From positions 1 to 58,094 of the IMG/VR virus record IMGVR_UViG_3300027842_000016: a stretch of 58,094 nucleotides of DNA; one strand, 5' to 3'. Both the position numbers and the translations under genes were made by a program. This document shows, piece by piece, positions 1-58,094 of the stretch. Source of the stretch: a virus. Position 1 is the first letter of the stretch; every line of letters begins with the position of its first letter. The notes under the pieces were generated by a model. It saw only the letters and a list, made by a program, of their open reading frames with translations, was not told where the DNA came from and did not search any database.

Positions 1-418
1 CGGAGAAATTTCTCTCGATCTATTGAAGCGACTACCAGGGGTTACTTGGTGGATTAACCGAACAAAGATGTTGGCTCACGTCCATAAGAGCGTTAAGACT
101 ATCTTCGGTCGAGTTATCCCTCTCCCGGATATTGATTCCCGAAACATCTACGACAGGATGCACGCCGAGAGGACGGCAGTCAACTACATCATCCAGGGCG
201 GAGAGGCCGACATCATAAAGATGGGTATGCTTCAGGTGCGAGACAAAGGCTACATGCCGATCCTTCAAGTCCACGATGAGTTACACTTTGAAGTGTCACC
301 GAACGATGTCATTACGGCTTCCAAGGTGATCAAAGAGACGTTGGAAAACATCGTCAAGCTCGACATCCCCATTCTGGCGAACGGCGGGGCCGGGCGAAAT
401 TGGTTCGAGGCGAAATAA
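1..418 (+). CDS. polA: DNA polymerase I (family A), C-terminal end, continues from 56551
   Basis: This is the end of the polymerase gene whose start is at 56551. It encodes the fingers-palm C-terminus, including palm motif C (VHDELHFEV), whose His-Asp-Glu binds catalytic metal. Bases 1-150 duplicate 57944-58094 except for one missing G near position 25, so the first eight codons of this copy are out of frame. The terminal copy at 57944-58094 has the intact frame. Joining the ends gives a protein of about 603 residues. The stop at 416-418 overlaps the next start (TAATG). The single-base difference is probably an assembly or read error, since it would inactivate the polymerase. Confidence 0.93.
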   Translation, partial: GEISLDLLKRLPGVTWWINRTKMLAHVHKSVKTIFGRVIPLPDIDSRNIYDRMHAERTAVNYIIQGGEADIIKMGMLQVRDKGYMPILQVHDELHFEVSPNDVITASKVIKETLENIVKLDIPILANGGAGRNWFEAK

Positions 419-894
419 TGAAAAGCACACAAAAAGGAAACCAGTACGAGCGCGAGACGAGGGACATCCTACTTCGTGAGAAATGGATTGTGGAGGGTCA
501 GCACAGGAAGATTCTCTACATCAAGGACAAGTACACCGGGCAGATGAAGCTCATCATGGCGGGCCGGGACATCTTCGGCTGCGACCTTATTGCCAAGAAA
601 AACGGCTTCAAGACCAGGTACATTCAGGTCAGCACAGTCCCGCAGAAATCTGTGAAGGAGAAGCAAATCTTGGGCTTCCCGATCAACCTCGAATATGAGG
701 ACTATGAGTTGTGGCTGCGCGTGCATGGGAAGCGGGAGTTCCGGGTGTTCAAGCTCGTGTTCAACGACCGGGCCGGTGAGTATTACTTCGCGGAGACGGA
801 GACAAAGCACGTCAAAGGAGACGAGAATGAAATCGAGTACCCCGAAGGGCTTGAAGGACTTGAGAAAAAAGTGGTGGAAGGCGACGCTCGCTGA
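418..894 (+). CDS. putative PD-(D/E)XK-like nuclease / resolvase
   Basis: 158 residues, starting at the ATG that overlaps the polymerase stop. The N-terminus (NQYERETRDILLREKW) followed by DIFGCDLIA and YIQVS resembles the core of restriction-endonuclease-fold proteins such as Holliday-junction resolvases and VRR-NUC domains: a helix with Glu, then D-x(n)-Q-x-S where the usual Glu-x-Lys would be. If functional it would cut branched or damaged DNA during replication or recombination. Its place directly behind polA and before a DEDDy exonuclease fits that. The family assignment is by motif only, and the non-canonical Gln makes catalysis uncertain. Confidence 0.6.
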   Translation: MKSTQKGNQYERETRDILLREKWIVEGQHRKILYIKDKYTGQMKLIMAGRDIFGCDLIAKKNGFKTRYIQVSTVPQKSVKEKQILGFPINLEYEDYELWLRVHGKREFRVFKLVFNDRAGEYYFAETETKHVKGDENEIEYPEGLEGLEKKVVEGDAR

Positions 895-1114
895 CGTAAA
901 GAGGCTTGGGTTGCCGCCACCCAATCACGACTATGGCTGGTCATGGCCGGTCCTGAAAGCAGCACTGACAGAGGAAGAGTTCCACAAATTTTCTGACTGG
1001 ATGAATGGTCAGACCCAGATGCTCGACGAGAAGCTGTGGCCAATCGCGTACACTCATGATGTGATCCGAGGAATAGACTTGATCCGAAATAAAGTCCCAA
1101 CGTACTGGGACTAA
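827..1114 (+). CDS. hypothetical protein, 95 aa
   Basis: Unrecognised. The start at 827 is chosen because AAGGAGA precedes it at normal spacing, and earlier in-frame starts lie in Cys/Ser-rich shadow sequence of the upstream gene. It overlaps the nuclease-like gene by 68 bases. The N-terminus is strongly basic (KSSTPKGLKDLRKKWWK). The middle has a WSWPVLKAALTEEEFHKF segment, probably helical. It sits in the replication block between two nuclease genes, so a role in DNA metabolism is possible but not shown. Confidence 0.75.
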   Translation: MKSSTPKGLKDLRKKWWKATLADVKRLGLPPPNHDYGWSWPVLKAALTEEEFHKFSDWMNGQTQMLDEKLWPIAYTHDVIRGIDLIRNKVPTYWD

Positions 1115-1122
1115 GGAGCCTT

Positions 1123-1899
1123 ATGACAAACCAACTCAAGATACTATGCCTCGACATCGAGAATTTCCCCTGCCTGGTTTATAGCTGGGAGCTGGGAGAG
1201 GTTCGCTTGCCGCTCGACTTCCTGAAACGCGACTGGACCATTTGTGCATGGGCCGCCAAGTGGATGGACAATGACAAGATTTTCTACATGGACAACCGTG
1301 GTAGAAGGAACGTCTACAATGACAAGAAACTCGTAAAAGGCCTGATTAAGCTCATCAACCAGGCGGATGTGGTTATCGGTCAGAACATCAACCACTTCGA
1401 CCTGCGAAAGGTGGCCGCCAGGGCTACGTTCCACAAAATGAAACCGTTTAAGCCAGTGAAGGTGATTGACATCCTCACTGAGGAGCGGCGCGTGTTCGCA
1501 TTCACGTCGCACAAGCTCGCCTACAAGACCCGGATGAACAAGAACTACCAGAAGCTCGACCACAAGGAGTTCCCCGGCTTCGATCTGTGGGAAGGTTGTA
1601 TGGAGAACAAGCTTTCGGCCTGGAAAGCGATGGCTGAATACTGCATCCATGACGTTCTGTCCACTGCCGAGCACTACAACGACATCAAGGGCTGGATCAG
1701 GACGCCACATGCCACCGTGGCCGATGGAAAGACACGCTGCAAGTGCGGAAGCACGAATCTGAAGCCAAAAGGCTTTGCCAGGACCGATGCCGGTAAGTTC
1801 CAGATTTACCAATGCCGAGACTGCGGAAAATGGCCCAGGAGTCCAATAAATCTCTTGACAAAAGGACAAAAATCTGTTAGACTAAGGGAGGCCCAATGA
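1123..1899 (+). CDS. DEDDy 3'-5' exonuclease with C-terminal zinc ribbon
   Basis: 258 residues. RNase H-fold exonuclease motifs are in order: Exo I LCLDIEN (Asp11, Glu13), Exo II GQNINHFD (Asp93) and Exo III YCIHD (Tyr173, Asp177). This is the proofreading-type DEDDy set without a polymerase domain. A C-terminal zinc ribbon follows (Cys206-x-Cys208 and Cys231-x2-Cys234), probably for nucleic-acid binding. It would trim 3' ends of DNA or RNA. It lies between polA and the RNA ligase. The last 45 bases of the gene contain a promoter for the downstream genes. Confidence 0.85.
   Translation: MTNQLKILCLDIENFPCLVYSWELGEVRLPLDFLKRDWTICAWAAKWMDNDKIFYMDNRGRRNVYNDKKLVKGLIKLINQADVVIGQNINHFDLRKVAARATFHKMKPFKPVKVIDILTEERRVFAFTSHKLAYKTRMNKNYQKLDHKEFPGFDLWEGCMENKLSAWKAMAEYCIHDVLSTAEHYNDIKGWIRTPHATVADGKTRCKCGSTNLKPKGFARTDAGKFQIYQCRDCGKWPRSPINLLTKGQKSVRLREAQ
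1855..1883 (+). promoter_or_regulatory. sigma70-type promoter driving the RNA-repair block
   Basis: TTGACA at 1855-1860 and TAGACT at 1878-1883 are separated by exactly 17 bases, and TG one base before the -10 gives an extended -10. The same -10 and spacing occur at 41147 and 44791. Transcription would start near 1890, only a few bases before the RNA ligase ATG at 1896, so the mRNA would have almost no leader. It lies inside the 3' end of the exonuclease gene. Confidence 0.8.
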
Positions 1900-2918
1900 G
1901 GTTGCATAGTTACCCTTCGATTTACTCGTTTGGACATCGAGTAGTGAAGGACATCTTAAAAGACCCGGTGTACGTCCAGGAGAAAGTCGATGGTTCACAG
2001 TTCTCATTCGGCCTCGATGAAGAAGGAAACGTCATTACTCGCTCGAAGGGGGCTGACATCTATGCAGAGACTGCCGACAAGCTGTTCAAAGCAGCCGTGG
2101 AGTACGTTCATTCGATCAAGGATAAACTCACCCCAGGGTATACGTATCGTGGTGAGGTGCTTTGTCGTCCTCGACATAACACTCTTGCTTATGATCGCGT
2201 ACCGCGTCATAATGTCGTGATTTTTGACGTGAACACGGGCGAGGAATGCTACATGCCTTACTCGGAAGTGGTACAGGAAGCCGCCCGGCTCGACCTTGAG
2301 GTAGTTCCTCTGCTTCACGCCGGGATAGTCAGCTCTGTGGAGCAGTTTCAAGAGATTCTTAAGACCATGAGCTTCCTAGGTGGCCAGAAGATTGAGGGAG
2401 TGGTGGTGAAGCCTATCGGATACAATCAGTTCGGGATCGACAAGAAGGCGCTCATGGCTAAGTACGTTTCCGAGGAGTTTAAGGAGGTTCATGGTGGGAA
2501 CTGGAAGCAAAGCAATCCGTCGAACAACGAGGTCGTCGAGAAGGTGGCTCTCTTATACAAAACTCCTGCGCGATGGAACAAGGCTATACAGCATCTTCGT
2601 GAGGCTGGACAGATCGAGGACTCCCCGCGAGACATCGGCAAAATACTCGCGGAAATCCAAAAGGACACTCTTAAAGAGTGTGAAAATGAGATTAAAGAGG
2701 AGCTATTTAAGGCCGCTTGGCCGAAAATTGGAAGAATCCTTATTGCGGGATTTCCAGAGTGGTATAAAGAGCAGCTTCTGAAGAAGCAATTCGAGGAGAC
2801 GCCATGCGAGAACCAAGACAACGCTGCACCAAGTGCAAGCGACCAACAAGCCCAGCCCACACAGTCAATGGAGAGTGTCGGCGCTGCCGGAGGCCAAAAT
2901 GAAAGTAATATTTCTTGA
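1896..2918 (+). CDS. RNA ligase, Rnl2-like nucleotidyltransferase
   Basis: 340 residues. The covalent nucleotidyltransferase core is visible: motif I EKVDGS with Lys30 as the predicted AMP-accepting lysine, YRGEVL around residue 105 (motif III region), IEGVVVKP near 195 (motif IV) and KALMAKYV near 210 (motif V). This order matches ATP-dependent RNA ligases of the T4 Rnl2/DRB0094 type, which seal 3'-OH/5'-phosphate RNA nicks. The C-terminal 130 residues are helical and end in a low-complexity Gln/Ser/Ala tail. The start overlaps the exonuclease stop. GGGAGG lies five bases upstream and the promoter at 1855 immediately before it. The HAD gene that follows suggests an end-healing partner. Confidence 0.9.
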   Translation: MRLHSYPSIYSFGHRVVKDILKDPVYVQEKVDGSQFSFGLDEEGNVITRSKGADIYAETADKLFKAAVEYVHSIKDKLTPGYTYRGEVLCRPRHNTLAYDRVPRHNVVIFDVNTGEECYMPYSEVVQEAARLDLEVVPLLHAGIVSSVEQFQEILKTMSFLGGQKIEGVVVKPIGYNQFGIDKKALMAKYVSEEFKEVHGGNWKQSNPSNNEVVEKVALLYKTPARWNKAIQHLREAGQIEDSPRDIGKILAEIQKDTLKECENEIKEELFKAAWPKIGRILIAGFPEWYKEQLLKKQFEETPCENQDNAAPSASDQQAQPTQSMESVGAAGGQNESNIS

Positions 2919-3390
2919 CTTTGACGGAGTGCTCAATTCGGAAGCCAGTGTCCGATGCGAGCAGAGACGCAAGAGCCAGCGAATCCAGGACATGCTGTCC
3001 CCCATCGCTTGCTCGAACTTGCAGTACATCCTTGAGCAGGACTCAAGCATCCGCTTGATCATCTCCTCTACGTGGAGGGCACTGCACACGAAGGTTGAGA
3101 TGCAGAACATCCTCAACAACTACGGCGTGGAGGCGGCCCGCATCATTGGCTACACGCCGCGCACGATGAGCGGCGACCGGGCGCACGAGATCAACCTCTC
3201 TCTTGAGGAGTGGCCCAACATCACCAAGTTCGTGATCCTGGATGACGACCCGGACGTGCTGAACGTGAAGGACCCTCGCGGCCATGTGTTCATGACCGAC
3301 TCACAGGATGGGTTGCTGCTTAAACAGGCTCGACAGATCATAAAGCTGTTCAAGGAGGTAGCCGATGTCGGACAAAGTGGAAGTAAATAG
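2899..3390 (+). CDS. HAD-superfamily phosphatase (RNA-repair type)
   Basis: 163 residues. The start at 2899 has GGAGG five bases upstream. HAD motif I is FLDFDGVLN (Asp7, Asp9), motif II ISSTW, and the acidic motif IV LDDDPDVLN. The architecture and neighbour match the HAD domain found beside or fused to RNA ligases in predicted RNA-repair systems, where it is thought to remove 3'- or 2'-phosphates before ligation. It overlaps the ligase gene by 20 bases, so the two are translationally coupled. The substrate is inferred from context and family. Confidence 0.88.
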   Translation: MKVIFLDFDGVLNSEASVRCEQRRKSQRIQDMLSPIACSNLQYILEQDSSIRLIISSTWRALHTKVEMQNILNNYGVEAARIIGYTPRTMSGDRAHEINLSLEEWPNITKFVILDDDPDVLNVKDPRGHVFMTDSQDGLLLKQARQIIKLFKEVADVGQSGSK

Positions 3391-3568
3391 TGGCATGGGT
3401 CTGGCCAGCTGGCTGACCGTCATTTTCGTCATTGCCAAGCTCGCCAAGGTCATAAACTGGTCATGGTGGCTCGTATTCGCGCCGGTCATAGTCAGCACGG
3501 CCATTGGGCTGACTATCCTTGCCGTGACGATGGTGGTGGCAGGTGTAGTCTACCTGAAAACACGATGA
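3365..3568 (+). CDS. small membrane protein, 67 aa
   Basis: AAGGAGG precedes the ATG. Two hydrophobic segments (about residues 12-30 and 35-62) are rich in Val, Ile, Ala and Trp, with a short polar N-terminus and KTR at the end, as in a two-pass inner-membrane protein. It overlaps the HAD gene by 26 bases and the next gene by an ATGA. The function is unknown. A holin-like role is possible from topology alone, but probable lysis genes lie elsewhere. Confidence 0.72.
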   Translation: MSDKVEVNSGMGLASWLTVIFVIAKLAKVINWSWWLVFAPVIVSTAIGLTILAVTMVVAGVVYLKTR

Positions 3569-3783
3569 ACGGGCCTTTCTTCAAAGAAGCTGCCTATTCG
3601 AGTCTCGACGCGGACTTGAAAGAGATGATTCGTGTGAACCAGGCTGAGGCCGCCGAGGCGGTCCTGCTTCAGATGCTCAGGATCATGCGCGGAAGGCCCT
3701 TCAATGTGGAACTTCAGCCAAAATCTGAGGGCCACTGGTCGGCGGATGGCAAGAAGTGGTTGCCAAAGGCCCCAGGCACATGA
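3565..3783 (+). CDS. hypothetical protein, 72 aa
   Basis: Starts at the ATG overlapping the previous TGA. A charged helical N-terminal half (LDADLKEMIRVNQAEAAEAV) is followed by a basic, Trp-containing tail. No family recognised. The tight coupling to both neighbours supports it as a real gene. Confidence 0.65.
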   Translation: MNGPFFKEAAYSSLDADLKEMIRVNQAEAAEAVLLQMLRIMRGRPFNVELQPKSEGHWSADGKKWLPKAPGT

Positions 3784-3944
3784 AAATTCACCCTGTTGTA
3801 CACATGACATGGGTCAGCGCCGTCATCGCATGGCTCATGCGTATGGAATTCATTAGCGACACCATCGAAAAGTTCTATGACCGCACCGCATGGTTGCGGG
3901 ACCTCCTTCACTGGGGTGATAAGAAAAAGAAAAGGAGGAAATGA
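3780..3944 (+). CDS. hypothetical small protein, 54 aa, basic C-terminus
   Basis: Starts with an ATG overlapping the previous stop. It has an amphipathic to hydrophobic N-terminal segment (VVHMTWVSAVIAWLM) and ends in KKKKRRK, which would favour binding to membrane phospholipid or nucleic acid. It lies immediately before the protease gene, whose AAAGGAGGAAATGAC ribosome site overlaps its 3' end. Function unknown. Confidence 0.6.
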   Translation: MKIHPVVHMTWVSAVIAWLMRMEFISDTIEKFYDRTAWLRDLLHWGDKKKKRRK

Positions 3945-3945
3945 C

Positions 3946-4746
3946 ATGGAATTTCTAAAGAAACTTTGGACCGTTGCCTACTTCGGGCTGTCAATCGTTG
4001 CCGGAGCGTATTTCACCTACAAATACGTTCACGCGACTTGGGCGATAAGTCATGTGCAGCACCAGCCCCTCGTTCGTCGGCCCGGCTACCCGATAGTGGC
4101 CAAGAACATCGAGAACACCAAGAAGTACACTACCCTCGTCAGCCTCGAAGGGTTCGAGGGCGGATACCGTGGCACTGGTATTCTAATCGACTCCATGACC
4201 GTACTGACCTGCTATCACATGGTTCACTCACTCGACGACGATGAATGGATTTATGTGTACCCCGGTAAGCGGGTCGTGAAGGCCCACCCCGACGCAGGTG
4301 ACCGAGAGCATGACCTGGCTGTGTTGAAGTTGGAAGAGCCGGTGCAGCTTGACCACTATGCCGTGTTCAATACTACGACGACCGTGGGTGAGCCGATCAC
4401 CGTCGTTGGCAATATGCTCGGCGCAATGAGGTGGATGGTGACTTACGGTGTGGTTGGCGGCTACGAGGGGAACTACATTCTGACTGACGCCCTGATTCAT
4501 GGCGGAAACAGCGGCGGCCCTTGGATCAACGACAAAGGTGAAGTGGTAGCCATCACAAATTGGGGATTAGACAGCGCAGGACATCAGGAGCTGGGCGTGA
4601 GCGGCGGGATGCGGGCCAGCGTGATCGTTGAGTTCATTGACAATTACCAACACCCGGAAAAAATGTGGAAGAGGTTGTTTGAAGCCCTCTTCGGCAAGCC
4701 CAAACCACATAAGAAGCCGCATCATCCAAAAGGACCGAAGAAATGA
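3946..4746 (+). CDS. membrane-anchored trypsin-like serine protease
   Basis: 266 residues. A single N-terminal hydrophobic segment (about 8-27) forms an uncleaved anchor or signal, followed by a chymotrypsin/HtrA-type fold. The catalytic triad is visible: His91 in TCYHMV, Asp123 in EHDLAVLKL and Ser189 in GGNSGGPW. There is no PDZ domain. The last 20 residues are Lys/His/Pro-rich. AAAGGAGG gives a strong ribosome site. Such proteases degrade or process extracytoplasmic proteins. Possible jobs here are processing of host envelope or phage proteins. It is unusual as a free early-region phage gene, since virion maturation proteases normally sit in the head operon. Confidence 0.88.
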   Translation: MEFLKKLWTVAYFGLSIVAGAYFTYKYVHATWAISHVQHQPLVRRPGYPIVAKNIENTKKYTTLVSLEGFEGGYRGTGILIDSMTVLTCYHMVHSLDDDEWIYVYPGKRVVKAHPDAGDREHDLAVLKLEEPVQLDHYAVFNTTTTVGEPITVVGNMLGAMRWMVTYGVVGGYEGNYILTDALIHGGNSGGPWINDKGEVVAITNWGLDSAGHQELGVSGGMRASVIVEFIDNYQHPEKMWKRLFEALFGKPKPHKKPHHPKGPKK

Positions 4747-5036
4747 CCATCACAGAGATGATGACAGAGGCCCATCAGACTGCCATCGAGCATGGATGGT
4801 GGGAGCAGGACCGAAATAACTACGAGCTTATTGCGCTCATGCACTCTGAACTAAGCGAAGCGCTAGAAGCGTATCGTAAGGGGGATGAGGGTCATGTCGT
4901 GGAAGAGTTCGCTGACGTTCTTATTCGTGTATTTGATATGTGCGCTGCTCGCGGGATGGACCTTGAAAGAGCAGTTGAAGAAAAAATGGCCTTCAATAAA
5001 ACAAGACCCTATCGTCACGGAGGTAAACGCGCATGA
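4743..5036 (+). CDS. MazG-like nucleoside triphosphate pyrophosphohydrolase
   Basis: 97 residues with an ATGA overlap to the protease. The helical all-alpha NTP-PPase signature is present: SELSEALEAYRKG, then VVEEFADVLIRVFD, where the Glu and Asp side chains bind magnesium. These enzymes hydrolyse (d)NTPs or alarmones to monophosphate and pyrophosphate. In phages they adjust nucleotide pools or blunt the host stringent response. A second nucleotide hydrolase lies at 56021. Confidence 0.85.
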   Translation: MTITEMMTEAHQTAIEHGWWEQDRNNYELIALMHSELSEALEAYRKGDEGHVVEEFADVLIRVFDMCAARGMDLERAVEEKMAFNKTRPYRHGGKRA

Positions 5037-5251
5037 TGGGAAAAACTGCACGAGCACGGGAATGGTTTCAGAGAGTGACCCTACGTGGAATCGAGGGGAT
5101 TATAGCGGATGCGTATCTACAGGATGTGTCTGTGGGCAATGACGTGTCCGTACTGGATGACTACTTCAATGCAAAATACATGGCCGAGCAGGTCTATGCA
5201 CAGTGCTGCGGGTGGGGTATGCAAGTCGGGCGAGTGGGAGCCGGACGGTGA
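5033..5251 (+). CDS. hypothetical protein, 72 aa
   Basis: Starts at ATGATGG overlapping the MazG stop, with GGAGG nine bases upstream. Predicted helical, with the segment YFNAKYMAEQVYAQCCGWGMQVG near the end. No family recognised. Stop and next start overlap as GTGA. Confidence 0.6.
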   Translation: MMGKTARAREWFQRVTLRGIEGIIADAYLQDVSVGNDVSVLDDYFNAKYMAEQVYAQCCGWGMQVGRVGAGR

Positions 5252-5487
5252 GCCAGTCGAAGAAGTCGAGTCCATCGAAGAGGATGAAGAGTGAACTGGC
5301 CGTCAAGGCCCTTCAGTGCATACAAACTATCGCTGAAGAGCATTGTCCCGGACCAAGCAATCATAAAGATGACTGCATATTCTGCTTCATCTTCGAGATT
5401 GCCCATGCCGGTTCATCGCCATCATGTCGAGACAGTCATCCCGATTGGGAAGGAAAGGTTTTAAAACTTCATGAAACTCTACGTTGA
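5248..5487 (+). CDS. hypothetical Cys-containing protein, 79 aa
   Basis: The GTG start at 5248 overlaps the previous TGA. An internal ATG at 5284 would give 67 residues. Past a Ser/Lys-rich head the body has AEEHC, DDCIFCFIFEIAHAG and SCRD, possibly a metal-binding Cys/His group. The 3' end overlaps the cREC gene by 17 bases. Start and function uncertain. Confidence 0.5.
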   Translation: MSQSKKSSPSKRMKSELAVKALQCIQTIAEEHCPGPSNHKDDCIFCFIFEIAHAGSSPSCRDSHPDWEGKVLKLHETLR

Positions 5488-5839
5488 CGATCTAAGGAGA
5501 TGCCCCGATGGCTGGAAGCTTGCGCGAACGATTACTGATGCAATTAGCCTCCTCTATCGAGGCTTCGTCCATGAAATCTCGCTCGACCACGACATTGTGT
5601 TTGTGTGGGGAACAGATATTCGTATGCACAAGGAAAGCTTCATGTCCGTCTGCATGTACATGTGCGATATGCCAGTCGATAAGCGACCAGAGAAAGTCAG
5701 GATTCACACCGCAAATGTGGATGCCGGTTGGAAGATGCATGATATGCTCCGGGACGCGGGTTACAAAGATATTACTCTCGTCCCTCTAGGCGATAACGTA
5801 CTCCAAGAGGACGTTGAGAACCTGAAGAAGGAGCTATGA
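5471..5839 (+). CDS. cyclic-phosphate-processing receiver-like (cREC) protein
   Basis: 122 residues. The N-terminus KLYVDDLRRCPDGW and the following EISLDHDIVFVWGTD match the receiver-fold family predicted to process cyclic phosphates in RNA-repair gene clusters. The paired Asp after strand 1 and the LDHD after strand 3 are the expected acidic pocket residues. It lies 2 kb downstream of an RNA ligase and HAD phosphatase in the same transcription unit, which fits a role on 2',3'-cyclic phosphate RNA ends. The family assignment is by pattern. The biochemical role of the family is itself a prediction. Confidence 0.75.
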   Translation: MKLYVDDLRRCPDGWKLARTITDAISLLYRGFVHEISLDHDIVFVWGTDIRMHKESFMSVCMYMCDMPVDKRPEKVRIHTANVDAGWKMHDMLRDAGYKDITLVPLGDNVLQEDVENLKKEL

Positions 5840-6126
5840 GAGTTTACGCACTCGACGAGAACCTGATCTGCACCTGTGGGCACAAATGGGAGGAGCATCA
5901 TCACGGTTGCGTGATGAACCCAGAGTATTTTGACTACCCACTTACGATCCAGGGACTGATCGCACAAGAGTGTGAGCACAACCAAGTCAATGGCGAATAT
6001 TTCATGAACAAAGGGGATAAGAAGTATTGCAAGTGCCCCGGCTTCAAGCCTCGCGCTCGCAACGTTCAGAAGCTCGTGGACGAATGGAACAAAAATCATG
6101 ATATGAAAAGGAAGAACAATGGTTGA
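5836..6126 (+). CDS. hypothetical Cys/His-rich zinc-binding protein, 96 aa
   Basis: ATGA overlap with cREC. It contains ICTCGHKWEEHHHGC and later ECEH and YCKCPGF. The C-x-C-x-H and C-x-C clusters could hold two zinc ions. The basic C-terminus (MKRKNNG) adds nucleic-acid affinity. Function unknown. Confidence 0.65.
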   Translation: MRVYALDENLICTCGHKWEEHHHGCVMNPEYFDYPLTIQGLIAQECEHNQVNGEYFMNKGDKKYCKCPGFKPRARNVQKLVDEWNKNHDMKRKNNG

Positions 6127-6469
6127 TGATAACGACATAATCCCATTGCCATCAGATGTCCCAACTCCCACGGAAGGCGGACTATTAAATGAAGCAGAAC
6201 AGACTCTTCAAGCTGCCGCCAACGCAGCTGAGAACGTGGTTGGCAAAATTACGATGGTGGCAGTGGCTTCTAGTGACGTTGCTGCCTGGGGGTATGATCC
6301 TGTTGGCTATAAGCTACAGATTCAGTTCACTAATAACCGAATCTACCTCTACGAGAACATCTCGCCAACCGAGTTCGAGCAGTTGACGCTTTCTCCCTCG
6401 AAGGGAAAAGCATTCTGGGCACTGATCCGAAGAAATCCTGTGGGTCATCCCTTCACGAGGTTACAATAA
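6119..6469 (+). CDS. KTSC-domain protein
   Basis: 116 residues. After an acidic, low-complexity N-terminus (1-45), the rest (VAVASSDVAAWGYDPVGYKL to the end) matches the KTSC domain: a small beta sheet with the Y-D-P/L-x-I-x-F/Y-x-Y-x-N pattern and the conserved S-x-G-x-x-F-W helix. KTSC domains occur alone or fused to lysyl-tRNA synthetase-like and phage proteins, and their ligand is unknown. Confidence 0.8.
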   Translation: MVDDNDIIPLPSDVPTPTEGGLLNEAEQTLQAAANAAENVVGKITMVAVASSDVAAWGYDPVGYKLQIQFTNNRIYLYENISPTEFEQLTLSPSKGKAFWALIRRNPVGHPFTRLQ

Positions 6470-6687
6470 TGCTTAAACCAGAGATTCATGTCGAGCTGAA
6501 TTTGAAAGGTGCAGAGATGCGATGGAATGGAGGGACCGAGGTCCAGAAGTGCAAGCTCTATCCGGCGGTTGCATCTGGTTGGCTGCCTCTCGCGGAATGC
6601 GAGAGCATGTTGTTTAAGGTGGGAAGGCGCGAGTTCGCGGTCGTGATTGAGCGAGTCCGCAAGCCTAAGAGAGGGAAACGTGGCTGA
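6469..6687 (+). CDS. hypothetical protein, 72 aa
   Basis: TAATG coupling to the KTSC gene. A short beta-rich protein (IHVELNLKGAEMRWNG) ends in a basic tail RKPKRGKRG. No family recognised. Confidence 0.6.
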   Translation: MLKPEIHVELNLKGAEMRWNGGTEVQKCKLYPAVASGWLPLAECESMLFKVGRREFAVVIERVRKPKRGKRG

Positions 6688-7393
6688 CTCTAAGAACGAC
6701 ATCACTAGCGAAGTAAGCACGACCGAGGTAGACATCGCCGAGGCGAAGAAGGTGCAGTTCGCCGAGAACCCGAACACCCGTCTGCCCCGCCCGGCCCAGG
6801 TGGCAGAGATTCAGTCCACCGGCCTTAACTCAGAGCTTGTGCAGCAGCTCAAGATGGGTCGTAAAGCGGCCATGTTCAGTGGGATGCTGCGCTGCATTCA
6901 GATCGTGGACGCCAACACGCCGCACGCCCACCACTGTATGTCACCTGTGGTCAACAATCTGACCACCAACGAGGCGCTGTGCACGCGGTGCACCAAGCAG
7001 CAGAACCCCGGTGTGGCTCAGCCGCGAGTCATAAACAGCTCCATGATCAGACTACCGGCCACGGACCTTCAGGAGCTTGGCCTCACAGAGGACCCGCTGT
7101 TTGGGAAGTTCAAGCCGGAAGGCGAAGCGCCAAAGAAATCTCGCCAAAATCCTGCCAAAGTGGCGGGATCGCCCAGGAGGGCCAAACACATGCCAGTACC
7201 TAATTCAGTAAAGATCGAGGTCACGATGTCCGACCTCAAGAGCAGCCCAAACCCGGCGGCCATCCTGCTTCAAAAGACATTGGACGCCATCTTCGAGCTT
7301 CCTGTCAAGAATTTTCGTGAGGCGGAAGAGATTCGCGTGGTAAAGGAGCGCGTAGAAACGCTTCTCAGCCAACAAGGAGAGACACCACAATGA
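6680..7393 (+). CDS. hypothetical protein, 237 aa
   Basis: The GTG start at 6680 is preferred because AGAGAGGGA precedes it and the frame upstream is only a shadow. An acidic, disordered N-terminus precedes an RLPRPAQ segment. A Cys/His group follows (residues about 70-110: LRCIQIVD, HAHHCMSP, ALCTRCTKQ), likely one zinc site, then a basic linker and a helical C-terminus. Function not recognised. It is coupled to the coiled-coil gene that follows. Confidence 0.65.
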   Translation: MADSKNDITSEVSTTEVDIAEAKKVQFAENPNTRLPRPAQVAEIQSTGLNSELVQQLKMGRKAAMFSGMLRCIQIVDANTPHAHHCMSPVVNNLTTNEALCTRCTKQQNPGVAQPRVINSSMIRLPATDLQELGLTEDPLFGKFKPEGEAPKKSRQNPAKVAGSPRRAKHMPVPNSVKIEVTMSDLKSSPNPAAILLQKTLDAIFELPVKNFREAEEIRVVKERVETLLSQQGETPQ

Positions 7394-7839
7394 GAGAGAA
7401 CTATCTACACGGGCTGTTGAACCAGTTCCACGCCCGCTGCTCACAAGTCGAGAACAAACTACAAGGCCTCAACCATGTGCTTCAGGAGATCATCGGTAAA
7501 GAACTATTGCGCGGCCAGGCGCTGCACAAGGTCCTGATGGACAAGGGCATCTTTACCGACGAGGAATTGAAGGCTTCGCTTGAAAAGCTCATCGCCGAGT
7601 CCAAGGCCGACCTTGAGAAGATGGAGAAGGAAGCCGCTGAGGCCAAGGCGAAGGCCGTGGAGCTGCTCGTCCCTGCGGGCGCTAACACGAAGCCGCCTGT
7701 AGATGCTCCTGTTCCCGCACCGGCTGGTGAACCAACAGGTACACCACCAGCGGACACCGGCACGCCAGCTCCGGCTGAAGCGCCAGTTCAAACGACTCAG
7801 GAGGCTCCCAGTGCAGAACCCCCAGCAGCCAATGGATAG
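7390..7839 (+). CDS. coiled-coil protein with Pro/Ala tail
   Basis: 149 residues. Residues 1-95 are helical with long charged heptads (KASLEKLIAESKADLEKMEK). Residues 96-149 are Pro/Ala/Thr-rich and probably disordered. No family recognised. Its 3' end contains the ribosome site and GTG start of the next gene. Confidence 0.65.
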   Translation: MRENYLHGLLNQFHARCSQVENKLQGLNHVLQEIIGKELLRGQALHKVLMDKGIFTDEELKASLEKLIAESKADLEKMEKEAAEAKAKAVELLVPAGANTKPPVDAPVPAPAGEPTGTPPADTGTPAPAEAPVQTTQEAPSAEPPAANG

Positions 7840-8023
7840 ATGTAAGTGTTGGGGAACCACGAGAGTGGTCATCTCCATCGAGCACTGTCCCAGTATGCAG
7901 GGCAAGATTGGCAATGCGCTTGACAGCATCGTGCATTTTGCCATGAAGGATTCGCATCTTGACTCATTCGGGAAAGTTCAGATCAGTACAGCAACCTTCA
8001 CAAAGGCCGATGAGGTACAATAA
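7811..8023 (+). CDS. hypothetical protein, 70 aa, GTG start
   Basis: AGGAGG lies six bases before GTG 7811, a better start than the ATG at 7832, so translation begins inside the upstream gene. It contains CKCWGTT and an EHCPSMQGKIGNALDSIVHFAMK segment. Function unknown. The stop overlaps the next ATG as TAATG. Confidence 0.6.
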   Translation: MQNPQQPMDRCKCWGTTRVVISIEHCPSMQGKIGNALDSIVHFAMKDSHLDSFGKVQISTATFTKADEVQ

Positions 8024-8508
8024 TGTCTTGTCCAGTTTGCCCCCTCAAACTAACCCAGGCAGTGTATCAGTGGTTCGATCAGGCGTGCGCGTCGTGTCAG
8101 AGGCACATGAAGCAGATGATGGCCGGGTTTAACGGAGTCCCTGTGGAACACAGGAAGGTGAAGGATACTTGGGACAACTCCGAGGCTTATGAGGATTGGA
8201 AATCCAGACTAATCCCAAGTGATACAGTTAGAGCGCAGCTAGACAAGAAGGGTGAGTACGTGGACCAGCGGTGCGACATCCGGGACATGAAGAGGGTCTG
8301 CGGGCTGCCGAAGTTCCTAGACCTTGAGCAGCAGGTGTTCACAGCCTGGATCGTAGAAGGAGAGAATAACGAGAGAATGCAGGAGGTTCTGGGGCTTACG
8401 TTTAGCCAGCTTTCACATGTCAAGACGGTGATCAAGATCAGGCTTCAAAAGCAAATGGCATACTACCACACCATCAAGAAGCTTGAAGAGGAGAATAAAG
8501 TTCGATGA
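8023..8508 (+). CDS. putative DNA-binding protein, Cys-rich N-terminus and sigma-like HTH
   Basis: 161 residues. N-terminal CPVCPL and CASCQRH make a possible zinc site. Residues 100-160 (LDLEQQVFTAWIVEGENNER followed by MQEVLGLTFSQLSHVKTVIK) look like the tri-helical region 4 of sigma-70-like proteins: an acidic first helix, then turn and recognition helix. It may be a transcriptional regulator. A second protein with this arrangement is at 46132. Confidence 0.55.
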   Translation: MSCPVCPLKLTQAVYQWFDQACASCQRHMKQMMAGFNGVPVEHRKVKDTWDNSEAYEDWKSRLIPSDTVRAQLDKKGEYVDQRCDIRDMKRVCGLPKFLDLEQQVFTAWIVEGENNERMQEVLGLTFSQLSHVKTVIKIRLQKQMAYYHTIKKLEEENKVR

Positions 8509-9713
8509 CTCTCGAAGAAGTCTACATGCAACCAATCAATCTTTTGAAGGTCGGGGCAATCTGGCTGGCCGACACGATCAACCTGTGTTGGGACCCATTC
8601 GAGGATTACGTCGAGGAGCCTATGACGACTGACCTCACTGGTCTTGAGGCGCTGTTCGCTGCCGATTTAGAGGCTCGGTTTGTGCAACCGTCTGGTGAGT
8701 TCTGGTATCAGATACCCAGACCGTCTGATGCGGGCGATACCGCCCTCTTCCAGGGCCTCTACACCGGCTACAAGATCATCAAGGGCGACAACGTGGATAC
8801 GCAACTTGCGTTCATCAATACGTTTTTTAAGAACGGCGTCCTGGTCAGAGGGTACTACCCGAACGGAGAGCCAAATGATACGACTTCTAACGACTCAGCC
8901 ACAGGACTACTATTCTTCTTCTATGCAGCTCTGCGGTGGGGAAACAGTGATGTGCGTGCTAAAGCAGGAGCACTGCTTCGTACCTGGCTCAATAGCCTCA
9001 TTGCACATGGCGGTTGCCTCGTTGACCTTAATGGTCAGACTACTCCGTATGGAGCCCTCGACAACGGGGTGATGACGGACCCCCTCCGAATCACTCTCTA
9101 TTTGGCGCTCTTGGCTTTGGGGAAAGTCTACGCGCCGGACACTGTAATCTATCACAGTGAATACGCCAGAATCTACAGTACGTACTACCCGATTCTCGCG
9201 TACCCCAAGGTCAAGCTCCTGTGGTGGGACACGGACTACGACACCCATCGCGCTGCCATTCATCTGCACGTCCTGAAGTACCTTATGAACGATAAGGTAT
9301 ACGATAATGGACTTAAGCGGATATGGCGCATCTGCCACAAGACCAACAACGCATGGGTTTATGTGCTCGTTCGTGACGCCTTGGACAACCGGGATGACGC
9401 ATTGGTAGGGCGCATGTTGGGGACCTTCAGCTACCAGCGGAGAGAGCAAGGGAATATCCAGAGCCTAAACCCGACTGAGCCCAGTGTCTACTGGCCGCCC
9501 AAGCCTCCGGCATGGCTTCCGTCACTAGGCCAGCCAAAGCTCCGTTGCAAGCACGCCTTGCCGATCTATAAGCGTGGCAGCCAGGATTTCTTCTGGCAAC
9601 GGTCGATGTTCAGTCTGAATGAGTGGGTAGGAAACGTGAACGCTGACACTTACCACAGCGGCCTTGACATTCTCCTCTGTGGATGGATGGCAAGCAGGTT
9701 GGGGATTCTATGA
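8505..9713 (+). CDS. 402-aa protein, predicted alpha/alpha-toroid, unrecognised
   Basis: One of the largest early-region proteins, with no family I can name. The sequence alternates helical blocks and aromatic loops. A TGLLFFFYAALRWGN block, a DPLRITLYLALLALGK block and LWWDTDYDTHRAAIHLHVL resemble the repeated helical hairpins of six-hairpin glycosidase or polysaccharide-lyase folds. It has no signal peptide, so it would act in the cytoplasm or be released at lysis. Other helical-repeat folds are equally possible. Confidence 0.7.
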   Translation: MTLEEVYMQPINLLKVGAIWLADTINLCWDPFEDYVEEPMTTDLTGLEALFAADLEARFVQPSGEFWYQIPRPSDAGDTALFQGLYTGYKIIKGDNVDTQLAFINTFFKNGVLVRGYYPNGEPNDTTSNDSATGLLFFFYAALRWGNSDVRAKAGALLRTWLNSLIAHGGCLVDLNGQTTPYGALDNGVMTDPLRITLYLALLALGKVYAPDTVIYHSEYARIYSTYYPILAYPKVKLLWWDTDYDTHRAAIHLHVLKYLMNDKVYDNGLKRIWRICHKTNNAWVYVLVRDALDNRDDALVGRMLGTFSYQRREQGNIQSLNPTEPSVYWPPKPPAWLPSLGQPKLRCKHALPIYKRGSQDFFWQRSMFSLNEWVGNVNADTYHSGLDILLCGWMASRLGIL

Positions 9714-9952
9714 GCGAACCGATTGACGTTCTTTATGACAGAGATGACCAGATGTACCCGGACTATCACTTACAGGTTGTAAGGGCCAAGGTGGGTGCTC
9801 ATCTGACCGTGAGCTACAAAGGAAAGCCGTTCTATGAGACAGAAGTCCCACTGTCCTATGGTGCTCCCTTTGGGCCGGACGTGTGCGACATCCAGGACTG
9901 GGGCATGATCGCTTGTGAGGTCACGGACAAGCACAGAGCAGACCATGCTTGA
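9710..9952 (+). CDS. hypothetical protein, 80 aa
   Basis: ATGA overlap with the 402-aa gene. An acidic, beta-rich small protein (LQVVRAKVGAHLTVSYKGKP). No family recognised. It overlaps the macro-domain start by 8 bases. Confidence 0.6.
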   Translation: MSEPIDVLYDRDDQMYPDYHLQVVRAKVGAHLTVSYKGKPFYETEVPLSYGAPFGPDVCDIQDWGMIACEVTDKHRADHA

Positions 9953-10379
9953 CATCAAAGCTGATCTTTGGAGTACCCCAGCCACAGGCATCTGCATAAC
10001 GACCAATGGATATGTAAAGCCCAATGGCCGCGCAGTCATGGGCCGTGGCTGTGCCTTGGAAGCCAAGCAAAGGATTCCAGACATTGATAAGACCCTGGGC
10101 CATGTCATCAAGATGTTTGGAAACCATGTGCATCCACTTCGAGTCATCGAGAACAAGGTGATCTACAGTTTTCCTGTGAAACACAACTGGTGGGAGAAGG
10201 CTGACATCGAATTGATTAAGCGGTCCTGCCTTGAGCTTAAGCAGTTTGCAGACGGGCCTGGTCATAAACTGGTTCTGTTGCCTCGACCTGGCTGTGGAAA
10301 TGGCCACCTGAGATGGGAGGACGTTAAGCCAGAGATTGAAAAACTTCTTCCTTTAAACGTGGCGGTGATCTCTAAATGA
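9945..10379 (+). CDS. macro-domain (ADP-ribose-binding) protein
   Basis: 144 residues, essentially one macro domain. An N-terminal strand-helix with ITTNGYV precedes the GRAVMGRGCALEAKQ loop, which contacts the distal ribose. The C-terminal block LLPRPGCGNGHLRWEDVKP is the diagnostic PG-CGNG-L-W-V-P signature of single-domain macro proteins. These bind or hydrolyse ADP-ribose, ADP-ribose-1''-phosphate or ADP-ribosyl adducts. Two roles fit here: processing RNA-repair by-products, or removing ADP-ribose added by host defences such as DarT-type toxins. The start is the ATG at 9945. Only a weak ribosome site is visible and coupling to the previous gene is likely. Confidence 0.88.
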   Translation: MLDIKADLWSTPATGICITTNGYVKPNGRAVMGRGCALEAKQRIPDIDKTLGHVIKMFGNHVHPLRVIENKVIYSFPVKHNWWEKADIELIKRSCLELKQFADGPGHKLVLLPRPGCGNGHLRWEDVKPEIEKLLPLNVAVISK

Positions 10380-10416
10380 CTCCTAGAGCGATTGCTTTTT
10401 TCTTCGGAGGTTACAT

Positions 10417-10533
10417 ATGCGTCCTTATATTGTGCTTTTGGCTTGTCTTGCGCTTTCAATGACCGGGTGTGCCTCGTGGATCACGGGCACTTGCACTCGT
10501 AAGCCTGGATCATATCAATGGACTTGCCCGTGA
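10417..10533 (+). CDS. 38-aa lipoprotein (possible small outer spanin-like)
   Basis: GGAGG lies six bases before ATG 10417. The product has Arg2, a hydrophobic stretch and the lipobox LSMTGC, so it should be acylated at Cys18. The mature 21 residues hold two more Cys and a Trp. Very short lipoproteins of this kind serve as outer spanins in some phages, but no inner-spanin partner is adjacent and other lysis candidates are on the opposite strand. Confidence 0.65.
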   Translation: MRPYIVLLACLALSMTGCASWITGTCTRKPGSYQWTCP

Positions 10534-10874
10534 AAACTATTATTGCTGGGTCAAGGAATGCACAGGTGACGATGAAGCAGCTGATGGACGCGATCCAACA
10601 GTCGGGGTTTCCTATCACAGAAGTGGTGAGTGGGAACTCAGGCAACGTGGACAAGCTTGGCGAACAATGGGCGAAAGCGATGAAGCTTCCCATCACCCAG
10701 TTCAACGCAGCCTGGCAAGCCTACGGATCAAGCGCCGGGCCTCGGCGAAACAGACAGATGGCTGCTTACGCAGACGCTCTCATCGCACTGTGGGATGGGA
10801 AGAGCCGTGGGACGTTGAACATGATCAAGGAAGCGACGAAGCACGAGTTGTCGGTCTACGTGATCAATATATGA
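10518..10874 (+). CDS. SLOG-superfamily protein (DUF2493/YAcAr type)
   Basis: 118 residues. The TIIAGSR N-terminal strand and glycine loop, the VVSGNSGNVDKLGEQWAKA block and the C-terminal GPRRNRQMAAYADALIALWDG match the DUF2493-like branch of the SLOG Rossmann superfamily. These proteins bind nucleotide-derived ligands and often occur in nucleotide-signalling or phage-conflict contexts. An alternative GTG start at 10530 overlaps the lipoprotein stop. It is 140 bases from the macro-domain gene, so both may handle ADP-ribose-like molecules. The ligand is unknown. Confidence 0.82.
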   Translation: MDLPVKTIIAGSRNAQVTMKQLMDAIQQSGFPITEVVSGNSGNVDKLGEQWAKAMKLPITQFNAAWQAYGSSAGPRRNRQMAAYADALIALWDGKSRGTLNMIKEATKHELSVYVINI

Positions 10875-10899
10875 GGCAAAAAGCCTCGGAGGAGATCAA

Positions 10900-11028
10900 A
10901 TGGCTAATTTCTTAGGCATTCTTGCAGGAGCGTCGTTGAGCGCGGCATTCGTATTCCCGAAGCCGATTTGTTATATTGCCGCCGTCGTATGCGCGGCTGC
11001 CGTGAGTCTGCTTCGCTTCTTTTTCTAA
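10900..11028 (+). CDS. 42-aa membrane protein
   Basis: GGAGGAGATCAA precedes the ATG. Two short hydrophobic stretches (LGILAGASLSAAFVF and CYIAAVVCAAAVSLL) are separated by PKP, a hairpin topology. The TAA overlaps the next ATG. Function unknown. Confidence 0.6.
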   Translation: MANFLGILAGASLSAAFVFPKPICYIAAVVCAAAVSLLRFFF

Positions 11029-11162
11029 TGGCGACGTTGGAAAGGGAGCAGCCGGAGGGAGAGATTCAGGTGTGTAAGTGGTGTCGAATGGGAATGCACT
11101 ACAAGTGCGAGAGGCACAAACTGCACACGATCTGCATATGCGATTGTGAGAGAGGGTACTGA
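11028..11162 (+). CDS. 44-aa Cys-rich zinc-finger-like protein
   Basis: TAATG coupling. It contains VCKWCRMGMHYKCERHK and then TICICDCERG: seven Cys and three His in 44 residues, enough for one or two zinc sites. Small proteins of this type often bind host proteins. The target here is unknown. Confidence 0.6.
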   Translation: MATLEREQPEGEIQVCKWCRMGMHYKCERHKLHTICICDCERGY

Positions 11163-11163
11163 C

Positions 11164-11331
11164 ATGTGGCATTGGCTGGTGCTTCATCTTCTGCTGTTCA
11201 ACCACAATGTGATCGGCGTGGAGAAGTATTGCGCTTACGACTTCGATTCTAAGAGGTGGGAGTGCAACTACAAGACCACGCAGGAGTGCATGGCGTACAA
11301 CACATATTGCGGAGAGAGGTCGGATGACTAG
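11164..11331 (+). CDS. small exported Cys-rich protein, 55 aa
   Basis: ATG 11164 follows the previous TGA by one base. A hydrophobic head (WHWLVLHLLLFNHNVIGV) looks like a signal peptide. The remainder has four Cys in a pattern (YCAYDF, ECNYKT, ECMAYN, YCGE) loosely like short DUF3551-type periplasmic proteins. Disulfides are possible. Function unknown. Confidence 0.55.
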   Translation: MWHWLVLHLLLFNHNVIGVEKYCAYDFDSKRWECNYKTTQECMAYNTYCGERSDD

Positions 11332-11578
11332 GAAGTTTGCTGTCGTCAAAGGACAGCGCGAGTACACCGTTCCCCTTTCGAGCGGAGTGGAGTATTGCGT
11401 GTCCGGCAGCGGCACGTTCACCCTTGAGGTTCTGCACAATGGAAACCTCGTCTACGCGCTGATCCTGCGTGAGGACTACGTGCAGTTACCGGCGTTCCAG
11501 GACAACGTGAACCTGCGGTTAGTAGGAAGGGACACGATGGAGTTCACGATCTTCGTGTCAGACAACAGGCTTTTTTAG
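11324..11578 (+). CDS. hypothetical beta-rich protein, 84 aa
   Basis: Overlaps the previous gene by 8 bases. Alternating hydrophobic strands (TFTLEVLHNGNLVYALIL, VNLRLVGRDTMEFTIFV) suggest a small beta sandwich. No family recognised. Confidence 0.6.
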   Translation: MTRKFAVVKGQREYTVPLSSGVEYCVSGSGTFTLEVLHNGNLVYALILREDYVQLPAFQDNVNLRLVGRDTMEFTIFVSDNRLF

Positions 11579-11589
11579 GAGAGATATTG

Positions 11590-11832
11590 ATGGACGATCT
11601 AGGGATGAGTTATTTAATTCGAGGATATGATGCGAAGCTGTTAAAAAGGTTGAATGATGAGTTGAAGTTCCTTGACTTATTCAAACGCCACGATCTTCCT
11701 GAGCCTACACCTGAAGAACTTCGACGAATGCGAATTCAGAATGCTTGGTATGAGCGCCGAGTTAACCGTGTCAAGAAGGTAATGGCAGCCTACCACATCA
11801 GTGCTTCAGCTCTATGCGATTGTGATTATTGA
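11590..11832 (+). CDS. hypothetical helical protein, 80 aa
   Basis: AGGAGAG precedes ATG 11590. A TTG just before it is a poorer start. Charged helices (AKLLKRLNDELKFLDLFKRH; EELRRMRIQNAWYERRVNRV) and a terminal CDCDY. It is the last + strand gene and its 3' end overlaps the converging - strand lysis gene by 7 bases. Confidence 0.6.
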   Translation: MDDLGMSYLIRGYDAKLLKRLNDELKFLDLFKRHDLPEPTPEELRRMRIQNAWYERRVNRVKKVMAAYHISASALCDCDY

Positions 11833-12263
11833 GTAGTAAAATCCTCATGAACGAGCAGTGTGATTTCTTCGCCCTGGTCAAAAGCATTCTTAAGCACCGG
11901 GAAAAGTCTGCCGAACGCGGCCTTCGACTGGTTTACAAAGTCGTCATTGACAATATTGTCAGCAACGATAACACACCCTTCGGTATCCTTGTCAGTGTCT
12001 CCGCAGTGGATTCGGATGCCCGTATAGCCGTTGACTTCGCTCCCATCCAGCTCAAGGATGTGGGGCATCAGTTTCTGGAAACGATTAGAGAAGTCAATGG
12101 TTACCTTGTAGGTCCTGGCGGGGATGCAGCTCTTATAACCTTCCGGGAATCCGACAGGGTGTACTGCTCTCTCCAATGTGTCGCAGAACGTATCGCCATT
12201 CACGAAAAACCTTCCTAACGTACTCTTCCCGCCCGTCCTAAACCTGTTGATCCGTAGTTCCAT
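11826..12263 (-). CDS. DUF5675-family protein, probable lysis/peptidoglycan function
   Basis: 145 residues. It matches the DUF5675 pattern: STLGRFFVNGDTFCDTLER, CIPARTYKV, then YTGIRIHCGDTDKDTEGC near residues 80-95. The conserved GIRIH-G-dTeGC block resembles the catalytic His/Cys region of L,D-transpeptidase-like or peptidase folds, and the family is frequent beside phage lysis genes. It is separated from the structural operon by a terminator, so it probably has its own promoter in the AT-rich gap upstream. Its biochemical activity is not established. Confidence 0.75.
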   Translation of the reverse strand: MELRINRFRTGGKSTLGRFFVNGDTFCDTLERAVHPVGFPEGYKSCIPARTYKVTIDFSNRFQKLMPHILELDGSEVNGYTGIRIHCGDTDKDTEGCVIVADNIVNDDFVNQSKAAFGRLFPVLKNAFDQGEEITLLVHEDFTTQ

Positions 12264-12444
12264 TGATAATCAAACCCCCATTGTTAACGTTCGGTAATTA
12301 TCCCCGTTCTGGTATAAATCCCGATTATCCTTTTTAAGGGATACTTCGATGTGTTTAAATACATATAATCACTATCCATTTAGGTAGTTAAACACATATT
12401 TTTGAAAGAAAAATATACATGTTTTTCTTGCAAGCTCTACCTAA
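12264..12444. promoter_or_regulatory. AT-rich intergenic region with inverted repeat
   Basis: About 180 bases without a gene, strongly AT-rich compared with its surroundings. A 10-bp perfect inverted repeat (ATGTGTTTAA at 12349-12358 and its complement at 12388-12397) flanks the densest AT stretch. Several TATAAT-like words occur on both strands. It could hold the promoter for the DUF5675 gene, an operator or an origin. The sequence does not decide between these. Confidence 0.5.
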
Positions 12445-12476
12445 AAAGAAAGCCATAGACCTTGCGATCTATGGCT
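12445..12476 (-). terminator. rho-independent terminator of the structural operon
   Basis: On the - strand a 9-bp perfect stem (AGCCATAGA / TCTATGGCT, 12451-12459 with 12468-12476, 8-base loop) is followed by TTCTTTTT. It lies 54 bases past the last gene of the long - strand operon and before the DUF5675 gene. Confidence 0.75.
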
Positions 12477-12529
12477 CGAATGGCCGGGGGAGGAGGCCCA
12501 ACCATCCTGTTCGCCGGTCGCGCAACCGG

Positions 12530-12733
12530 CTAAGCGTGCGGCCACGGCCTGAAGTAGGAGCCGCTGTCGTCCGGCTTGTCCACCTTGAGTCTGCCGTGGT
12601 TCTCCTCGATGTCGTAATTGAAATTGCACTGCTTGCAATACGTGATGAGCCAGGACTTCTTCTTGTTCTTACCGTCAACCTCGATGCGCTGGGCGAGCTG
12701 CGGGTAATGGTAGGTTCCGGGGCATGGTTCCAT
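12530..12733 (-). CDS. hypothetical protein, 67 aa, zinc-ribbon-like
   Basis: GGGAGG lies six bases before the start, which favours this frame over the overlapping Ser/Arg-rich frame. Cys4 and YCKQCNF give a possible metal site. The rest is charged. It is the last gene of the structural operon, next to the membrane protein at 12746. Function unknown. Confidence 0.6.
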   Translation of the reverse strand: MEPCPGTYHYPQLAQRIEVDGKNKKKSWLITYCKQCNFNYDIEENHGRLKVDKPDDSGSYFRPWPHA

Positions 12734-12745
12734 AAGAGCCTCCCA

Positions 12746-13012
12746 TTATCGGACAAAGTGTTGCACTACTGCTGTCAGCACCGCAATCACCCCTCCACTG
12801 GCCACTAAAATCAATACCTCATGCCACGACTTCATTCGTGACTTCTTGTCATTCTCCAAGGCCTTTATACGCATGTCCTGCATACTCTGCGTGGCAACCA
12901 GGCCAAGGTTCCCATTCCCTCGTATGATGTGGTCAAGCCCGTCAACGGTCGATTTGACATCGGCCAGCGTGCTCTCCATCCTCCCTAAGCGAACTTCCCA
13001 TTTCTGTGCCAT
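12746..13012 (-). CDS. putative holin, XhlA-like membrane protein
   Basis: 88 residues. An N-terminal amphipathic/coiled segment (RLGRMESTLADVKSTVDGLD, residues 8-60) is followed by a single C-terminal transmembrane helix (VLILVASGGVIAVLTAVV). This matches the layout of XhlA-type haemolysin/holin accessory proteins. Its position near a probable lysis enzyme supports a lysis role. Other one-pass phage membrane proteins could look the same. Confidence 0.6.
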   Translation of the reverse strand: MAQKWEVRLGRMESTLADVKSTVDGLDHIIRGNGNLGLVATQSMQDMRIKALENDKKSRMKSWHEVLILVASGGVIAVLTAVVQHFVR

Positions 13013-13021
13013 GACTCCCCC

Positions 13022-13246
13022 TTATTCCGTCAGTCCCTTGACCACGGCCTTGTTATGGCTGACCGTTGGGAACTTCTTGTGCACCGCCGCCCGGACCCTG
13101 GCCATCTCAGCCGGTGAGCCGTGCTGGGCCACCCGCGCAAGGGCGTTGCGAGCATGGGCGAGGTCATTGATGGGGTAGGCCCTCTTCCCAGGGAACACGA
13201 ATGACTTCTTTGGAAGGTTTTTACGGGCTTCATAGCTCAATTTCAT
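13022..13246 (-). CDS. small basic phage protein (DUF6582-like)
   Basis: 74 residues. The core VFPGKRAYPINDLAHARNALARVAQHGSP is a pattern common in phage structural regions (GKRAYPI-D--HARNAL-R--QHGSP). The C-terminal VVKGLTE is echoed by VVKGLSY in the small protein at 35632, hinting at a shared docking tail. Probably a minor virion or assembly protein. Confidence 0.65.
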   Translation of the reverse strand: MKLSYEARKNLPKKSFVFPGKRAYPINDLAHARNALARVAQHGSPAEMARVRAAVHKKFPTVSHNKAVVKGLTE

Positions 13247-13320
13247 AGTCCAGCTCCTTTCTGGGGTTTTACCCCCGATTTTTCTTAAATCTGTGTGCCA
13301 GGATTGATTCTACAGCGTTC

Positions 13321-14670
13321 TTACTGAGTGAGGCCTTGGTAGACGGCATTGGCCGCCGCAGGAGCGCCCCGGATGGCCGATTGTATGGCCGGATTGATCA
13401 TGGGAACGCCACCGAGGAGAATCTTGCCCAAAAGTGACTGTTGGAGGGCGGCTTTGGCCGCCGCATTGGCCACATTGCCGGTCAGCTGGGCCCCGCCGGG
13501 GAGCGCCTCAAGCGCGGCCCGCGTCGCCAGGGCGTTCGGGTCCGTCACCTTGCCCAGGGCCTTGATCGTCCAGTCGGCTGGCTTGCCTTCCCGGACTCCT
13601 AAATTCGTTTGGAGCGTGTTCAGCGGCCCGCGAGTGGCGGCAGAGGCCTCGATGCCCTCTTTATAGGCTGGATTCTGGGCTTTCAGGGCGTTGCTGAGCT
13701 GCTGGCGCACCGTCCGCAGCTGATTTGACCAATCTGGCGCGGATTTGCTGTTATATTTGATCAGATCATCGAGATCGGAGACGGCCTGGCCGACGTTCGC
13801 CTCGGAAGAGTCCTTTTGGACTGATTTTACGATGTCCGCGAGCTTGTCAGTGGCCAACTGGTTGGCCGATTTGTCGTTGGTGAGCTTGCCGAGGGTGTCC
13901 TGGACCAATTTTCCTGCGCCTTCCACCTCAGTTTCATCGCTCAAAGCCTCGGTTGCCGTCTTGGCAGCCGCCTGACCACGTTTTGCGATGCCTTTTAAGA
14001 AGGAACCCACGTCCTCAGCCGTGCCTTTCATGCCCTGAGCGGCGCTCACAGCCTCTGGATTCTCTGCCAGGGCCGAAACGGCCTCTGGTTCAGTGCCTAG
14101 AACCTTGCCAGCGAACTCCGACACTGGCGGAACTGCGCCGGTCAGGCCCTTGAACACCGTGCTCGCGGCCTTTCCAAGGCCAGCCGCTACCGGCTCGGCC
14201 ACTGCGCCACCCAGTCCTTGTAAAGCGATCTGATTTGGCGTGAAAAACGATCCGATTCCAGCCCCCACCTTACCTGCGGTGCTGGTCGCCGGTTGCCCAG
14301 CCTCCACATTGGTGACATCCTGGCCAGCCTGTGCCAGCGCGTCAGTCATGCTGGGAGCCTGTAGATTTAGTCCGGGGACTAAAAGATTGGCAGTCTTGGG
14401 CAGTATCGAGGCGTCCAGGTCCGCGATCCCGGCCCCACCAGCCTTGACCATATTCCCTACGTCCTTGCTCGCACCCATGATTTCATCAATGGGCCCCTGT
14501 CCATTGGCGGACGCAAGATTCCCAAGCAGAGTTTTGTCACCCTCTTCCAACATGTCGCCGTACTGAGGGAATTTCGTCACGACCTTCTGGACGAGCTGCA
14601 AGTTGTCCATGTCGTTGTACTCAGGGTGCTTGGCTTTGATCTTCTGAGCCAGGGTGTCGATGGAGGACAT
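13321..14670 (-). CDS. virion protein, probable ejection/internal protein, 449 aa
   Basis: Ala/Gly/Lys-rich and predicted helical. The N-terminus (DTLAQKIKAKHPEYNDMDNL) resembles a domain seen at the start of podovirus internal virion proteins. The middle has regularly spaced Ala/Thr/Glu-rich helices. The start overlaps the stop of the next upstream gene. Three successive genes here (13321-16862) have this composition, the usual number for DNA-ejection proteins of P22-like podoviruses. Assignment is by position and composition. Confidence 0.6.
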   Translation of the reverse strand: MSSIDTLAQKIKAKHPEYNDMDNLQLVQKVVTKFPQYGDMLEEGDKTLLGNLASANGQGPIDEIMGASKDVGNMVKAGGAGIADLDASILPKTANLLVPGLNLQAPSMTDALAQAGQDVTNVEAGQPATSTAGKVGAGIGSFFTPNQIALQGLGGAVAEPVAAGLGKAASTVFKGLTGAVPPVSEFAGKVLGTEPEAVSALAENPEAVSAAQGMKGTAEDVGSFLKGIAKRGQAAAKTATEALSDETEVEGAGKLVQDTLGKLTNDKSANQLATDKLADIVKSVQKDSSEANVGQAVSDLDDLIKYNSKSAPDWSNQLRTVRQQLSNALKAQNPAYKEGIEASAATRGPLNTLQTNLGVREGKPADWTIKALGKVTDPNALATRAALEALPGGAQLTGNVANAAAKAALQQSLLGKILLGGVPMINPAIQSAIRGAPAAANAVYQGLTQ

Positions 14671-15854
14671 TATCTGATACCTAGCGGATCATTCGCAGCG
14701 GGTGCGCCCCCTGGTGCTGGGGCTGTGCCGCCGGTCGGAGCTGCGGCCCCGGCTGGCGCTGAAAGCTCCTGCTTCGCCTCTGTGATAGCTGGTCCTGCCC
14801 CGGCTGACAGCCCGGCCATGACTGTGCCGGTCTTGTCCTGAAGCATCTGCTGCCACCGGGCTGGGTCCTTCTGAATAATCTTCTTGTAACCAGCCTGTTC
14901 GGACTGGATGTCTGACACGAGCATGTTCTCCGAACTCACAAGGAGTCGACTGATGAGCTGGGTCAGGTATTGGCGCTGGTTACCGATGTCGCCCTGGAAG
15001 AAACTGAACTTGCCGGTGTACTTGGAGATGACCTTGTTGATCTCGTCCTTCGCCGTCAAAAATGATGTCGCGTCCTTGCCTGTGACGGGCGGAACGCCGC
15101 CTTGGAAGATACCCGCGATGTCGTCATGCACGAACCCAAGGACCTGGGGCGTCAATGGCTGACCGTTGGTCATTTCGTTTAGAGCACGAGTGGCACGCTG
15201 CACAGCTTGGACGAGCGAGTTGCCACGGCTCGTGCGCGTGTATTTATTGATCTCCGCGTCGAGCTTCTGCCACTGCTTCTCATCGGCCTCTGATTCCTTG
15301 AGATCGACTCCGGCTTCCTTGGCAGCAATGCCTTCGCCACCGGCTCGGATATACTGTGTCTCCCCAGTGTTGGGGTCTACGAACGCTTGATAGGACTGCC
15401 CGGAGATGAGAGGCTTACCGGCCTCGTCCACCTTCCCGGCCTTAACGTCCTCGTCAGTCGCCACAAATGGTTGTCCTGCCCGCTGAGCAAGCTGCTTCTT
15501 TCGGATCACGGTGTCAACCGACTGGCGGCTGACTTCCTTCTGATCACCAATAGAATCTGTGAACGCTTTGATGTCATCGTCACTGACGCCAGCGGCCTTC
15601 AGTTCTCCGACAGCCTCTTGGACAGAAAGAAAGTCTTTCAGCTCCGGGTTGACACCAAGGTCAGCAGCCGACTGGCTCTGCTTCAATTTGAGCTTGGCCT
15701 GGTCAATGAGCGCCTGTTGATACTGCTGTTGCTGGGAGTTCCGTGCAATCTGGTTGGCGAAATCCACATAGGTCATCGCCGGATTGTTATCGTTGAGCCC
15801 CTCGGCCTCATTGGCTTGCTGCTGAGTCGTCTGGATGTTAAAGTTTTCAGCCAT
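14670..15854 (-). CDS. virion protein, probable ejection/internal protein, 394 aa
   Basis: Gln-rich N-terminal third (QTTQQQANEAEG, ARNSQQQQYQQALIDQAKLK) with long helices, charged middle, and a Pro/Gly/Ala C-terminus (PTGGTAPAPGGAPAANDP). No enzymatic motif. The order and composition match internal DNA-transfer proteins. A structural coiled protein of the tail is the alternative. Confidence 0.6.
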   Translation of the reverse strand: MAENFNIQTTQQQANEAEGLNDNNPAMTYVDFANQIARNSQQQQYQQALIDQAKLKLKQSQSAADLGVNPELKDFLSVQEAVGELKAAGVSDDDIKAFTDSIGDQKEVSRQSVDTVIRKKQLAQRAGQPFVATDEDVKAGKVDEAGKPLISGQSYQAFVDPNTGETQYIRAGGEGIAAKEAGVDLKESEADEKQWQKLDAEINKYTRTSRGNSLVQAVQRATRALNEMTNGQPLTPQVLGFVHDDIAGIFQGGVPPVTGKDATSFLTAKDEINKVISKYTGKFSFFQGDIGNQRQYLTQLISRLLVSSENMLVSDIQSEQAGYKKIIQKDPARWQQMLQDKTGTVMAGLSAGAGPAITEAKQELSAPAGAAAPTGGTAPAPGGAPAANDPLGIR

Positions 15855-15866
15855 TAGATTCTCCCC

Positions 15867-16862
15867 TTACGCGAGCAGCCCAGCATACGCCGGAGCCGCC
15901 GATGGACCATAGTTGCTTCCCGGAGGAGGCGTTGAAGCCAATCCCTGTTGGAAGAGGCTGGCATAGTCTTGTCCGCCACCTGTGTTACCGCCCGATGTTC
16001 CTGGCTGTGCCAGGGCTGAGAACAAATTCGCTCCTGTGCCGACTAGGCCGTTAACGACGGCTGCCTGGTTGGCGTTCTGAGCCACAGCATTCTCGTATGC
16101 GGCGTTGGAGCCGATGCCTTGGAGGGCAAGGGTCTGGCCCGTCTGCGTGCGCGACTGATTGATCAACTCCGCCAGCTGGTTCTGCAAGTCCTGACGACCC
16201 GACTGAAGGATTTGAGTAGCCTGGTCCTTGCTCATGCCGAAGATGGAATTGGCCGTGGCGTCATCCATCGCGGCAATCTTGTTCAGCGCGGCTTGCACAT
16301 TCTGTTGCTGGGCAGTCAGCTGGGAGCCCGTTACATTGGCCGCTTGCTGGCCGAACTGCAAGGCTGGTGCGATTGTGGCGTTCGTGATGGCGCGAGCCGC
16401 AGCACCACGGTTCAACCCGCCCGATCCGGCAAGGTTGGCCTTCAAAGCGTTGATGGTCCCCGGCAAAGTCGAGTAGTCCTGAGTCCGCAGAGCAGCGAGA
16501 GTGGCCTGGACGGCAGGGGAATTGGGGCCGTAAAGATTCTGTGTGTTGGTCAGGAGGTTCTGACCGATGCCAGTCGTGGCCCCTTGAAGCGTGGTTCCAG
16601 CCGTGCCCAAGGACGCCTTGTACTGCGCGTATAGAGGTTGAAGGTCAACTGGGAGCTGCTTGATGAGCTGTTGTTCATTCTGACCGGCTTTCGCTATGGT
16701 GTTGAATAGCGCGGCAAGATCAGGAGTGGGCTGACTGCGATCCCCATTCAAGAGGCCCGCGAGAACTCCACCCGCCCCTCCAATGACCGCTCCCCACGGT
16801 CCACCCACTGCTCCACCAGCGGCAGCGCCTTGAGCGCCATTTTGAACAACTTGATCAGCCAT
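15867..16862 (-). CDS. virion protein with glycine-zipper N-terminus, probable ejection protein
   Basis: 331 residues. Residues 9-40 (GAQGAAAGGAVGGPWGAVIG and following GGAGGVLAGLL) form a glycine-zipper helical hairpin typical of phage ejection proteins that insert into membranes. The rest is Ala/Gln/Asn-rich helix ending in a Gly/Pro/Ser tail. The glycine zipper is the strongest evidence that this trio makes the DNA-transfer channel. Confidence 0.68.
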   Translation of the reverse strand: MADQVVQNGAQGAAAGGAVGGPWGAVIGGAGGVLAGLLNGDRSQPTPDLAALFNTIAKAGQNEQQLIKQLPVDLQPLYAQYKASLGTAGTTLQGATTGIGQNLLTNTQNLYGPNSPAVQATLAALRTQDYSTLPGTINALKANLAGSGGLNRGAAARAITNATIAPALQFGQQAANVTGSQLTAQQQNVQAALNKIAAMDDATANSIFGMSKDQATQILQSGRQDLQNQLAELINQSRTQTGQTLALQGIGSNAAYENAVAQNANQAAVVNGLVGTGANLFSALAQPGTSGGNTGGGQDYASLFQQGLASTPPPGSNYGPSAAPAYAGLLA

Positions 16863-16874
16863 GTTATTTCTCCA

Positions 16875-17135
16875 TTAAATTGCCGTGAAGGCCGGTGACT
16901 TGAACCAGCCACGGTTTGTCTTTACGACCAGATAGACTGAACTTCCTGTGTCCACGATTGACACCTGCTGCAACGAGCCGTCCGTGGACTTAGGGTTCGA
17001 CGTTAAAATCAGGTGGTCGTGCGCCGCCCGGAACAAGTCCGACAGCGAGTATTGGATCGTCGCCGTGTAGTCGATCAGCATTGGCCTGTCCTCCTGCGTC
17101 GGAGGGTTGAGCGGCTTGCGCTGTGACTTAGCCAT
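16875..17135 (-). CDS. hypothetical virion-region protein, 86 aa
   Basis: The start at 17135 is chosen because it overlaps the stop of the large tail protein. The earlier in-frame start reads through that gene. A basic head (AKSQRKPLNPPTQEDRP) precedes a beta-rich body (SIVDTGSSVYLVVKTNRGWF). No family recognised. Confidence 0.6.
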   Translation of the reverse strand: MAKSQRKPLNPPTQEDRPMLIDYTATIQYSLSDLFRAAHDHLILTSNPKSTDGSLQQVSIVDTGSSVYLVVKTNRGWFKSPAFTAI

Positions 17136-20100
17136 TGTTGAGGAACCGTCCCTTGCGAGCGTACATCGAGGGCTCGAAATTGATGATGGAGGCCGGGAAT
17201 GAATCATTCGACGTGATGCGGAACATCAGCGTCCTGCCCGGCACGAGCGTACCGGCGTCCGGCACGAAGATCGTGACGAATTCCATCCCGCTGGTGTTGG
17301 TCTGGTATCCAAATGACCCGAACTCGTTGAACATCTCGATCCAGGTGTTTCCACGATCAGTTGAGTAGTAGGCATGGAACAGAGTCCCGGTGTGGATGCC
17401 AGTGACCTTCATGCCACGAGCGATCTTGAGGAACATATTGTCCCTCTCGCTCCAAGCCTTCGTCCGAACGTCCATCGAGATCGGAGTGCCGTTGTCCGTA
17501 GGGGCGATGAACCCGTTGTAGATGTTTCCGTTCGTCCCGTCCGTGAAGTAAAGCGTGTTGAAGTAAAGGAGCAAAGTGCCCACAGAATTGTCTTTCTGTA
17601 TGCGAAACTTCCCGAACTGATCCAGCTGGATCAGCACATTGTTAAAGTTCGATCCGATGGTGGCCACAGACAGGTAGTAGGTCTTGTTGAAGAACAGGCT
17701 TGCAGCCCTGACACCTGACGCGCCGGTCCCCACAAACCAGTTGACTGTGATCGAGGTGACCTCTGGCGAGGCATTGGCCGAGGCCGTAAACACCAGCTTC
17801 CACTGAAGGAATTCCTGCGGGGTCAAATTCGGGAACGTTCCATTCGGGACGAGCACATAGCTCGCTGACGAGAGTCCGCCAGATGACGAGGCGGTGCGGA
17901 TGTACATCGTGACGGTCCCGACCCCGGAGTTGCTCTGCTCGAACTGCATAGTGCTGAACCCGGCTGGGGTCGTGCCTGTGTCAATGGGGCTGCTCTCAAT
18001 AGTTGACATCAAGTTCCAGGTCAAGGCCACGTCCGAGATGGACGGGCTTGTCGTGTTGCCAGGGTCGGTGGAGATGATGAACTGAATCTTCGCCCACGGC
18101 TGAGTCACCGCGCTGCCTATCGGGCCGAAGCTCGAATAGGTGATGTTGTCAGGCGACGTGGCAATGGCCAACGTCACACTGGTGTTGTTCGGCACGTTGC
18201 CAGAGAAGGTGAGCGTCCCCCACCCGGTATTGTCCGTGGTGGCATGGATCGGCTGGGACACCCAGGTCGCGGTGGTGCTGAAGTAAATCGTTGGTGCGCT
18301 GACAGACGGGACGTTCCGGCTGTCGGACGTGTTGATCGTGATGATGACCTGCCAGTACCGTAGGCCGGTCAACGTCAAGGCCAATGTGCCATTGGGGCTA
18401 CTGAAAGTCTGCGTGTTAGGACTTCCCATCCCAGGACTCGCTGAGGTGTACACAGTGACGCTGGACGACGTGACGCCGCCAGGGTACGAGCCGGAGATCA
18501 CGAGGCTCGCGGGAACGCTCGATATGGCCCCACAGTCATAGACTGGGGACGACCAAGTTCCTGATTCGGGAACCGGGGTCACGGTGTAGGTGTATGCGCC
18601 GGTCAAAGAAATAGGTGGTGAACTGGCATGGGGTGGTGAGAACGGAGCCCAAGTCACGCCGTTAGCAATCGCGTATGCCGAAAATCCTGCACTCCAAGTG
18701 CTGCTCTGTCCTGCCTCGCTGAAGAACCCTTGTCCTTGGCCAACCACAGTTCCAAGGCTGATGACGATCCAGTACCGCGTCCCGCCAGTCAGGCTAACGT
18801 TGAGCGTGGCCGGAGGAATGTTCAAAGGAGTGTCGCTCGACACTGGGCGGCTGAAAGTCTGAGAGGCCAGTGAGGAGCCTGGCAGTCCACCCACATCCGT
18901 GTAGACAGCGACCGTCACAGGAACGGTGCTGGGGCTGCCGAAAGCAAAGCTGTTCAAATCGAATCCAGAGACTGTGCCAAGCACGCCGGTCAAGGACGGA
19001 ACGAATGGCTGAGCGACCTTCGCACAGTTGTAGAAGGTGTTCAATGCCTCGTTGAAGAAGTTCGCCTTGAACGTCTCGCCATGCGACTCGCCAGTGAAGT
19101 TTCCTCCGCCCGGCAGTGTCACATTGGGGCCGGAAATCTGAGCTTGACCTCCAAGCACGCCGCTTCCCAACGATGGAGCAAACAGAGTCGGCGCTTCAGC
19201 AAAGTTTGAATCTGAGGTCTTGATGTTCGTCACGACTGATCCGCCAAGCCAATCTGAGGTTTGGTTATACTCTGACTCCGGGTTGATGGTCGTGATCGTC
19301 CCAGGGAGGGAAAGGATGTCTATCCCCTGCGTGTACGTGTCCCCAAGGTACTGAGGTTGCGAGTTCTGCGTGTTCTTGTTAGTCGAGTAGTTAACCTGTG
19401 CCAGATTCAGGTTAACAAGGTCCTGAATGAAGTCCGATCCATACTCGACTGTGTATCCGTTGGAATAGTAGAGTCCTTTGTCCGAGAGCCACCAAAGCGT
19501 TGGGACAGACACGATGCTACGAATCTGAATGGAGCGATTGTCCGTGCAGCCGATGGTGCGGCTGATGTTGTTGTAGAAGAACGTGTCGGGGGTCGTCCCC
19601 TCGATGCTTCCGAAGCTGTGGAGGCCGTGCACGTAGAGCTTGCCGTTGTAAACTGTAATGGCCGTGATGATGTCATCTGACTGGCACACGATGAAGTTGT
19701 CCGGGTCGAAGATGTCCGGGCTACCTGCGTTACTGTAGCGGATCGTGTTCGTCTCGCCGGTAGGAGTGATCCACAGGGAATCCAACCACAAGGCGATCTT
19801 GCTGAACGTCGGTGGCGGGTTGTTGAACTGCGGGATTGCAGTCGGCGTCGCGCCCTGGAACAGCGTGTCATTGAAGCTTGTGGTCGTGTTGTCGCTGATC
19901 GTCGTGAGCAGTAGGAAATTGTTGTCGTTGTTGTCACGATAGATGTTCCGTGCCGTGACACCATACCCACCTATCGGGATGTTCGTCAGTGGTATGGTCT
20001 GGTTCCCAGAGGTCGTGGTCTGGGTAGTTGACGAGGGAGAGCCATTGCTCTCCTCCGATCCGTAGTACACGAACGTGACCTTGTACTTATGAGGCCCTAC

Positions 20101-20625
20101 CGGGACGGAGCCACCAGCTGTGGGCGTGCCAGCAGTCGGGGCAGACCCAGGAGGCTGAGCCCCCATAGGCTTGGTCTTGCCGGTCGTGAAAGAGTAGGTG
20201 ACGCCACCATACACAGTGACGGTATCGTAGACCTGCGGGGCATTGATGCCATTGTCCCCGTACACGCGGTCCTGCGTCGTGGCCCATTCAAAGTTGCCGA
20301 AGGCCGAGTAGCCGGACGTGATCGTGGTGAACAGACCGTTACCCGTCGAGGCAGATAGGACTCCCTGGCCAACCCGGAGAAAGTGCCTTGCACCGCTCTC
20401 GAACACAGCTTCGTATGAGTCCGCAGCCGGGCCTGAAAAGGATGTTCGATTCCATTGAACCCCACCCTGCCTCTTGTCGATCATACCAGTCTGGTCCGTG
20501 ATGAAGTTCTTGGACCCGGCAGTGAACATGTTGTCCAATACCTTCTGGGAGTCAGGCTGATACTTGGAGATGTACGATCCCCACTCCACCTGTTGACCTG
20601 GCAAGATTATAGTTTGTTTGTTCAT
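17128..20625 (-). CDS. large tail protein (hub/nozzle-like with beta-sandwich repeats), 1165 aa
   Basis: The largest gene. The first 400 residues (ISKYQPDSQKVLDNMF, RQGGVQWNRTSF, then IALWLDSLWITPTGETN and IYNGKLYVHG-type strands) recall the beta-propeller-like tail hub of P22-type podoviruses. The middle (about 450-900) is a chain of Thr/Ser-rich beta-sandwich modules of fibronectin or concanavalin type (GTRYWIVISLG, LRYWQVIITINTS). The C-terminal 200 residues are again propeller-like (FHAYYSTDRGNTWIEMFNE). Large size and position after the ejection genes fit a tail hub with adhesive insertions. Confidence 0.65.
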   Translation of the reverse strand: MNKQTIILPGQQVEWGSYISKYQPDSQKVLDNMFTAGSKNFITDQTGMIDKRQGGVQWNRTSFSGPAADSYEAVFESGARHFLRVGQGVLSASTGNGLFTTITSGYSAFGNFEWATTQDRVYGDNGINAPQVYDTVTVYGGVTYSFTTGKTKPMGAQPPGSAPTAGTPTAGGSVPVGPHKYKVTFVYYGSEESNGSPSSTTQTTTSGNQTIPLTNIPIGGYGVTARNIYRDNNDNNFLLLTTISDNTTTSFNDTLFQGATPTAIPQFNNPPPTFSKIALWLDSLWITPTGETNTIRYSNAGSPDIFDPDNFIVCQSDDIITAITVYNGKLYVHGLHSFGSIEGTTPDTFFYNNISRTIGCTDNRSIQIRSIVSVPTLWWLSDKGLYYSNGYTVEYGSDFIQDLVNLNLAQVNYSTNKNTQNSQPQYLGDTYTQGIDILSLPGTITTINPESEYNQTSDWLGGSVVTNIKTSDSNFAEAPTLFAPSLGSGVLGGQAQISGPNVTLPGGGNFTGESHGETFKANFFNEALNTFYNCAKVAQPFVPSLTGVLGTVSGFDLNSFAFGSPSTVPVTVAVYTDVGGLPGSSLASQTFSRPVSSDTPLNIPPATLNVSLTGGTRYWIVISLGTVVGQGQGFFSEAGQSSTWSAGFSAYAIANGVTWAPFSPPHASSPPISLTGAYTYTVTPVPESGTWSSPVYDCGAISSVPASLVISGSYPGGVTSSSVTVYTSASPGMGSPNTQTFSSPNGTLALTLTGLRYWQVIITINTSDSRNVPSVSAPTIYFSTTATWVSQPIHATTDNTGWGTLTFSGNVPNNTSVTLAIATSPDNITYSSFGPIGSAVTQPWAKIQFIISTDPGNTTSPSISDVALTWNLMSTIESSPIDTGTTPAGFSTMQFEQSNSGVGTVTMYIRTASSSGGLSSASYVLVPNGTFPNLTPQEFLQWKLVFTASANASPEVTSITVNWFVGTGASGVRAASLFFNKTYYLSVATIGSNFNNVLIQLDQFGKFRIQKDNSVGTLLLYFNTLYFTDGTNGNIYNGFIAPTDNGTPISMDVRTKAWSERDNMFLKIARGMKVTGIHTGTLFHAYYSTDRGNTWIEMFNEFGSFGYQTNTSGMEFVTIFVPDAGTLVPGRTLMFRITSNDSFPASIINFEPSMYARKGRFLNNG

Positions 20626-21653
20626 TAGCTTAAGGGTTCCAACTGGTTAAGATTCCTCCATCCGTTAACTGAGGGCGTCACAGGCTTTAACGAAATCCAG
20701 ACCGTAGCGAATAGGCCTGAGTAAAGCTGCACTCCATAAAGCGGGCGTCCGTATAAGGTACTGTATGCGACCAAAGGCTTCGATGAGGTGGTCCACAGTG
20801 ATGGCTTCTGAAGCCGAATGCTGATCCAGTCCTGAACAAGCAGGATGTCGTTCAATGCTTTATTGATGGTCAGCACAATGTGTGCATCCATCGTGTTCAC
20901 AAATTCGGAGAAGATGCGCGAGATGATCAACGCCTTTGAGTCCACGCTGGTGACTGTTTCTGTCAAAGCTTTTTGAACCGTGCGCGAAAAGGTATCGGCC
21001 AATGTCATGATCTCGGTCTTGCTCAGCCGGGAAGTCTTTGCAATCGCGTCAGCTGTGGTCACCACATCGGCAAATGACTTTCCAAATGCAATCTGGAACA
21101 CCTCGGCAAGGGTCATTGAGTCAGACAAGGCTTTGGTAGTCCGCACAACGGTTTGATCGGACAAGAAGTTGAGGTCACTGAGGACCTTCATCATGCGGAT
21201 CACAGCAGCATCAGATGGTGTTACGGAATCGGACAAAGGCTTGTTGACGCTCTTGGCAATGGCGTCGCTTGAGGTCGTCGAGTCGCTCAAGGCCTTGCTC
21301 GTGCTCAAAGTCTTGCTGTCAGTCGGCGTAACCGTGTCAGACAGTGGTTTGGTCGTGTTGACCTGAGTTGCATCCACGGATGTTAGCGAATCACTAACAG
21401 GCTTCTGCAAGGTAATCGCCTTGGCGTCCGCCAGGGTCATGGTGTCCGTCTTTACGACCTGCATGATCGTTATGTAAGCGTCCAGCAAGCTCATTGCATC
21501 CGAGAGAGGCTTGGTAACATCATTGCCGAGGGAGTCGGCCTGGCTGATCGTCTCGCTGAAGTTAAACTGGATCGTTACCGGGTCAAAGTTCTCGCTGTAG
21601 AGGGTGTTGCTGTAGAGCCGGTTGCCATATAGGACTGGTGTCAGGTTTGACAT
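20625..21653 (-). CDS. tail/fibre protein with fourteen tandem 18-residue repeats
   Basis: 342 residues. Residues 30-282 form about 14 tandem units of 18 residues (one of 19) with consensus K-x-L-S-D-S-V-T-x-x-D-A-x-x-x-x-x-x. The unit keeps Ser-Asp and Asp-Ala at fixed spacing. The C-terminal 60 residues are Trp/Tyr/Leu-rich (TLYGRPLYGVQLYSG) and echo the N-terminal YGNRLYSNTLYS, possibly two interaction ends of a rod. Repeats of this style occur in extended phage and surface proteins. A trimeric fibre shaft is the likely role. Confidence 0.75.
   Translation of the reverse strand: MSNLTPVLYGNRLYSNTLYSENFDPVTIQFNFSETISQADSLGNDVTKPLSDAMSLLDAYITIMQVVKTDTMTLADAKAITLQKPVSDSLTSVDATQVNTTKPLSDTVTPTDSKTLSTSKALSDSTTSSDAIAKSVNKPLSDSVTPSDAAVIRMMKVLSDLNFLSDQTVVRTTKALSDSMTLAEVFQIAFGKSFADVVTTADAIAKTSRLSKTEIMTLADTFSRTVQKALTETVTSVDSKALIISRIFSEFVNTMDAHIVLTINKALNDILLVQDWISIRLQKPSLWTTSSKPLVAYSTLYGRPLYGVQLYSGLFATVWISLKPVTPSVNGWRNLNQLEPLS
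20808..21566 (-). repeat. coding tandem repeat, about 54-bp unit x 14
   Basis: DNA encoding the 18-residue repeats. The protein periodicity is clear while nucleotide identity between units is modest, so the array is old or selected at the protein level. Unit-number changes by recombination would alter fibre length. Confidence 0.8.
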
Positions 21654-21662
21654 CGGTCCTCC

Positions 21663-22565
21663 TTAGAGATCAGCTGAAGCTGTGATTGAACCGCTTGCCA
21701 ATGATGCTCCGGCAGCATTAGTCCCGCCAGAGATTGTAGCCACAAATGAAACTCCGTCCGTGCCCACAGCGCCAATAATTGACGGTGAGCTGGCCGCAAA
21801 GTTTGCGTTTGGTTCCAGTAAGTTTATAGAAAATGTATTAAAGGTAATTGTCGGGGCAGCACGCATACTGACTTTAAATAGCCAAACAAGATGTACCTGA
21901 GTTGTTCCAAAACCACCACCGCCAGCCGAGGATTGTGTGGCCACTTGATAGTACCGTTGACACCGTTCCAAATCTTCCTTGGGATTGATCGGGATAAAAC
22001 TTGGTACTGCCGAGCCAAAGGTCAGCATTACAGAATCAAAATAGGCAGTTGAAACCTGGATGGTATCTCCAACAACCACTCCAATACGAACATTGATCTG
22101 TGAAGGCGTGCTTCCAGGCGTGAAAGTTGCTGACAGGGTATGGAATGCACCATCCCCAGGATGGTAGGAAGAAACAGCGAATCCTGATCCATCATTGATA
22201 GTTACACGAAATAGATTGGCAACTGAAGCTTTGACGCGCACGCTCACAGTAAGCGTCTTGCTGGCGTAAGCCAATGGATTCTCGACATTGGTCTGGACAT
22301 AAGCTTCGCCAAAACCAGAACCAAGAGCAGTAATGTCAAATTTTAAAGAATAAAGTCCTGAGTCAACATTGGCAGCAGTAGAGTTCTGTGTGACATTGAT
22401 GGTTGGAGTTCCCGATTTAGTGATATACCAACGATCCGCCGTAAAAGTCCCAGAAGCAGGATTGGAAAATGATGTACCCCTTTGCCAAACCTCAAACCCG
22501 CCATTGTCAATAATATTAGGCTGGACACTGGGAGTTAACGAAGGATCAAGGACTGTTCTGGACAT
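21663..22565 (-). CDS. tail fibre / receptor-binding protein, copy A
   Basis: 300 residues. It begins NIIDNGGFEVWQRGTSF and TADRWYITKSG, an opening shared by many phage fibre C-terminal modules with a carbohydrate-binding jelly-roll. It continues with EDLERCQRYYQVAT, then a variable beta-rich end. It is a paralogue of 22843-23763: the N-terminal two thirds are alike while the last third differs. Likely binds the host surface. Confidence 0.75.
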   Translation of the reverse strand: MSRTVLDPSLTPSVQPNIIDNGGFEVWQRGTSFSNPASGTFTADRWYITKSGTPTINVTQNSTAANVDSGLYSLKFDITALGSGFGEAYVQTNVENPLAYASKTLTVSVRVKASVANLFRVTINDGSGFAVSSYHPGDGAFHTLSATFTPGSTPSQINVRIGVVVGDTIQVSTAYFDSVMLTFGSAVPSFIPINPKEDLERCQRYYQVATQSSAGGGGFGTTQVHLVWLFKVSMRAAPTITFNTFSINLLEPNANFAASSPSIIGAVGTDGVSFVATISGGTNAAGASLASGSITASADL

Positions 22566-22574
22566 GGTATCTCC

Positions 22575-22832
22575 TTATGCCGTCTTAACCAAAGCAAGCT
22601 CTACAGCATCAGCCGTTCCACCAGTTACCGGCCAAGAAGTAATCGCACTACACGATCCACCGATGTCAGCACATTTCAAATTGATGGTCTGATTACCCTG
22701 GCCATAAGTTGCATGGACATTCAAGTCCACACCCGAAGCAGATACCCCACAGACATCACACAGAAGGTCAGCAGCATGGGTGCTGTGATTAGTCTTGGGC
22801 GTCCCATCGGAATTTCGTTGAAGTTTAATCAT
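22575..22832 (-). CDS. small CxxC protein between the two fibre genes, 85 aa
   Basis: AGGAGAG precedes ATG 22832, so the longer in-frame extension is rejected. LCDVCGVS and later LKCADIGGSC provide four Cys for a metal site or disulfides, with STHAADLLCD as the conserved-looking head. It sits between paralogous receptor-binding genes and may be a fibre chaperone or accessory protein. No family recognised. Confidence 0.6.
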   Translation of the reverse strand: MIKLQRNSDGTPKTNHSTHAADLLCDVCGVSASGVDLNVHATYGQGNQTINLKCADIGGSCSAITSWPVTGGTADAVELALVKTA

Positions 22833-22842
22833 TGTTCTCTCC

Positions 22843-23763
22843 TTACATGTCTGCTGAAGCAGTCCAATTAGCGGAAACATCTACAAGTTCCCAGGTCGTT
22901 TGATCAGAAGTTCTAGCCCACGCATCTAAAAATTCAGAGGTGCTGATACTTGCTGCGCTAACCGTCCAGTTTGTACTGTCCACTGAACTACCTGATCCAG
23001 TCGTAGGAAGATGGCGCAATAGTGCGAATTTATTAGTAAAAGTAACCGTTGGAGCAACTCGCATTGATACACGAAAAGGAACCGTCGTATTAGTTCCTTG
23101 ATTTGAAGCATCTTGTCGCCAAATCGGTGACCAGTGGTCTAAATTTCCAAGCTGGTAGTAACGTTGACATCGTTCCAAGTCAACTTCAGGATGAAGAACC
23201 TGGAACACAGGAGTTCCTGTTCCCACAGTCAGGATCGCTGAGTCAACATAGCTGTGCCCGGTCCCTGATGGAGGCTGCGATGGCCATCCGATGTAGATAC
23301 GCAGGGAAGTGGCAGATGCACTGATGGTTCGTGTACATGTCAGCGTCTCAAAGTTGCCGCTTCCACTGTGGTTATTTCCAGCCGTCACTCCGCCAATTCC
23401 GTCAAATAGTTCAATATGAAATCCTGTCAAGCTGGTCTTTACTCGGACCGAACAAGTCACGGTCTTTCCAGCATAAGCTAGATAATTCTCGATCAGCTGC
23501 TTGATGCTGGCGCTAGCAGTCCCCACAGTTGTGATATTCATGTCTAAGGAGAAGGAGCCAGAATCGACATTCGCAGAGTTCTGAGAAATTGTCATGACAG
23601 CACCACCACTCATGTCTGTTTCCCAGCGGTCAGCTGTATAGACATTGTTTGTGGAGAGACCAGCAAAAGAAGTGCCACGCTGCCATATTTCAAATCCCCC
23701 GTTGTCTAGGATGTTAACTTGGTTCGATGGGGACTGTGTAGGATCAAGTACAGTTGCGCTCAT
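22843..23763 (-). CDS. tail fibre / receptor-binding protein, copy B
   Basis: 306 residues, a paralogue of 21663-22565: it shares NGGFEIWQRGTSF, TADRWET, SGSFSLDMNITT, LAYAGKTVTCSVRVK and EVDLERCQRYYQ at the same spacing. The C-terminal third is unrelated in detail, as expected for receptor-contact domains diversifying after duplication. Confidence 0.75.
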   Translation of the reverse strand: MSATVLDPTQSPSNQVNILDNGGFEIWQRGTSFAGLSTNNVYTADRWETDMSGGAVMTISQNSANVDSGSFSLDMNITTVGTASASIKQLIENYLAYAGKTVTCSVRVKTSLTGFHIELFDGIGGVTAGNNHSGSGNFETLTCTRTISASATSLRIYIGWPSQPPSGTGHSYVDSAILTVGTGTPVFQVLHPEVDLERCQRYYQLGNLDHWSPIWRQDASNQGTNTTVPFRVSMRVAPTVTFTNKFALLRHLPTTGSGSSVDSTNWTVSAASISTSEFLDAWARTSDQTTWELVDVSANWTASADM

Positions 23764-23764
23764 G

Positions 23765-23914
23765 TTATCTTCCTTGGTGTGCGGCTAGATAGGCATCATA
23801 CGTGGCCTTATCCACAAAAGTGGTAGAGCGACCCAGTTCCGCACGAAGTGATGTCACAGTGGCAGAGTCCATTCCCTCGTACATGCAACCATCTGATGTA
23901 TAAAGTGTAGACAT
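23765..23914 (-). CDS. 49-aa hypothetical protein
   Basis: The start overlaps the stop of the large fibre gene (TAATG), with AGGAGGG upstream. The sequence contains MYEGMDSATVTSLRAELGRS and DKATYDAYLAAHQGR. The stop is one base before the start of copy B. Possibly a small tail or assembly protein. Function unknown. Confidence 0.6.
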   Translation of the reverse strand: MSTLYTSDGCMYEGMDSATVTSLRAELGRSTTFVDKATYDAYLAAHQGR

Positions 23915-25884
23915 TAACGAACCCTCCTAGCTGAGATGCGGCCATAGACTTTGGCGCTTCCCGTTGTAAATTGCGTCACGACAGATAGATAGACTGTCGT
24001 AGTAGCTGATAAAGACATTCTAACGGCTGGAATGTTGGCAGCAGTGTCACCGTTACCATTGGAGGTAGACGTAGTTTCTCCAATGTTGACAGCGTATACT
24101 CCATCTGACCCGTTAGATTGCACACCTACGTAAACTTCAACATCGAATCCTGTCGTGGCCGTGCCACCAAACTCCCCGACCTGACCAGTGACATCCCAGT
24201 CTCCTGCTGTCAAAGAGATGCTTGTCAATGCCACAAATGCTGTGGAATTCACATAGGTAACAGCTGCCGCTCGTGTAACATTAGCAGAGACGTATTCCCC
24301 AACCTTTCCAGCTGCGGCATTGTCGTTCGTCGTCGTTCCCTTGATGATGCCATTGCCATTCGTGAGGTCAACCTTCAGCGCGTCGCTACCGCTGATCACG
24401 TTGCTAGAAAGAGGGTAATAGGCAACCTGTCCAGTAGTGGCGGAGTTTACGGACCCGCCTGGGGCGACCGGCTGGCTGAATAGGAATGCGACTTTCTGCC
24501 CGCTAACCAGGGCATTATTGAACGTGACAGTTAAATTGTTTGTTTCCAAATAGTCCACGGACGCGCCAAGCGTCTGAAGGTCGCCATCCACGTAGACGAG
24601 CAAGCTCTTGGAGCCTGTCACGTAGGTGTTGACAAGGTTGAAAACTGTGGTGCTGCCTGTGTAGTTGTTGAGCGCGGTCCCGACCACGTAGTCCTCACGA
24701 ACATAGACCACGGAGTTGCTGACCGCCCCGCCGGACAATGACTTGAAGGCAATGATCCCGCCGGAAACAAGGGAATAGTTGAACGTGACTGTGGTGCTGT
24801 TCGTTTCAACGTAGTCGATGCCGACCGTCAGCACCTGGCCATTGTAGATGACCTGCAACGTCGCGTTGTTGGCCACGTATGAGAATGGGAGATTGACCAC
24901 AGTGAGGCTGCCGGTGTACGTCCCGGAGGCTGTCCCGATGGTGTACTCCTGGTACTGAGCCACGACGCCGCCGCTCCCGGAGGAGGTGCTTGCATCCCAG
25001 ACACCGGCAGCTGAGCCGATGTTCGTGACAGTGAAGGTGGTCTGAGCGCCAGCGGAAATGTTCTGAACCAAGCCGTTGCTGTTGTCGTTCACAGTGACAA
25101 CGCCGGTGCTGCGGTTCAATACGGTGATCTGATAGCCGATGGAAAGGGTCGTCGCGTTTGGTAGCTTGACAGTCTGAGTGGTCGTGCCGGTAAACTGCTG
25201 GATTGGCGAACTCGAAGCAGTGAGAGTGGTTGTACCGGCTGCCGTCACGGTCGTGGAGAAGTTCTCAACGAGGGTGTTGACCTTCGTGTTGCCGTTGGCG
25301 TCACGCTCCACAATGGTGCTGGGCGTGGCATTGGGCGTGGCCGTGGTGTTGGAGTCGGGGAGCGTCCCGGTCACGCCGGTCGTGAGTGGCAAGCCCGTGG
25401 CGTTGGTCAGGACGGCTGCGGAGGGAGTACCGAGGTTGGGAGTGACGAGGGTTGGGCTGGTCGATAGTACGACGCTTCCAGTCCCGGTCGAGGTGGTCGT
25501 TCCTGTTCCGCCGTTGGCCACGGAAAGAGGGAGTGCGAATCCTGCGCCGAGCGCAGTTTCAATGGCAATGATCTCATCCTTCAGGAAGTTGTGATGGGCG
25601 GCCACAATGGTAAGGCCGACCGTAACTCCCAGACTGTGAGGCGCTGCCGTTGTCCCGTCCGCACCGCGAGAACACCCAGTCAGGTTTGATCCACTGACGC
25701 CTGTGTATTTAACTACCTCGGAGTTGTCAATCGTGACGAACCCCGTTGCCGGGAAGTTCGATGTCGAGGTGAGCTGAATAGTCGTGTCAGTGGCCAGAAT
25801 GGAGGCCGCGAGCGTGGTCTGTAGTCCGTTGACCGCGATGTAAAGGTTCGCGTTAGTGGATACAGATGCAGGGAAATTTGCCAT
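23914..25884 (-). CDS. long tail fibre protein, 656 aa
   Basis: It has the N-terminal virion-binding style (LQTTLAASILATDTTIQLTS, SEVVKYTGVSGSNLTGCSRG) and the typical fibre shaft block LSVANGGTGTTTSTGTGSVV with TLVTPNLGTPSAAV. Two internal copies of an 80-residue beta module follow (residues about 300-460), each with a Y-T/N-G-S-x-T-V-x-N-L start and a DYxETNxxTVTFN centre. The C-terminus is a TNF-like or jelly-roll head (YVNSTAFVALTSISLTAGDW). Likely the main fibre. Confidence 0.78.
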   Translation of the reverse strand: MANFPASVSTNANLYIAVNGLQTTLAASILATDTTIQLTSTSNFPATGFVTIDNSEVVKYTGVSGSNLTGCSRGADGTTAAPHSLGVTVGLTIVAAHHNFLKDEIIAIETALGAGFALPLSVANGGTGTTTSTGTGSVVLSTSPTLVTPNLGTPSAAVLTNATGLPLTTGVTGTLPDSNTTATPNATPSTIVERDANGNTKVNTLVENFSTTVTAAGTTTLTASSSPIQQFTGTTTQTVKLPNATTLSIGYQITVLNRSTGVVTVNDNSNGLVQNISAGAQTTFTVTNIGSAAGVWDASTSSGSGGVVAQYQEYTIGTASGTYTGSLTVVNLPFSYVANNATLQVIYNGQVLTVGIDYVETNSTTVTFNYSLVSGGIIAFKSLSGGAVSNSVVYVREDYVVGTALNNYTGSTTVFNLVNTYVTGSKSLLVYVDGDLQTLGASVDYLETNNLTVTFNNALVSGQKVAFLFSQPVAPGGSVNSATTGQVAYYPLSSNVISGSDALKVDLTNGNGIIKGTTTNDNAAAGKVGEYVSANVTRAAAVTYVNSTAFVALTSISLTAGDWDVTGQVGEFGGTATTGFDVEVYVGVQSNGSDGVYAVNIGETTSTSNGNGDTAANIPAVRMSLSATTTVYLSVVTQFTTGSAKVYGRISARRVR

Positions 25885-25914
25885 TTTAGATTCCTCTTAG
25901 TGTGGCGGTATGGC

Positions 25915-26376
25915 TTAGGAGAACGTCACGCTCCAAACGATGATCATCGTGTCGCCAGCTGCCTTGTTATAAACGTTGAACGTCTGATGCGCGAACATTG
26001 TGCCAGCCGAAGAGGCCGAGAAAAGGCCAGCTTCTTTAATGGCGTCAGTCCCGTTGCCAGGATTGAAGGTGGCGGTGTTGGTCCACACGTTCGAGGAGAA
26101 GCTCAGAACGCCCTGGACGCGGGAATACCCGGCCACGACTGACTCGGCATTGAGCGCGGTGTCGCCAGCGGACGGCCCCGTCTGAACGGTTCCGAGCGCC
26201 ACATAGGACATGAACGGGGTGGATTGGGTAGCCGCCGTCAGCCACTGCGCGAGATAGTTTTTGCCTACGGTCACAACGAGGTTGTGATCGACATGCTCCT
26301 GCTTGATCTTCCCATCAGCTCCGATCAGCTTTACACTGACGCTGCCTTTGAGTTGAACTGTTTCTTTGATTTCCAT
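25915..26376 (-). CDS. tail fibre-associated structural protein, 153 aa
   Basis: A beta-rich protein with DHNLVVTVGKNYLAQWL and FMSYVALGTVQTGPSAGDTALN, a pattern typical of small phage fibre or baseplate-rim proteins (N-L-V-V-N-x-G, ALGTG-x-T-A-x-x-x-D-T-x-L). Ends IIVWSVTFS. Placed upstream of the main fibre gene, it may adapt fibres to the tail. Confidence 0.7.
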   Translation of the reverse strand: MEIKETVQLKGSVSVKLIGADGKIKQEHVDHNLVVTVGKNYLAQWLTAATQSTPFMSYVALGTVQTGPSAGDTALNAESVVAGYSRVQGVLSFSSNVWTNTATFNPGNGTDAIKEAGLFSASSAGTMFAHQTFNVYNKAAGDTMIIVWSVTFS

Positions 26377-26391
26377 TGTTGTTTGCTCCTG

Positions 26392-27120
26392 TTAGAATAT
26401 GTCAAGCGGGTTAACAGACCCGGCGATTGACCTTGTACTGTCAGTGTTGCTGAAGGGCTGGTACGACTCGATGTCGATCTTGCGCTTCAGGTCCAAAACT
26501 CTTTGATTGCGCCACTTGATGCCCCAGCCGATCTCTTCTTTGAAAAGGTTGTGCTGCTCCTCTGCGAGCTGGTCCTCTTGGTCCTGCTTCCACATCTTCC
26601 ACAGGATGTAGGCGCGAAGCCCTGGGGACAGAGAATCGTCCACCGAGAGTGGCTGCGACAGGTCGGTCAGGGGAATCTCCCTTGACTGGTAGTACATGAA
26701 GATGTCGGCATTACCCGTCATCGCTGGCTTCGGATAGATGTAAAGATTGTTCTGATGCACAAAATATTTCAGTGGTTTGCTGAATGTGCTGGGGTCAGTG
26801 GACAGGAAGTTAGGGCTCTCCTGTGCCATCTTCTCCAAAGTCGTGGGCCGCAGACGCCGCCAGATGGGGCTCCCCGGCGTGGTCTGGTCCTGCCAGAACA
26901 CGTTCTCGCTGCCCAGCCAGTCGCTAGGCATGGGGTAGATTTGAATCCCCTGCACAGTGGAGGTGAAGGCGAAGTTCTGAAGGCAGCGTGTTTTCCTCAC
27001 GAACTCCTTTTGCGCGAGGTTGACCAATGCGAGCATCCGAGAGGAGGAGAAGAAAGCCGGATTCGGCTCAATCACTTCTGCTCTACAGTCATTCACAAGG
27101 TCTTGTCCAGTCGTTGCCAT
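26392..27120 (-). CDS. head-tail adaptor / connector protein
   Basis: 242 residues. The opening TTGQDLVNDCRAEVIEPNPAFF followed by LVNLAQKEFVRKTRCLQ and later LRAYILWKMWKQDQEDQLAEEQ matches the phage adaptor family seen in podoviruses and siphoviruses (P22 gp4-like role). These proteins dock under the portal and join head to tail. Placement between head and tail genes agrees. Confidence 0.7.
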   Translation of the reverse strand: MATTGQDLVNDCRAEVIEPNPAFFSSSRMLALVNLAQKEFVRKTRCLQNFAFTSTVQGIQIYPMPSDWLGSENVFWQDQTTPGSPIWRRLRPTTLEKMAQESPNFLSTDPSTFSKPLKYFVHQNNLYIYPKPAMTGNADIFMYYQSREIPLTDLSQPLSVDDSLSPGLRAYILWKMWKQDQEDQLAEEQHNLFKEEIGWGIKWRNQRVLDLKRKIDIESYQPFSNTDSTRSIAGSVNPLDIF

Positions 27121-27129
27121 TAAAAGCTC

Positions 27130-27264
27130 CTATTGGTAAACTATAAAAAATGTGTTACCGTTGTTCCACATGGTGAGGATAGTGTTGCCTGAGTGAGCAT
27201 CCAGCCATGTTTGAACTTCCACCGGGTTCGTCAAGTCCGTCACCGCAACAGGTACGATGGTCAT
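27130..27264 (-). CDS. 44-aa hypothetical protein
   Basis: An ORF too short for routine listing, starting two bases after the stop of the upstream gene and ending ten bases before the adaptor start. It reads VPVAVTDLTNPVEVQTWLDA and then a WNNGNTFFIVY ending. No strong ribosome site, so coupling would be required. The gap would otherwise be unexplained. Confidence 0.5.
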   Translation of the reverse strand: MTIVPVAVTDLTNPVEVQTWLDAHSGNTILTMWNNGNTFFIVYQ

Positions 27265-27266
27265 GC

Positions 27267-27641
27267 TTATTTACCAGCCACTGTGGCCGTTATGTTGGCG
27301 GCGGCGGCAGCCTGCAATCGGCAGTACCGGGCCGCAAAAGTCAAGGACGTTCCCCAGTTACCCGTGGCAAGAGAGACGCTGCTGATGGTGTAAAAATTAA
27401 CTCCATCCTGGCTCGCCTGGATTCTCAGGGGGTTCAGGTTTGCACTCACAGTTCCGAATATGGTTAGCGTGGTCACATACTGGCAGTCAATGATTGCTGA
27501 TGTCGTTCCATTAACCACAGCGGTATTATTCCAGGCATTCGCATGTGCACCTATAGGTACGACCATGTTGGACACCGTGACAGTCCCTGATATAGGCTGT
27601 GTTACGCCGGAATTATCAACCTGCATCGGTATAGTAGCCAT
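27267..27641 (-). CDS. small structural protein, 124 aa
   Basis: A beta-rich Ala/Thr/Ser protein starting TIPMQVDNSGVTQPISGTVT, a phrase frequent in phage decoration or tail-associated proteins. Likely a small sandwich domain. It is one of a run of six beta-rich genes (27267-30469) between the adaptor and the head genes. Confidence 0.65.
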   Translation of the reverse strand: MATIPMQVDNSGVTQPISGTVTVSNMVVPIGAHANAWNNTAVVNGTTSAIIDCQYVTTLTIFGTVSANLNPLRIQASQDGVNFYTISSVSLATGNWGTSLTFAARYCRLQAAAAANITATVAGK

Positions 27642-27642
27642 A

Positions 27643-27978
27643 TTATGCTGGGTGCGTCACAAGATCGACTGTGAACGTGAAACTTGGATTAGAGCCCGAT
27701 ATAGTCCAACTGATCCGAGCGTACTCTGCAATCAATGCCAACGCCGCCGGTGAAGCCGAAGCCGTGGATACGCCGGATACCGTGACGGCTATGTTCCCCA
27801 AATTGTACCAGACCACTCCATCTGGGCTGTGCTGAAGTTGAACCGTCATTGATGGAAGTGTACCGCTTGCGGCGGTCACGTTGACGAACATTCCACAAAG
27901 AGCCATGTTGCCAGTCCCAACGGAAGCACTGCTTCCACTATTCGTCTCTGTCGCGGAGGGGTGAACCAAAATATCCAT
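27643..27978 (-). CDS. small structural protein, 111 aa
   Basis: The start at 27978 overlaps the upstream stop (TAATG) with AGAGGA in front, so a 5-residue upstream extension is rejected. A beta-sandwich-like sequence (TVQLQHSPDGVVWYNLGNIA) resembles domains in neighbouring genes. Probable virion surface or tail accessory protein. Confidence 0.65.
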   Translation of the reverse strand: MDILVHPSATETNSGSSASVGTGNMALCGMFVNVTAASGTLPSMTVQLQHSPDGVVWYNLGNIAVTVSGVSTASASPAALALIAEYARISWTISGSNPSFTFTVDLVTHPA

Positions 27979-28589
27979 TATTCCTCTGTCCATTCTACAT
28001 CAATGTTAAATGAGTTGGTCGATGCCGTAACACCGTTTAAATTGACTGCTACCCCTTCACTAGCGCTTCGCAGGACGATGGACTTACCGGGCCGGTCCCC
28101 AAATGTCCATTCTATCCTGTCGGCAGTGCCGGTCAGGTTAGTGGCAGGAATATCTAATTTTGCAACCCGTATGTTTCCAACTGCCGCACCTAACGCCGTT
28201 GGGTTAGCGCTATATGAAAGCACAGTTGCAGTTGCCGCTGCGTCATTAGAGTCCAAGGGAACCTTTGTAACTGCGCTAGAAGTACCACCTGTATTCGTCG
28301 CCGACCGCTTGATCAATACGATGTCACGAATGGCTGCCGTGTTCTCAGTGCCGGATACACCGATCCGAAGAATTTTTATAGTCTTGGTTGCGCTTCCGTA
28401 GATGGTGAAGATGTCTGTAGGAGTCAGGGCCGCAACGATTCCCAAAGCGGCTGCGGAGTACGTTGCAGTGAGGTGATCGGCATCCTCAACGAGCGCGGCT
28501 CGTTCGCTTGTAATTCCAAGTTCAAAACCACTCGTGTCATCGACAACCTCGATGGGAGTTGGACTTGCATCCAAACCAAGATCAGCCAT
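27978..28589 (-). CDS. structural protein, 203 aa
   Basis: A beta-rich protein with Ala/Thr-rich strands (IFTIYGSATKTIKILRIGVS, RDIVLIKRSATNTGGTSSAV). Acidic C-terminus VEWTEE. No recognised family. It lies in the block of small sandwich proteins and is coupled to the next gene by a stop-start overlap. Confidence 0.65.
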   Translation of the reverse strand: MADLGLDASPTPIEVVDDTSGFELGITSERAALVEDADHLTATYSAAALGIVAALTPTDIFTIYGSATKTIKILRIGVSGTENTAAIRDIVLIKRSATNTGGTSSAVTKVPLDSNDAAATATVLSYSANPTALGAAVGNIRVAKLDIPATNLTGTADRIEWTFGDRPGKSIVLRSASEGVAVNLNGVTASTNSFNIDVEWTEE

Positions 28590-28607
28590 CTACTCCTCCT
28601 TTACGGA

Positions 28608-29258
28608 TTAGTGAACGTGAATCGTACTGTACAGGTCCTGCGCTAAGGCCGGTTCAGTGTTCGTTCGGATAAGCTTCACAGTCATAGCCGAGGTGATAGA
28701 AATCGGCTGAGGAAAACGGAATGACACATTGAGATCACCTTTGCTGGTGAATTTCACGACCTTCGTGGTTTCAGAGCCGGTTGTCCCATACTGAAATTCC
28801 CACTTAGCTTGGCCAGACGCTGCACCATCGAATCCATCAAGATTCACGGTTGATCCGGGTGTGTAGGACTGCGTATTTGAAGCACCAGCAGCAACTGCCG
28901 CTGCGGTATTGTATTGTGGAGAATCCAGACCACTGCCTACAATCGTGACAGGAATTGAAGATTGATCAGACGCCAGAACCACTGGGGTTGAGACCGCCAT
29001 CGTTTTCTGGCCTTGTGTGTTGATGCGGGCCGTAAAAGTCGTATCCGCGAGGCGCGTTGAGAGCGCTACGTCTAAATTGTCAGTGTCAAGCTTAATCTCG
29101 TCGAGATCGACTTTGGAAGCTGCCGTAGAAGTATCAATCGTCGCAAGATGTCCATCTTCCTTGGCAGGATTGATCGTTGTGCCCGTTGAATCGGCAACCT
29201 CTGTGGTGTTGTCAATAGCTAAGCTGCGGATTGGAAGTTTCGCGTCATTGTCGGCCAT
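28608..29258 (-). CDS. structural protein, 216 aa
   Basis: A helical acidic N-terminus (TSTAASKVDLDEIKLDTDNL) leads to MAVSTPVVLASDQSSIPVTI, a phrase repeated widely in phage virion accessory proteins. A beta-rich C-terminal domain follows (LNVSFRFPQPISITSAMTVK). Probably a tail or decoration component. Confidence 0.65.
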   Translation of the reverse strand: MADNDAKLPIRSLAIDNTTEVADSTGTTINPAKEDGHLATIDTSTAASKVDLDEIKLDTDNLDVALSTRLADTTFTARINTQGQKTMAVSTPVVLASDQSSIPVTIVGSGLDSPQYNTAAAVAAGASNTQSYTPGSTVNLDGFDGAASGQAKWEFQYGTTGSETTKVVKFTSKGDLNVSFRFPQPISITSAMTVKLIRTNTEPALAQDLYSTIHVH

Positions 29259-29259
29259 T

Positions 29260-29460
29260 TTATGCTCCTAGGAGTTCTAATTGATGCTGCGTCTCGGCCA
29301 AATCTTTTTGGGCCGCTGTCTCGTTCTCTGTAATCTTTGTCAACTCGTCCTGCAACGTGAGGCGACGTTCCTCGATGCGCTGAAGCTGCAACTGCATCTC
29401 AAGGATGTGGGTCTTTAGGCGGGCCTTCGCAAGGTTCTTGGTGATGCCGATGTCCGCCAT
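29260..29460 (-). CDS. coiled-coil protein, 66 aa
   Basis: The start overlaps the stop of the upstream gene (TGATG). Almost the whole chain is a charged coiled coil (LKTHILEMQLQLQRIEERRL; LTKITENETAAQKDLAETQH). It could trimerise a neighbouring beta protein or act as a chaperone. Confidence 0.65.
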   Translation of the reverse strand: MADIGITKNLAKARLKTHILEMQLQLQRIEERRLTLQDELTKITENETAAQKDLAETQHQLELLGA

Positions 29461-29864
29461 CAATTCGTCCCTCCCAGGATGTTCGCTTTGAAATGTCTCG
29501 TCGCCGTCTTGTAGTGGATGATGCTAACCGTCACGACCTGTGCAGCCACGGCAACCACAGGAGCGCCGTCAAAGTCCACGTCCAACGTGATCTGAGCCGC
29601 CGTGGTCCATCCTCCACCCTTCTGCACGCCGTCCACGCGGATGAACACCTCGCCCACGTACTCTCCCCAGCACATAGCTCCCGTCAAATTCAAAGTCTTT
29701 CCGGCTGGCACAGTGTACGAAACGATGGTCGTCTCCGTAGCGTAGGGAACGTCCACCTCGCCAAAGACGTTGACCGGCGTCCCAAACTCGCTGACGACCG
29801 TGACTGGGACCGGGTTTGCGGGAGGGTTGTCAACAAAGACATCAGACTGATCAAAGGAACTCAT
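29460..29864 (-). CDS. structural protein, 134 aa
   Basis: A beta-rich protein: NPVPVTVVSEFGTPVNVFGE, then TTIVSYTVPAGKTLNLTGAM, a common pattern of virion-attached sandwich domains. The stop overlaps the next start and the 5' end overlaps the upstream gene by 4 bases. Confidence 0.65.
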   Translation of the reverse strand: MSSFDQSDVFVDNPPANPVPVTVVSEFGTPVNVFGEVDVPYATETTIVSYTVPAGKTLNLTGAMCWGEYVGEVFIRVDGVQKGGGWTTAAQITLDVDFDGAPVVAVAAQVVTVSIIHYKTATRHFKANILGGTN

Positions 29865-30469
29865 GTCGTTGTTTTCACCATCAGCTTATACGATGGCGCT
29901 CCATTGATGTACTTCATGAAAATGTGAGTGGCGTTCGTCTTGTCGAGTACCGTTGACTGGCTGGGCTCGATCAGACCGTGATTGTTTATCCCATCCCAGC
30001 TATAAACGATACTCTTCAACCCAGTCATCTCCCGATTCTGGATCGTGATGTGCCGCGACGTGAGCGGGAACTGGAACACCGTAAACGTTGTCATCAGGGG
30101 CGTGATCGTGTCGTCCGCGTAAAATCCGTTGAAGTCCGGCTGCGCCCCGCCCGTCATGGCGGGACTGGACCCAGGCACATTCACGTCCGTCGAATGACCA
30201 GCTGCAATGGTGACAGACGTATAATCCCCAGCGCTCATCCCAGTCGGCGAGGGGATGGTCGCGTCTATCGCGGCCTTCACCTGCGCGTTCGTTGACACAC
30301 CGCTTTGAATCGTTACGAAAATGTTGTGGCTAGAGTCCGTGGTCGCTACTTCCTGCCCAGCTGTCCCGCCGCCCACAAGGGTGATGATCGGGTAGTAGCC
30401 CCACCGCTTCGCAGTGAACGTCATGAAGTTCAACGTCGATGTCGGAAAGACGTAACTCAGAACGCCCAT
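29861..30469 (-). CDS. structural protein, 202 aa
   Basis: A mixed beta protein (YVFPTSTLNFMTFTAKRWGY; TTFTVFQFPLTSRHITIQNR) with a short helix AQVKAAIDATIPSPTGM. The phrase SRHITIQNREMTGLKSIVYS resembles virion proteins that carry a dispensable jelly roll. No family assigned. Confidence 0.62.
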   Translation of the reverse strand: MGVLSYVFPTSTLNFMTFTAKRWGYYPIITLVGGGTAGQEVATTDSSHNIFVTIQSGVSTNAQVKAAIDATIPSPTGMSAGDYTSVTIAAGHSTDVNVPGSSPAMTGGAQPDFNGFYADDTITPLMTTFTVFQFPLTSRHITIQNREMTGLKSIVYSWDGINNHGLIEPSQSTVLDKTNATHIFMKYINGAPSYKLMVKTTT

Positions 30470-30485
30470 AGTTTACTAGCTCCAA

Positions 30486-31019
30486 TTATAAATAGATTTT
30501 GTTCTTGCCAGTCGCCTTGTCCAGGTCAAACTTGGCCTTGTCGCGCTCCAACTTCTGACCGTCTGTATCCTTCTTGCGAACATCATCCGCCACTTCCATG
30601 ATCTGATCGGCGGTCATGCCCTGCATACCGCGCTTGTTCTCTTCCTCGGTGACGAACTTGCCAATCTTCCGCACAATAGCGTCCGAGTTGTACCACTCTG
30701 CCTTGGGAACCCGTGACAGGAAAAACCCCGGCCAGACCTTCTGCACCAGCTGTGGCGTTGTCAAGTTTTGTGACAATAAAATTTTAACGACTCGATACCA
30801 ACCACTCTTCAGTATGTGGCCAACGTCATCAACGGTGGTGGCAACTGGAACCCACCCTTTGTCCACTCCACAGACCTGGATGTAGCCCTCCATAGGATCA
30901 ATGTAGTAGATGCCCGCCGCATGGTCCGTCTCCCCGCAGCATATTCGCAGCTTCGGGTTCAATGTCCTGAGACAGCGTTGAAACTCGCTCCCGTACAGCC
31001 CACAGATGGCGCGACCCAT
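30486..31019 (-). CDS. hypothetical head-region protein, 177 aa
   Basis: The N-terminal half has Cys-containing strands (CGLYGSEFQRCLRTLNPKL, RICCGETDHAAGIYYIDP). The C-terminal half is a charged helix (ADQIMEVADDVRKKDTDGQK). It could be a minor head or completion protein. No family recognised. Confidence 0.6.
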   Translation of the reverse strand: MGRAICGLYGSEFQRCLRTLNPKLRICCGETDHAAGIYYIDPMEGYIQVCGVDKGWVPVATTVDDVGHILKSGWYRVVKILLSQNLTTPQLVQKVWPGFFLSRVPKAEWYNSDAIVRKIGKFVTEEENKRGMQGMTADQIMEVADDVRKKDTDGQKLERDKAKFDLDKATGKNKIYL

Positions 31020-31022
31020 AGG

Positions 31023-31361
31023 TTAATACTCCTCTGATTTGTTTTGAACCTTTTTCTTCAGTTTGTCTAGCGGCATGGTAGCCGCATTCTCGGATTTGCC
31101 GTCGCTCTCAAGGTCCTTCGTTTCCTCAAAATACTTGAACAAGTCCAGGAGGGACTTCGGTGTTTCTACTTCCCCGGCTTTCCCCATCTTGATCAGCTTG
31201 TGGCAGATTTCTTTTGCCTTTTCAAGATGCTCCTCGGCGTGACGAAGGTTGTACTCATAACTATCCTTCGCGTGCTCAAGGCTCATCGCCTTGGTTCCGT
31301 CATCAAGCTGGTAGGAACCCTCATCGGCATACCCCTTGATGCTGACGCCGTTCTCGGCCAT
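31023..31361 (-). CDS. small head-region protein with NAATMP motif, 112 aa
   Basis: The start at 31361 has GAGGAATAAA in front. Helical and charged (YNLRHAEEHLEKAKEICHKL). The C-terminus carries NAATMPLDKLKKKV, closely matching NAATMPMGQLKHKI in the protein at 32118. The shared tail suggests a common binding partner in the head. Confidence 0.6.
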   Translation of the reverse strand: MAENGVSIKGYADEGSYQLDDGTKAMSLEHAKDSYEYNLRHAEEHLEKAKEICHKLIKMGKAGEVETPKSLLDLFKYFEETKDLESDGKSENAATMPLDKLKKKVQNKSEEY

Positions 31362-31362
31362 T

Positions 31363-31734
31363 TTATTCCTCGGACTCTTTGATGCCATCTTCTGAGTGAC
31401 CTTCCATGTTGCGCCGCTTCTCGGTCATGTCTTGGACATGAGCCTTAAGCTCTTCCATCTTCATCTCAGAAGTGTTGGGTTTCTTGGATTTGTTCTCCTG
31501 CTTGTCCTGCTCAGCGTGATGCTGAATGTCATGGACTTTGATGTGCACATGGCCGGGACCAAAGTCGTCCTCGCTGTGGTTGTCATGCACATGGCCGTGA
31601 ATCACCAGCTTCACTCTGTCGCCGGGAGCCATTTTGTCTACTCCGTGCAGCATGTGGTGCTCGAAATTCAGGTCACCCTGTTGCTTCTTCTCTGTCGGCC
31701 CTATCTTTGGGTTTGCTGAAGGATAGTCTGTCAT
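31363..31734 (-). CDS. His-rich acidic protein, 123 aa
   Basis: KLVIHGHVHDNHSEDDFGPG, HVHIKVHDIQHHAEQ and further His/Asp/Glu repeats give a strong metal-binding composition. The remainder is Lys/Glu-rich helix. Probably a small head-associated protein. Metal binding is inferred from composition only. Confidence 0.6.
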   Translation of the reverse strand: MTDYPSANPKIGPTEKKQQGDLNFEHHMLHGVDKMAPGDRVKLVIHGHVHDNHSEDDFGPGHVHIKVHDIQHHAEQDKQENKSKKPNTSEMKMEELKAHVQDMTEKRRNMEGHSEDGIKESEE

Positions 31735-32114
31735 TGCTGATTCTCCTGTTGGTCCTGAGTCTGCTGGAACAAGAAGGACTTGAAGGCATCCATCGGTCCC
31801 ATAGTGATCGACTTGTCTACCACGTCCGGCTTTGTATTGGCGGCTGCCGCCGGGGCCGGAGCCACAGCGTTTTGTACAGCATCGGGCACAACGGTAGCTG
31901 TTCCAGAGACAGGATCGACTCCCGTCACGGTCAGACTAATCCGTTGGCCAGGCCCGACTCCTGCCGGAAGAAGAGCTAAAGGAATCTTAGCCGTTCCAGC
32001 ATCCGCCTTCCCTGGCTGGGCATTTTTTAGAAGGTTGCTTAAACCTGTGAGTGTTCCAACCCCCTGGTCGTTCATACTGTCACGAGCGGGTTTGAACGGG
32101 TCGTTCAAGTCCAT
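31731..32114 (-). CDS. hypothetical head-region protein, 127 aa
   Basis: The middle ISLTVTGVDPVSGTATVVPD looks like a small beta domain between disordered Ala/Pro/Gln segments. It overlaps the next gene by 4 bases. No family recognised. Confidence 0.6.
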   Translation of the reverse strand: MDLNDPFKPARDSMNDQGVGTLTGLSNLLKNAQPGKADAGTAKIPLALLPAGVGPGQRISLTVTGVDPVSGTATVVPDAVQNAVAPAPAAAANTKPDVVDKSITMGPMDAFKSFLFQQTQDQQENQQ

Positions 32115-32117
32115 CGC

Positions 32118-32372
32118 TTAGTAGGAACTCAGGTTCGGTGGAACCATCGGATTCTGGGGCATCCCAGGAACTTGGCTAATCTTGTGCTTCAGCTGCCCCA
32201 TCGGCATTGTCGCCGCGTTGGGCTGTGAAGTAGATTTCTGCTTGTTCCCGGACATGTAGTCGCTCCCTTCGTCCGAGTTCTCTTTGGGCTCGACAGACAG
32301 CATCTCGCCACAGGAAGGACATTTGAATGTCACTTCCTCGTTCGGGTTTTTATTAGGCATCCCGGTCGCCAT
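32118..32372 (-). CDS. zinc-ribbon-containing small protein with NAATMP motif, about 84 aa
   Basis: FKCPSCGEML is a half zinc ribbon, and the C-terminus has NAATMPMGQLKHKI, echoing the protein at 31023. The start is uncertain: 32372 or the Met at 32360. The gene overlaps the preceding one by about 20 bases. Confidence 0.55.
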   Translation of the reverse strand: MATGMPNKNPNEEVTFKCPSCGEMLSVEPKENSDEGSDYMSGNKQKSTSQPNAATMPMGQLKHKISQVPGMPQNPMVPPNLSSY

Positions 32373-32541
32373 AGTTCTTGAGGTCGCTCTGACCGTCAAT
32401 ACCAGTCTCTTCCGAGTTCATCGCATCATAGGCAGAGCCTTGATCGAATCCTTTGGAAGAAGGGCCAACTTCAACTTTCCCGGAACGAAGTGAAAACTTA
32501 TTCGGTCCGCTGGACTTCTCGCCGCCTTTTCCGTCACTCAT
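32353..32541 (-). CDS. hypothetical small protein, 62 aa
   Basis: AGGAGAAATAAAAAC precedes the ATG. Charged, Gly/Ser-rich and probably disordered (SDGKGGEKSSGPNKFSLRSG). First small gene after the capsid gene. Function unknown. Confidence 0.58.
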   Translation of the reverse strand: MSDGKGGEKSSGPNKFSLRSGKVEVGPSSKGFDQGSAYDAMNSEETGIDGQSDLKNYGDRDA

Positions 32542-32616
32542 GTTTTTATTTCTCCTGTTTGTCGGCGGGGTTCGTTACACCTGAATCCGCCTGACTTAGT
32601 GTCTGCTGCAAATCTG

Positions 32617-32657
32617 TGTGGGTTTTCTCCCCGCTACGCAGAGAAGGATAACCCACA
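32617..32657 (-). other. stem-loop downstream of the capsid gene
   Basis: TGTGGGTT at 32617-32624 pairs perfectly with AACCCACA at 32650-32657, with an inner TCTC/GAGA. It lies 17 bases after the capsid stop on the - strand and lacks a T tract, so it is more likely an mRNA 3'-end stabiliser or partial attenuator than a full terminator. Confidence 0.5.
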
Positions 32658-32673
32658 AACCTCGGACTAAGGC

Positions 32674-33618
32674 TTATCCGTTGCTGGTCCCGATGACTTC
32701 GACGGCCCGGTTGGAGTCTAAGATCGGATATACCGCATAGCACTTCCACCCGATTGAACCGTTCAAGTTCAGGGGGTCGGCCACACCGCTATCTCCCGGT
32801 TGGTGGACGATTTTCTGAATCCCTTGGTTGGCAACATCGACAGCACCAAAGGCTTCTTTTCCGAACACCCAGCTGTGATACGTCACGGCAGACATCGCCC
32901 CGACGCCAGTGAAGATGTTCTGCGATTCTTGGAAGCGGATGTTGGACATCTTTCCAAGCTCGCCAGCTAGAGCCATTTCATGCACCCGCTCAATGCTGAT
33001 GTACTTGTTCAGCTCGATCCAGCTGGTAGCGTTGCTATCAGACTGCAAGTCGAACGAAGTATGAGGGGACACGATCCCGTGGTAGCAACCATCCTCGAAA
33101 GGAAGGACTGCCAACGAGCGCAGGAACGCTGACGCCCGGCGGAAGTCAACCGCGAGCGCAGGGGTGTTCACAGCGCCTTCGGTCATTGCACCGCCTGTAT
33201 ACTGGATCGTCATATTGCCGGTGAGGGCGTTACGAGCGATGGTATCCAGGGACAGTCCGGCCTGATAGCCAAGCACATCGTGGATGGCTTCAGTGATGTT
33301 GTCATACGCTTCCAGCATAAGCCGGTCAGAGTAAGCAACATACGCTCCGTATTGCACGGGCGTCGCCAAGATTTTCGTGGACTGCCAGACTTGGCCGTTC
33401 GGGTTTACACCTTCGCCTAGAGGCGTGGTGACCGCTGCCTGGTTCACAGGGCGGAGGAACTGAATTTGCGTACCAGACTGCCGAGGCAGGGTCCGCTTTT
33501 CAGCGTTCTCTTGGAAGAACAAAGAGAACATGAGACGGGTCAAGAGCTTGCGATCATAGAAGATCGCGGAAGCGTCATTCAGACCCGACGTGGAAGTAAG
33601 GTTCGTGTTAAGAGCCAT
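32674..33618 (-). CDS. major capsid protein, N4-gp56 family
   Basis: 314 residues from ATG 33618, preceded by AAAGGTG. A GTG three codons earlier is rejected. Family hallmarks: AIFYDRKLLTRLMFSLFFQE, LPRQSGTQIQFLRPVN, LGEGVNP, PVQYGAYVAYSDRLMLEAYD and LGYQAGLSLDTIARNAL. This is an HK97-fold shell protein. It sits downstream of the scaffold-like gene, with a long RNA-gene-containing leader in between, unusual for the most highly expressed structural gene. Confidence 0.9.
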   Translation of the reverse strand: MALNTNLTSTSGLNDASAIFYDRKLLTRLMFSLFFQENAEKRTLPRQSGTQIQFLRPVNQAAVTTPLGEGVNPNGQVWQSTKILATPVQYGAYVAYSDRLMLEAYDNITEAIHDVLGYQAGLSLDTIARNALTGNMTIQYTGGAMTEGAVNTPALAVDFRRASAFLRSLAVLPFEDGCYHGIVSPHTSFDLQSDSNATSWIELNKYISIERVHEMALAGELGKMSNIRFQESQNIFTGVGAMSAVTYHSWVFGKEAFGAVDVANQGIQKIVHQPGDSGVADPLNLNGSIGWKCYAVYPILDSNRAVEVIGTSNG

Positions 33619-33852
33619 ATCTTTCACCTTTCATTTACGAAATACGCGGGAGCGCAAAATCTCCTTATGCACGTTTGTACAAGCTCCAAGGTCCTGGCCG
33701 TCCAAGCCGCCAGCGCATCAATCCTATGTGGGGCGTCCGCGAAGGACGCTTGTCCGTTAGTAATGGACACATGCCTTATCTCGTACAAACGAGGGGCTTT
33801 GCTTGTTACCAATCATCTTGTCCAATTAAGGGGCCTGTTTGGTAACTTTATA
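33619..33852 (-). promoter_or_regulatory. structured leader of the capsid gene
   Basis: 234 bases between the tRNA-Met end and the capsid ATG. Inverted repeats: 33805-33812 with 33839-33846 (8 bp), 33672-33680 with 33783-33791 (9 bp), and 33733-33738 with 33744-33749 (6 bp, 5-base loop). A 62-codon TTG-initiated frame (33624-33812) also spans it, but no ribosome site supports it. The stems suggest a structured 5' untranslated region controlling capsid expression or RNA processing after tRNA release. Confidence 0.5.
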
Positions 33853-33928
33853 TGGTTGCTCGCCTGGGAATCGAACCCAGCCCTCTAGCTTATGAGACTA
33901 GAATGATCATCCAGATCACTTGCGTGCG
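33853..33928 (-). tRNA. tRNA-Met-like (CAU), initiator-like C1-A72
   Basis: 76 bases including encoded CCA. The cloverleaf is complete: D stem GTGA/TCAT with GG in the loop, anticodon stem CTAGT/GCTAG, loop CTCATAA giving anticodon CAU, 4-base variable loop, T arm CTGGG-TTCGATT-CCCAG. The acceptor stem has two mismatches, C1-A72 and A4-A69. C1-A72 is the bacterial initiator hallmark, but the three G-C pairs of the initiator anticodon stem are absent. It may be an elongator Met, an Ile2 (if the C is modified) or a decaying gene. Confidence 0.75.
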
Positions 33929-33937
33929 AAATTGGAA

Positions 33938-34159
33938 CCCAGGGTCTATGTAACAAAAACTTCAACTTTTTATTACAGGAAGCGTCGCCTGGGTAACTTT
34001 ATGTTATCACGATAACGCCTTTCGGCGTAAAGCGGATGCTCTGCCAACTGAGCTACTCCCCCGATGGAGGAGGCCGGACTCGAACCGGCGACCTATCTGC
34101 TAAAATTGTGCCCAGGGGGCCTTGTGAGTATCCCGATTTTACGGGCAGCTGACCCTGGG
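33938..34159 (-). ncRNA. permuted tRNA-like structured RNA
   Basis: On the - strand the 3' half of a tRNA (34065-34100: anticodon-stem 3' strand GCAGA, TAGGTC, T arm GCCGG-TTCGAGT-CCGGC, acceptor CTCCTCC, A) comes before the 5' half (34062-34032: acceptor GGGGGAG, TA, D arm GCTC-AGTTGGCA-GAGC, A, TCCGC). The acceptor strands pair over 7 bp and are joined by a loop ATC. Further pairing joins the flanks: 34101-34107 with 33995-34001 and 34111-34116 with 33988-33993. A perfect 9-bp stem (33938-33946 with 34151-34159) encloses everything. Two hairpins (GAAA tetraloop; GTTATC/GATAAC) sit where the anticodon loop would open. Confidence 0.7.
33949..33977 (-). other. 11-bp hairpin inside the permuted-tRNA region
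   Basis: TGTAACAAAAA (33949-33959) pairs with TTTTTATTACA (33967-33977) across a 7-base loop, with one G-U-type pair in RNA. It lies just inside the outer 9-bp stem of the structured RNA. No T tract follows, so it is probably part of that RNA rather than a terminator. Confidence 0.6.
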
Positions 34160-34169
34160 GCTTTGGTGA

Positions 34170-35186
34170 TTATCTTTGCTGAGCGTCCGGGTGATTCTGA
34201 AGCCACTCGCGCTGTTGCGCCAGTGTCATCTTCCTGAACGCGGCCAGGCCGTCTGTCGGCATACGGCCCGCGCCTTTCCCGGCGCTTGCCACAGTTCCGC
34301 CAGCTGCTTCGGCACGAAGGGCTGCTTGCGCTTCTTTCATCGCATCTTCCCTTGCGGCTTTGGCAATGGCCTCTTTCTCCTTGGCCAGCATTTCGGCCAG
34401 GATTTCCTTCATCTCTGATTCTTTGTAGACCTTCTCTCCGCTCGGTTCGGGAGCCGGGGCCGGTGCAGCCTTGGGATTCTCTTGGAGAGCCAACTCATAA
34501 AGCTGGTCCAAGACCTCGGCAGCCGGTTTGGTGAAGTCCACGCGGGGGTCGCCGTTGCCGGTCGCGCCCGTTGCCAGCTTCACGATGGAAGGATAAAGGC
34601 GCTTCCATTCCGGGTAGTTCTCGGCGTCGTTCTCGCGCCGCGTCCTCTCGATGAAGATGTCCTTCGCCTTGTTCTCGGCGGCAAGGGCTTCCAACTGTTC
34701 CTGGTGCTCTTGGGTCATCGCTTCCCGCTCGCTCTCCACAAATTTCTGAAGGGCTTCGGGGTTCTTCGCCAACTCTTTGTAGTCGATTGGCGTCTTTGAG
34801 AGGCTTGCTAAAAGCTTGTACGTCTTTTCCTGCGCTTCTTTGATCTCGGCCATTTCCTTTCGGAGCTTGGCGTTTTCCTGAGAGGTGCGGACGTTCCACT
34901 TTCTCAGCTCTTCCGGGTCGTTGGCTTCTTTCTTGCTCTTGGGAAGGAACTTCCCAGTGGCCGGGTCTTTCTCGACCTTGCCTTTCTCTGGATCGTCAGC
35001 GGGCTTCTTGTCCGCAGCTGCCTTCTCTTCAGCCGCCTTTTTGTCGGCCTCAGCCTTGTCAGCAGCGGCCTTCGCTTCCGCTTCCTTCGGATCGGGCTGT
35101 GCAACTTCCTCTTGCTTCTTCTCAAGGGCCTCAGCTCGTTGAGCGATTGAAGCCGGGTTTACTGTTGATTCGCTTGCGTGTCCCAT
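34170..35186 (-). CDS. scaffolding-like protein, 338 aa
   Basis: Highly charged and helical: a Lys/Ala/Glu/Asp-rich first half (AKAAADKAEADKKAAEEKAA), a central coiled coil (WNVRTSQENAKLRKEMAEIK) and a Gln-rich C-terminal tail (RKMTLAQQREWLQNHPDAQQ). The length, composition and position directly before the capsid gene are those of capsid scaffolds. A small perfect hairpin (35214-35228) lies in its leader. No protease domain seen. Confidence 0.72.
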   Translation of the reverse strand: MGHASESTVNPASIAQRAEALEKKQEEVAQPDPKEAEAKAAADKAEADKKAAEEKAAADKKPADDPEKGKVEKDPATGKFLPKSKKEANDPEELRKWNVRTSQENAKLRKEMAEIKEAQEKTYKLLASLSKTPIDYKELAKNPEALQKFVESEREAMTQEHQEQLEALAAENKAKDIFIERTRRENDAENYPEWKRLYPSIVKLATGATGNGDPRVDFTKPAAEVLDQLYELALQENPKAAPAPAPEPSGEKVYKESEMKEILAEMLAKEKEAIAKAAREDAMKEAQAALRAEAAGGTVASAGKGAGRMPTDGLAAFRKMTLAQQREWLQNHPDAQQR

Positions 35187-35259
35187 TTTGTTTCTCCTTT
35201 ACTTGTTGATTGTCCCACCACAGGTGGGGTCAGGTAAAAATAGAAAGAAACTTCTCCTC

Positions 35260-35619
35260 CTACTCTAATCCTAAAGCTTTCTTTTCCTCGTTGATCGCCT
35301 TGAAGTGATCCGCGATTGCCTTCGATGCAACTTGCCCAATCGCGCTCTGGGCATAAATCCAATTACGAAGCTTCGTCATTCCCTGAACCTGGAAGATGAC
35401 CTTCCTATGGTCGCCATCCGGGTCATTGAAAATCTTCGTGTTCTCTTCCTGCATGTAGTTGTTGATGTACTCCTCAACCTTCTTCCATGCCGGATGTCGG
35501 CGCAAGTCCTCGAACAATGCTCCCGCGTGCGCCTGGCGCTCAAGAGCATCAAGCTTCATGAGAGTGTTCTTTTCCTCTTCCGTGTTATACGGGTCCTCCG
35601 CCTCTTTAGCAAAGTCCAT
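35260..35619 (-). CDS. hypothetical head-region protein, 119 aa
   Basis: A helical protein rich in Glu, Lys and Ala (EEEKNTLMKLDALERQAHAG; HPAWKKVEEYINNYMQEENT). Similar small proteins lie between portal and scaffold in many podoviruses. No family recognised. Confidence 0.65.
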   Translation of the reverse strand: MDFAKEAEDPYNTEEEKNTLMKLDALERQAHAGALFEDLRRHPAWKKVEEYINNYMQEENTKIFNDPDGDHRKVIFQVQGMTKLRNWIYAQSAIGQVASKAIADHFKAINEEKKALGLE

Positions 35620-35631
35620 TTGATCCTCCGA

Positions 35632-35820
35632 TCAGTATGACAATCCCTTGACTACCGCGCTGTGGTGCTTCGCTGCTTTCTTTTGCTTCTTCACATGGTA
35701 TGGCAAATTCTTTCGGCCCTTGCTGGCCCGGTCAAATTCCTTCACGACCTTGGGAGACATCTCTCCGCGCTCCATCGCTGCGTGGAAGTAACCTTGCTGT
35801 GCCCGGCTCGCGTAAGGCAT
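35632..35820 (-). CDS. hypothetical small basic protein, 62 aa
   Basis: PYASRAQQGYFHAAMERGEM followed by a basic stretch (ASKGRKNLPYHVKKQKKAAK) and VVKGLSY. The opening resembles small phage proteins that begin with SRAQQGYF, and the end matches VVKGLTE of the protein at 13022. Possible minor virion protein. Confidence 0.65.
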   Translation of the reverse strand: MPYASRAQQGYFHAAMERGEMSPKVVKEFDRASKGRKNLPYHVKKQKKAAKHHSAVVKGLSY

Positions 35821-35821
35821 C

Positions 35822-35935
35822 TCAGTGCACCATCACCCAGAGCCAAACCAGGTTCAGCGCCTGAAAGGCCAGGTTGACAACGACCTGGGCCAGGATGAAT
35901 CCAACACCCAGTTTGAATCCGTCTTTTACGGTCAT
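35822..35935 (-). CDS. 37-aa membrane peptide
   Basis: An ORF between the portal stop and the next gene: a short charged head (TVKDGFKLG) then one hydrophobic helix (VGFILAQVVVNLAFQALNLV). No good ribosome site, but it starts one base after the portal stop, so reinitiation could express it. Confidence 0.5.
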   Translation of the reverse strand: MTVKDGFKLGVGFILAQVVVNLAFQALNLVWLWVMVH

Positions 35936-35936
35936 A

Positions 35937-38033
35937 TTATTTTAACCCCACTGGTTGACTCGCCGCACCGGGAAGATTCACAGGTGGTACAGCTGTCGTT
36001 AGCTGTGGAAGTACCGATGCCGCCGTTCTTGTAGCCAGTGGTACGGTCGGTGATCCGCCGTTGCCGCCAGCTTGATGTGCCGCTAAAATTGCTTTGCCCG
36101 CCACAGCCGTGTCACTGGCCGGAGGTGGGACTGGTCCTGGGCCGCCGGGAAGGTTCGTGGGGCCGGGGCCACCTGCGCCCCCTGCACCTGCCGCTGGCTG
36201 AGGATTCAAACCAGCTGCACGAATATTCTTGGAGTCGAAGCCCATCAGCTCCCAGATTTGCTTCAGGATGGTGTCGATGGAGTTCGGGTCCAACTGGTTC
36301 TGCGCCAGCGTGAAGAACGTAGACATCTGGTTGACCTTCTGGTCCTTGTTGACCATTTCGGACAACACCGTCAATTTGAAGTTGACGCCCGCCGCCGTCC
36401 TGATCATGGCCGGGGTCACCACTGCCGGGTCCGCGAAGATGTGGCCGTAGAAAGCGCGGATGACCTGGGAGTTGGTCAGATACTGCAAATCGAGCATGTA
36501 GAAAAGCTGAAGGACCTTCTTGATCCCCTTGATCTCGATGGCCTTGGCCGCCGTGGCAAACTTCTCCATCGCCTGTGAAACGGCCACCTTCGCAACACCG
36601 ACACCAATAGCGCCCTTGTTGCCCTGCATGTCATCAATGTTCCCGGTCAGCGAGGCTGGCACAGTAGCATTGAACATGTCCTGCTGAATCATCTGCGCGT
36701 CCGTGTAGGCGGACTGTGTAACGTCCTTGCGCTCGATGGGCTGTAAGTTCTCCATCGCGTCCACGAGGACGACTCCGCTGGGCGAGGCCGTGAGCTTGTC
36801 AACGTCGATGCTCGTGTCCGTAGACAGCGCCTTGTACATCTGGTTGATGAGGAGGTTCACGTTATCGAGCCGCTGGCGGCGCACGAGGTTGGTTTCGTTC
36901 TGCAAGCTGAGCACTGGCTCAACCAGACCGATACCGTACCATTCCAACGGCACTTTGCAGAAGCAGACTTTCACCAGCGGAACTTCTTGGTGATCAAATG
37001 GGTTCGGAACTGCGCGGACCACTACTTGCCGGTTAGCGATGACGATCTGGCAAGGCTCTTCCTTCCCGTCGCCATCGAGGTCCCAATAGCCCCAGACCTC
37101 AACCAGCTCGATGTCCTTAGACACGACCGTAGAGATTTCACCACGCGCCGTCTTTCTCCACTGCCGGGTTTCCTGGTACTTGTAGGTCGTCCCAGTGGCC
37201 AGCGCCATCTCTTTGTTTCCAAAATAGGGTTGGGGACTGTCGCAGATTCGTGCGAACTCGTCCCGGTTCATAAATTTGCGGATCATCACGGAGGACTGGT
37301 TCTCCACATCGGCGTGGTCCTGTTCCGGGTACACGTCCAAAATGTCGAGCACAGTGAGCTTCGGTCGGCGTCCTACGATCTCGTAGCGCTTCTTCTCTTC
37401 GTAGGTGACCTTCTCCTGGTTGACGCCGTTGTCGTCCACGTAGGTGAATTTCTTCGGCTGGCGATTGACGCGCCATTTCCATTCCACTTCCCAGTCCACC
37501 CAGAAGTAGGACGTTCCGTAGAGTAGGAGCTGCTTCAAAAAGGTTTCGTACTTGTCGTTGAACTCGTTCTTGTCGAGCTGGTCGGCCAGGAGGCGGTTGA
37601 TGTTCTTTGCGATCTCGTCCTCGTTGATGTCGTTCGGCACAACGTCAAAGAGATTCTCGTTGCCGCTCGTGAAGCTGATGAGCTTCGGCGTGGCAATCTC
37701 GATGATCTGGAAAATGAGAGGGACGAAAATCTTGGACCGCGTGGGCGTCCGGCTGGTGACGTTGCCGTTCATGTAGGCAACGTAAATCTGCCACCACAGA
37801 ATCTCGTAGGCCTTGCGCCAGTTCTCGCGGAGCGTCAGCTCGCCCATGAACTGAGACACCATCGTCTTTTGAACGGCCAGGCTGTAGGCGTCCTCAGTCT
37901 CGTTCTTGGCATTGTCGTACCCTTCCGGCATTGCGATCTGAATCGGCCTGTCGCCTTGCAGTTGATCGAGTTCGTCAGACCCTTCCTGGTCCTCCATCTT
38001 CTGCAATTCGTCCGCGTTCTCAGTTAAATCCAT
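35937..38033 (-). CDS. portal protein, 698 aa
   Basis: Large portal of the length found in P22-like phages. Recognisable portal features: the N-terminal helix RENWRKAYEILWWQIYVAYM, NVTSRTPTRSKIFVPLIFQI, the wing strand GTSYFWVDWEVEWKWRVN, the clip-stem region PFDHQEVPLVKVCFCKVPLE with LVEPVLSLQNETNLVRRQRL, and a Pro/Gly/Ala-rich C-terminus. The start overlaps the TerL stop. Assignment rests on length, order and these segments. Confidence 0.82.
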   Translation of the reverse strand: MDLTENADELQKMEDQEGSDELDQLQGDRPIQIAMPEGYDNAKNETEDAYSLAVQKTMVSQFMGELTLRENWRKAYEILWWQIYVAYMNGNVTSRTPTRSKIFVPLIFQIIEIATPKLISFTSGNENLFDVVPNDINEDEIAKNINRLLADQLDKNEFNDKYETFLKQLLLYGTSYFWVDWEVEWKWRVNRQPKKFTYVDDNGVNQEKVTYEEKKRYEIVGRRPKLTVLDILDVYPEQDHADVENQSSVMIRKFMNRDEFARICDSPQPYFGNKEMALATGTTYKYQETRQWRKTARGEISTVVSKDIELVEVWGYWDLDGDGKEEPCQIVIANRQVVVRAVPNPFDHQEVPLVKVCFCKVPLEWYGIGLVEPVLSLQNETNLVRRQRLDNVNLLINQMYKALSTDTSIDVDKLTASPSGVVLVDAMENLQPIERKDVTQSAYTDAQMIQQDMFNATVPASLTGNIDDMQGNKGAIGVGVAKVAVSQAMEKFATAAKAIEIKGIKKVLQLFYMLDLQYLTNSQVIRAFYGHIFADPAVVTPAMIRTAAGVNFKLTVLSEMVNKDQKVNQMSTFFTLAQNQLDPNSIDTILKQIWELMGFDSKNIRAAGLNPQPAAGAGGAGGPGPTNLPGGPGPVPPPASDTAVAGKAILAAHQAGGNGGSPTVPLATRTAASVLPQLTTAVPPVNLPGAASQPVGLK

Positions 38034-39391
38034 TATTCGTCCTCTGATACGTTAGTGAATGCCGTGTACGGCAAAAGCTCGTTGGTGTCGCGCTCGACCT
38101 TGCGCCTTTCTGGTTTTTTGTTCAAATCAAGTGGGTCAAATGTCTTAGCCGCCTTTTTTCTTGCAAGGCCACCCAGCCTAACCAGGTCGTATACTCCGGC
38201 CAGGTTCTTAGAGAAACCGTACCGTAGAGCGTCAGGGCTGTGAGAACACTCATGAGCAGGTTTAGGAGCCTTTCCACTCGCGGGAGCCTTCTCATAGCAG
38301 TATCCCTCCATCTCCCGGATCAGGTCCTCGCACGTGTCGAAGAACACGAGCCGGTTCTCTTTCAAGAGCTTCGTGATGCGCTGGATGCCAACGTCGATGT
38401 CGTTGTCGGCCTGTTCAAATCGCAATTTGCATACCGTGCGCGTCTCGTTCATGACGGCCACAGCCGCCGGGTCCCAGATGGTGAAGGTGAACTTGTTGAA
38501 GTCGATGAACTTCCCAAGGACCTGCGCCAGGGTGTGATTCTTGTAGAACTGGGTGTAGACGTAGAACTTCTTCGACTCCGAGTCGTAGGTGATGCCCAGG
38601 ATGGACGTTGGGTCCGTCCACCCGTAGTCGAGCCCCGACCACTTCGGCCAATGGCTTGGAATGTCGAACGGCTCGCACACATGGTCGTGCCGGTTGAACT
38701 CCGGGTACACCAGGCCCTCGATCTGGACGAACCGCCCCTCGAAGTCCCGCTGGAAGATGGACACGTTCATCGTGGCCTTCGCCCGGTCGTAGACCGCCCG
38801 GTCGATGTAGGGGTTGTCGGCCATTGAGAAATTGATATAGAAGAGCCACGGCAGGAACTTCCGCTGCTCGATCAGCCTGACGTTCATCCACGAGGACGGG
38901 CTGCCATACGGCGTGGTCGTCATCAGGAGCCGTCCCTTGGGGTCCCCGGCCTTCTGGACCAAGCGCTGACAGAGCTTGTCGTAGGTCGTCTCGACGCAGA
39001 GCGCCGCCTCGTCCATCCACGCCCGGCGGGCCCACAGCCCTTCCACGGCGTCCGGCTTGTCTGCTGACCTGATCCACACGACTCCCCCGTTGGAGAGCTG
39101 GATCAGGGACTCCTGCTTCTTGTACTCACCCAGACCCTTTGGCCAGTAGGTGAACAGGGTGCGAAGCGTGGACTGATTCAAAATTCGGTACGTCGGCCCA
39201 AGGATTAGGTAGTCGGCCTTGATGCCCGCCTTCATGTCCGCCGCGATCTCGCGGATGAGCCAGATGGCCCCCACGGAGGTCTTACCGGAGCGGTGTCCCG
39301 CGACGGCCAGAATCTGCTCTGCCTCCGAGTCCAGGATTCTCTGCTGGGCCTCGTGCGGGGTGAATACCAGTTCCCTGGATTCCCCGGACAT
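38033..39391 (-). CDS. terminase large subunit
   Basis: 452 residues. ATPase domain: Walker A AGHRSGKTS (31-39), adenine-side LGPTYRI, Walker B AWMDEA (124-129) and coupling motif TTTPYGS. Nuclease domain: GLDYGWTDPTS (Asp255), the central WDPAAVAVM Asp and the late HSPDALRYG Asp, the three metal ligands of the RNase H-like nuclease. It packages DNA through the portal. The start overlaps the upstream coiled-coil gene region without a gap. Confidence 0.95.
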   Translation of the reverse strand: MSGESRELVFTPHEAQQRILDSEAEQILAVAGHRSGKTSVGAIWLIREIAADMKAGIKADYLILGPTYRILNQSTLRTLFTYWPKGLGEYKKQESLIQLSNGGVVWIRSADKPDAVEGLWARRAWMDEAALCVETTYDKLCQRLVQKAGDPKGRLLMTTTPYGSPSSWMNVRLIEQRKFLPWLFYINFSMADNPYIDRAVYDRAKATMNVSIFQRDFEGRFVQIEGLVYPEFNRHDHVCEPFDIPSHWPKWSGLDYGWTDPTSILGITYDSESKKFYVYTQFYKNHTLAQVLGKFIDFNKFTFTIWDPAAVAVMNETRTVCKLRFEQADNDIDVGIQRITKLLKENRLVFFDTCEDLIREMEGYCYEKAPASGKAPKPAHECSHSPDALRYGFSKNLAGVYDLVRLGGLARKKAAKTFDPLDLNKKPERRKVERDTNELLPYTAFTNVSEDE

Positions 39392-39392
39392 C

Positions 39393-39686
39393 TCAGTTCT
39401 TGTCCTTGAACTCCCCTTGGACGATGGACGCCCTGGGGCGCATCACATAGGCCACGAGCTGCTGGAACTGGGTCTGGATGGCCAGGAAGTTCTGGTTCTG
39501 ATTGTTGGCCAGCTGCTTGAACGCCTCCGACAGCATGACGACGGCTTGCTCAAGCCCCTGGATTCTCTGCTCCTGGTGGATCAGCCGGGCGATCAAAACC
39601 TCTTCCACGGAGACAGTCCGCTCAAGCGGCTGGTGCATCGGGGCTGGCGTGGGGGTCGGTTCCCCCTTCATGTCAAAGGGCCACAT
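39393..39686 (-). CDS. coiled-coil protein upstream of TerL, 97 aa
   Basis: A Pro-rich head (MKGEPTPTPAPMHQPLERTV) and a long helix with hydrophobic heptads (ARLIHQEQRIQGLEQAVVML). The start overlaps the stop of the 38-aa gene (TAATG). It could oligomerise or act with terminase. No family recognised. Confidence 0.65.
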   Translation of the reverse strand: MWPFDMKGEPTPTPAPMHQPLERTVSVEEVLIARLIHQEQRIQGLEQAVVMLSEAFKQLANNQNQNFLAIQTQFQQLVAYVMRPRASIVQGEFKDKN

Positions 39687-39802
39687 TATTTGGACTCCTC
39701 CAAAAGACCCAGCTTCTTCATGTCCTCGCGGGAGAGGCCGAAGGCCTCCGGGTGTTTAAAATGGGGGTTGACCTGCTCCGGGTCGATCTGGACCTTGTTC
39801 AT
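39686..39802 (-). CDS. 38-aa hypothetical protein
   Basis: AAGGAG lies six bases before ATG 39802 and the stop overlaps the next start. The sequence includes VNPHFKHPEAFGLSREDMKK, an acidic-helical end. Short genes of this kind often sit by TerL. Function unknown. Confidence 0.65.
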   Translation of the reverse strand: MNKVQIDPEQVNPHFKHPEAFGLSREDMKKLGLLEESK

Positions 39803-39831
39803 TCGATTCTCCTTGAGTTCTATGCGCGTTA

Positions 39832-39905
39832 TGGGGTGACGTAAGGGAGTCGAACCCTTCCACAGTGGGTCACAGCCACCGGCCCTACCGATAGGCGAAT
39901 GTCAC
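39832..39905 (-). tRNA. tRNA-His (GUG)
   Basis: 74 bases with encoded CCA. Acceptor GTGACAT/ACGTCAC (one A-C mismatch), D stem GCCT/GGGC, anticodon stem GGTGG/CCACT with loop CTGTGAC (anticodon GUG), 4-base variable loop, T arm AAGGG-TTCGACT-CCCTT, discriminator C73 as expected for His. The base at -1 is T rather than G, so the G-1 identity element would need another source. The 5' end lies in a 7-bp palindrome (CGAATGT/ACATTCG) that could compete with the acceptor stem. Confidence 0.82.
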
Positions 39906-40217
39906 ATTCGATTATGTTTTGTGCGCGGAAATCGTCCTGGCAGGGCACGAAGTGCACATAAAACATAACTCCAAAACAGGGCGAATTTTAGAGATTTTTA
40001 AAAAAAAAATTGGCTGAGGCTAAAGTGCCACTCTTGAGTGCGCGTTACAAAACGAGTTTATTTCACAGGGTGTTCTGAAGGGGGGTCAATTTGGTGATTT
40101 TTAAATGTCGCAAGCTTCCCGCCTAATACTAACCTGCCTTCCGACCTCCCTCCCCTTACCCGCCTTAACATTCGTTGATAAGGCTTAACATTGTAACATA
40201 TTGTTAAGACGCGCTGT
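39906..40217. other. intergenic region with hairpin and T tract between TerS and tRNA-His
   Basis: No gene is seen. A 9+4-bp stem with a 2-base bulge spans 39912-39968 (TTATGTTTT and GTGC with their complements). A run of ten A at 40000-40009 reads as T10 on the - strand. Two TTAACATT octamers lie at 40165 and 40185. The region may end the TerS transcript, process tRNA-His and carry a packaging or regulatory site. Confidence 0.5.
40000..40030 (-). terminator. possible weak terminator after TerS
   Basis: On the - strand a short TGGC/GCCA stem precedes a run of ten T. The stem is only 4 bp, so termination would be partial at best. Confidence 0.3.
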
Positions 40218-40571
40218 TTACTTCTCTTCAGATTGTGAAGGAATGTTAACCGGCTCAATCGTGGTTTCGATTGAAGGAGGGTTACCCTCCGGCTGGTGCG
40301 CTATGCGATTGATGACGAGCTTGTCTATCTGGACTACTGCTTGATCGGCCTTCGGCGCGTTGGCAAGGTATGGGACCATCTTAACGAGCAGGTGCGCCAT
40401 GTCCAGCGCGTGCCGGTCGCCCTTGGCGGCCTTGTCTAAAAACGTGGTGAGCATCTTTTCATAATCGTAACCGTGCTCCGTCAACGATTCGAGTAGCCAA
40501 ATGGTCTTTTTATTGGGCGTGCCTTTGGCACGTCCGCCATAACGGACGCCTTTAGGCTGGTGATTGCCCAT
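40218..40571 (-). CDS. putative terminase small subunit
   Basis: 117 residues from ATG 40571 with AGGAG eight bases upstream. The N-terminal YGGRAKGTPNKKT basic turn is typical of phage TerS-like and DUF5681-type DNA-binding heads. A central helical part (YEKMLTTFLDKAAKGDRHAL) is followed by an acidic, Pro-rich C-terminus. First gene of the - strand operon and upstream of TerL, although separated from it by tRNA-His. Confidence 0.7.
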   Translation of the reverse strand: MGNHQPKGVRYGGRAKGTPNKKTIWLLESLTEHGYDYEKMLTTFLDKAAKGDRHALDMAHLLVKMVPYLANAPKADQAVVQIDKLVINRIAHQPEGNPPSIETTIEPVNIPSQSEEK

Positions 40572-40732
40572 ATAAAACGCTCCTATAAGTAGAGTTGATT
40601 TAACTAAGCAGAATGTTAACGAGAGGCTAATTTGAAGCTTTTGAGGCTGGCCGTAGGCCATAAGCCCATACTGCGGCTATGCGCTATAACCAAGGAAGGG
40701 CAGATACCAACGGTGCATAAAAATGCTTACAT

Positions 40733-40794
40733 CCCCTCATATATGTATGGATACGTGACCAAAACATCAAAAACACCTCTATAACTCGTGAGTT
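40733..40794. repeat. 62-base control-region repeat, copy 1
   Basis: It aligns without gaps to 41062-41123 with about 45 of 62 identical bases. The invariant blocks are CCCTCATATA, GATACGTGACCAA and CCTCTATAA. Spacing is fully kept, as expected for protein-binding sites or duplicated promoters. Confidence 0.75.
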
Positions 40795-41061
40795 CACCCT
40801 ACAATCGTAATTATGTAAAGAAATGTTAAGCGCCCTGCACAGACTAAGCGCGGCCACAGGGCGCGAATGTCGAGCACGTCTGTAAAAAGTCCTCTCGCGC
40901 ACAGTGTCATTGATCTGACATCCTCGACGATCAGCGGGCGGCTGTCGGGGGGTTCTATCCCCTCTCCGCCCTTGCCGTCTGTGGCATCCTCGCCGTAACT
41001 CACCTCCGCCGGTTCGTCACGTCTCTGACACTACCAGCCTTTCGGCTGAAAGGTTAGCCCT

Positions 41062-41123
41062 GCCCTCATATAAGCGCTGATACGTGACCAATCCGTTTAA
41101 ATCCCCTCTATAATTCGGAGGTT
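41062..41123. repeat. 62-base control-region repeat, copy 2
   Basis: Partner of 40733-40794. It ends 23 bases before the -35 box at 41147, so a protein bound here could act on that promoter, or it may itself be a - strand promoter. Confidence 0.75.
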
Positions 41124-41146
41124 ATGTCTACATTCAAAAATAGGCC

Positions 41147-41175
41147 TTGACTTTTCGGGGTTCTGGGGCTAGACT
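41147..41175 (+). promoter_or_regulatory. sigma70-type early promoter
   Basis: TTGACT (41147-41152), 17 bases, TAGACT (41170-41175). Same -10 and spacing as the promoters at 1855 and 44791. The predicted start falls about at the AGGAGG of the first gene, 14 bases before its ATG. Confidence 0.8.
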
Positions 41176-41195
41176 AGAGCAGGAGGTTAAACACA

Positions 41196-41486
41196 ATGGA
41201 AATCAAAAGCTTAGGCCTAAAGTGGTTAGCCGTCGAGGAAGAACAAAAAGAGTTACGGGCGGTAGGTGAGCGGGTGATACTGAAGCAGGAGCGGCCACAG
41301 AAAAATTACAAGCTCGTGGATGACATACCAGTGATGACGGGATGGCTCGAAATGTTTACCATTGAAAATGATTTCTTTGACTCTCTCGGACGTAACCGCA
41401 AGGGGTCTACATTCGGTATCGAGGGACTCACAGAGTTAGGCATCAAGCTTGAAGCGTGCACGATCCTAAAACAGGAGGTAAGATAA
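41196..41486 (+). CDS. hypothetical early protein, 96 aa
   Basis: AGGAGG precedes the ATG and the early promoter lies directly upstream, making this the first early product. Charged, mixed alpha/beta (WLAVEEEQKELRAVGERVIL; DIPVMTGWLEMFTIENDFFD). No family recognised. A host-takeover role is plausible from position only. Confidence 0.68.
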   Translation: MEIKSLGLKWLAVEEEQKELRAVGERVILKQERPQKNYKLVDDIPVMTGWLEMFTIENDFFDSLGRNRKGSTFGIEGLTELGIKLEACTILKQEVR

Positions 41487-41487
41487 A

Positions 41488-41625
41488 ATGATAGGCTTAA
41501 CCTTGCTACTCATCAAGCTTGCTATCTGTGTGCCGTTGGCGATCATGGGGCTATTCGCCGTGCTGTTTGTTGTGGGGGTGGCCGTGAGAGCACCTATCGA
41601 GATCATAAAAGCGGGGGTGAAATGA
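41488..41625 (+). CDS. 45-aa membrane protein
   Basis: AGGAGGTAAGATAAA precedes the ATG. Nearly all residues form one or two hydrophobic helices (LTLLLIKLAICVPLAIMGLF), ending in a basic tail. Function unknown. Confidence 0.65.
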   Translation: MIGLTLLLIKLAICVPLAIMGLFAVLFVVGVAVRAPIEIIKAGVK

Positions 41626-41626
41626 C

Positions 41627-41836
41627 ATGCGGCCTATCCTTCGCAAGCTCATCACCACTGAAACATGGGGATGTAAAGACGGCATGGCACGGACGTTCGA
41701 GGTCTGGGTTGACCCCGTGAGGCTGATAGCGATCATGGGCGCAAAGGCAACACGCAACAAGGACCACTATAGCAAAATCGGTCATGGGGCCGTCATGGTG
41801 AAGTTGATAGACCAAAAACTACAGGAGGTCAAATAA
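41627..41836 (+). CDS. hypothetical early protein, 69 aa
   Basis: Starts one base after the previous stop. A basic, beta-rich small protein (LRKLITTETWGCKDGMARTF). No family recognised. Confidence 0.62.
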   Translation: MRPILRKLITTETWGCKDGMARTFEVWVDPVRLIAIMGAKATRNKDHYSKIGHGAVMVKLIDQKLQEVK

Positions 41837-41837
41837 C

Positions 41838-42779
41838 ATGCGCGAAGCACTCCGAAACAACAATGAAGTGGCGCACGTCTGGGCGAATCAGTCACAGGCT
41901 AGAGGGCATGGCTCGCATTTCTTCTTTGACGGTCCTAGCATCTTTTCCTATGGCCGCCATTTCGAGATAGCCCGCCATGTGTCCGGCGTTGTGCTCTTCA
42001 CCACGGATGACTATAGCGTCACTACGGCGAGACATAAGACTATCGCTATCCGTGCAGTCAACCATAAAAAGGTGTTCTTTGTTCCATCGTTCACAGACCA
42101 TAATCAAAACGCGGACCATTACGTCAAGCTGTGCGCCTCACAGACAGAGAAAGGGAAGCGAGCGAGAGAGAATAAGAAATACTATTTTCAAGACGTTGTT
42201 AGATGGAGCAATGAAGCAAGGGAATACGTCGAGCACTTCAAGAGCGAGATAACCAAAGAGCGGCGCAAGGCCATACGGTCTTTGCCAGATGACGTATTCG
42301 ACATTCTGAACGCTAAGGAATGGGCGCATGAAGCGGACTTAGCGCAGGGGCGGGCACTGCGCGAAGAGGCTAACCGGCTGAAGTGCGCGGCGCGTTACGC
42401 GATCATTGAGCAAAGGCGCAAAGAGGAAACACAAGCCTTGAACGTATGGGGCGAAGAGATACAGGACCTGACGGCGAAGGCATGGAAGGCGGGGCTAGAC
42501 CTACCGCGAGACTTCTACTATAACGACAGTCTGCCTACGCTCTTACGTGTCAAAGGAAATGACATCGAGACAACGCGGGGCGCGTATGTATCTATAGAAG
42601 AGGCTCGCACACTGTGGGGCATGATGAAGCGCGGAGAGTCTATCCAAGGATTCAAAATCAGCGGCTATGAGGTGTCCGGCGTTCATGACGGGAAGTTAAT
42701 CATAGGCTGTCACCGTATCCCCATGCGCGAAGTGGCACGCATGGCGGTTACTCTCGGCCTAGAAAGTGAGGCGGCCTAA
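41838..42779 (+). CDS. DUF8033-like early protein, 313 aa
   Basis: ACAGGAGGTCAAATAAC precedes the ATG. The N-terminal domain (VAHVWANQSQARGHGSHFFF, then IFSYGRHFEIARHV) matches the W-A-N-Q-x-Q, F-F-x-G and S-Y-G-x-H-F/Y-x-I/L-A pattern of a domain of unknown function common in phages and plasmids. A long charged helix follows (residues 150-210), then a C-terminal small domain (MKRGESIQGFKISGYEVSGV) ending in CHRIPMREV. Role unknown. Confidence 0.72.
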   Translation: MREALRNNNEVAHVWANQSQARGHGSHFFFDGPSIFSYGRHFEIARHVSGVVLFTTDDYSVTTARHKTIAIRAVNHKKVFFVPSFTDHNQNADHYVKLCASQTEKGKRARENKKYYFQDVVRWSNEAREYVEHFKSEITKERRKAIRSLPDDVFDILNAKEWAHEADLAQGRALREEANRLKCAARYAIIEQRRKEETQALNVWGEEIQDLTAKAWKAGLDLPRDFYYNDSLPTLLRVKGNDIETTRGAYVSIEEARTLWGMMKRGESIQGFKISGYEVSGVHDGKLIIGCHRIPMREVARMAVTLGLESEAA

Positions 42780-42780
42780 C

Positions 42781-42975
42781 ATGCTAGGATTGATCATATC
42801 AGCGTTGACGACGGCAAAGATAAACTATGAGGATCGGTTAGCGGCCTTGGAGGAAGAGCGCGAAGAGCAAAAGTCCTACGGGTTCGCGGATAGTGTCGCG
42901 GACATCGACGAGCAGATAAAGCATTATACGCTGTGCCATGACGAGGTAGTGAAAGCACTACAGGAGGTTAAATAG
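42781..42975 (+). CDS. hypothetical early protein, 64 aa
   Basis: Start at 42781, after the previous stop. Helical and acidic (INYEDRLAALEEEREEQKSY). No family recognised. Confidence 0.6.
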   Translation: MLGLIISALTTAKINYEDRLAALEEEREEQKSYGFADSVADIDEQIKHYTLCHDEVVKALQEVK

Positions 42976-42977
42976 CC

Positions 42978-43445
42978 ATGCGTGAAATTACTGTGAAGCT
43001 TTACCAGTTCGACGAGCTAAGCGAATCAGCGAAGGAAAAGGCCCGCGAATGGTTCAGGGATGACGGCGGCCTTATGGCTCAATGGGCCTTTGATAACGTC
43101 ATTGAAGATGCAAAGAACATAGGTCTAGACATTCACACGCTGGATGACCGGCGAGCGAATGAGGGGGAATTCACCGGCGGCGCGTTGGACTGTGCAAAGG
43201 CCATTCGAGAGAACCACGGCAAGACGTGCGAGACGTTCAAGACGGTTAGCCGGTATTGGAAGGAGTTAAACTCCAACGATGAGACGGAGCGCGAAAATTC
43301 GGAGCATGAATTCTTGCATGACCTGTTAGAGGACTACCGCGTCATGCTCAATGAGCAGATAGAGTATGACTACTCGACGGAGCAGGTAGACGAGAGCATA
43401 AGGGCGAATGAATACGAATTCACAGAGGAGGGAAAGCGAGCATGA
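42978..43445 (+). CDS. early protein resembling antitoxin-like phage family, 155 aa
   Basis: REITVKLYQFDELSESAKEK plus AREWFRDD is a widespread N-terminal pattern in phage and plasmid proteins sometimes annotated as antitoxins of stability systems. The rest is acidic and helical, consistent with DNA or protein mimicry. No toxin gene is adjacent, so the antitoxin label is not supported here. Confidence 0.65.
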   Translation: MREITVKLYQFDELSESAKEKAREWFRDDGGLMAQWAFDNVIEDAKNIGLDIHTLDDRRANEGEFTGGALDCAKAIRENHGKTCETFKTVSRYWKELNSNDETERENSEHEFLHDLLEDYRVMLNEQIEYDYSTEQVDESIRANEYEFTEEGKRA

Positions 43446-43759
43446 GGGACGCGGAGTACGACATAACCTATGGGTTACACTCGAACATACCGGCGTGTTG
43501 TATCGTGTTCTTTATGACGGAGTGGACGCGAGAGAATGAGCGCGATAGCCCGTATGCGCGGGCGGTGCATGGTGACCTAGTGCAATATGTGCCATGCCCT
43601 GAATGTTTCGCGTTACGCCGGTTCAATGGGCTAAGAGTCTGTGAGCGAGACTGCGGGCGGCGGTGCTATCAAGAGTACGGCACTCGTGAGCCTACGCCAT
43701 TAGAGCGGATGCAGATAGAAAGTGTGAGGGCTATGTGCGATGACCGACAGAGACTATAG
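43442..43759 (+). CDS. Cys-rich early protein, 105 aa
   Basis: ATGA overlap. A Cys pair in PACCIVF, then PCPECFA and RVCERDCGRRC give a probable zinc-binding domain. Basic and acidic clusters alternate. Its end overlaps the next gene by 20 bases. Function unknown. Confidence 0.62.
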   Translation: MRDAEYDITYGLHSNIPACCIVFFMTEWTRENERDSPYARAVHGDLVQYVPCPECFALRRFNGLRVCERDCGRRCYQEYGTREPTPLERMQIESVRAMCDDRQRL

Positions 43760-43910
43760 GCACTTCATGGCGTGCATGGAAGCGAACGCATTCTATAACG
43801 CCCAGTCAGTAGCACCGGCGGGCCTGGTATTCATGGACTCACGGCGCGGGGCGTTGTTTAGCTTGTTGGCTGAAGTCTACCTATCAAGAGCGGAGGTAAT
43901 ACAAAAATGA
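43740..43910 (+). CDS. 56-aa early protein
   Basis: An unlisted short ORF. It begins TDRDYRHFMACMEANAFYNA and ends LLAEVYLSRAEVIQK, mixed helical. It overlaps both neighbours, as is usual in this block. Confidence 0.58.
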   Translation: MTDRDYRHFMACMEANAFYNAQSVAPAGLVFMDSRRGALFSLLAEVYLSRAEVIQK

Positions 43911-44062
43911 AATACCGCTGGTATTGTGAGACGTGCCAAAGACCATTACAGCATGACAAGGGCCCAGACAGTAAGCTACAACACGAGATGAACCGGCACA
44001 CGGTCACGGCCTTTATCTGGCCGCCAATCGAAGCAAACGAAACGGAGGTTACAGAGGCATGA
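43907..44062 (+). CDS. 51-aa C2H2-type zinc-finger protein
   Basis: GGAGG lies nine bases upstream. YCETCQRPLQH and LQHEMNRH supply Cys2 and His residues at zinc-finger-like spacing. Possibly nucleic-acid or host-protein binding. Confidence 0.6.
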   Translation: MKYRWYCETCQRPLQHDKGPDSKLQHEMNRHTVTAFIWPPIEANETEVTEA

Positions 44063-44205
44063 CTAAGCGAGCGGAGCTGATACAGAATGTGCAAGTGACA
44101 CTATGGGAGTACAACAGGCTAGGCGGATACCGGCGGGCCTTGCGGTTTTGGTTCGCGGCCATTGCCTTAGTTCAATTCGCTAACAAAGGGGTGACACATG
44201 TTTAA
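44059..44205 (+). CDS. 48-aa early protein
   Basis: ATGA overlap with the zinc-finger gene. Basic amphipathic helix (YNRLGGYRRALRFWFAAIAL), possibly membrane-associated. Function unknown. Confidence 0.58.
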   Translation: MTKRAELIQNVQVTLWEYNRLGGYRRALRFWFAAIALVQFANKGVTHV

Positions 44206-44344
44206 CGGGATATGCACAAAGGCAACGTTACCGAATGGCGAGCACCGGCTAGACCCTGTGCGATTTGATCCATACGAAACAGAGTACAGGTGCTTAGACT
44301 GTGGCGAGACAATCATACAGTATCAGGATAGTCAAGGCTGTTAG
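44198..44344 (+). CDS. 48-aa zinc-ribbon-like early protein
   Basis: Overlaps the previous gene by 8 bases. CTKATLPNGEH and YRCLDCGETI form a half zinc ribbon. The stop lies immediately before the HNH start. Confidence 0.58.
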   Translation: MFNGICTKATLPNGEHRLDPVRFDPYETEYRCLDCGETIIQYQDSQGC

Positions 44345-44704
44345 ATGAGTAATGCTGTTAGGGATCGTGACCGGCACATGAAGGCTGTACAGCGGGCCTT
44401 AGAGTACACCGCGATAAAACCTATGCTGTGGGCCTTGGAAAAGGCCCGCAAGCCTCAAAGGCTCACAGCATGGGAGGTACAGCGTTACCGGCGTTGGCTC
44501 TTCTGGAAGTATGGCGGGGCGGAGTGCGCCTATTGTGGGCGCGTTAACCCCTTGGACTGTCTCACGATAGACCATATACAGCCTATCAGCAAGGGCGGAC
44601 CTGTGAGAGACATTTCAAACATGGTGCTTTCCTGCATCGCTTGTAACAGAGCCAAGGGCAACAAGTGGTTTACACTACAGGAGGGCGAATTATGGGCGTT
44701 GTAG
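44345..44704 (+). CDS. HNH endonuclease
   Basis: 119 residues. Classic HNH with structural zinc: CAYCGRVNPLDCLTIDHIQP, then SKGG, ISNMVLSCIACNRAKGNKW. The Asp-His pair and the N-x(8)-C-x2-C-N-x2-KG are all present. A basic N-terminal half could bind DNA. It lies far from terminase, so a homing or host-DNA-degradation role is more likely than packaging. Confidence 0.9.
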   Translation: MSNAVRDRDRHMKAVQRALEYTAIKPMLWALEKARKPQRLTAWEVQRYRRWLFWKYGGAECAYCGRVNPLDCLTIDHIQPISKGGPVRDISNMVLSCIACNRAKGNKWFTLQEGELWAL

Positions 44705-44837
44705 TGCAAGGGGGTTTTGAAGCCAGGATCAAAAGTTTAAGTCGAATCTTTTCTCACCGACGGAAAATCTTATGGATGTCAAAAAAGGGCTTGCAATTTT
44801 GGCCGACATCTGCTAGACTTGGAACGGAGGTAACACA
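44705..44837 (+). promoter_or_regulatory. promoter region (TTGCAA-17-TAGACT)
   Basis: TTGCAA at 44791-44796 and TAGACT at 44814-44819 are 17 bases apart, with TG giving an extended -10. The predicted start lies at about 44826, with GGAGG at 44826-44830 and the ATG at 44838. The preceding 80 bases contain no gene. Confidence 0.75.
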
Positions 44838-45176
44838 ATGAACATGAGCGGACTGAGAGTGGACGCACCGAAGTTCTCGACGGAAACAAAGGCCAGAATT
44901 ATTACGGTCATAGACTTCATCCGAGACGCGATCACATTGCCGGACGAGGCAGAGAAGGGCACGAGATTCAAGAGCAACGATCATGTGATATGGCTCATCG
45001 AGTCCGGCGCGACAGAGGCGGAGGTCAACGAACAGTTGAACGAAGCCGTGCGCCTTGGACTCATCGAGGCCGCGAGGTCGGACTGGTGGTACAACCATGA
45101 GAAGGACTGGGGAGATGACTACGACTACGCGGAAGAGGTAGAGGATGAGGAAGCAACGAGCGCGGATTACGAATGA
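44838..45176 (+). CDS. hypothetical protein, 112 aa
   Basis: First gene after the promoter, with GGAGG upstream. A helical N-terminal domain (TETKARIITVIDFIRDAITL; VIWLIESGATEAEVNEQLNE) is followed by a very acidic tail (DDYDYAEEVEDEEATSADYE). The tail suggests DNA mimicry or binding to a basic partner. No family recognised. Confidence 0.65.
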   Translation: MNMSGLRVDAPKFSTETKARIITVIDFIRDAITLPDEAEKGTRFKSNDHVIWLIESGATEAEVNEQLNEAVRLGLIEAARSDWWYNHEKDWGDDYDYAEEVEDEEATSADYE

Positions 45177-45514
45177 ATCCTTTACTCCTCATCGTGTCAC
45201 TCGGCACAATGACCGTGACGGCGTACCAACCGATACCGGCGCAGACGAAGCCGGAGTGCATCAACAGATACCACTGCACCACGTCCATCGACGACGGGAT
45301 CACGATGTACGGGTGCGCGGTGAGTCAAGACCTGCTTAAGTCGGGCGTCGTGAAGTACGGAGACGTGCTAAGCATTCCGAAGATCGGGCTGCGGGTGGTC
45401 AACGACACGATGAACGCGAGACACAAGCGATCAGTGGACGTGCTTGTGTTCTCATATGCGGAGGAGAAGCGGATAGGAGTCCGGCATCTGCCGGTCAGGA
45501 GGATTAGGCAATGA
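45173..45514 (+). CDS. exported 3D-domain protein (double-psi barrel)
   Basis: 113 residues. The signal-like head NPLLLIVSLGTMTVTAYQP leads to the 3D domain: MYGCAVSQDLLKSGVVKYGD, VLSIPKIGLRVVNDTMN, RHKRSVDVLVF, with the Asp in VNDTMN and in SVDV as the conserved acidic pair. The family includes MltA/RlpA-like peptidoglycan-active enzymes. It probably acts in the periplasm on the wall. Unlike the lysis candidates, it is in an early block. Confidence 0.78.
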   Translation: MNPLLLIVSLGTMTVTAYQPIPAQTKPECINRYHCTTSIDDGITMYGCAVSQDLLKSGVVKYGDVLSIPKIGLRVVNDTMNARHKRSVDVLVFSYAEEKRIGVRHLPVRRIRQ

Positions 45515-45876
45515 CCAGATCAGAGATCATGAGCCGCATACGCAGCAAGGGGAACAAATCGACGGAGCTGGCAATCATGGAAGTGCTCAAGCGCGATGGA
45601 ATCAAAGGGTGGCGAAGGCACGTAAAGGTGCTTGGGATCGACGTTGATTTTTACTTTCGATCATCACGCACGTGCCTGTTCGTCGATGGATGTTTCTGGC
45701 ACGGCTGCCCGAAGCACCTCACGTTCAGGAAGGCGATGCGTCTCCCGCTCTACTGGTACAACAAGATAGCGACGAACAAGAGACGCGACGAGAGGCAGGA
45801 GTTGTTGCTCAAGAACCAGGGCTACAAAGTGTGGCGGGTATGGGAGCACGACCTGGTGGGGGTGACCAATGGATGA
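45511..45876 (+). CDS. vsr: Vsr-type mismatch endonuclease
   Basis: 121 residues. RSEIMSRIRSKGNKSTELAI, then VDFYFRSSRTCLFVDGCFWH followed by GCPKH and WRVWEHDL match very-short-patch repair endonucleases, including the zinc-coordinating C-F-W-H-G-C-P segment and the catalytic Asp in DVDF. Vsr nicks T:G mismatches from deaminated 5-methylcytosine. No cytosine methyltransferase is seen in this genome, so it may act with a host methylase or as a general nicking enzyme. Confidence 0.9.
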   Translation: MTRSEIMSRIRSKGNKSTELAIMEVLKRDGIKGWRRHVKVLGIDVDFYFRSSRTCLFVDGCFWHGCPKHLTFRKAMRLPLYWYNKIATNKRRDERQELLLKNQGYKVWRVWEHDLVGVTNG

Positions 45877-45991
45877 CATACAGGAGTTAAAGAAATTGTT
45901 CTACCAGTCCATGCTCGCCACCGAAAGGATGAGGGCGCGGCTGGAAGAACTGAAACGGGAGGAATCAAATGAACTTCAAATCGTACCCTAA
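45869..45991 (+). CDS. 40-aa coiled-coil peptide
   Basis: It starts eight bases before the Vsr stop. DDIQELKKLFYQSMLATERM and then RARLEELKREE form one amphipathic helix. Function unknown. Confidence 0.55.
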   Translation: MDDIQELKKLFYQSMLATERMRARLEELKREESNELQIVP

Positions 45992-46115
45992 AGCCAAAGA
46001 CACACCGAGCCGCAAGACACGGAAGTCACTACGCAACACTGTGTTCAGCCACAATTACAAGATGCGGGCGAGGCTCAATCGTGAGCGTCGAAACGCCCGT
46101 CTTAACGATAATTAA
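45969..46115 (+). CDS. 48-aa very basic protein
   Basis: GGGAGGAATCAA precedes the ATG. 14 of 48 residues are Lys or Arg (KDTPSRKTRKSLRN; RARLNRERRNARLND). Likely binds DNA or RNA non-specifically. Confidence 0.55.
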   Translation: MNFKSYPKAKDTPSRKTRKSLRNTVFSHNYKMRARLNRERRNARLNDN

Positions 46116-46131
46116 CATTATAGGAGGAACT

Positions 46132-46668
46132 ATGGATAAATCAACACGAAAACGACGAATTGGTCACGTATCGGAGGTAAGTGCCGGTAACAGAGAGCGT
46201 GTCAGCAGCCATTGCCCGCCAGAAATGACGGACTCAGTGAAAGCGGCTCTCGAAGCAGAAATCGAAGCATTCAAGGCGGACCCGGCCAACGCCGAGATAG
46301 CAATACGAGAAGCACAGGCCAGTGCGAAGGGTGCACCAGTCAAAGATGACTATCAAGATTGGCTAGAGTTGCACGACTTCCGCGAGCCGCTAGAAGCAAA
46401 TCCTGACATCGTGTCCGACGAAGATGGCTTCATCTACGGACCTTCTAAGAAAGACGCTAACACGGTCAAGCTTTTGAAGGAATTTCGCCAGACTCTCACG
46501 GCACGAGAACTTCAGGTATGGAACATGGTGATGAAACATCAGTTCAGTTTGCTCAAGGCGGCAGGTCTGTTGAACATGTCGGAGTCGTCACTGCGGACTC
46601 ACCTGTGGCGGGCGACCAAGAAGTTTCACAAATTCATGGAGGACGCCAAACATGCTGGACAAGATTAA
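46132..46668 (+). CDS. sigma-70 region-4-like regulator, 178 aa
   Basis: AGGAGG precedes ATG 46132. A basic N-terminal tail and acidic middle precede a C-terminal HTH: TLTARELQVWNMVMKHQFSL then GLLNMSESSLRTHLWRATKK, the LTxRE-x-x-V-W and recognition-helix arrangement of sigma region 4 and LuxR-type domains. It could switch host RNA polymerase from early to late promoters. This is the best candidate for the late activator of the - strand operon. Confidence 0.7.
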   Translation: MDKSTRKRRIGHVSEVSAGNRERVSSHCPPEMTDSVKAALEAEIEAFKADPANAEIAIREAQASAKGAPVKDDYQDWLELHDFREPLEANPDIVSDEDGFIYGPSKKDANTVKLLKEFRQTLTARELQVWNMVMKHQFSLLKAAGLLNMSESSLRTHLWRATKKFHKFMEDAKHAGQD

Positions 46669-46846
46669 GTTCTACTGGGATTGGATTCAAAGTCTCTTAG
46701 ACATCGACGGTGACTGCATCATGCTGTGCTACACAGCCGCGATCATCTACAAGACCTTGCACTGTGGACTTAATGCGTATGACGCGGCGGCGTATGCGTC
46801 GGCGGTTGGATGCTTTGCCTATTCCAACAAGGGGAAACAGTCATGA
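46652..46846 (+). CDS. 64-aa membrane-associated protein
   Basis: Overlaps the regulator by 17 bases. Hydrophobic stretch CIMLCYTAAIIYKTLHCGLN with AYDAAAYASAVGCFA. Four Cys. Function unknown. Confidence 0.58.
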   Translation: MLDKIKFYWDWIQSLLDIDGDCIMLCYTAAIIYKTLHCGLNAYDAAAYASAVGCFAYSNKGKQS

Positions 46847-47379
46847 CAACACGAGAGAACGTAGGCCTAATCGTCGTCGGAGTCTTGGGGTGTACGCTCC
46901 TGCTTCAGCGGTGTAACCGGCCCACGACTGTCAAGGGACCGGCACAGCTCACCTATCAAGATGGCGGCAACGTCATCGACATCAAGCACAAGGACAAGAA
47001 TGGCAAGGTTATAGATCAAAAGATTTATGAGCCGGACCCAGGATCGACAGTGGTTACCACAGACAAGAATGGAAATGTGACGGTGAAGGTCCGACAGTTC
47101 GGAGTTGGGTTCGAGCCAGGATTGGGTATCGGTTATAGCGACACGCTGCGCGTCGCCTTGGATGCGAGAGTCGTCTACTTCAAACGGGCCAGCATTCACA
47201 CTGGAATCGGAATGGCCACCGACCCAAAGATGTACAGCCTTAAGTCGAATCTTTTAGACATCGTTGATCCATACGTGGGTGTCGGATATGTGCCCTGGTT
47301 GCGGTTCGCCAACACCTCACTCGTGGCGTCATACACTGCGACGAAACATGCGTTCGTTTTCGTGAGGTTCAGGTTTTAA
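46843..47379 (+). CDS. exported/outer-membrane-like protein, 178 aa
   Basis: Start at the ATG overlapping the previous TGA. A hydrophobic head (NVGLIVVGVLGCTLLLQRCN) resembles a signal or lipoprotein signal with Cys at about 17. The second half alternates strands of beta-barrel type (LGIGYSDTLRVALDARVVYF; HTGIGMATDPKM; TATKHAFVFVRFRF, ending in an aromatic residue as outer-membrane proteins do). Located before RtcB. Function unknown. Confidence 0.62.
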   Translation: MTTRENVGLIVVGVLGCTLLLQRCNRPTTVKGPAQLTYQDGGNVIDIKHKDKNGKVIDQKIYEPDPGSTVVTTDKNGNVTVKVRQFGVGFEPGLGIGYSDTLRVALDARVVYFKRASIHTGIGMATDPKMYSLKSNLLDIVDPYVGVGYVPWLRFANTSLVASYTATKHAFVFVRFRF

Positions 47380-47380
47380 C

Positions 47381-48565
47381 ATGCCCATTTCGACAATCAT
47401 CGAAACGAGCGGCGTGCCGGTCAAGGTCTGGTCGAAACAGATCGAGGTCGAGGCCCAGCAGCAGCTTGAAAACGTAGCGAGATTACCGTTTGTTTTTAAG
47501 CATGTGGCTGTCATGCCTGACGTGCACGCCGGGCGCGGCGCGACCATCGGCTCGGTCGTGGCGACCAAGGGCGCTATTTGTCCGGCGTCAGTCGGCGTTG
47601 ACATCGGGTGCGGGATGATGGCCGTCAAGCTCAGTCTCAGTGCGGAGAATAAAGCCCTATTGCACGCAAAACTTGCGGAGATTAGGCACAGCATCGAGCG
47701 ATCAATCCCTGTGGGATTCGAGAGCAACCGCAACCTCACCACACAAGTTGAGGCTTGGGCGGGATGGACGGCGATAGGAAAGCCAGAGATCGGAAGCAAT
47801 GACACGAAGCGAGCGATGTCACAGATGGGCTCGCTCGGCGGTGGCAACCATTTTATTGAGGTCTGTCTGGACACGGAAGGCGAAGTGTGGGTGATGCTTC
47901 ACTCCGGCTCACGGAACATCGGAAAGGTCCTGGCCGAGAAGCACATCGACAAGGCCAAGGGCCTGATGAAACAGATGTTCATCAATCTACCAGACCCGGA
48001 CCTTGCATACTTTGCTCAAGGAACTCCTGAGTTCAGCGCATACGTGAATGATGTGCGCTGGGCCCAGGATTATGCCATGAGCAACCGCCATGAGATGATG
48101 CGTCGTATCCTCAAGGACCTCGGCTACTTCTTCAATGGCGGCGAACCTCTTGTGCCGGTCGTGTCAGTCAACTGTCACCACAATTACTTGGAGTGGGAGC
48201 ATCACTATGGCGAAAACGTTATCGTCACTCGTAAGGGCGCTGTCCGAGCCAGAGAAGGGGATATGGGAATTATCCCCGGCTCGATGGGAACACGAAGTTT
48301 CATTGTTCGGGGTAAGGGTAACCCCGAATCGTTCAATTCCTGCTCACATGGCGCTGGTAGAAGGATGTCGCGGACAAAAGCACGTCATCAATTTACAGTC
48401 GATGACTTGCGGCAGCAAACTGATGGGGTTGAATGTCGAAAGGATGCAGCTATCATCGACGAGATTCCAGCAGCTTATAAGGACATTGGCGAGGTTATGG
48501 AAAATCAAAGTGACCTCGTTGAAGTAGTGGCTGAGCTGAAACAAATCTTGTGCGTGAAAGGATAA
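47381..48565 (+). CDS. rtcB: RtcB RNA ligase
   Basis: 394 residues, close to the usual size. RtcB metal and catalytic residues are in order: PDVHAGRGATIG, GVDIGCG (Asp74, Cys77), GGGNHFIEV (Asn156, His157), HSGSRNIGK (His174), NCHHNYLE (His266) and FNSCSHGAGR (His323, the predicted guanylated His). RtcB joins 2',3'-cyclic-phosphate (or 3'-phosphate) RNA to 5'-OH RNA with GTP and Mn2+, repairing tRNAs cut by anticodon nucleases or splicing. No RtcA or archease gene is adjacent. It complements the Rnl2-like ligase at 1896, which needs opposite end chemistry. Confidence 0.97.
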   Translation: MPISTIIETSGVPVKVWSKQIEVEAQQQLENVARLPFVFKHVAVMPDVHAGRGATIGSVVATKGAICPASVGVDIGCGMMAVKLSLSAENKALLHAKLAEIRHSIERSIPVGFESNRNLTTQVEAWAGWTAIGKPEIGSNDTKRAMSQMGSLGGGNHFIEVCLDTEGEVWVMLHSGSRNIGKVLAEKHIDKAKGLMKQMFINLPDPDLAYFAQGTPEFSAYVNDVRWAQDYAMSNRHEMMRRILKDLGYFFNGGEPLVPVVSVNCHHNYLEWEHHYGENVIVTRKGAVRAREGDMGIIPGSMGTRSFIVRGKGNPESFNSCSHGAGRRMSRTKARHQFTVDDLRQQTDGVECRKDAAIIDEIPAAYKDIGEVMENQSDLVEVVAELKQILCVKG

Positions 48566-48569
48566 TAAA

Positions 48570-48824
48570 ATGCAACCAACATCGACAATAGCGTATCAGT
48601 CAATCAAGCCTCAGTTATCAGGCCGGAGAGCACAGGTGCTCAGCATCCTGCGTTTGTTCCCCGCTGGTGCGACGCTCATGCAGCTCTCTGACGAGCTTGC
48701 GTGGCCGATCAACTGCGTCACGGGAAGAGTCAACGAGCTGGTGAAGGCTGGCTTGGTCCGGGACTCAGGGACACGCCGGGCGAATCGCGGAGGCCACACA
48801 GCTATTGTGTGGGAGATATGTTAG
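48570..48824 (+). CDS. winged-helix DNA-binding protein, 84 aa
   Basis: SGRRAQVLSILRLFPAGATL then MQLSDELAWPINCVTGRVNELVKAGLVRD is a helix-turn-helix plus wing, like small MarR/GntR-type or phage regulators. The C-terminal Arg/Gly/His stretch forms the wing. It may regulate the RtcB operon. Confidence 0.75.
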   Translation: MQPTSTIAYQSIKPQLSGRRAQVLSILRLFPAGATLMQLSDELAWPINCVTGRVNELVKAGLVRDSGTRRANRGGHTAIVWEIC

Positions 48825-49129
48825 CTCTTCCGCTCTCATTGTGGCTGACGTTCAGCCCGGTCTACTTGACCAGCATGGGATCAGGTTCTGAGTTCGGGGC
48901 CATCATGAGCTACCAGGTCACCAAGCGTGCGTCCTGGGACTTCGAGGCGGGCGTCACGACGGCGACGCAGTTCCGCGACCGGCATGGGTCGCTCGATCTC
49001 ACGTACTCATTGATCAAGGACCGTCTGGACGTGGCGACGGGTGTCGGGTATGAGCAGTATGACTTGTACGGTGTGGACCCCACGATCACAAAGGACCTGC
49101 ACTGTCGAGTCAAAGTCAAAGTGTTTTAA
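48818..49129 (+). CDS. exported beta-barrel-like protein, 103 aa
   Basis: GGGAGAT precedes ATG 48818, which overlaps the previous stop region. A hydrophobic head (LALPLSLWLTFSPVYLTSMG) is followed by alternating strands (WDFEAGVTTATQFRDRHGSL, DLTYSLIKDRLDVATGVGYE) that resemble half of an outer-membrane barrel, ending in KVF. Related in style to the protein at 46843. Confidence 0.62.
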   Translation: MLALPLSLWLTFSPVYLTSMGSGSEFGAIMSYQVTKRASWDFEAGVTTATQFRDRHGSLDLTYSLIKDRLDVATGVGYEQYDLYGVDPTITKDLHCRVKVKVF

Positions 49130-49202
49130 GGCCATCGCCTACCAACTCACATAAGCGGTAGGGAGTGTATGGGCAGCATCTCCTCAGTATGGCCTGGGAT
49201 GC

Positions 49203-49227
49203 ACGGGCGGCAATAAAGTCCGCCCGT
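49203..49227 (+). terminator. possible terminator hairpin
   Basis: ACGGGCGG (49203-49210) pairs perfectly with CCGCCCGT (49220-49227) around a 9-base loop, followed by CAATTTG rather than a full T tract. It separates the RtcB block from the replication block. The surrounding 49130-49316 holds no gene. Confidence 0.5.
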
Positions 49228-49316
49228 CAATTTGAAAGGACAGTATGGAAATACTATTCGCATCTGGCAACACAGTGTGCATAGACCAGTATTGGTCCCC
49301 TAAAGGAGGAAGTAAA

Positions 49317-49838
49317 ATGGGTGCTGCAACAACTGAAAGACCGCAGTCAGTAGAGAACATCAAGGTCCTGCAAGTAGGAAAGTTCGGCGTGCGTATCGAC
49401 GAGAAAACGTGGATGGGTGTGAATGAACCATTGACGCCCCAGCATTTCGCCGTCGGAAGCGGATATAAAGTTTCCGTCACCACGTCAAAGACCGGCAAGA
49501 AGTACATCAACTCGATCATCGGCGTGGAAGATGCTCAGACAGCTCCGACCACTGCTCCGGCAGAGACGGATGCCGTCAAAGCCGCCGAGGAAGCGTTGAA
49601 GAAGGCCAAGGCCAATGCTGAAGAAGCAGCCGCCAAAGCGAAAGCACAAGCTGAAGCTCCGAAGCCCGCAACTCAGGCCGCTGGCATGGACCTCAAGACC
49701 CGGCAGATACAGCGTCAAGGCAGCTTCCAGGCCGCGCTTCAGTCTCCGTTCCTTGGGCAGTTAGCCACGAACGTCACTGAGTATCTGTCCTTTGTGCGCC
49801 AGGCCGCTGATGAAGCCGTCAAATACATCAATGAGTGA
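49317..49838 (+). CDS. putative OB-fold, ssDNA-binding-like protein, 173 aa
   Basis: AAAGGAGGAAGTAAA precedes ATG 49317. The first 70 residues (NIKVLQVGKFGVRIDEKTWM; GYKVSVTTSKTGKKYINSII) look like a compact five-strand OB domain. A Lys/Ala/Glu helix follows, then a C-terminal helical domain (FLGQLATNVTEYLSFVRQAA). First gene of the replication block, where phages often place single-strand binding proteins. There is no acidic C-terminal tip, so the role is uncertain. Confidence 0.6.
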   Translation: MGAATTERPQSVENIKVLQVGKFGVRIDEKTWMGVNEPLTPQHFAVGSGYKVSVTTSKTGKKYINSIIGVEDAQTAPTTAPAETDAVKAAEEALKKAKANAEEAAAKAKAQAEAPKPATQAAGMDLKTRQIQRQGSFQAALQSPFLGQLATNVTEYLSFVRQAADEAVKYINE

Positions 49839-50115
49839 TCCGACTGTAAACGAAATCTGCAAGGCTATCCTTCAGAAGCCCTGCATTTACACGAAGCCGC
49901 CATTCAAGTATATAGGCGGACATGAGTTCTGTCCATGTATCACAGAAGCAATTCGTCAAGCCTACATCGGAGGGTATCGTCATGGAAAGTCAGGAGCTGA
50001 ACCAGAAGTCGGAAGAGAACCAATCGAGACGAGTAGCAGTAGTGCCGGTATCAGTGGCGCTTCTGGAACACCTGCTCCCGATGGGCAGCAAGATTCTGGG
50101 AGTAAGCCAGAATGA
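49831..50115 (+). CDS. hypothetical protein, 94 aa
   Basis: ATG 49831 lies inside the end of the previous gene. CKAILQKPCIYTKPPFKYIG, FCPCITEAIRQAYIGGYRHG: three Cys plus helix. The C-terminal 40 residues are low complexity and overlap the next gene in another frame for 134 bases. Confidence 0.55.
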   Translation: MSDPTVNEICKAILQKPCIYTKPPFKYIGGHEFCPCITEAIRQAYIGGYRHGKSGAEPEVGREPIETSSSSAGISGASGTPAPDGQQDSGSKPE

Positions 50116-50254
50116 CTACAGTCACACGGTCAATGTGCTGATAGCTCACGACTCTTTTGACGAGGTTCCATTTGGTGAATTACCTCCGACGAAAACATTG
50201 ATGGTCTATAAGTCACCATATCCTGTGGTATCAAAGGTAGAGTATGCCTCATAA
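49982..50254 (+). CDS. hypothetical protein, 90 aa, overlapping gene
   Basis: GGAGGG lies eight bases before ATG 49982. The product has a hydrophobic-polar alternation (RVAVVPVSVALLEHLLPMGS; YSHTVNVLIAHDSFDEVPFG) typical of a folded protein, unlike the low-complexity tail it overlaps. Function unknown. Confidence 0.6.
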   Translation: MESQELNQKSEENQSRRVAVVPVSVALLEHLLPMGSKILGVSQNDYSHTVNVLIAHDSFDEVPFGELPPTKTLMVYKSPYPVVSKVEYAS

Positions 50255-50915
50255 AGAAGTAGTCAGCAAAGGAATTCGCATCCCCTCGGTCACCCAGGTC
50301 ATCGGGTGTCTCGACAAGCCCGCGCTATATGCCTGGTACGGCAAGTACGGGAACGAGGAATGCAACAGGATCAAGCAAGAGAGCGCCGACTTCGGGACGG
50401 CGGTCCATGAACACATCGACCAGTACATCACGGGCCAGGAGCCCCATCCTGTGGAGTACAAGGAAGGCGTGAACGTGGAGATGGTCAAGCTGTGCTTCAC
50501 TAACTTCAAGGAATGGTATGATCATTCTGGAATGGAGGTCGTCAGTGCTGAGCCTAAGACAGCAGTTATTAGCAAGCGGTATAATTTCCAAGGTACTTGG
50601 GACTTCATCGGTAAAAGGAAAGACTGGAACGGCCTCTGGCTCCCTGCCGACTGGAAAACGTCGAACCAAATCTACGACACGGTTGGTATACAGCTCGCGG
50701 CTTACGCGCACCTCTACGGCGAGAACGAGGGACTCTCGGACGAAGAGATTTTTAAGAAATTTCGGGATGGGTTGGGAGTGAGGATTGACAAAAAGACGGC
50801 GAAGGTCTATGAGAAGCCGTTCACAGGCCTCGGCTTCTACTTCGAGGTGTTCAAGCACTTGCTGCATGTGTACCAGTTCCACACGAGGACTGGGGCCTGG
50901 GACGCGGGGGAATGA
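50244..50915 (+). CDS. PD-(D/E)XK exonuclease (RecB/Cas4-like)
   Basis: 223 residues. FGTAVHEHIDQ (helix with Glu/His), GTWDFIGKR (Asp), LPADWKTSN (Asp-x-Lys) and IQLAAYAHLYG (Gln-x3-Tyr) are the ordered signature of RecB-family phage exonucleases. It probably processes DNA ends for recombination or replication. Confidence 0.88.
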   Translation: MPHKEVVSKGIRIPSVTQVIGCLDKPALYAWYGKYGNEECNRIKQESADFGTAVHEHIDQYITGQEPHPVEYKEGVNVEMVKLCFTNFKEWYDHSGMEVVSAEPKTAVISKRYNFQGTWDFIGKRKDWNGLWLPADWKTSNQIYDTVGIQLAAYAHLYGENEGLSDEEIFKKFRDGLGVRIDKKTAKVYEKPFTGLGFYFEVFKHLLHVYQFHTRTGAWDAGE

Positions 50916-51472
50916 TGGACATCCAATCAGACTACAACATGGTGATGGTGGACCTCGAAACCATGAGCACGCGCCGGGATGCGGCCATCATATCCATCGG
51001 GGCCGTCAAGTTCTGGACCAATGTCAAACAGGACGAGTTTACCAATGATCAGCTGTTCTATCAGACGGTATCGCTCAAGTCCTGTGAGAAGGTCGGGCTG
51101 CACATCGACGCCAACACTGTGGAGTGGTGGCTTCAGCAGAGTAAAGAGGCGCAGTCGGCACTCTTTGATAACCGGCGCAAGGACCTGCACAGTGCGCTCT
51201 ATGCGTTCGCCAACTGGTTCCCAAAGGCCGCGTACCTGTTCGGCAATGGGGCCACGTTCGACAACATAATCCTCCGCAACGCCTTCGAGGCTTGTGGGGT
51301 TCAGTACCCAGTCTCGTATCGGAACGACATGTGCTACAGGACCTTGGCGCGTATGTCAGATGTCGTCGTGGAAAAGACAGAGGGTGTGAAGCACAACGCC
51401 TTGGATGACGCCATCCGTCAGACCAAGCATCTCATGGCAATTTTGGAGAAAACTCCGTGGCACGGAAAATAG
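50912..51472 (+). CDS. DEDDh 3'-5' exonuclease
   Basis: 186 residues. VMVDLETMS (Exo I), LFGNGATFDNIILRN (Exo II) and HNALDDAIRQ (Exo III with His) match DEDDh exonucleases of the T4 DexA/Rv2179c type. It would degrade 3' ends of DNA or RNA. Coupled by ATGA to the RecB-like gene. Confidence 0.88.
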   Translation: MMDIQSDYNMVMVDLETMSTRRDAAIISIGAVKFWTNVKQDEFTNDQLFYQTVSLKSCEKVGLHIDANTVEWWLQQSKEAQSALFDNRRKDLHSALYAFANWFPKAAYLFGNGATFDNIILRNAFEACGVQYPVSYRNDMCYRTLARMSDVVVEKTEGVKHNALDDAIRQTKHLMAILEKTPWHGK

Positions 51473-51481
51473 GAGCACTGC

Positions 51482-53317
51482 ATGGAAATAATGGAGCCGC
51501 AAGTACGACAGCTTTACAGGCTGCTCGGACATGGCGAGACGCCGGAAGGTCACTCCGATGTTAGATGTATTATCCCTCTGGGTTCTCCTGTGGAGCAGGA
51601 TAAAGAGTTCCAGGACCGGCTTACAGAGTTCAAGAGAAAGAACAGCCGGGAGCCAGATGAAAAAGAATTCCGGGACCTCCACGTCATCAGTCGTCTCATC
51701 ATCAAGGGAGAACAGGCTGTGGTGGACTGGGCTCGAAAGTTCAATGGACGTGGGAACTGCTATATTGGACGCACCGCCAGGAAAGCCAATGGTACTTTGC
51801 ACGAATTTAGGACGATCACTGCGGACATTGACCCTGATCGAGAACGCGGTTCGGCAGCGTCGATTGAACTCTCTACCCGCGCTATTCAGGCAGGTCGGGA
51901 GCTACTGCGTCACTTTACCGGCGGTTACATTGCCTCAAGTGGAAATGGGGTCCTTGTTCTCTACCGATTGCAGTCTCCTGTGGTCGGAGACTTTAAGGAC
52001 TTTGAAGGACGCTACAAAATCTTTGAGGAAGAAATGCGTAAGGTTCTTCCAGAAGGAGTCACGTTAGATGCCACATTCGACACTGCAAGGATGGTTAAGC
52101 TCCTGGGAACGACATCGACCAAGGGTGATCGAGCAAGTTGGCGCGTCGCCCGATTCATTGACTTTCCGAGTCTACCCTACCTTCGCAACGGAATTCTTGA
52201 CAGAATTAAAGCTTGTGCAGCAGCACCTTCAGCTGCCGTTAACACGCTCGCTCCTAAAGACATTGGCTACAAATCTCGAAGTGAGGCCGCCTACGGGCTG
52301 GTTGCTTTCTGTAAGGCAAAGGGACTTAGCCGAGAAGCTGCCCTTGCGAATCTTGAGAAAGACCCATTTGGCCGGGGCAACAAGCCAGAGGACAATCAGC
52401 GGATCATCACCAAAATCTACGACGGAGAGCCGGACCCAGAGTCCAAATCTGGACTCGAACTCCACGAACTTCAGTATCGCGCCGGAGGGGACAATCTCAA
52501 GGCGCACAGGAATCGTCTCTTCAGCCGAAAGAATGCCACACCAGAGATGGCCCTCGGACTTTCCATCATCGACCGTAACACTTGGGGATTCCGCCGGGGT
52601 GAAATCTTCACCATTGCAGCTCGTCCTTCTATCGGAAAGACTTCGATTGCTGTTTCAATCGCTGCAAGACTGGCAAGGGATGGTAAACGAGTGCTGTTCT
52701 TCACTTCCGAAATGTCTACTGACTCAACATACGACCGACTCCTACAGGTACTATCAACTGTGTCAGGCGATAAGTTCAACACTGGAAACTTTACAGACGA
52801 GGATAAAGGGAAGCTCGACGCTGCTTACGCAGAGCTGGACGGCTTTGGAGAGCGACTTGCGCTCTGTGACAAACCTTCTCCTAACATCTACCAAGTCAAA
52901 AAGCTCGCGGAGAAGCTCAGGCCGGACCTTGTGATCTATGACCATATTCAACACATCGGTGGAGAGGCAGACAGCAGTCGGGCGAACGTTTCGGGCTTCA
53001 TTCGAGGACTTAAGGATGTTGCGCGAGAACTTGATTGTGCTGTGCTTGCACTTAGCCAGATTAGAAGGCTGTATCGGGACCCTAAGACCGGCAAGGAAAT
53101 ACGGCCCACTCTCTCCGACCTCAAGGAAAGTGGCACGATTGAGGAAGAAAGCGGAGCGGTTCTCCTCTTTTCTATCCTCTCTGACGAGCCAGATAACTCT
53201 GTCCGATGTATATATGGTGAACTCGCTAAGAACCGATTCGGACCTCTTGCTGTGGTGGGTATTGAGTTCGACAAGTTTACCGACACCTGGAAAGACATGG
53301 AAGTCATACCACAATGA
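51482..53317 (+). CDS. primase-helicase (AEP-like N-terminus, DnaB-like helicase)
   Basis: 611 residues. The N-terminal 210 residues look like an archaeo-eukaryotic primase: ITADIDPDRE (Asp115, Asp117), SSGNGVLVLYRL, and DTARMVKLLGTTSTKGD (Asp200). The C-terminal half is a RecA-type DnaB helicase: Walker A ARPSIGKTS (380-388), FFTSEMS, Walker B LVIYDHI (Asp487), LALSQIRR, ESGTIEEES and arginine-finger-like R. The His normally found after SGxG in primase motif II is Leu here, so priming activity is in doubt. Confidence 0.9.
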   Translation: MEIMEPQVRQLYRLLGHGETPEGHSDVRCIIPLGSPVEQDKEFQDRLTEFKRKNSREPDEKEFRDLHVISRLIIKGEQAVVDWARKFNGRGNCYIGRTARKANGTLHEFRTITADIDPDRERGSAASIELSTRAIQAGRELLRHFTGGYIASSGNGVLVLYRLQSPVVGDFKDFEGRYKIFEEEMRKVLPEGVTLDATFDTARMVKLLGTTSTKGDRASWRVARFIDFPSLPYLRNGILDRIKACAAAPSAAVNTLAPKDIGYKSRSEAAYGLVAFCKAKGLSREAALANLEKDPFGRGNKPEDNQRIITKIYDGEPDPESKSGLELHELQYRAGGDNLKAHRNRLFSRKNATPEMALGLSIIDRNTWGFRRGEIFTIAARPSIGKTSIAVSIAARLARDGKRVLFFTSEMSTDSTYDRLLQVLSTVSGDKFNTGNFTDEDKGKLDAAYAELDGFGERLALCDKPSPNIYQVKKLAEKLRPDLVIYDHIQHIGGEADSSRANVSGFIRGLKDVARELDCAVLALSQIRRLYRDPKTGKEIRPTLSDLKESGTIEEESGAVLLFSILSDEPDNSVRCIYGELAKNRFGPLAVVGIEFDKFTDTWKDMEVIPQ

Positions 53318-53589
53318 AATCAGTCAATAAGGCCGTGTATATCGAGTGGCGGTATCCCAAGACCGTGGAAGAGGGGAACCTGTGCGGCCTGACGGAGTAC
53401 GAGAGCAAGTACGTGGCGAAGATATTCATAAACACGAAGATGGGGAAGAAGCACCTTACGGACACATTCTTTCATGAGATGGATCATATGTTCTTTGCAT
53501 TCCACCGTCGGCGGGGAAAAATGCACTCCAAAAGGGAGGAGGCACTTGCTACACAAATCGGTCAGTCTTGTGCCTACTTATTGAAATGA
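53314..53589 (+). CDS. putative small zincin metalloprotease
   Basis: 91 residues. HEMDHMFFAFH is an HExxH zinc motif, followed at 24 residues by REEALATQIG where Glu could be the third ligand, the arrangement of ImmA/IrrE and SprT-like domains. Most of the N-terminus is beta. No signal peptide, so it would act in the cytoplasm. The target is unknown. Confidence 0.7.
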   Translation: MKSVNKAVYIEWRYPKTVEEGNLCGLTEYESKYVAKIFINTKMGKKHLTDTFFHEMDHMFFAFHRRRGKMHSKREEALATQIGQSCAYLLK

Positions 53590-54164
53590 TAACAGCTTAT
53601 ACATGCCAGTCCATGACGGGACGGATGTGCGACGAAATGATCGTCGAAGCAAGGATGCTTGAGCGCGTGCTGCGGAACTATGGGATCAGGATACTGAATC
53701 CCGTCCTGGCCGAGTTGGCCTTCATTCCGAATGAGCACGTTATTCTGCCTCATGTGCCGACTGACATCCTCGAAAAATTCTGGAAGATGGATAAGGTCAT
53801 GATCAAGGAAGCCGATGTGATCATCGACTACAAGACGCAGAACAAGAGCGATGGCAGCAACAATGAGATCGGCTACAACCGCTGGTGCTTGTGGAAGCCC
53901 ACCGTCCGTGTGTGGGAAGGCCCCGGCGCTCTCATCAGCCGGATGGAGTACGAGGTCATCGTGCCGACGCTGAACGACGCCATAGACGTGATCAACGACA
54001 AGTGGGGCAGCTACGAGAAGCTGGGTGCATGGCGAACAGAGGTTTTAAAACGATCCTTCCCGAAATGGATCGACTATCAAAAAAGTCTGCTTGAGCGCTA
54101 CGGGATGGACAAGGACTTATTTGAGTCCATGATGTTCAAGCAGACGGAATTGGGAGGGCTATAA
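53586..54164 (+). CDS. nucleoside deoxyribosyltransferase-like protein
   Basis: 192 residues from ATG 53586 (ATGA overlap). ITAYTCQSMTGRMCDEMIVE, IRILNPVLAE, MIKEADVIIDYKTQNKSDGS and NEIGYNRW follow the NDT/SLOG pattern: a nucleotide-binding first loop, the D/E-x-A-D-V-I-I strand, then SDG-x-x-x-E-I-G-Y with the catalytic-type Glu. It could remodel deoxynucleosides or bind a nucleotide signal. The C-terminal helical part (residues 120-192) is extra. Confidence 0.65.
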   Translation: MITAYTCQSMTGRMCDEMIVEARMLERVLRNYGIRILNPVLAELAFIPNEHVILPHVPTDILEKFWKMDKVMIKEADVIIDYKTQNKSDGSNNEIGYNRWCLWKPTVRVWEGPGALISRMEYEVIVPTLNDAIDVINDKWGSYEKLGAWRTEVLKRSFPKWIDYQKSLLERYGMDKDLFESMMFKQTELGGL

Positions 54165-54844
54165 TGCCCACTGCAACGACAGAATCACTGAGTCACAATG
54201 TTTGTGCAAAGTGTGAAAAATCATTCAATGGATGGGGAGATTATTACTACCACATCAACACAGTGAAGTGTATTAAGGTCATCAAACCCGTCAATACGAC
54301 CGGGAGAACGAGAGGAGAGATTATTATGAATGCAGAAAAAACTTGGTTGAAACCATTCCTGATCGCGCTGATGTTGAGCATCGCTTCGCTCGGCTACGCC
54401 AACTGTGGGAATGACAACGGCAACGGGAACGGATGTTCAGGTGGTCAAGTCGGCCCGCAAGGACCTCAAGGTCCACAAGGACCACAGGGACCGCAAGGCA
54501 ACCCCGGCACGAATGGTAGTAACGGGGCCAATGGAGCCAACGGCTCTAACGGTGCGAATGGCGCTAACGGCAAAGACGGCAAAAATGGAGCCAACGGCCA
54601 GAACGCCATCAACCCCGGCGCTCGGATGCTTGGCGAGCTGGATGTCCGATTGGCTGACACGAAGCACACGTCGTTCTACGTGTTCGACTCGTACAATTTC
54701 AACGACAGTCCCGGCCAGGATGTTGTGATGGATGGGCGAAATGCCTTTTATGGTTTCAAGTTCGTTGTCAAGCTCGGCAAGAGCTACGAGGAAGAGCGCA
54801 TTGACAAATTAGAAAAAGAAATCCAGGCGCTACGGAGGAAATAA
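54164..54844 (+). CDS. zinc-finger head fused to exported collagen-like protein, dual start
   Basis: In one frame: residues 1-50 hold a CxxC-H-C zinc finger (VCAKCEKS, YYYHINTVKC). Then, at ATG 54326 preceded by GAGGAGAG, begins an independent signal peptide (WLKPFLIALMLSIASLGYAN). Seventeen Gly-x-y triplets (five GPQ, then GAN/GSN types) follow, then a beta domain and a terminal coiled coil. Most likely two products share the frame: a small zinc-finger fusion or leader and a secreted collagen-like protein. The combination in one continuous chain would be odd. Confidence 0.72.
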   Translation: MPTATTESLSHNVCAKCEKSFNGWGDYYYHINTVKCIKVIKPVNTTGRTRGEIIMNAEKTWLKPFLIALMLSIASLGYANCGNDNGNGNGCSGGQVGPQGPQGPQGPQGPQGNPGTNGSNGANGANGSNGANGANGKDGKNGANGQNAINPGARMLGELDVRLADTKHTSFYVFDSYNFNDSPGQDVVMDGRNAFYGFKFVVKLGKSYEEERIDKLEKEIQALRRK

Positions 54845-55143
54845 TGCCCTTCATCAGACAAGACCGTCGAGAACAGGCAGCGAAGGGCCAGCTGCCGGAT
54901 ACACAGTCAGGGGACCGATGCTACAAGTTCTACAAAGAGATGGTTGACCTATTCAAGAAAGAACCGCGATGGACGACTGTCCACAACATCTACAAGGCCC
55001 ACCTGCACAGCCTTCACAAGACCCACATGGCGGACGTGCAGTGCGACGACTGCTTGGCAGCCCGGCTGGCCTGGCAGGTGTTCTTTCAAAAGTACGTGAT
55101 GCCGTATGAGCTTGAAAAGGAGGCAGAAAATGGCACTATATGA
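54844..55143 (+). CDS. hypothetical protein, 99 aa
   Basis: TAATG coupling. Charged helical protein with YKAHLHSLHKTHMADVQCDD then CLAARLAWQVFFQKY. His/Cys cluster (HLHSLHKTH, CDDC) could bind zinc. Function unknown. Confidence 0.62.
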   Translation: MPFIRQDRREQAAKGQLPDTQSGDRCYKFYKEMVDLFKKEPRWTTVHNIYKAHLHSLHKTHMADVQCDDCLAARLAWQVFFQKYVMPYELEKEAENGTI

Positions 55144-55321
55144 TCGAGAAGGTCCATGCGTGACGGAAGCGCCTCGTCCCCCGGAAGTCTACCGAGTCAT
55201 CGACGATGGTGACTGCATTCTCACGACGATGGACCCACGCAAAGCTCTTCTTGCCCTCAATGAACTCATTGAGAAGCATGATGTGACAAGCTGCTGGTCG
55301 GATGTGGAAATATTGAGATGA
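55130..55321 (+). CDS. hypothetical protein, 63 aa
   Basis: AAGGAGG precedes ATG 55130. Acidic (EVYRVIDDGDCILTTMDPRK). It overlaps the previous gene by 14 bases and the next by ATGA. Function unknown. Confidence 0.6.
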   Translation: MALYDREGPCVTEAPRPPEVYRVIDDGDCILTTMDPRKALLALNELIEKHDVTSCWSDVEILR

Positions 55322-55476
55322 CGCTCACCGAGCTGCTCGTCAATCGGGAACCACAAGAGGTTGGTCAAAGGGCTGTTACTCTGGCCATTGACTACATCAA
55401 CAGTTGTTTGCCTAATCCGATAGACATGCGCCGGGTTGTAGAAAAAGCCAAAAAGGACATGGAACATGACCGTTGA
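55318..55476 (+). CDS. 52-aa helical protein
   Basis: An unlisted short ORF, ATGA-coupled. LTELLVNREPQEVGQRAVTL and then DMRRVVEKAKKDMEHDR. Function unknown. Confidence 0.58.
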   Translation: MTLTELLVNREPQEVGQRAVTLAIDYINSCLPNPIDMRRVVEKAKKDMEHDR

Positions 55477-55579
55477 TGAGGCAAAGAAAATGCCGTTGTT
55501 CTTCGTAAAACTCATCATGGTCTTGGAGAGGATCGCCAATGCTCTTGAAAAGCTTGTGGAACTGGATGCGGAACGATAA
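55466..55579 (+). CDS. 37-aa helical peptide
   Basis: Starts inside the preceding gene. FFVKLIMVLERIANALEKLV is one amphipathic helix with a leucine-rich face. Its 3' end overlaps the next gene by 41 bases. Function unknown. Confidence 0.52.
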   Translation: MTVDEAKKMPLFFVKLIMVLERIANALEKLVELDAER

Positions 55580-56030
55580 CCGCTGGTGGTTCAAGTACGC
55601 ACCACCGTTCGGGTGGTACAACTATTACGGTTACAGCACAAAGCCGTGGGTCTACTTCCACGATCTGTGGTTGCAGGTCAAGTGGTTCTGCCAGCGCGGA
55701 GCAAGAGGGTACGCGGACAACAGCGTGTGGAGCGTTGACTGGTATCTGTCAAGCTTCATGGGCAACGCCCTCCGTGATCTGTCCAAGCAAGTGCATGGTG
55801 TGCCGCTAATAGAAACCGGGAGGCCACTGGACCCACATGACCCTAACGACTGCGATACTCTCACGATGGAGGAGTGGAAGGCAACGATTCTTTACATCGC
55901 TGAGACTTTTGACCTGGCGCGTAAGATACAGGATTACGATATTCCCGGCGAAGAAATGCCAGCTGCCATGAAGAGGTTCAAGCAGGGAATGGCCATGTTC
56001 ACAGAGTATTTCTTCAACCTATGGGACTGA
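55539..56030 (+). CDS. Trp/Tyr-rich phage protein, 163 aa
   Basis: WWFKYAPPFGWYNYYGYSTK and YFHDLWLQVKWFCQRGARGY are unusually aromatic. A central DVDW-type turn and C-terminal helices (EWKATILYIAETFDLARKIQ) follow. Recognisable as a repeated phage hypothetical type but without a known function. It lies between replication and nucleotide-pool genes. Confidence 0.65.
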   Translation: MLLKSLWNWMRNDNRWWFKYAPPFGWYNYYGYSTKPWVYFHDLWLQVKWFCQRGARGYADNSVWSVDWYLSSFMGNALRDLSKQVHGVPLIETGRPLDPHDPNDCDTLTMEEWKATILYIAETFDLARKIQDYDIPGEEMPAAMKRFKQGMAMFTEYFFNLWD

Positions 56031-56554
56031 ACTCAATGCAGCACATGTGCTACTGCCCGACCAAGGACCTGTTCCTGGACAGTCTGGTGTATAAGGCGAA
56101 TAATCAAAACCACTATTCAAGATACTGCATGACGTGCAACGGACTCATTCTAACTTACGTGGAGGAGATCAAAATGGAAGCACCTGTACAGGCACAGGAC
56201 GAAACGAACCCGAAGGACAGAATTGGTGTGAAGAAGCCGAGGTTATCTCTGGTCCCGCCAGCCGGGATCATTCACGAGGCCTTGGCGATGGCGAATGGCG
56301 CAGACAAGTACGGCCCCTACAACTGGCGTGACAAAAAAGTGCAAATGATGATTTACCTGGAAGCGGCCATGCGCCACATCATGTCATTCCAAGACGGAGA
56401 AGAGTTCGCCTCAGACAGCGGCGTGCACCACCTCGGACATGCACGGGCGTGCCTCGGTATCATCCTGGACGCCATTGCAACCGACAGCATCATCGACAAC
56501 CGGCCCAAGAAGGGATGCACGGCAGCGCTCATCGAGAGGTTCACGAAGAAATGA
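56021..56554 (+). CDS. dATP/dGTP diphosphohydrolase-like protein, two possible starts
   Basis: The domain starts at NPKDRIGVKKPRLSLVPPAG and includes ANGADKYGPYNWRDKKVQMM and HHLGHARACLGIILDA, which match the N-terminal dATP/dGTP pyrophosphohydrolase family. Such proteins trim purine dNTP pools. The strongest ribosome site (GGAGGAGATCAAA) precedes ATG 56174, giving 127 residues. The longer form from 56021 adds a Cys-rich head (HMCYCPTKD, YCMTCNG). It lies directly before polA with an ATGA overlap. Confidence 0.8.
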   Translation: MGLNSMQHMCYCPTKDLFLDSLVYKANNQNHYSRYCMTCNGLILTYVEEIKMEAPVQAQDETNPKDRIGVKKPRLSLVPPAGIIHEALAMANGADKYGPYNWRDKKVQMMIYLEAAMRHIMSFQDGEEFASDSGVHHLGHARACLGIILDAIATDSIIDNRPKKGCTAALIERFTKK

Positions 56555-58094
56555 TAGCCGAGATGGAAACGCCAGCGCAGCCCACCTTCGGCCCGGACAA
56601 GTTCGGGGTTGAGCTTGTGATCAACCCTTCGGAGGTCCCGAATGGTTCGACAGCGGTCGTTGACGTGGAAACTGACGAGAAAGGTAATTTTGTGGGTATC
56701 GGAATTATGTGCGATCCCACTCGCGTTACTTATTATTCTACTCTTGGTCCCGACCTGCGGGCTTATCTTGCTGGTGCTAATCTCATTGGCCATAATCTTA
56801 AGTTTGATGCGACTGAACTACGCTCTTGGGGCGTTGACATTCGATCACGACTGCTCGTCCATGACACAATGCTCAAATCCTATGTGCGAAACAGCACCAA
56901 GGAAAGTCATGGGCTTAAGGAACTGGCCAGGGAATATCTTGGTATGGAGTGGCCAACTTATGAGCAGATGGTTGGCACTGGCAAGGACAAGGTTACCCTG
57001 GACCAGCAAGAAGTAGGCCGGGTGGCCGCCTACTGTGGATGCGACTGCGTGGCGACGTTCCGGCTCAACCAGTATTTCGACAAGGCGATGACGCCGCCCC
57101 AGAAGGGGTACTACAACACCCTCGAACTGCCGGTCATGCAGCTCCTCTTCGACATGGAGCAGCACGGCGTGACGGTGGATGTGCAATACCTGAAGGATTT
57201 GCGCGTCGATTTCGCAAAAGACGCTGAAATGCTCCTTTTGGACCTCAAGAACACTGTGAAGGATCGCGGCTACACCGTGCCCTGCCGCAAGAGCTGCCCA
57301 AAGAAGGCCCATTCCCACGAGTTTAACCCTGGGAGCCCTAAGCAGGTTTTGGAGGCCTTAAACACCTTCGGATTCGCTCTGACGGGCACGGCCAAGGAGG
57401 ACTTGGAGCCACATCGCGGGGACGAATTCATAAACATGCTCCTTGAGTACCGAAAGATCAACAAGGTGATCGGGACCTTCCTGGACGCCTGGCTGGCGCT
57501 CCCCACGTTGCCCAAGATTCACACGACCTTCAGCCAGGTGTCGTTCGACGACCAGACAGGGGACTGGAAGGGCATACGCACGGGTCGGCTCAGTTCCAAA
57601 GACCCGAACCTACAACAAATCAGCAAAGCGGGGGATGAAAATGAAGAGACGACTGGCAAAGCGCTACGTTCGGGATTCATACCGACGCCTGGCAAAGAAT
57701 TACTCGTTTTTGACTTTGATCAGTTTCAGTATCGCATCCTTGCTCATTACACTAAAGAAAAGGTTCTCATAGATGCCTTTCGCAGGGGCGAGGACGTTCA
57801 CGAGGCGACTGGGAAGGTTCTTTTCGGCAAGAGCAGCATCACGAAGATGGAGAGAAGCATCGCCAAGAACTGCAACTTTGGTGCGGTGTTTGGCGCTCAG
57901 GCTGAGAAGATTGCAAAGGTGGCTAAATGCTCCATCGAGGACGCGGAGAAATTTCTCTCGATCTATTGGAAGCGACTACCAGGGGTTACTTGGTGGATTA
58001 ACCGAACAAAGATGTTGGCTCACGTCCATAAGAGCGTTAAGACTATCTTCGGTCGAGTTATCCCTCTCCCGGATATTGATTCCCGAAACATCTA
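56551..58094 (+). CDS. polA: DNA polymerase I (family A), N-terminal part, runs past the window end
   Basis: 514 codons here plus the C-terminal end at 1-418 give 603 residues. The 3'-5' exonuclease is complete: VDVETDE (Asp38, Glu40), HNLKFD (Asp86), YCGCD (Tyr161, Asp165). There is no 5'-3' exonuclease. A Cys/His insertion (Cys245, Cys249, His254, His256) lies before the palm. Palm motif A is DFDQFQYR, with Gln393 where E. coli Pol I has the conserved Glu710. Motif B is R435, K439, F443, F447; Phe443 corresponds to the residue-762 position. It is the main replicative polymerase. Confidence 0.93.
   Translation, partial: MIAEMETPAQPTFGPDKFGVELVINPSEVPNGSTAVVDVETDEKGNFVGIGIMCDPTRVTYYSTLGPDLRAYLAGANLIGHNLKFDATELRSWGVDIRSRLLVHDTMLKSYVRNSTKESHGLKELAREYLGMEWPTYEQMVGTGKDKVTLDQQEVGRVAAYCGCDCVATFRLNQYFDKAMTPPQKGYYNTLELPVMQLLFDMEQHGVTVDVQYLKDLRVDFAKDAEMLLLDLKNTVKDRGYTVPCRKSCPKKAHSHEFNPGSPKQVLEALNTFGFALTGTAKEDLEPHRGDEFINMLLEYRKINKVIGTFLDAWLALPTLPKIHTTFSQVSFDDQTGDWKGIRTGRLSSKDPNLQQISKAGDENEETTGKALRSGFIPTPGKELLVFDFDQFQYRILAHYTKEKVLIDAFRRGEDVHEATGKVLFGKSSITKMERSIAKNCNFGAVFGAQAEKIAKVAKCSIEDAEKFLSIYWKRLPGVTWWINRTKMLAHVHKSVKTIFGRVIPLPDIDSRNI

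What the first reader, a model, noticed from the sequence alone, without database searches (positions are those of the whole stretch)
33938..34159. Permuted tRNA with closed acceptor stem inside a long structured RNA
On the - strand the T-arm/acceptor half (34065-34100) comes before the acceptor/D-arm half (34032-34062). The two acceptor strands pair over 7 bp (one G-U) with only ATC between them. The anticodon strands pair 4 of 5 (one C-A mismatch). Flanks pair too: 7 bp plus 6 bp next to the anticodon stem, and a perfect 9-bp outer stem. No normal-order partner exists for either half nearby. If joined at the anticodon side the loop could read UAC (Val), but the join is unknown. Permuted tRNA genes are known from some algae and archaea; whether phages use this arrangement is open. 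Alternatives are the remains of a tandem tRNA duplication or a tRNA-like structural RNA.
Basis: partly seen in the sequence, partly recalled or inferred. Interest (0 to 1): 0.93.

Follow-up and report, generated by a model that had tools for sequence, protein, structure and literature searches.

The report
Y-RNA-like tRNA mimic in phage
This stretch of a phage genome encodes a conserved RNA folded like a transfer RNA, with its two halves in swapped order and its amino-acid end sealed into a loop; it is the tRNA-like part of a known bacterial RNA type (Y RNA), without the stem that normally holds Y RNA's protein partner, so it is most likely a tRNA look-alike and not a new way of encoding a working tRNA.

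Summary
On the minus strand a T-arm half (34066-34100) precedes a D-arm half (34032-34062), and the acceptor stem is closed by ATC. No ordinary tRNA explains it. Seven related contigs carry the unit before the major capsid gene, with compensatory changes in anticodon, T and acceptor stems.

This is the layout of the tRNA-like domain of bacterial Y RNAs (YrlA, Rfam RF02553: 37.7 bits, model 27-81), a known tRNA mimic. A model built here from 26 phage Y RNAs scores other phage and bacterial Y RNAs 80-119 bits over full length. It scores the window family 50-56 bits over the tRNA-like module only. The Ro60/Rsr-binding stem is missing, and no TROVE gene was found. So it works like a YrlA module but fails two Y-RNA criteria: a new variant of a known kind.

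A permuted tRNA-Lys joined by the phage's RtcB and RNA ligase remains a minority reading.

Side result: a second class with an ACAGCAA motif accompanies DUF2828 proteins, which are predicted to share the Ro60 fold.

The parts
34111..34159 (-). leader hairpin (CCCAGGG...CCCTGGG); a local CC(A/G)GG...CC(T/C)GG hairpin stands here in most relatives
34101..34110 (-). CACAATTTTA, invariant in all family members, directly before the anticodon 3' strand
   Evidence: alignment A1
34096..34100 (-). anticodon-stem 3' strand GCAGA (39-43)
   Evidence: pairs 42-43 with 27-28 by compensatory change
34073..34095 (-). variable region TAGGTC and T arm
   Evidence: RF02553 and R1 matches
34066..34072 (-). acceptor stem, 3' strand CTCCTCC
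   Evidence: compensatory changes, e.g. GAGTCAG/CTGACTC in L132
34063..34065 (-). closing loop ATC of the acceptor stem (TTCG or CTT in relatives)
34056..34062 (-). acceptor stem, 5' strand GGGGGAG
34038..34055 (-). TA and D arm (GCTC-AGTTGGCA-GAGC)
34029..34037 (-). position 26, anticodon-stem 5' strand TCCGC and TTT; GCTTT is invariant and abuts tRNA-Met in five relatives
33937..33994 (-). second leader hairpin (ACCCAGG...CCTGGGT), directly 5' of tRNA-Met; extra insert shared in kind only with L131
33853..33928 (-). tRNA-Met with C1.A72 mismatch (initiator-like)
   Evidence: ARAGORN, sequence
47381..48565 (+). RtcB RNA ligase (context, possible partner)
   Evidence: PF01139, E 9.9e-129
1896..2918 (+). 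ATP-dependent RNA ligase (context)
   Evidence: PF09414, E 5.8e-17
2833..3390 (+). HAD domain of Swiss-Army-Knife RNA-repair proteins (context)
   Evidence: PF18143, E 3.2e-24

Best explanation
The element is a tRNA mimic of the bacterial Y RNA (YrlA) type, reduced to its tRNA-like module: T arm, capped acceptor stem and D arm in permuted order, held at the base by the outer pairs of an anticodon stem, without the Ro60/Rsr-binding stem. It is not a decoding tRNA. Shown: fold, permuted order, conservation with compensatory changes, match to the YrlA tRNA-like domain, absence of the Y stem, absence of a TROVE or DUF2828 gene in the window record. Inferred: it folds into a tRNA-like elbow and is recognised by proteins that bind or process tRNA. 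Most likely working mode (inferred): RNase P cuts the late transcript at the 5' end of the adjacent tRNA-Met. In five relatives this puts the tRNA-like module at the very 3' end of the scaffold-gene mRNA, where it would shield that end or tether an exoribonuclease such as PNPase, as the YrlA module does. The capsid-gene mRNA would start behind the tRNA with its own conserved leader. I put about 0.3 on that specific mode and 0.75 on 'tRNA mimic, not a joined tRNA'.
For: RF02553 YrlA is the best Rfam match, exactly over T arm, capped stem and D arm, at 37.7 bits; TROVE-carrying phage Y RNAs score 30-54 bits with the same model. Phage Y-RNA model R1, whose covariation is strong (205 two-sided cells against 62 shuffled), matches all 7 family members only over positions 51-111 at 50-56 bits; held-out phage and bacterial Y RNAs match over 1-147, the best of them at 80-119 bits. 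Pairs 27:43 and 28:42 covary. Acceptor loops are short or tetraloops, as in phage and bacterial Y RNAs. No TROVE in the window, L126, L129 or L132 records. D half abuts tRNA-Met C1 in L127-L130 and L132. That YrlA consists of a 5'/3' stem plus a tRNA-like domain binding PNPase: PMC8394870.
Against: No RNA data. The module lacks the feature that names the family (Rsr stem), so an independent origin from a tRNA gene is possible. The phage encodes RtcB and an ATP-dependent RNA ligase, which could join halves. The invariant GCTTT and AATTTTAGCA read naturally as the two sides of a Lys(UUU) anticodon loop. The mRNA-3'-end role is untested, and the window and L131 have an insert between the module and tRNA-Met.
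Confidence: 0.62

Rival explanations
1. It is a permuted tRNA-Lys(UUU) gene: the two halves are joined at the anticodon loop by the phage's RtcB or ATP-dependent ligase, and the capped acceptor is opened by RNase P and RNase Z.
For: Phage encodes RtcB, PF09414 ligase and a HAD RNA-repair protein; L129 has RtcB and ligase, L132 ligase. GCTTT and TTTTAGCA are invariant and could give loop CUUUUAG. tRNA elements of both arms are kept.
Against: 29:41 mismatch in 6 of 6; that loop needs position 26 to be missing; base after the acceptor stem varies A/U/C; acceptor sequence varies strongly with an A.C mismatch in L127/L128; no conserved splice structure; DNA beyond GCTTT is not conserved between lineages.
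Confidence: 0.15
2. It is a complete Y RNA acting with a host-encoded Rsr: in the window the flanking 9-bp and 6+7-bp stems form the basal stem.
For: Window long-range fold favoured by 7 kcal/mol; TROVE proteins and Y RNAs are common in bacteria.
Against: R1 finds no Y stem; five relatives have no downstream strand at all; local hairpins explain the same bases.
Confidence: 0.1
3. Decayed remnant of a tandem tRNA array (3' half of one tRNA next to 5' half of another).
For: The module sits in a tRNA neighbourhood and L137 lacks it, so it can be gained or lost as a block.
Against: Acceptor strands of the two halves covary (GAGTCAG/CTGACTC against GGGGGAG/CTCCTCC) and so do 27:43 and 28:42; a remnant would not.
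Confidence: 0.05
4. The invariant GGCACAATTTTAGC is mainly a DNA element, a sigma-54-like -24/-12 promoter (GG-N10-GC), and the RNA fold is secondary.
For: Spacing GG-N10-GC is exact in all family members and in L137 (TGGCACGATTTTAGCA), by reading; the Salmonella rsr-yrlBA-rtcBA operon is controlled through RtcR (PMC7790460), an RpoN-dependent activator (PMC9879122).
Against: The motif breaks in related loci L142 and L143; a start 12 nt downstream would lie inside the T arm.
Confidence: 0.06

Closest known systems
YrlA, bacterial Y RNA (Rfam RF02553), tRNA-like domain
   Same: T arm, capped acceptor-like stem and D arm in the same permuted order; base pairs to an anticodon-stem remnant; found in phages
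   Different: No Rsr-binding basal stem, no TROVE gene in the phage, sits in the late operon before tRNA-Met
DUF2828-associated permuted and interrupted tRNA-like RNAs (ACAGCAA class, found here)
   Same: Permuted tRNA with capped acceptor in a phage without TROVE
   Different: ACAGCAA motif and DUF2828 gene are absent from the window
Permuted tRNA genes of algae and archaea
   Same: 3' half precedes 5' half with a short spacer
   Different: No complete anticodon arm on joining, no splice structure, no CCA or fixed base after the acceptor stem
Two-piece (permuted) tmRNA, RF04321
   Same: Permuted acceptor and T arm
   Different: Complete D arm present, no tag reading frame or pseudoknots; 22 bits against a cut-off of 47
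Salmonella rsr-yrlBA-rtcBA RNA repair operon
   Same: tRNA-mimic RNA and RtcB in one genome
   Different: No rsr found, rtcA not looked for, and the genes are far apart in the window

Membership tests
Bacterial Y RNA (YrlA) | tRNA-like domain: T arm, capped stem, D arm in permuted order | tested here: met
   RF02553 positions 27-81; R1 positions 51-111, 53.4 bits
Bacterial Y RNA (YrlA) | basal Ro60/Rsr-binding stem (in phages GGUGNAG..GG-UUACUUC with CC..UGUUC) | tested here: not met
   R1 matches full length in held-out Y RNAs but never beyond 51-111 in 7 family members; filters off on the window gives the same
Bacterial Y RNA (YrlA) | TROVE/Rsr gene in the same genome | tested here: not met
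   0 in window, L126, L129, L132 records; 20 of 20 class-1 phage records have it. A host copy cannot be excluded
Bacterial Y RNA (YrlA) | score above Rfam gathering cut-off | tested here: not met
   37.7 against 69 bits; TROVE-phage Y RNAs also fall short at 30-54 bits, so this is weak evidence
Bacterial Y RNA (YrlA) | binds Rsr or PNPase | not testable with these tools
   needs pull-down
DUF2828-associated RNA (ACAGCAA class) | ACAGCAA motif and DUF2828 gene | tested here: not met
   motif absent by reading; PF11443 absent from window and L126, L129, L132
Permuted tRNA gene | 3' half before 5' half with pairing acceptor strands | tested here: met
Permuted tRNA gene | joined halves give a standard anticodon arm | tested here: inconclusive
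   29:41 mismatch in 6 of 6; only a register without position 26 gives loop CUUUUAG
Permuted tRNA gene | circular intermediate and mature tRNA | not testable with these tools
   needs RNA sequencing
Two-piece tmRNA | tag reading frame and tmRNA core | tested here: not met
   RF04321 22.2 against 47 bits, only the acceptor/T arm matched
Permuted group I intron-exon | group I core in the flanks | tested here: not met
   no intron family in Rfam scans

The most novel reading that the evidence does not exclude
A phage tRNA-Lys(UUU) gene encoded in permuted order and capped, made functional only by phage RNA-repair ligases (RtcB or the ATP-dependent ligase). The phage would thus own a lysine tRNA that is born in two anticodon halves, possibly linked to anticodon-nuclease defences that cut tRNA-Lys. 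It would be the first permuted tRNA gene shown to be joined in a phage.
Probability: 0.12. Interest if true: 0.88.

Novelty: new variant of a known kind. Interest (0 to 1): 0.5.

Why it matters
It turns an apparent exotic gene into a testable member of the tRNA-mimic world of Y RNAs, and suggests that the tRNA-like module can be kept by phages without its Ro60-binding stem. It separates the two jobs of Y RNA, Ro tethering and tRNA mimicry, in a natural example. The search also showed that permuted tRNA-like genes are common in phages and bacteria but missed by tRNA finders and by the Rfam cut-off, and that a DUF2828 protein family, predicted to share the Ro60 fold, travels with its own permuted or interrupted tRNA-like RNAs. 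That makes the question of why Ro-type proteins work with tRNA mimics open to comparative tests in isolated phages such as Sinorhizobium phiM12.

Tried and rejected
Permuted group I or other small self-splicing intron: I first read the flank motifs UUACUUC and ACAGCAA as new tRNA introns, because 41 of 58 UUACUUC-type elements give perfect anticodon arms after joining at 28/29. The neighbouring TROVE gene (20 of 20 phage records) showed that the UUACUUC class is Y RNA. Splicing of these RNAs is not excluded, but nothing here requires it.

RtcB as general partner: only 3 of 40 UUACUUC and other permuted-tRNA phages carry it.

UAC (Val) anticodon: rejected by relatives.

Two-piece tmRNA: 22 bits, wrong anatomy.

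Tandem tRNA remnant: rejected by covariation.

The MAFFT acceptor columns for L127/L128 are shifted by one, so pairs were counted on hand-aligned stems.

A Pfam scan of two truncated TROVE fragments gave nothing; a profile search against solved structures identified them.

Literature searches for phage permuted tRNAs found nothing; the Y RNA link was found only after the genomic neighbourhood pointed to it.

Full report
What is there. The minus strand between the scaffold gene (ORF 34170-35186) and the major capsid gene (32674-33627) carries a T-arm half followed by a D-arm half whose acceptor strands pair over seven bases around the loop ATC. ARAGORN finds only an ordinary tRNA-Met at 33853-33928 and a tRNA-His elsewhere. 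The fold is more stable than shuffles (z -3.6).

Relatives. A scan with the capsid protein gave 30 loci. Seven contigs carry the unit at the same place (L126-L132), and a DNA pattern scan found it only in those contigs, plus two unlike elements in L276 and L283. Six distinct sequences show two-sided changes that keep pairs 27:43 (T-A, G-C), 28:42 (C-G, T-A), three T-stem pairs and three acceptor pairs, while 29:41 is C.A or A.A in all six. Because these sequences are few and related, the permutation control is only suggestive for the anticodon and acceptor stems (fractions of permutations reaching the observed value: 0.033 anticodon, 0.003 T stem, 0.167 acceptor). CACAATTTTAGCA and GCTTT are invariant. 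The loop closing the acceptor is ATC, TTCG or CTT.

Flanks. In L127-L130 and L132 the sequence GCTTT runs directly into the first base of tRNA-Met, so there is no downstream strand for the long outer stems. L137 lacks the module and has the same kind of leader hairpin followed by tRNA-Met. In the window the outer stems compete with two local hairpins, each followed by an A/T-rich spacer and a tRNA or tRNA-like unit; the long-range fold wins by 7 kcal/mol in prediction. I therefore treat the long stems as unproven.

What it matches. In permissive mode Rfam's best match is RF02553 YrlA over model positions 27-81, exactly the T arm, capped stem and D arm. YrlA is described as a stem made from the 5' and 3' ends plus a tRNA-like domain; the stem binds Rsr, the tRNA-like domain binds PNPase (PMC8394870). 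YrlA in several phages is mentioned in PMC7765460, and TROVE proteins with a tRNA-like partner in jumbo phages in PMC7824862.

How I got there. A custom scan found 129 non-redundant permuted units in 270 loci. That family is Ro60/Rsr by profile search against solved structures (2nvo 3.9e-35, 9l5y 3.5e-76). All 20 phage records tested with this RNA class carry TROVE, while the window and its relatives carry none. So the common class is Y RNA.

Discriminating test. From 26 phage Y RNAs I built model R1 with strong covariation (205 two-sided cells against 62 in shuffles; eight-pair stem with up to six pair types). Held-out phage and bacterial Y RNAs score 80-119 bits over the whole model. All seven window-family sequences score 50-56 bits over positions 51-111 only. 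The Rsr stem and the intact anticodon hairpin of Y RNAs are absent. Rfam's own model does not separate the two groups, since TROVE phages also score 30-54 bits and often only over the tRNA-like part.

Gene context. The window phage encodes RtcB, a PF09414 RNA ligase and a HAD Swiss-Army-Knife protein. L129's contig has RtcB and the ligase, L132's has the ligase. These could act on RNA ends made during infection, or could join the two halves. Contigs may be incomplete, so absences are weak.

Mechanism. Best supported: a tRNA-shaped, non-decoding module. The position suggests that RNase P processing of tRNA-Met leaves the module at the 3' end of the scaffold mRNA in five relatives. Shielding that end, or tethering PNPase as YrlA does, is the simplest role; this step is inference. 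The joined tRNA-Lys(UUU) reading remains possible because both sides of the break carry U-rich anticodon-loop-like sequence, but the mismatch, the varying acceptor and following base, and the lack of a conserved join argue against it.

Side result. TROVE is present in 1 of 28 of these records. The commonest neighbour is DUF2828, in 39 of 87 loci, and PF11443 is present in 22 of 26 records (three of these below the curated cut-off) plus phiM12, L069, L076 and the L283 contig, but in none of nine Y-RNA phages. DUF2828 aligns with TROVE over 411 columns (hhalign 98.3%, E 1.3e-14), and its AlphaFold model (pLDDT 82) has six Ro60/Rsr/TROVE structures as its top six PDB matches, at TM-scores of about 0.4-0.55. 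No held paper names DUF2828 together with TROVE. The window belongs to neither class by motif or partner.

Limits. No RNA data; contigs of unknown completeness; key Y RNA papers (Chen 2014, Wang 2018) are not held, so their content is cited through reviews; whether the host has Rsr is unknown.

Noticed in passing
L410-L526 (loci), e.g. L486:862-2418, L513, L493: A large class of phage tRNA-like RNAs with an ACAGCAA motif, either permuted or ordinary-order with a roughly 35-60 nt insert at 28/29 of the anticodon stem, travels with DUF2828 proteins, which are predicted to have the Ro60 fold. Apparently undescribed pairing.
   Followed up: partly
L110, L155, L174, L257 and 54 other phage loci: Phage Y RNAs keep an intact anticodon hairpin: joining at 28/29 gives perfect 5-bp arms in 41 of 58, 39 of them with U33 and a purine at 37, with many anticodons (Asn, Ser, Thr, Lys, Pro and others). 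Whether they are ever joined into working tRNAs is open.
   Followed up: partly
L018, L065, L154, L245, L249, L250, L265: Ordinary-order tRNA genes with the Y stem inserted in the anticodon stem, the circular permutation of YrlA; L065's contig carries TROVE.
   Followed up: partly
L287-L405 (bacterial chromosomes: Streptomyces, Chryseobacterium, Bradyrhizobium, Paenibacillus and others): Y RNAs next to TROVE genes are widespread; phage ones fall below Rfam's RF02553 cut-off, so annotation probably misses many.
   Followed up: partly
window 33628-33852 (-) and the leaders of relatives' capsid genes (A5): The capsid-gene leader has repeated CCCC...GGA(C/U)AAG units conserved in 15 related phages; possibly repeated protein-binding sites with GGA motifs.
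   Followed up: partly
window 1896-3390, 9915-10379, 47381-48565, 50912-51472 (+): RNA-repair-like gene set: RNA ligase, HAD_SAK_2, weak Macro domain, RtcB, Rv2179c-like exoribonuclease.
   Followed up: partly
L143 about 2540-2690: A different structured-looking insert lies between two copies of CCAGCACAATTT at the slot before tRNA-Met, as if the slot takes different RNA modules.
   Followed up: no
Mycobacterium phages Phabba (L284) and Myrna (L286), Synechococcus phage S-CRM01 (L285), Sinorhizobium phage phiM12 (L121): Isolated phages for bench work: unannotated tRNA-like elements in Phabba, S-CRM01 and phiM12; TROVE in Phabba and Myrna, DUF2828 in phiM12. In S-CRM01 neither TROVE nor DUF2828 was found.
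   Followed up: partly
L283:325-458: A permuted tRNA-Lys-like unit (GC-ATTTTAA-GCCGT) flanked by GGATCC repeats and a CAGCATACTATTT flank, in a 259-kb contig that has DUF2828.
   Followed up: partly
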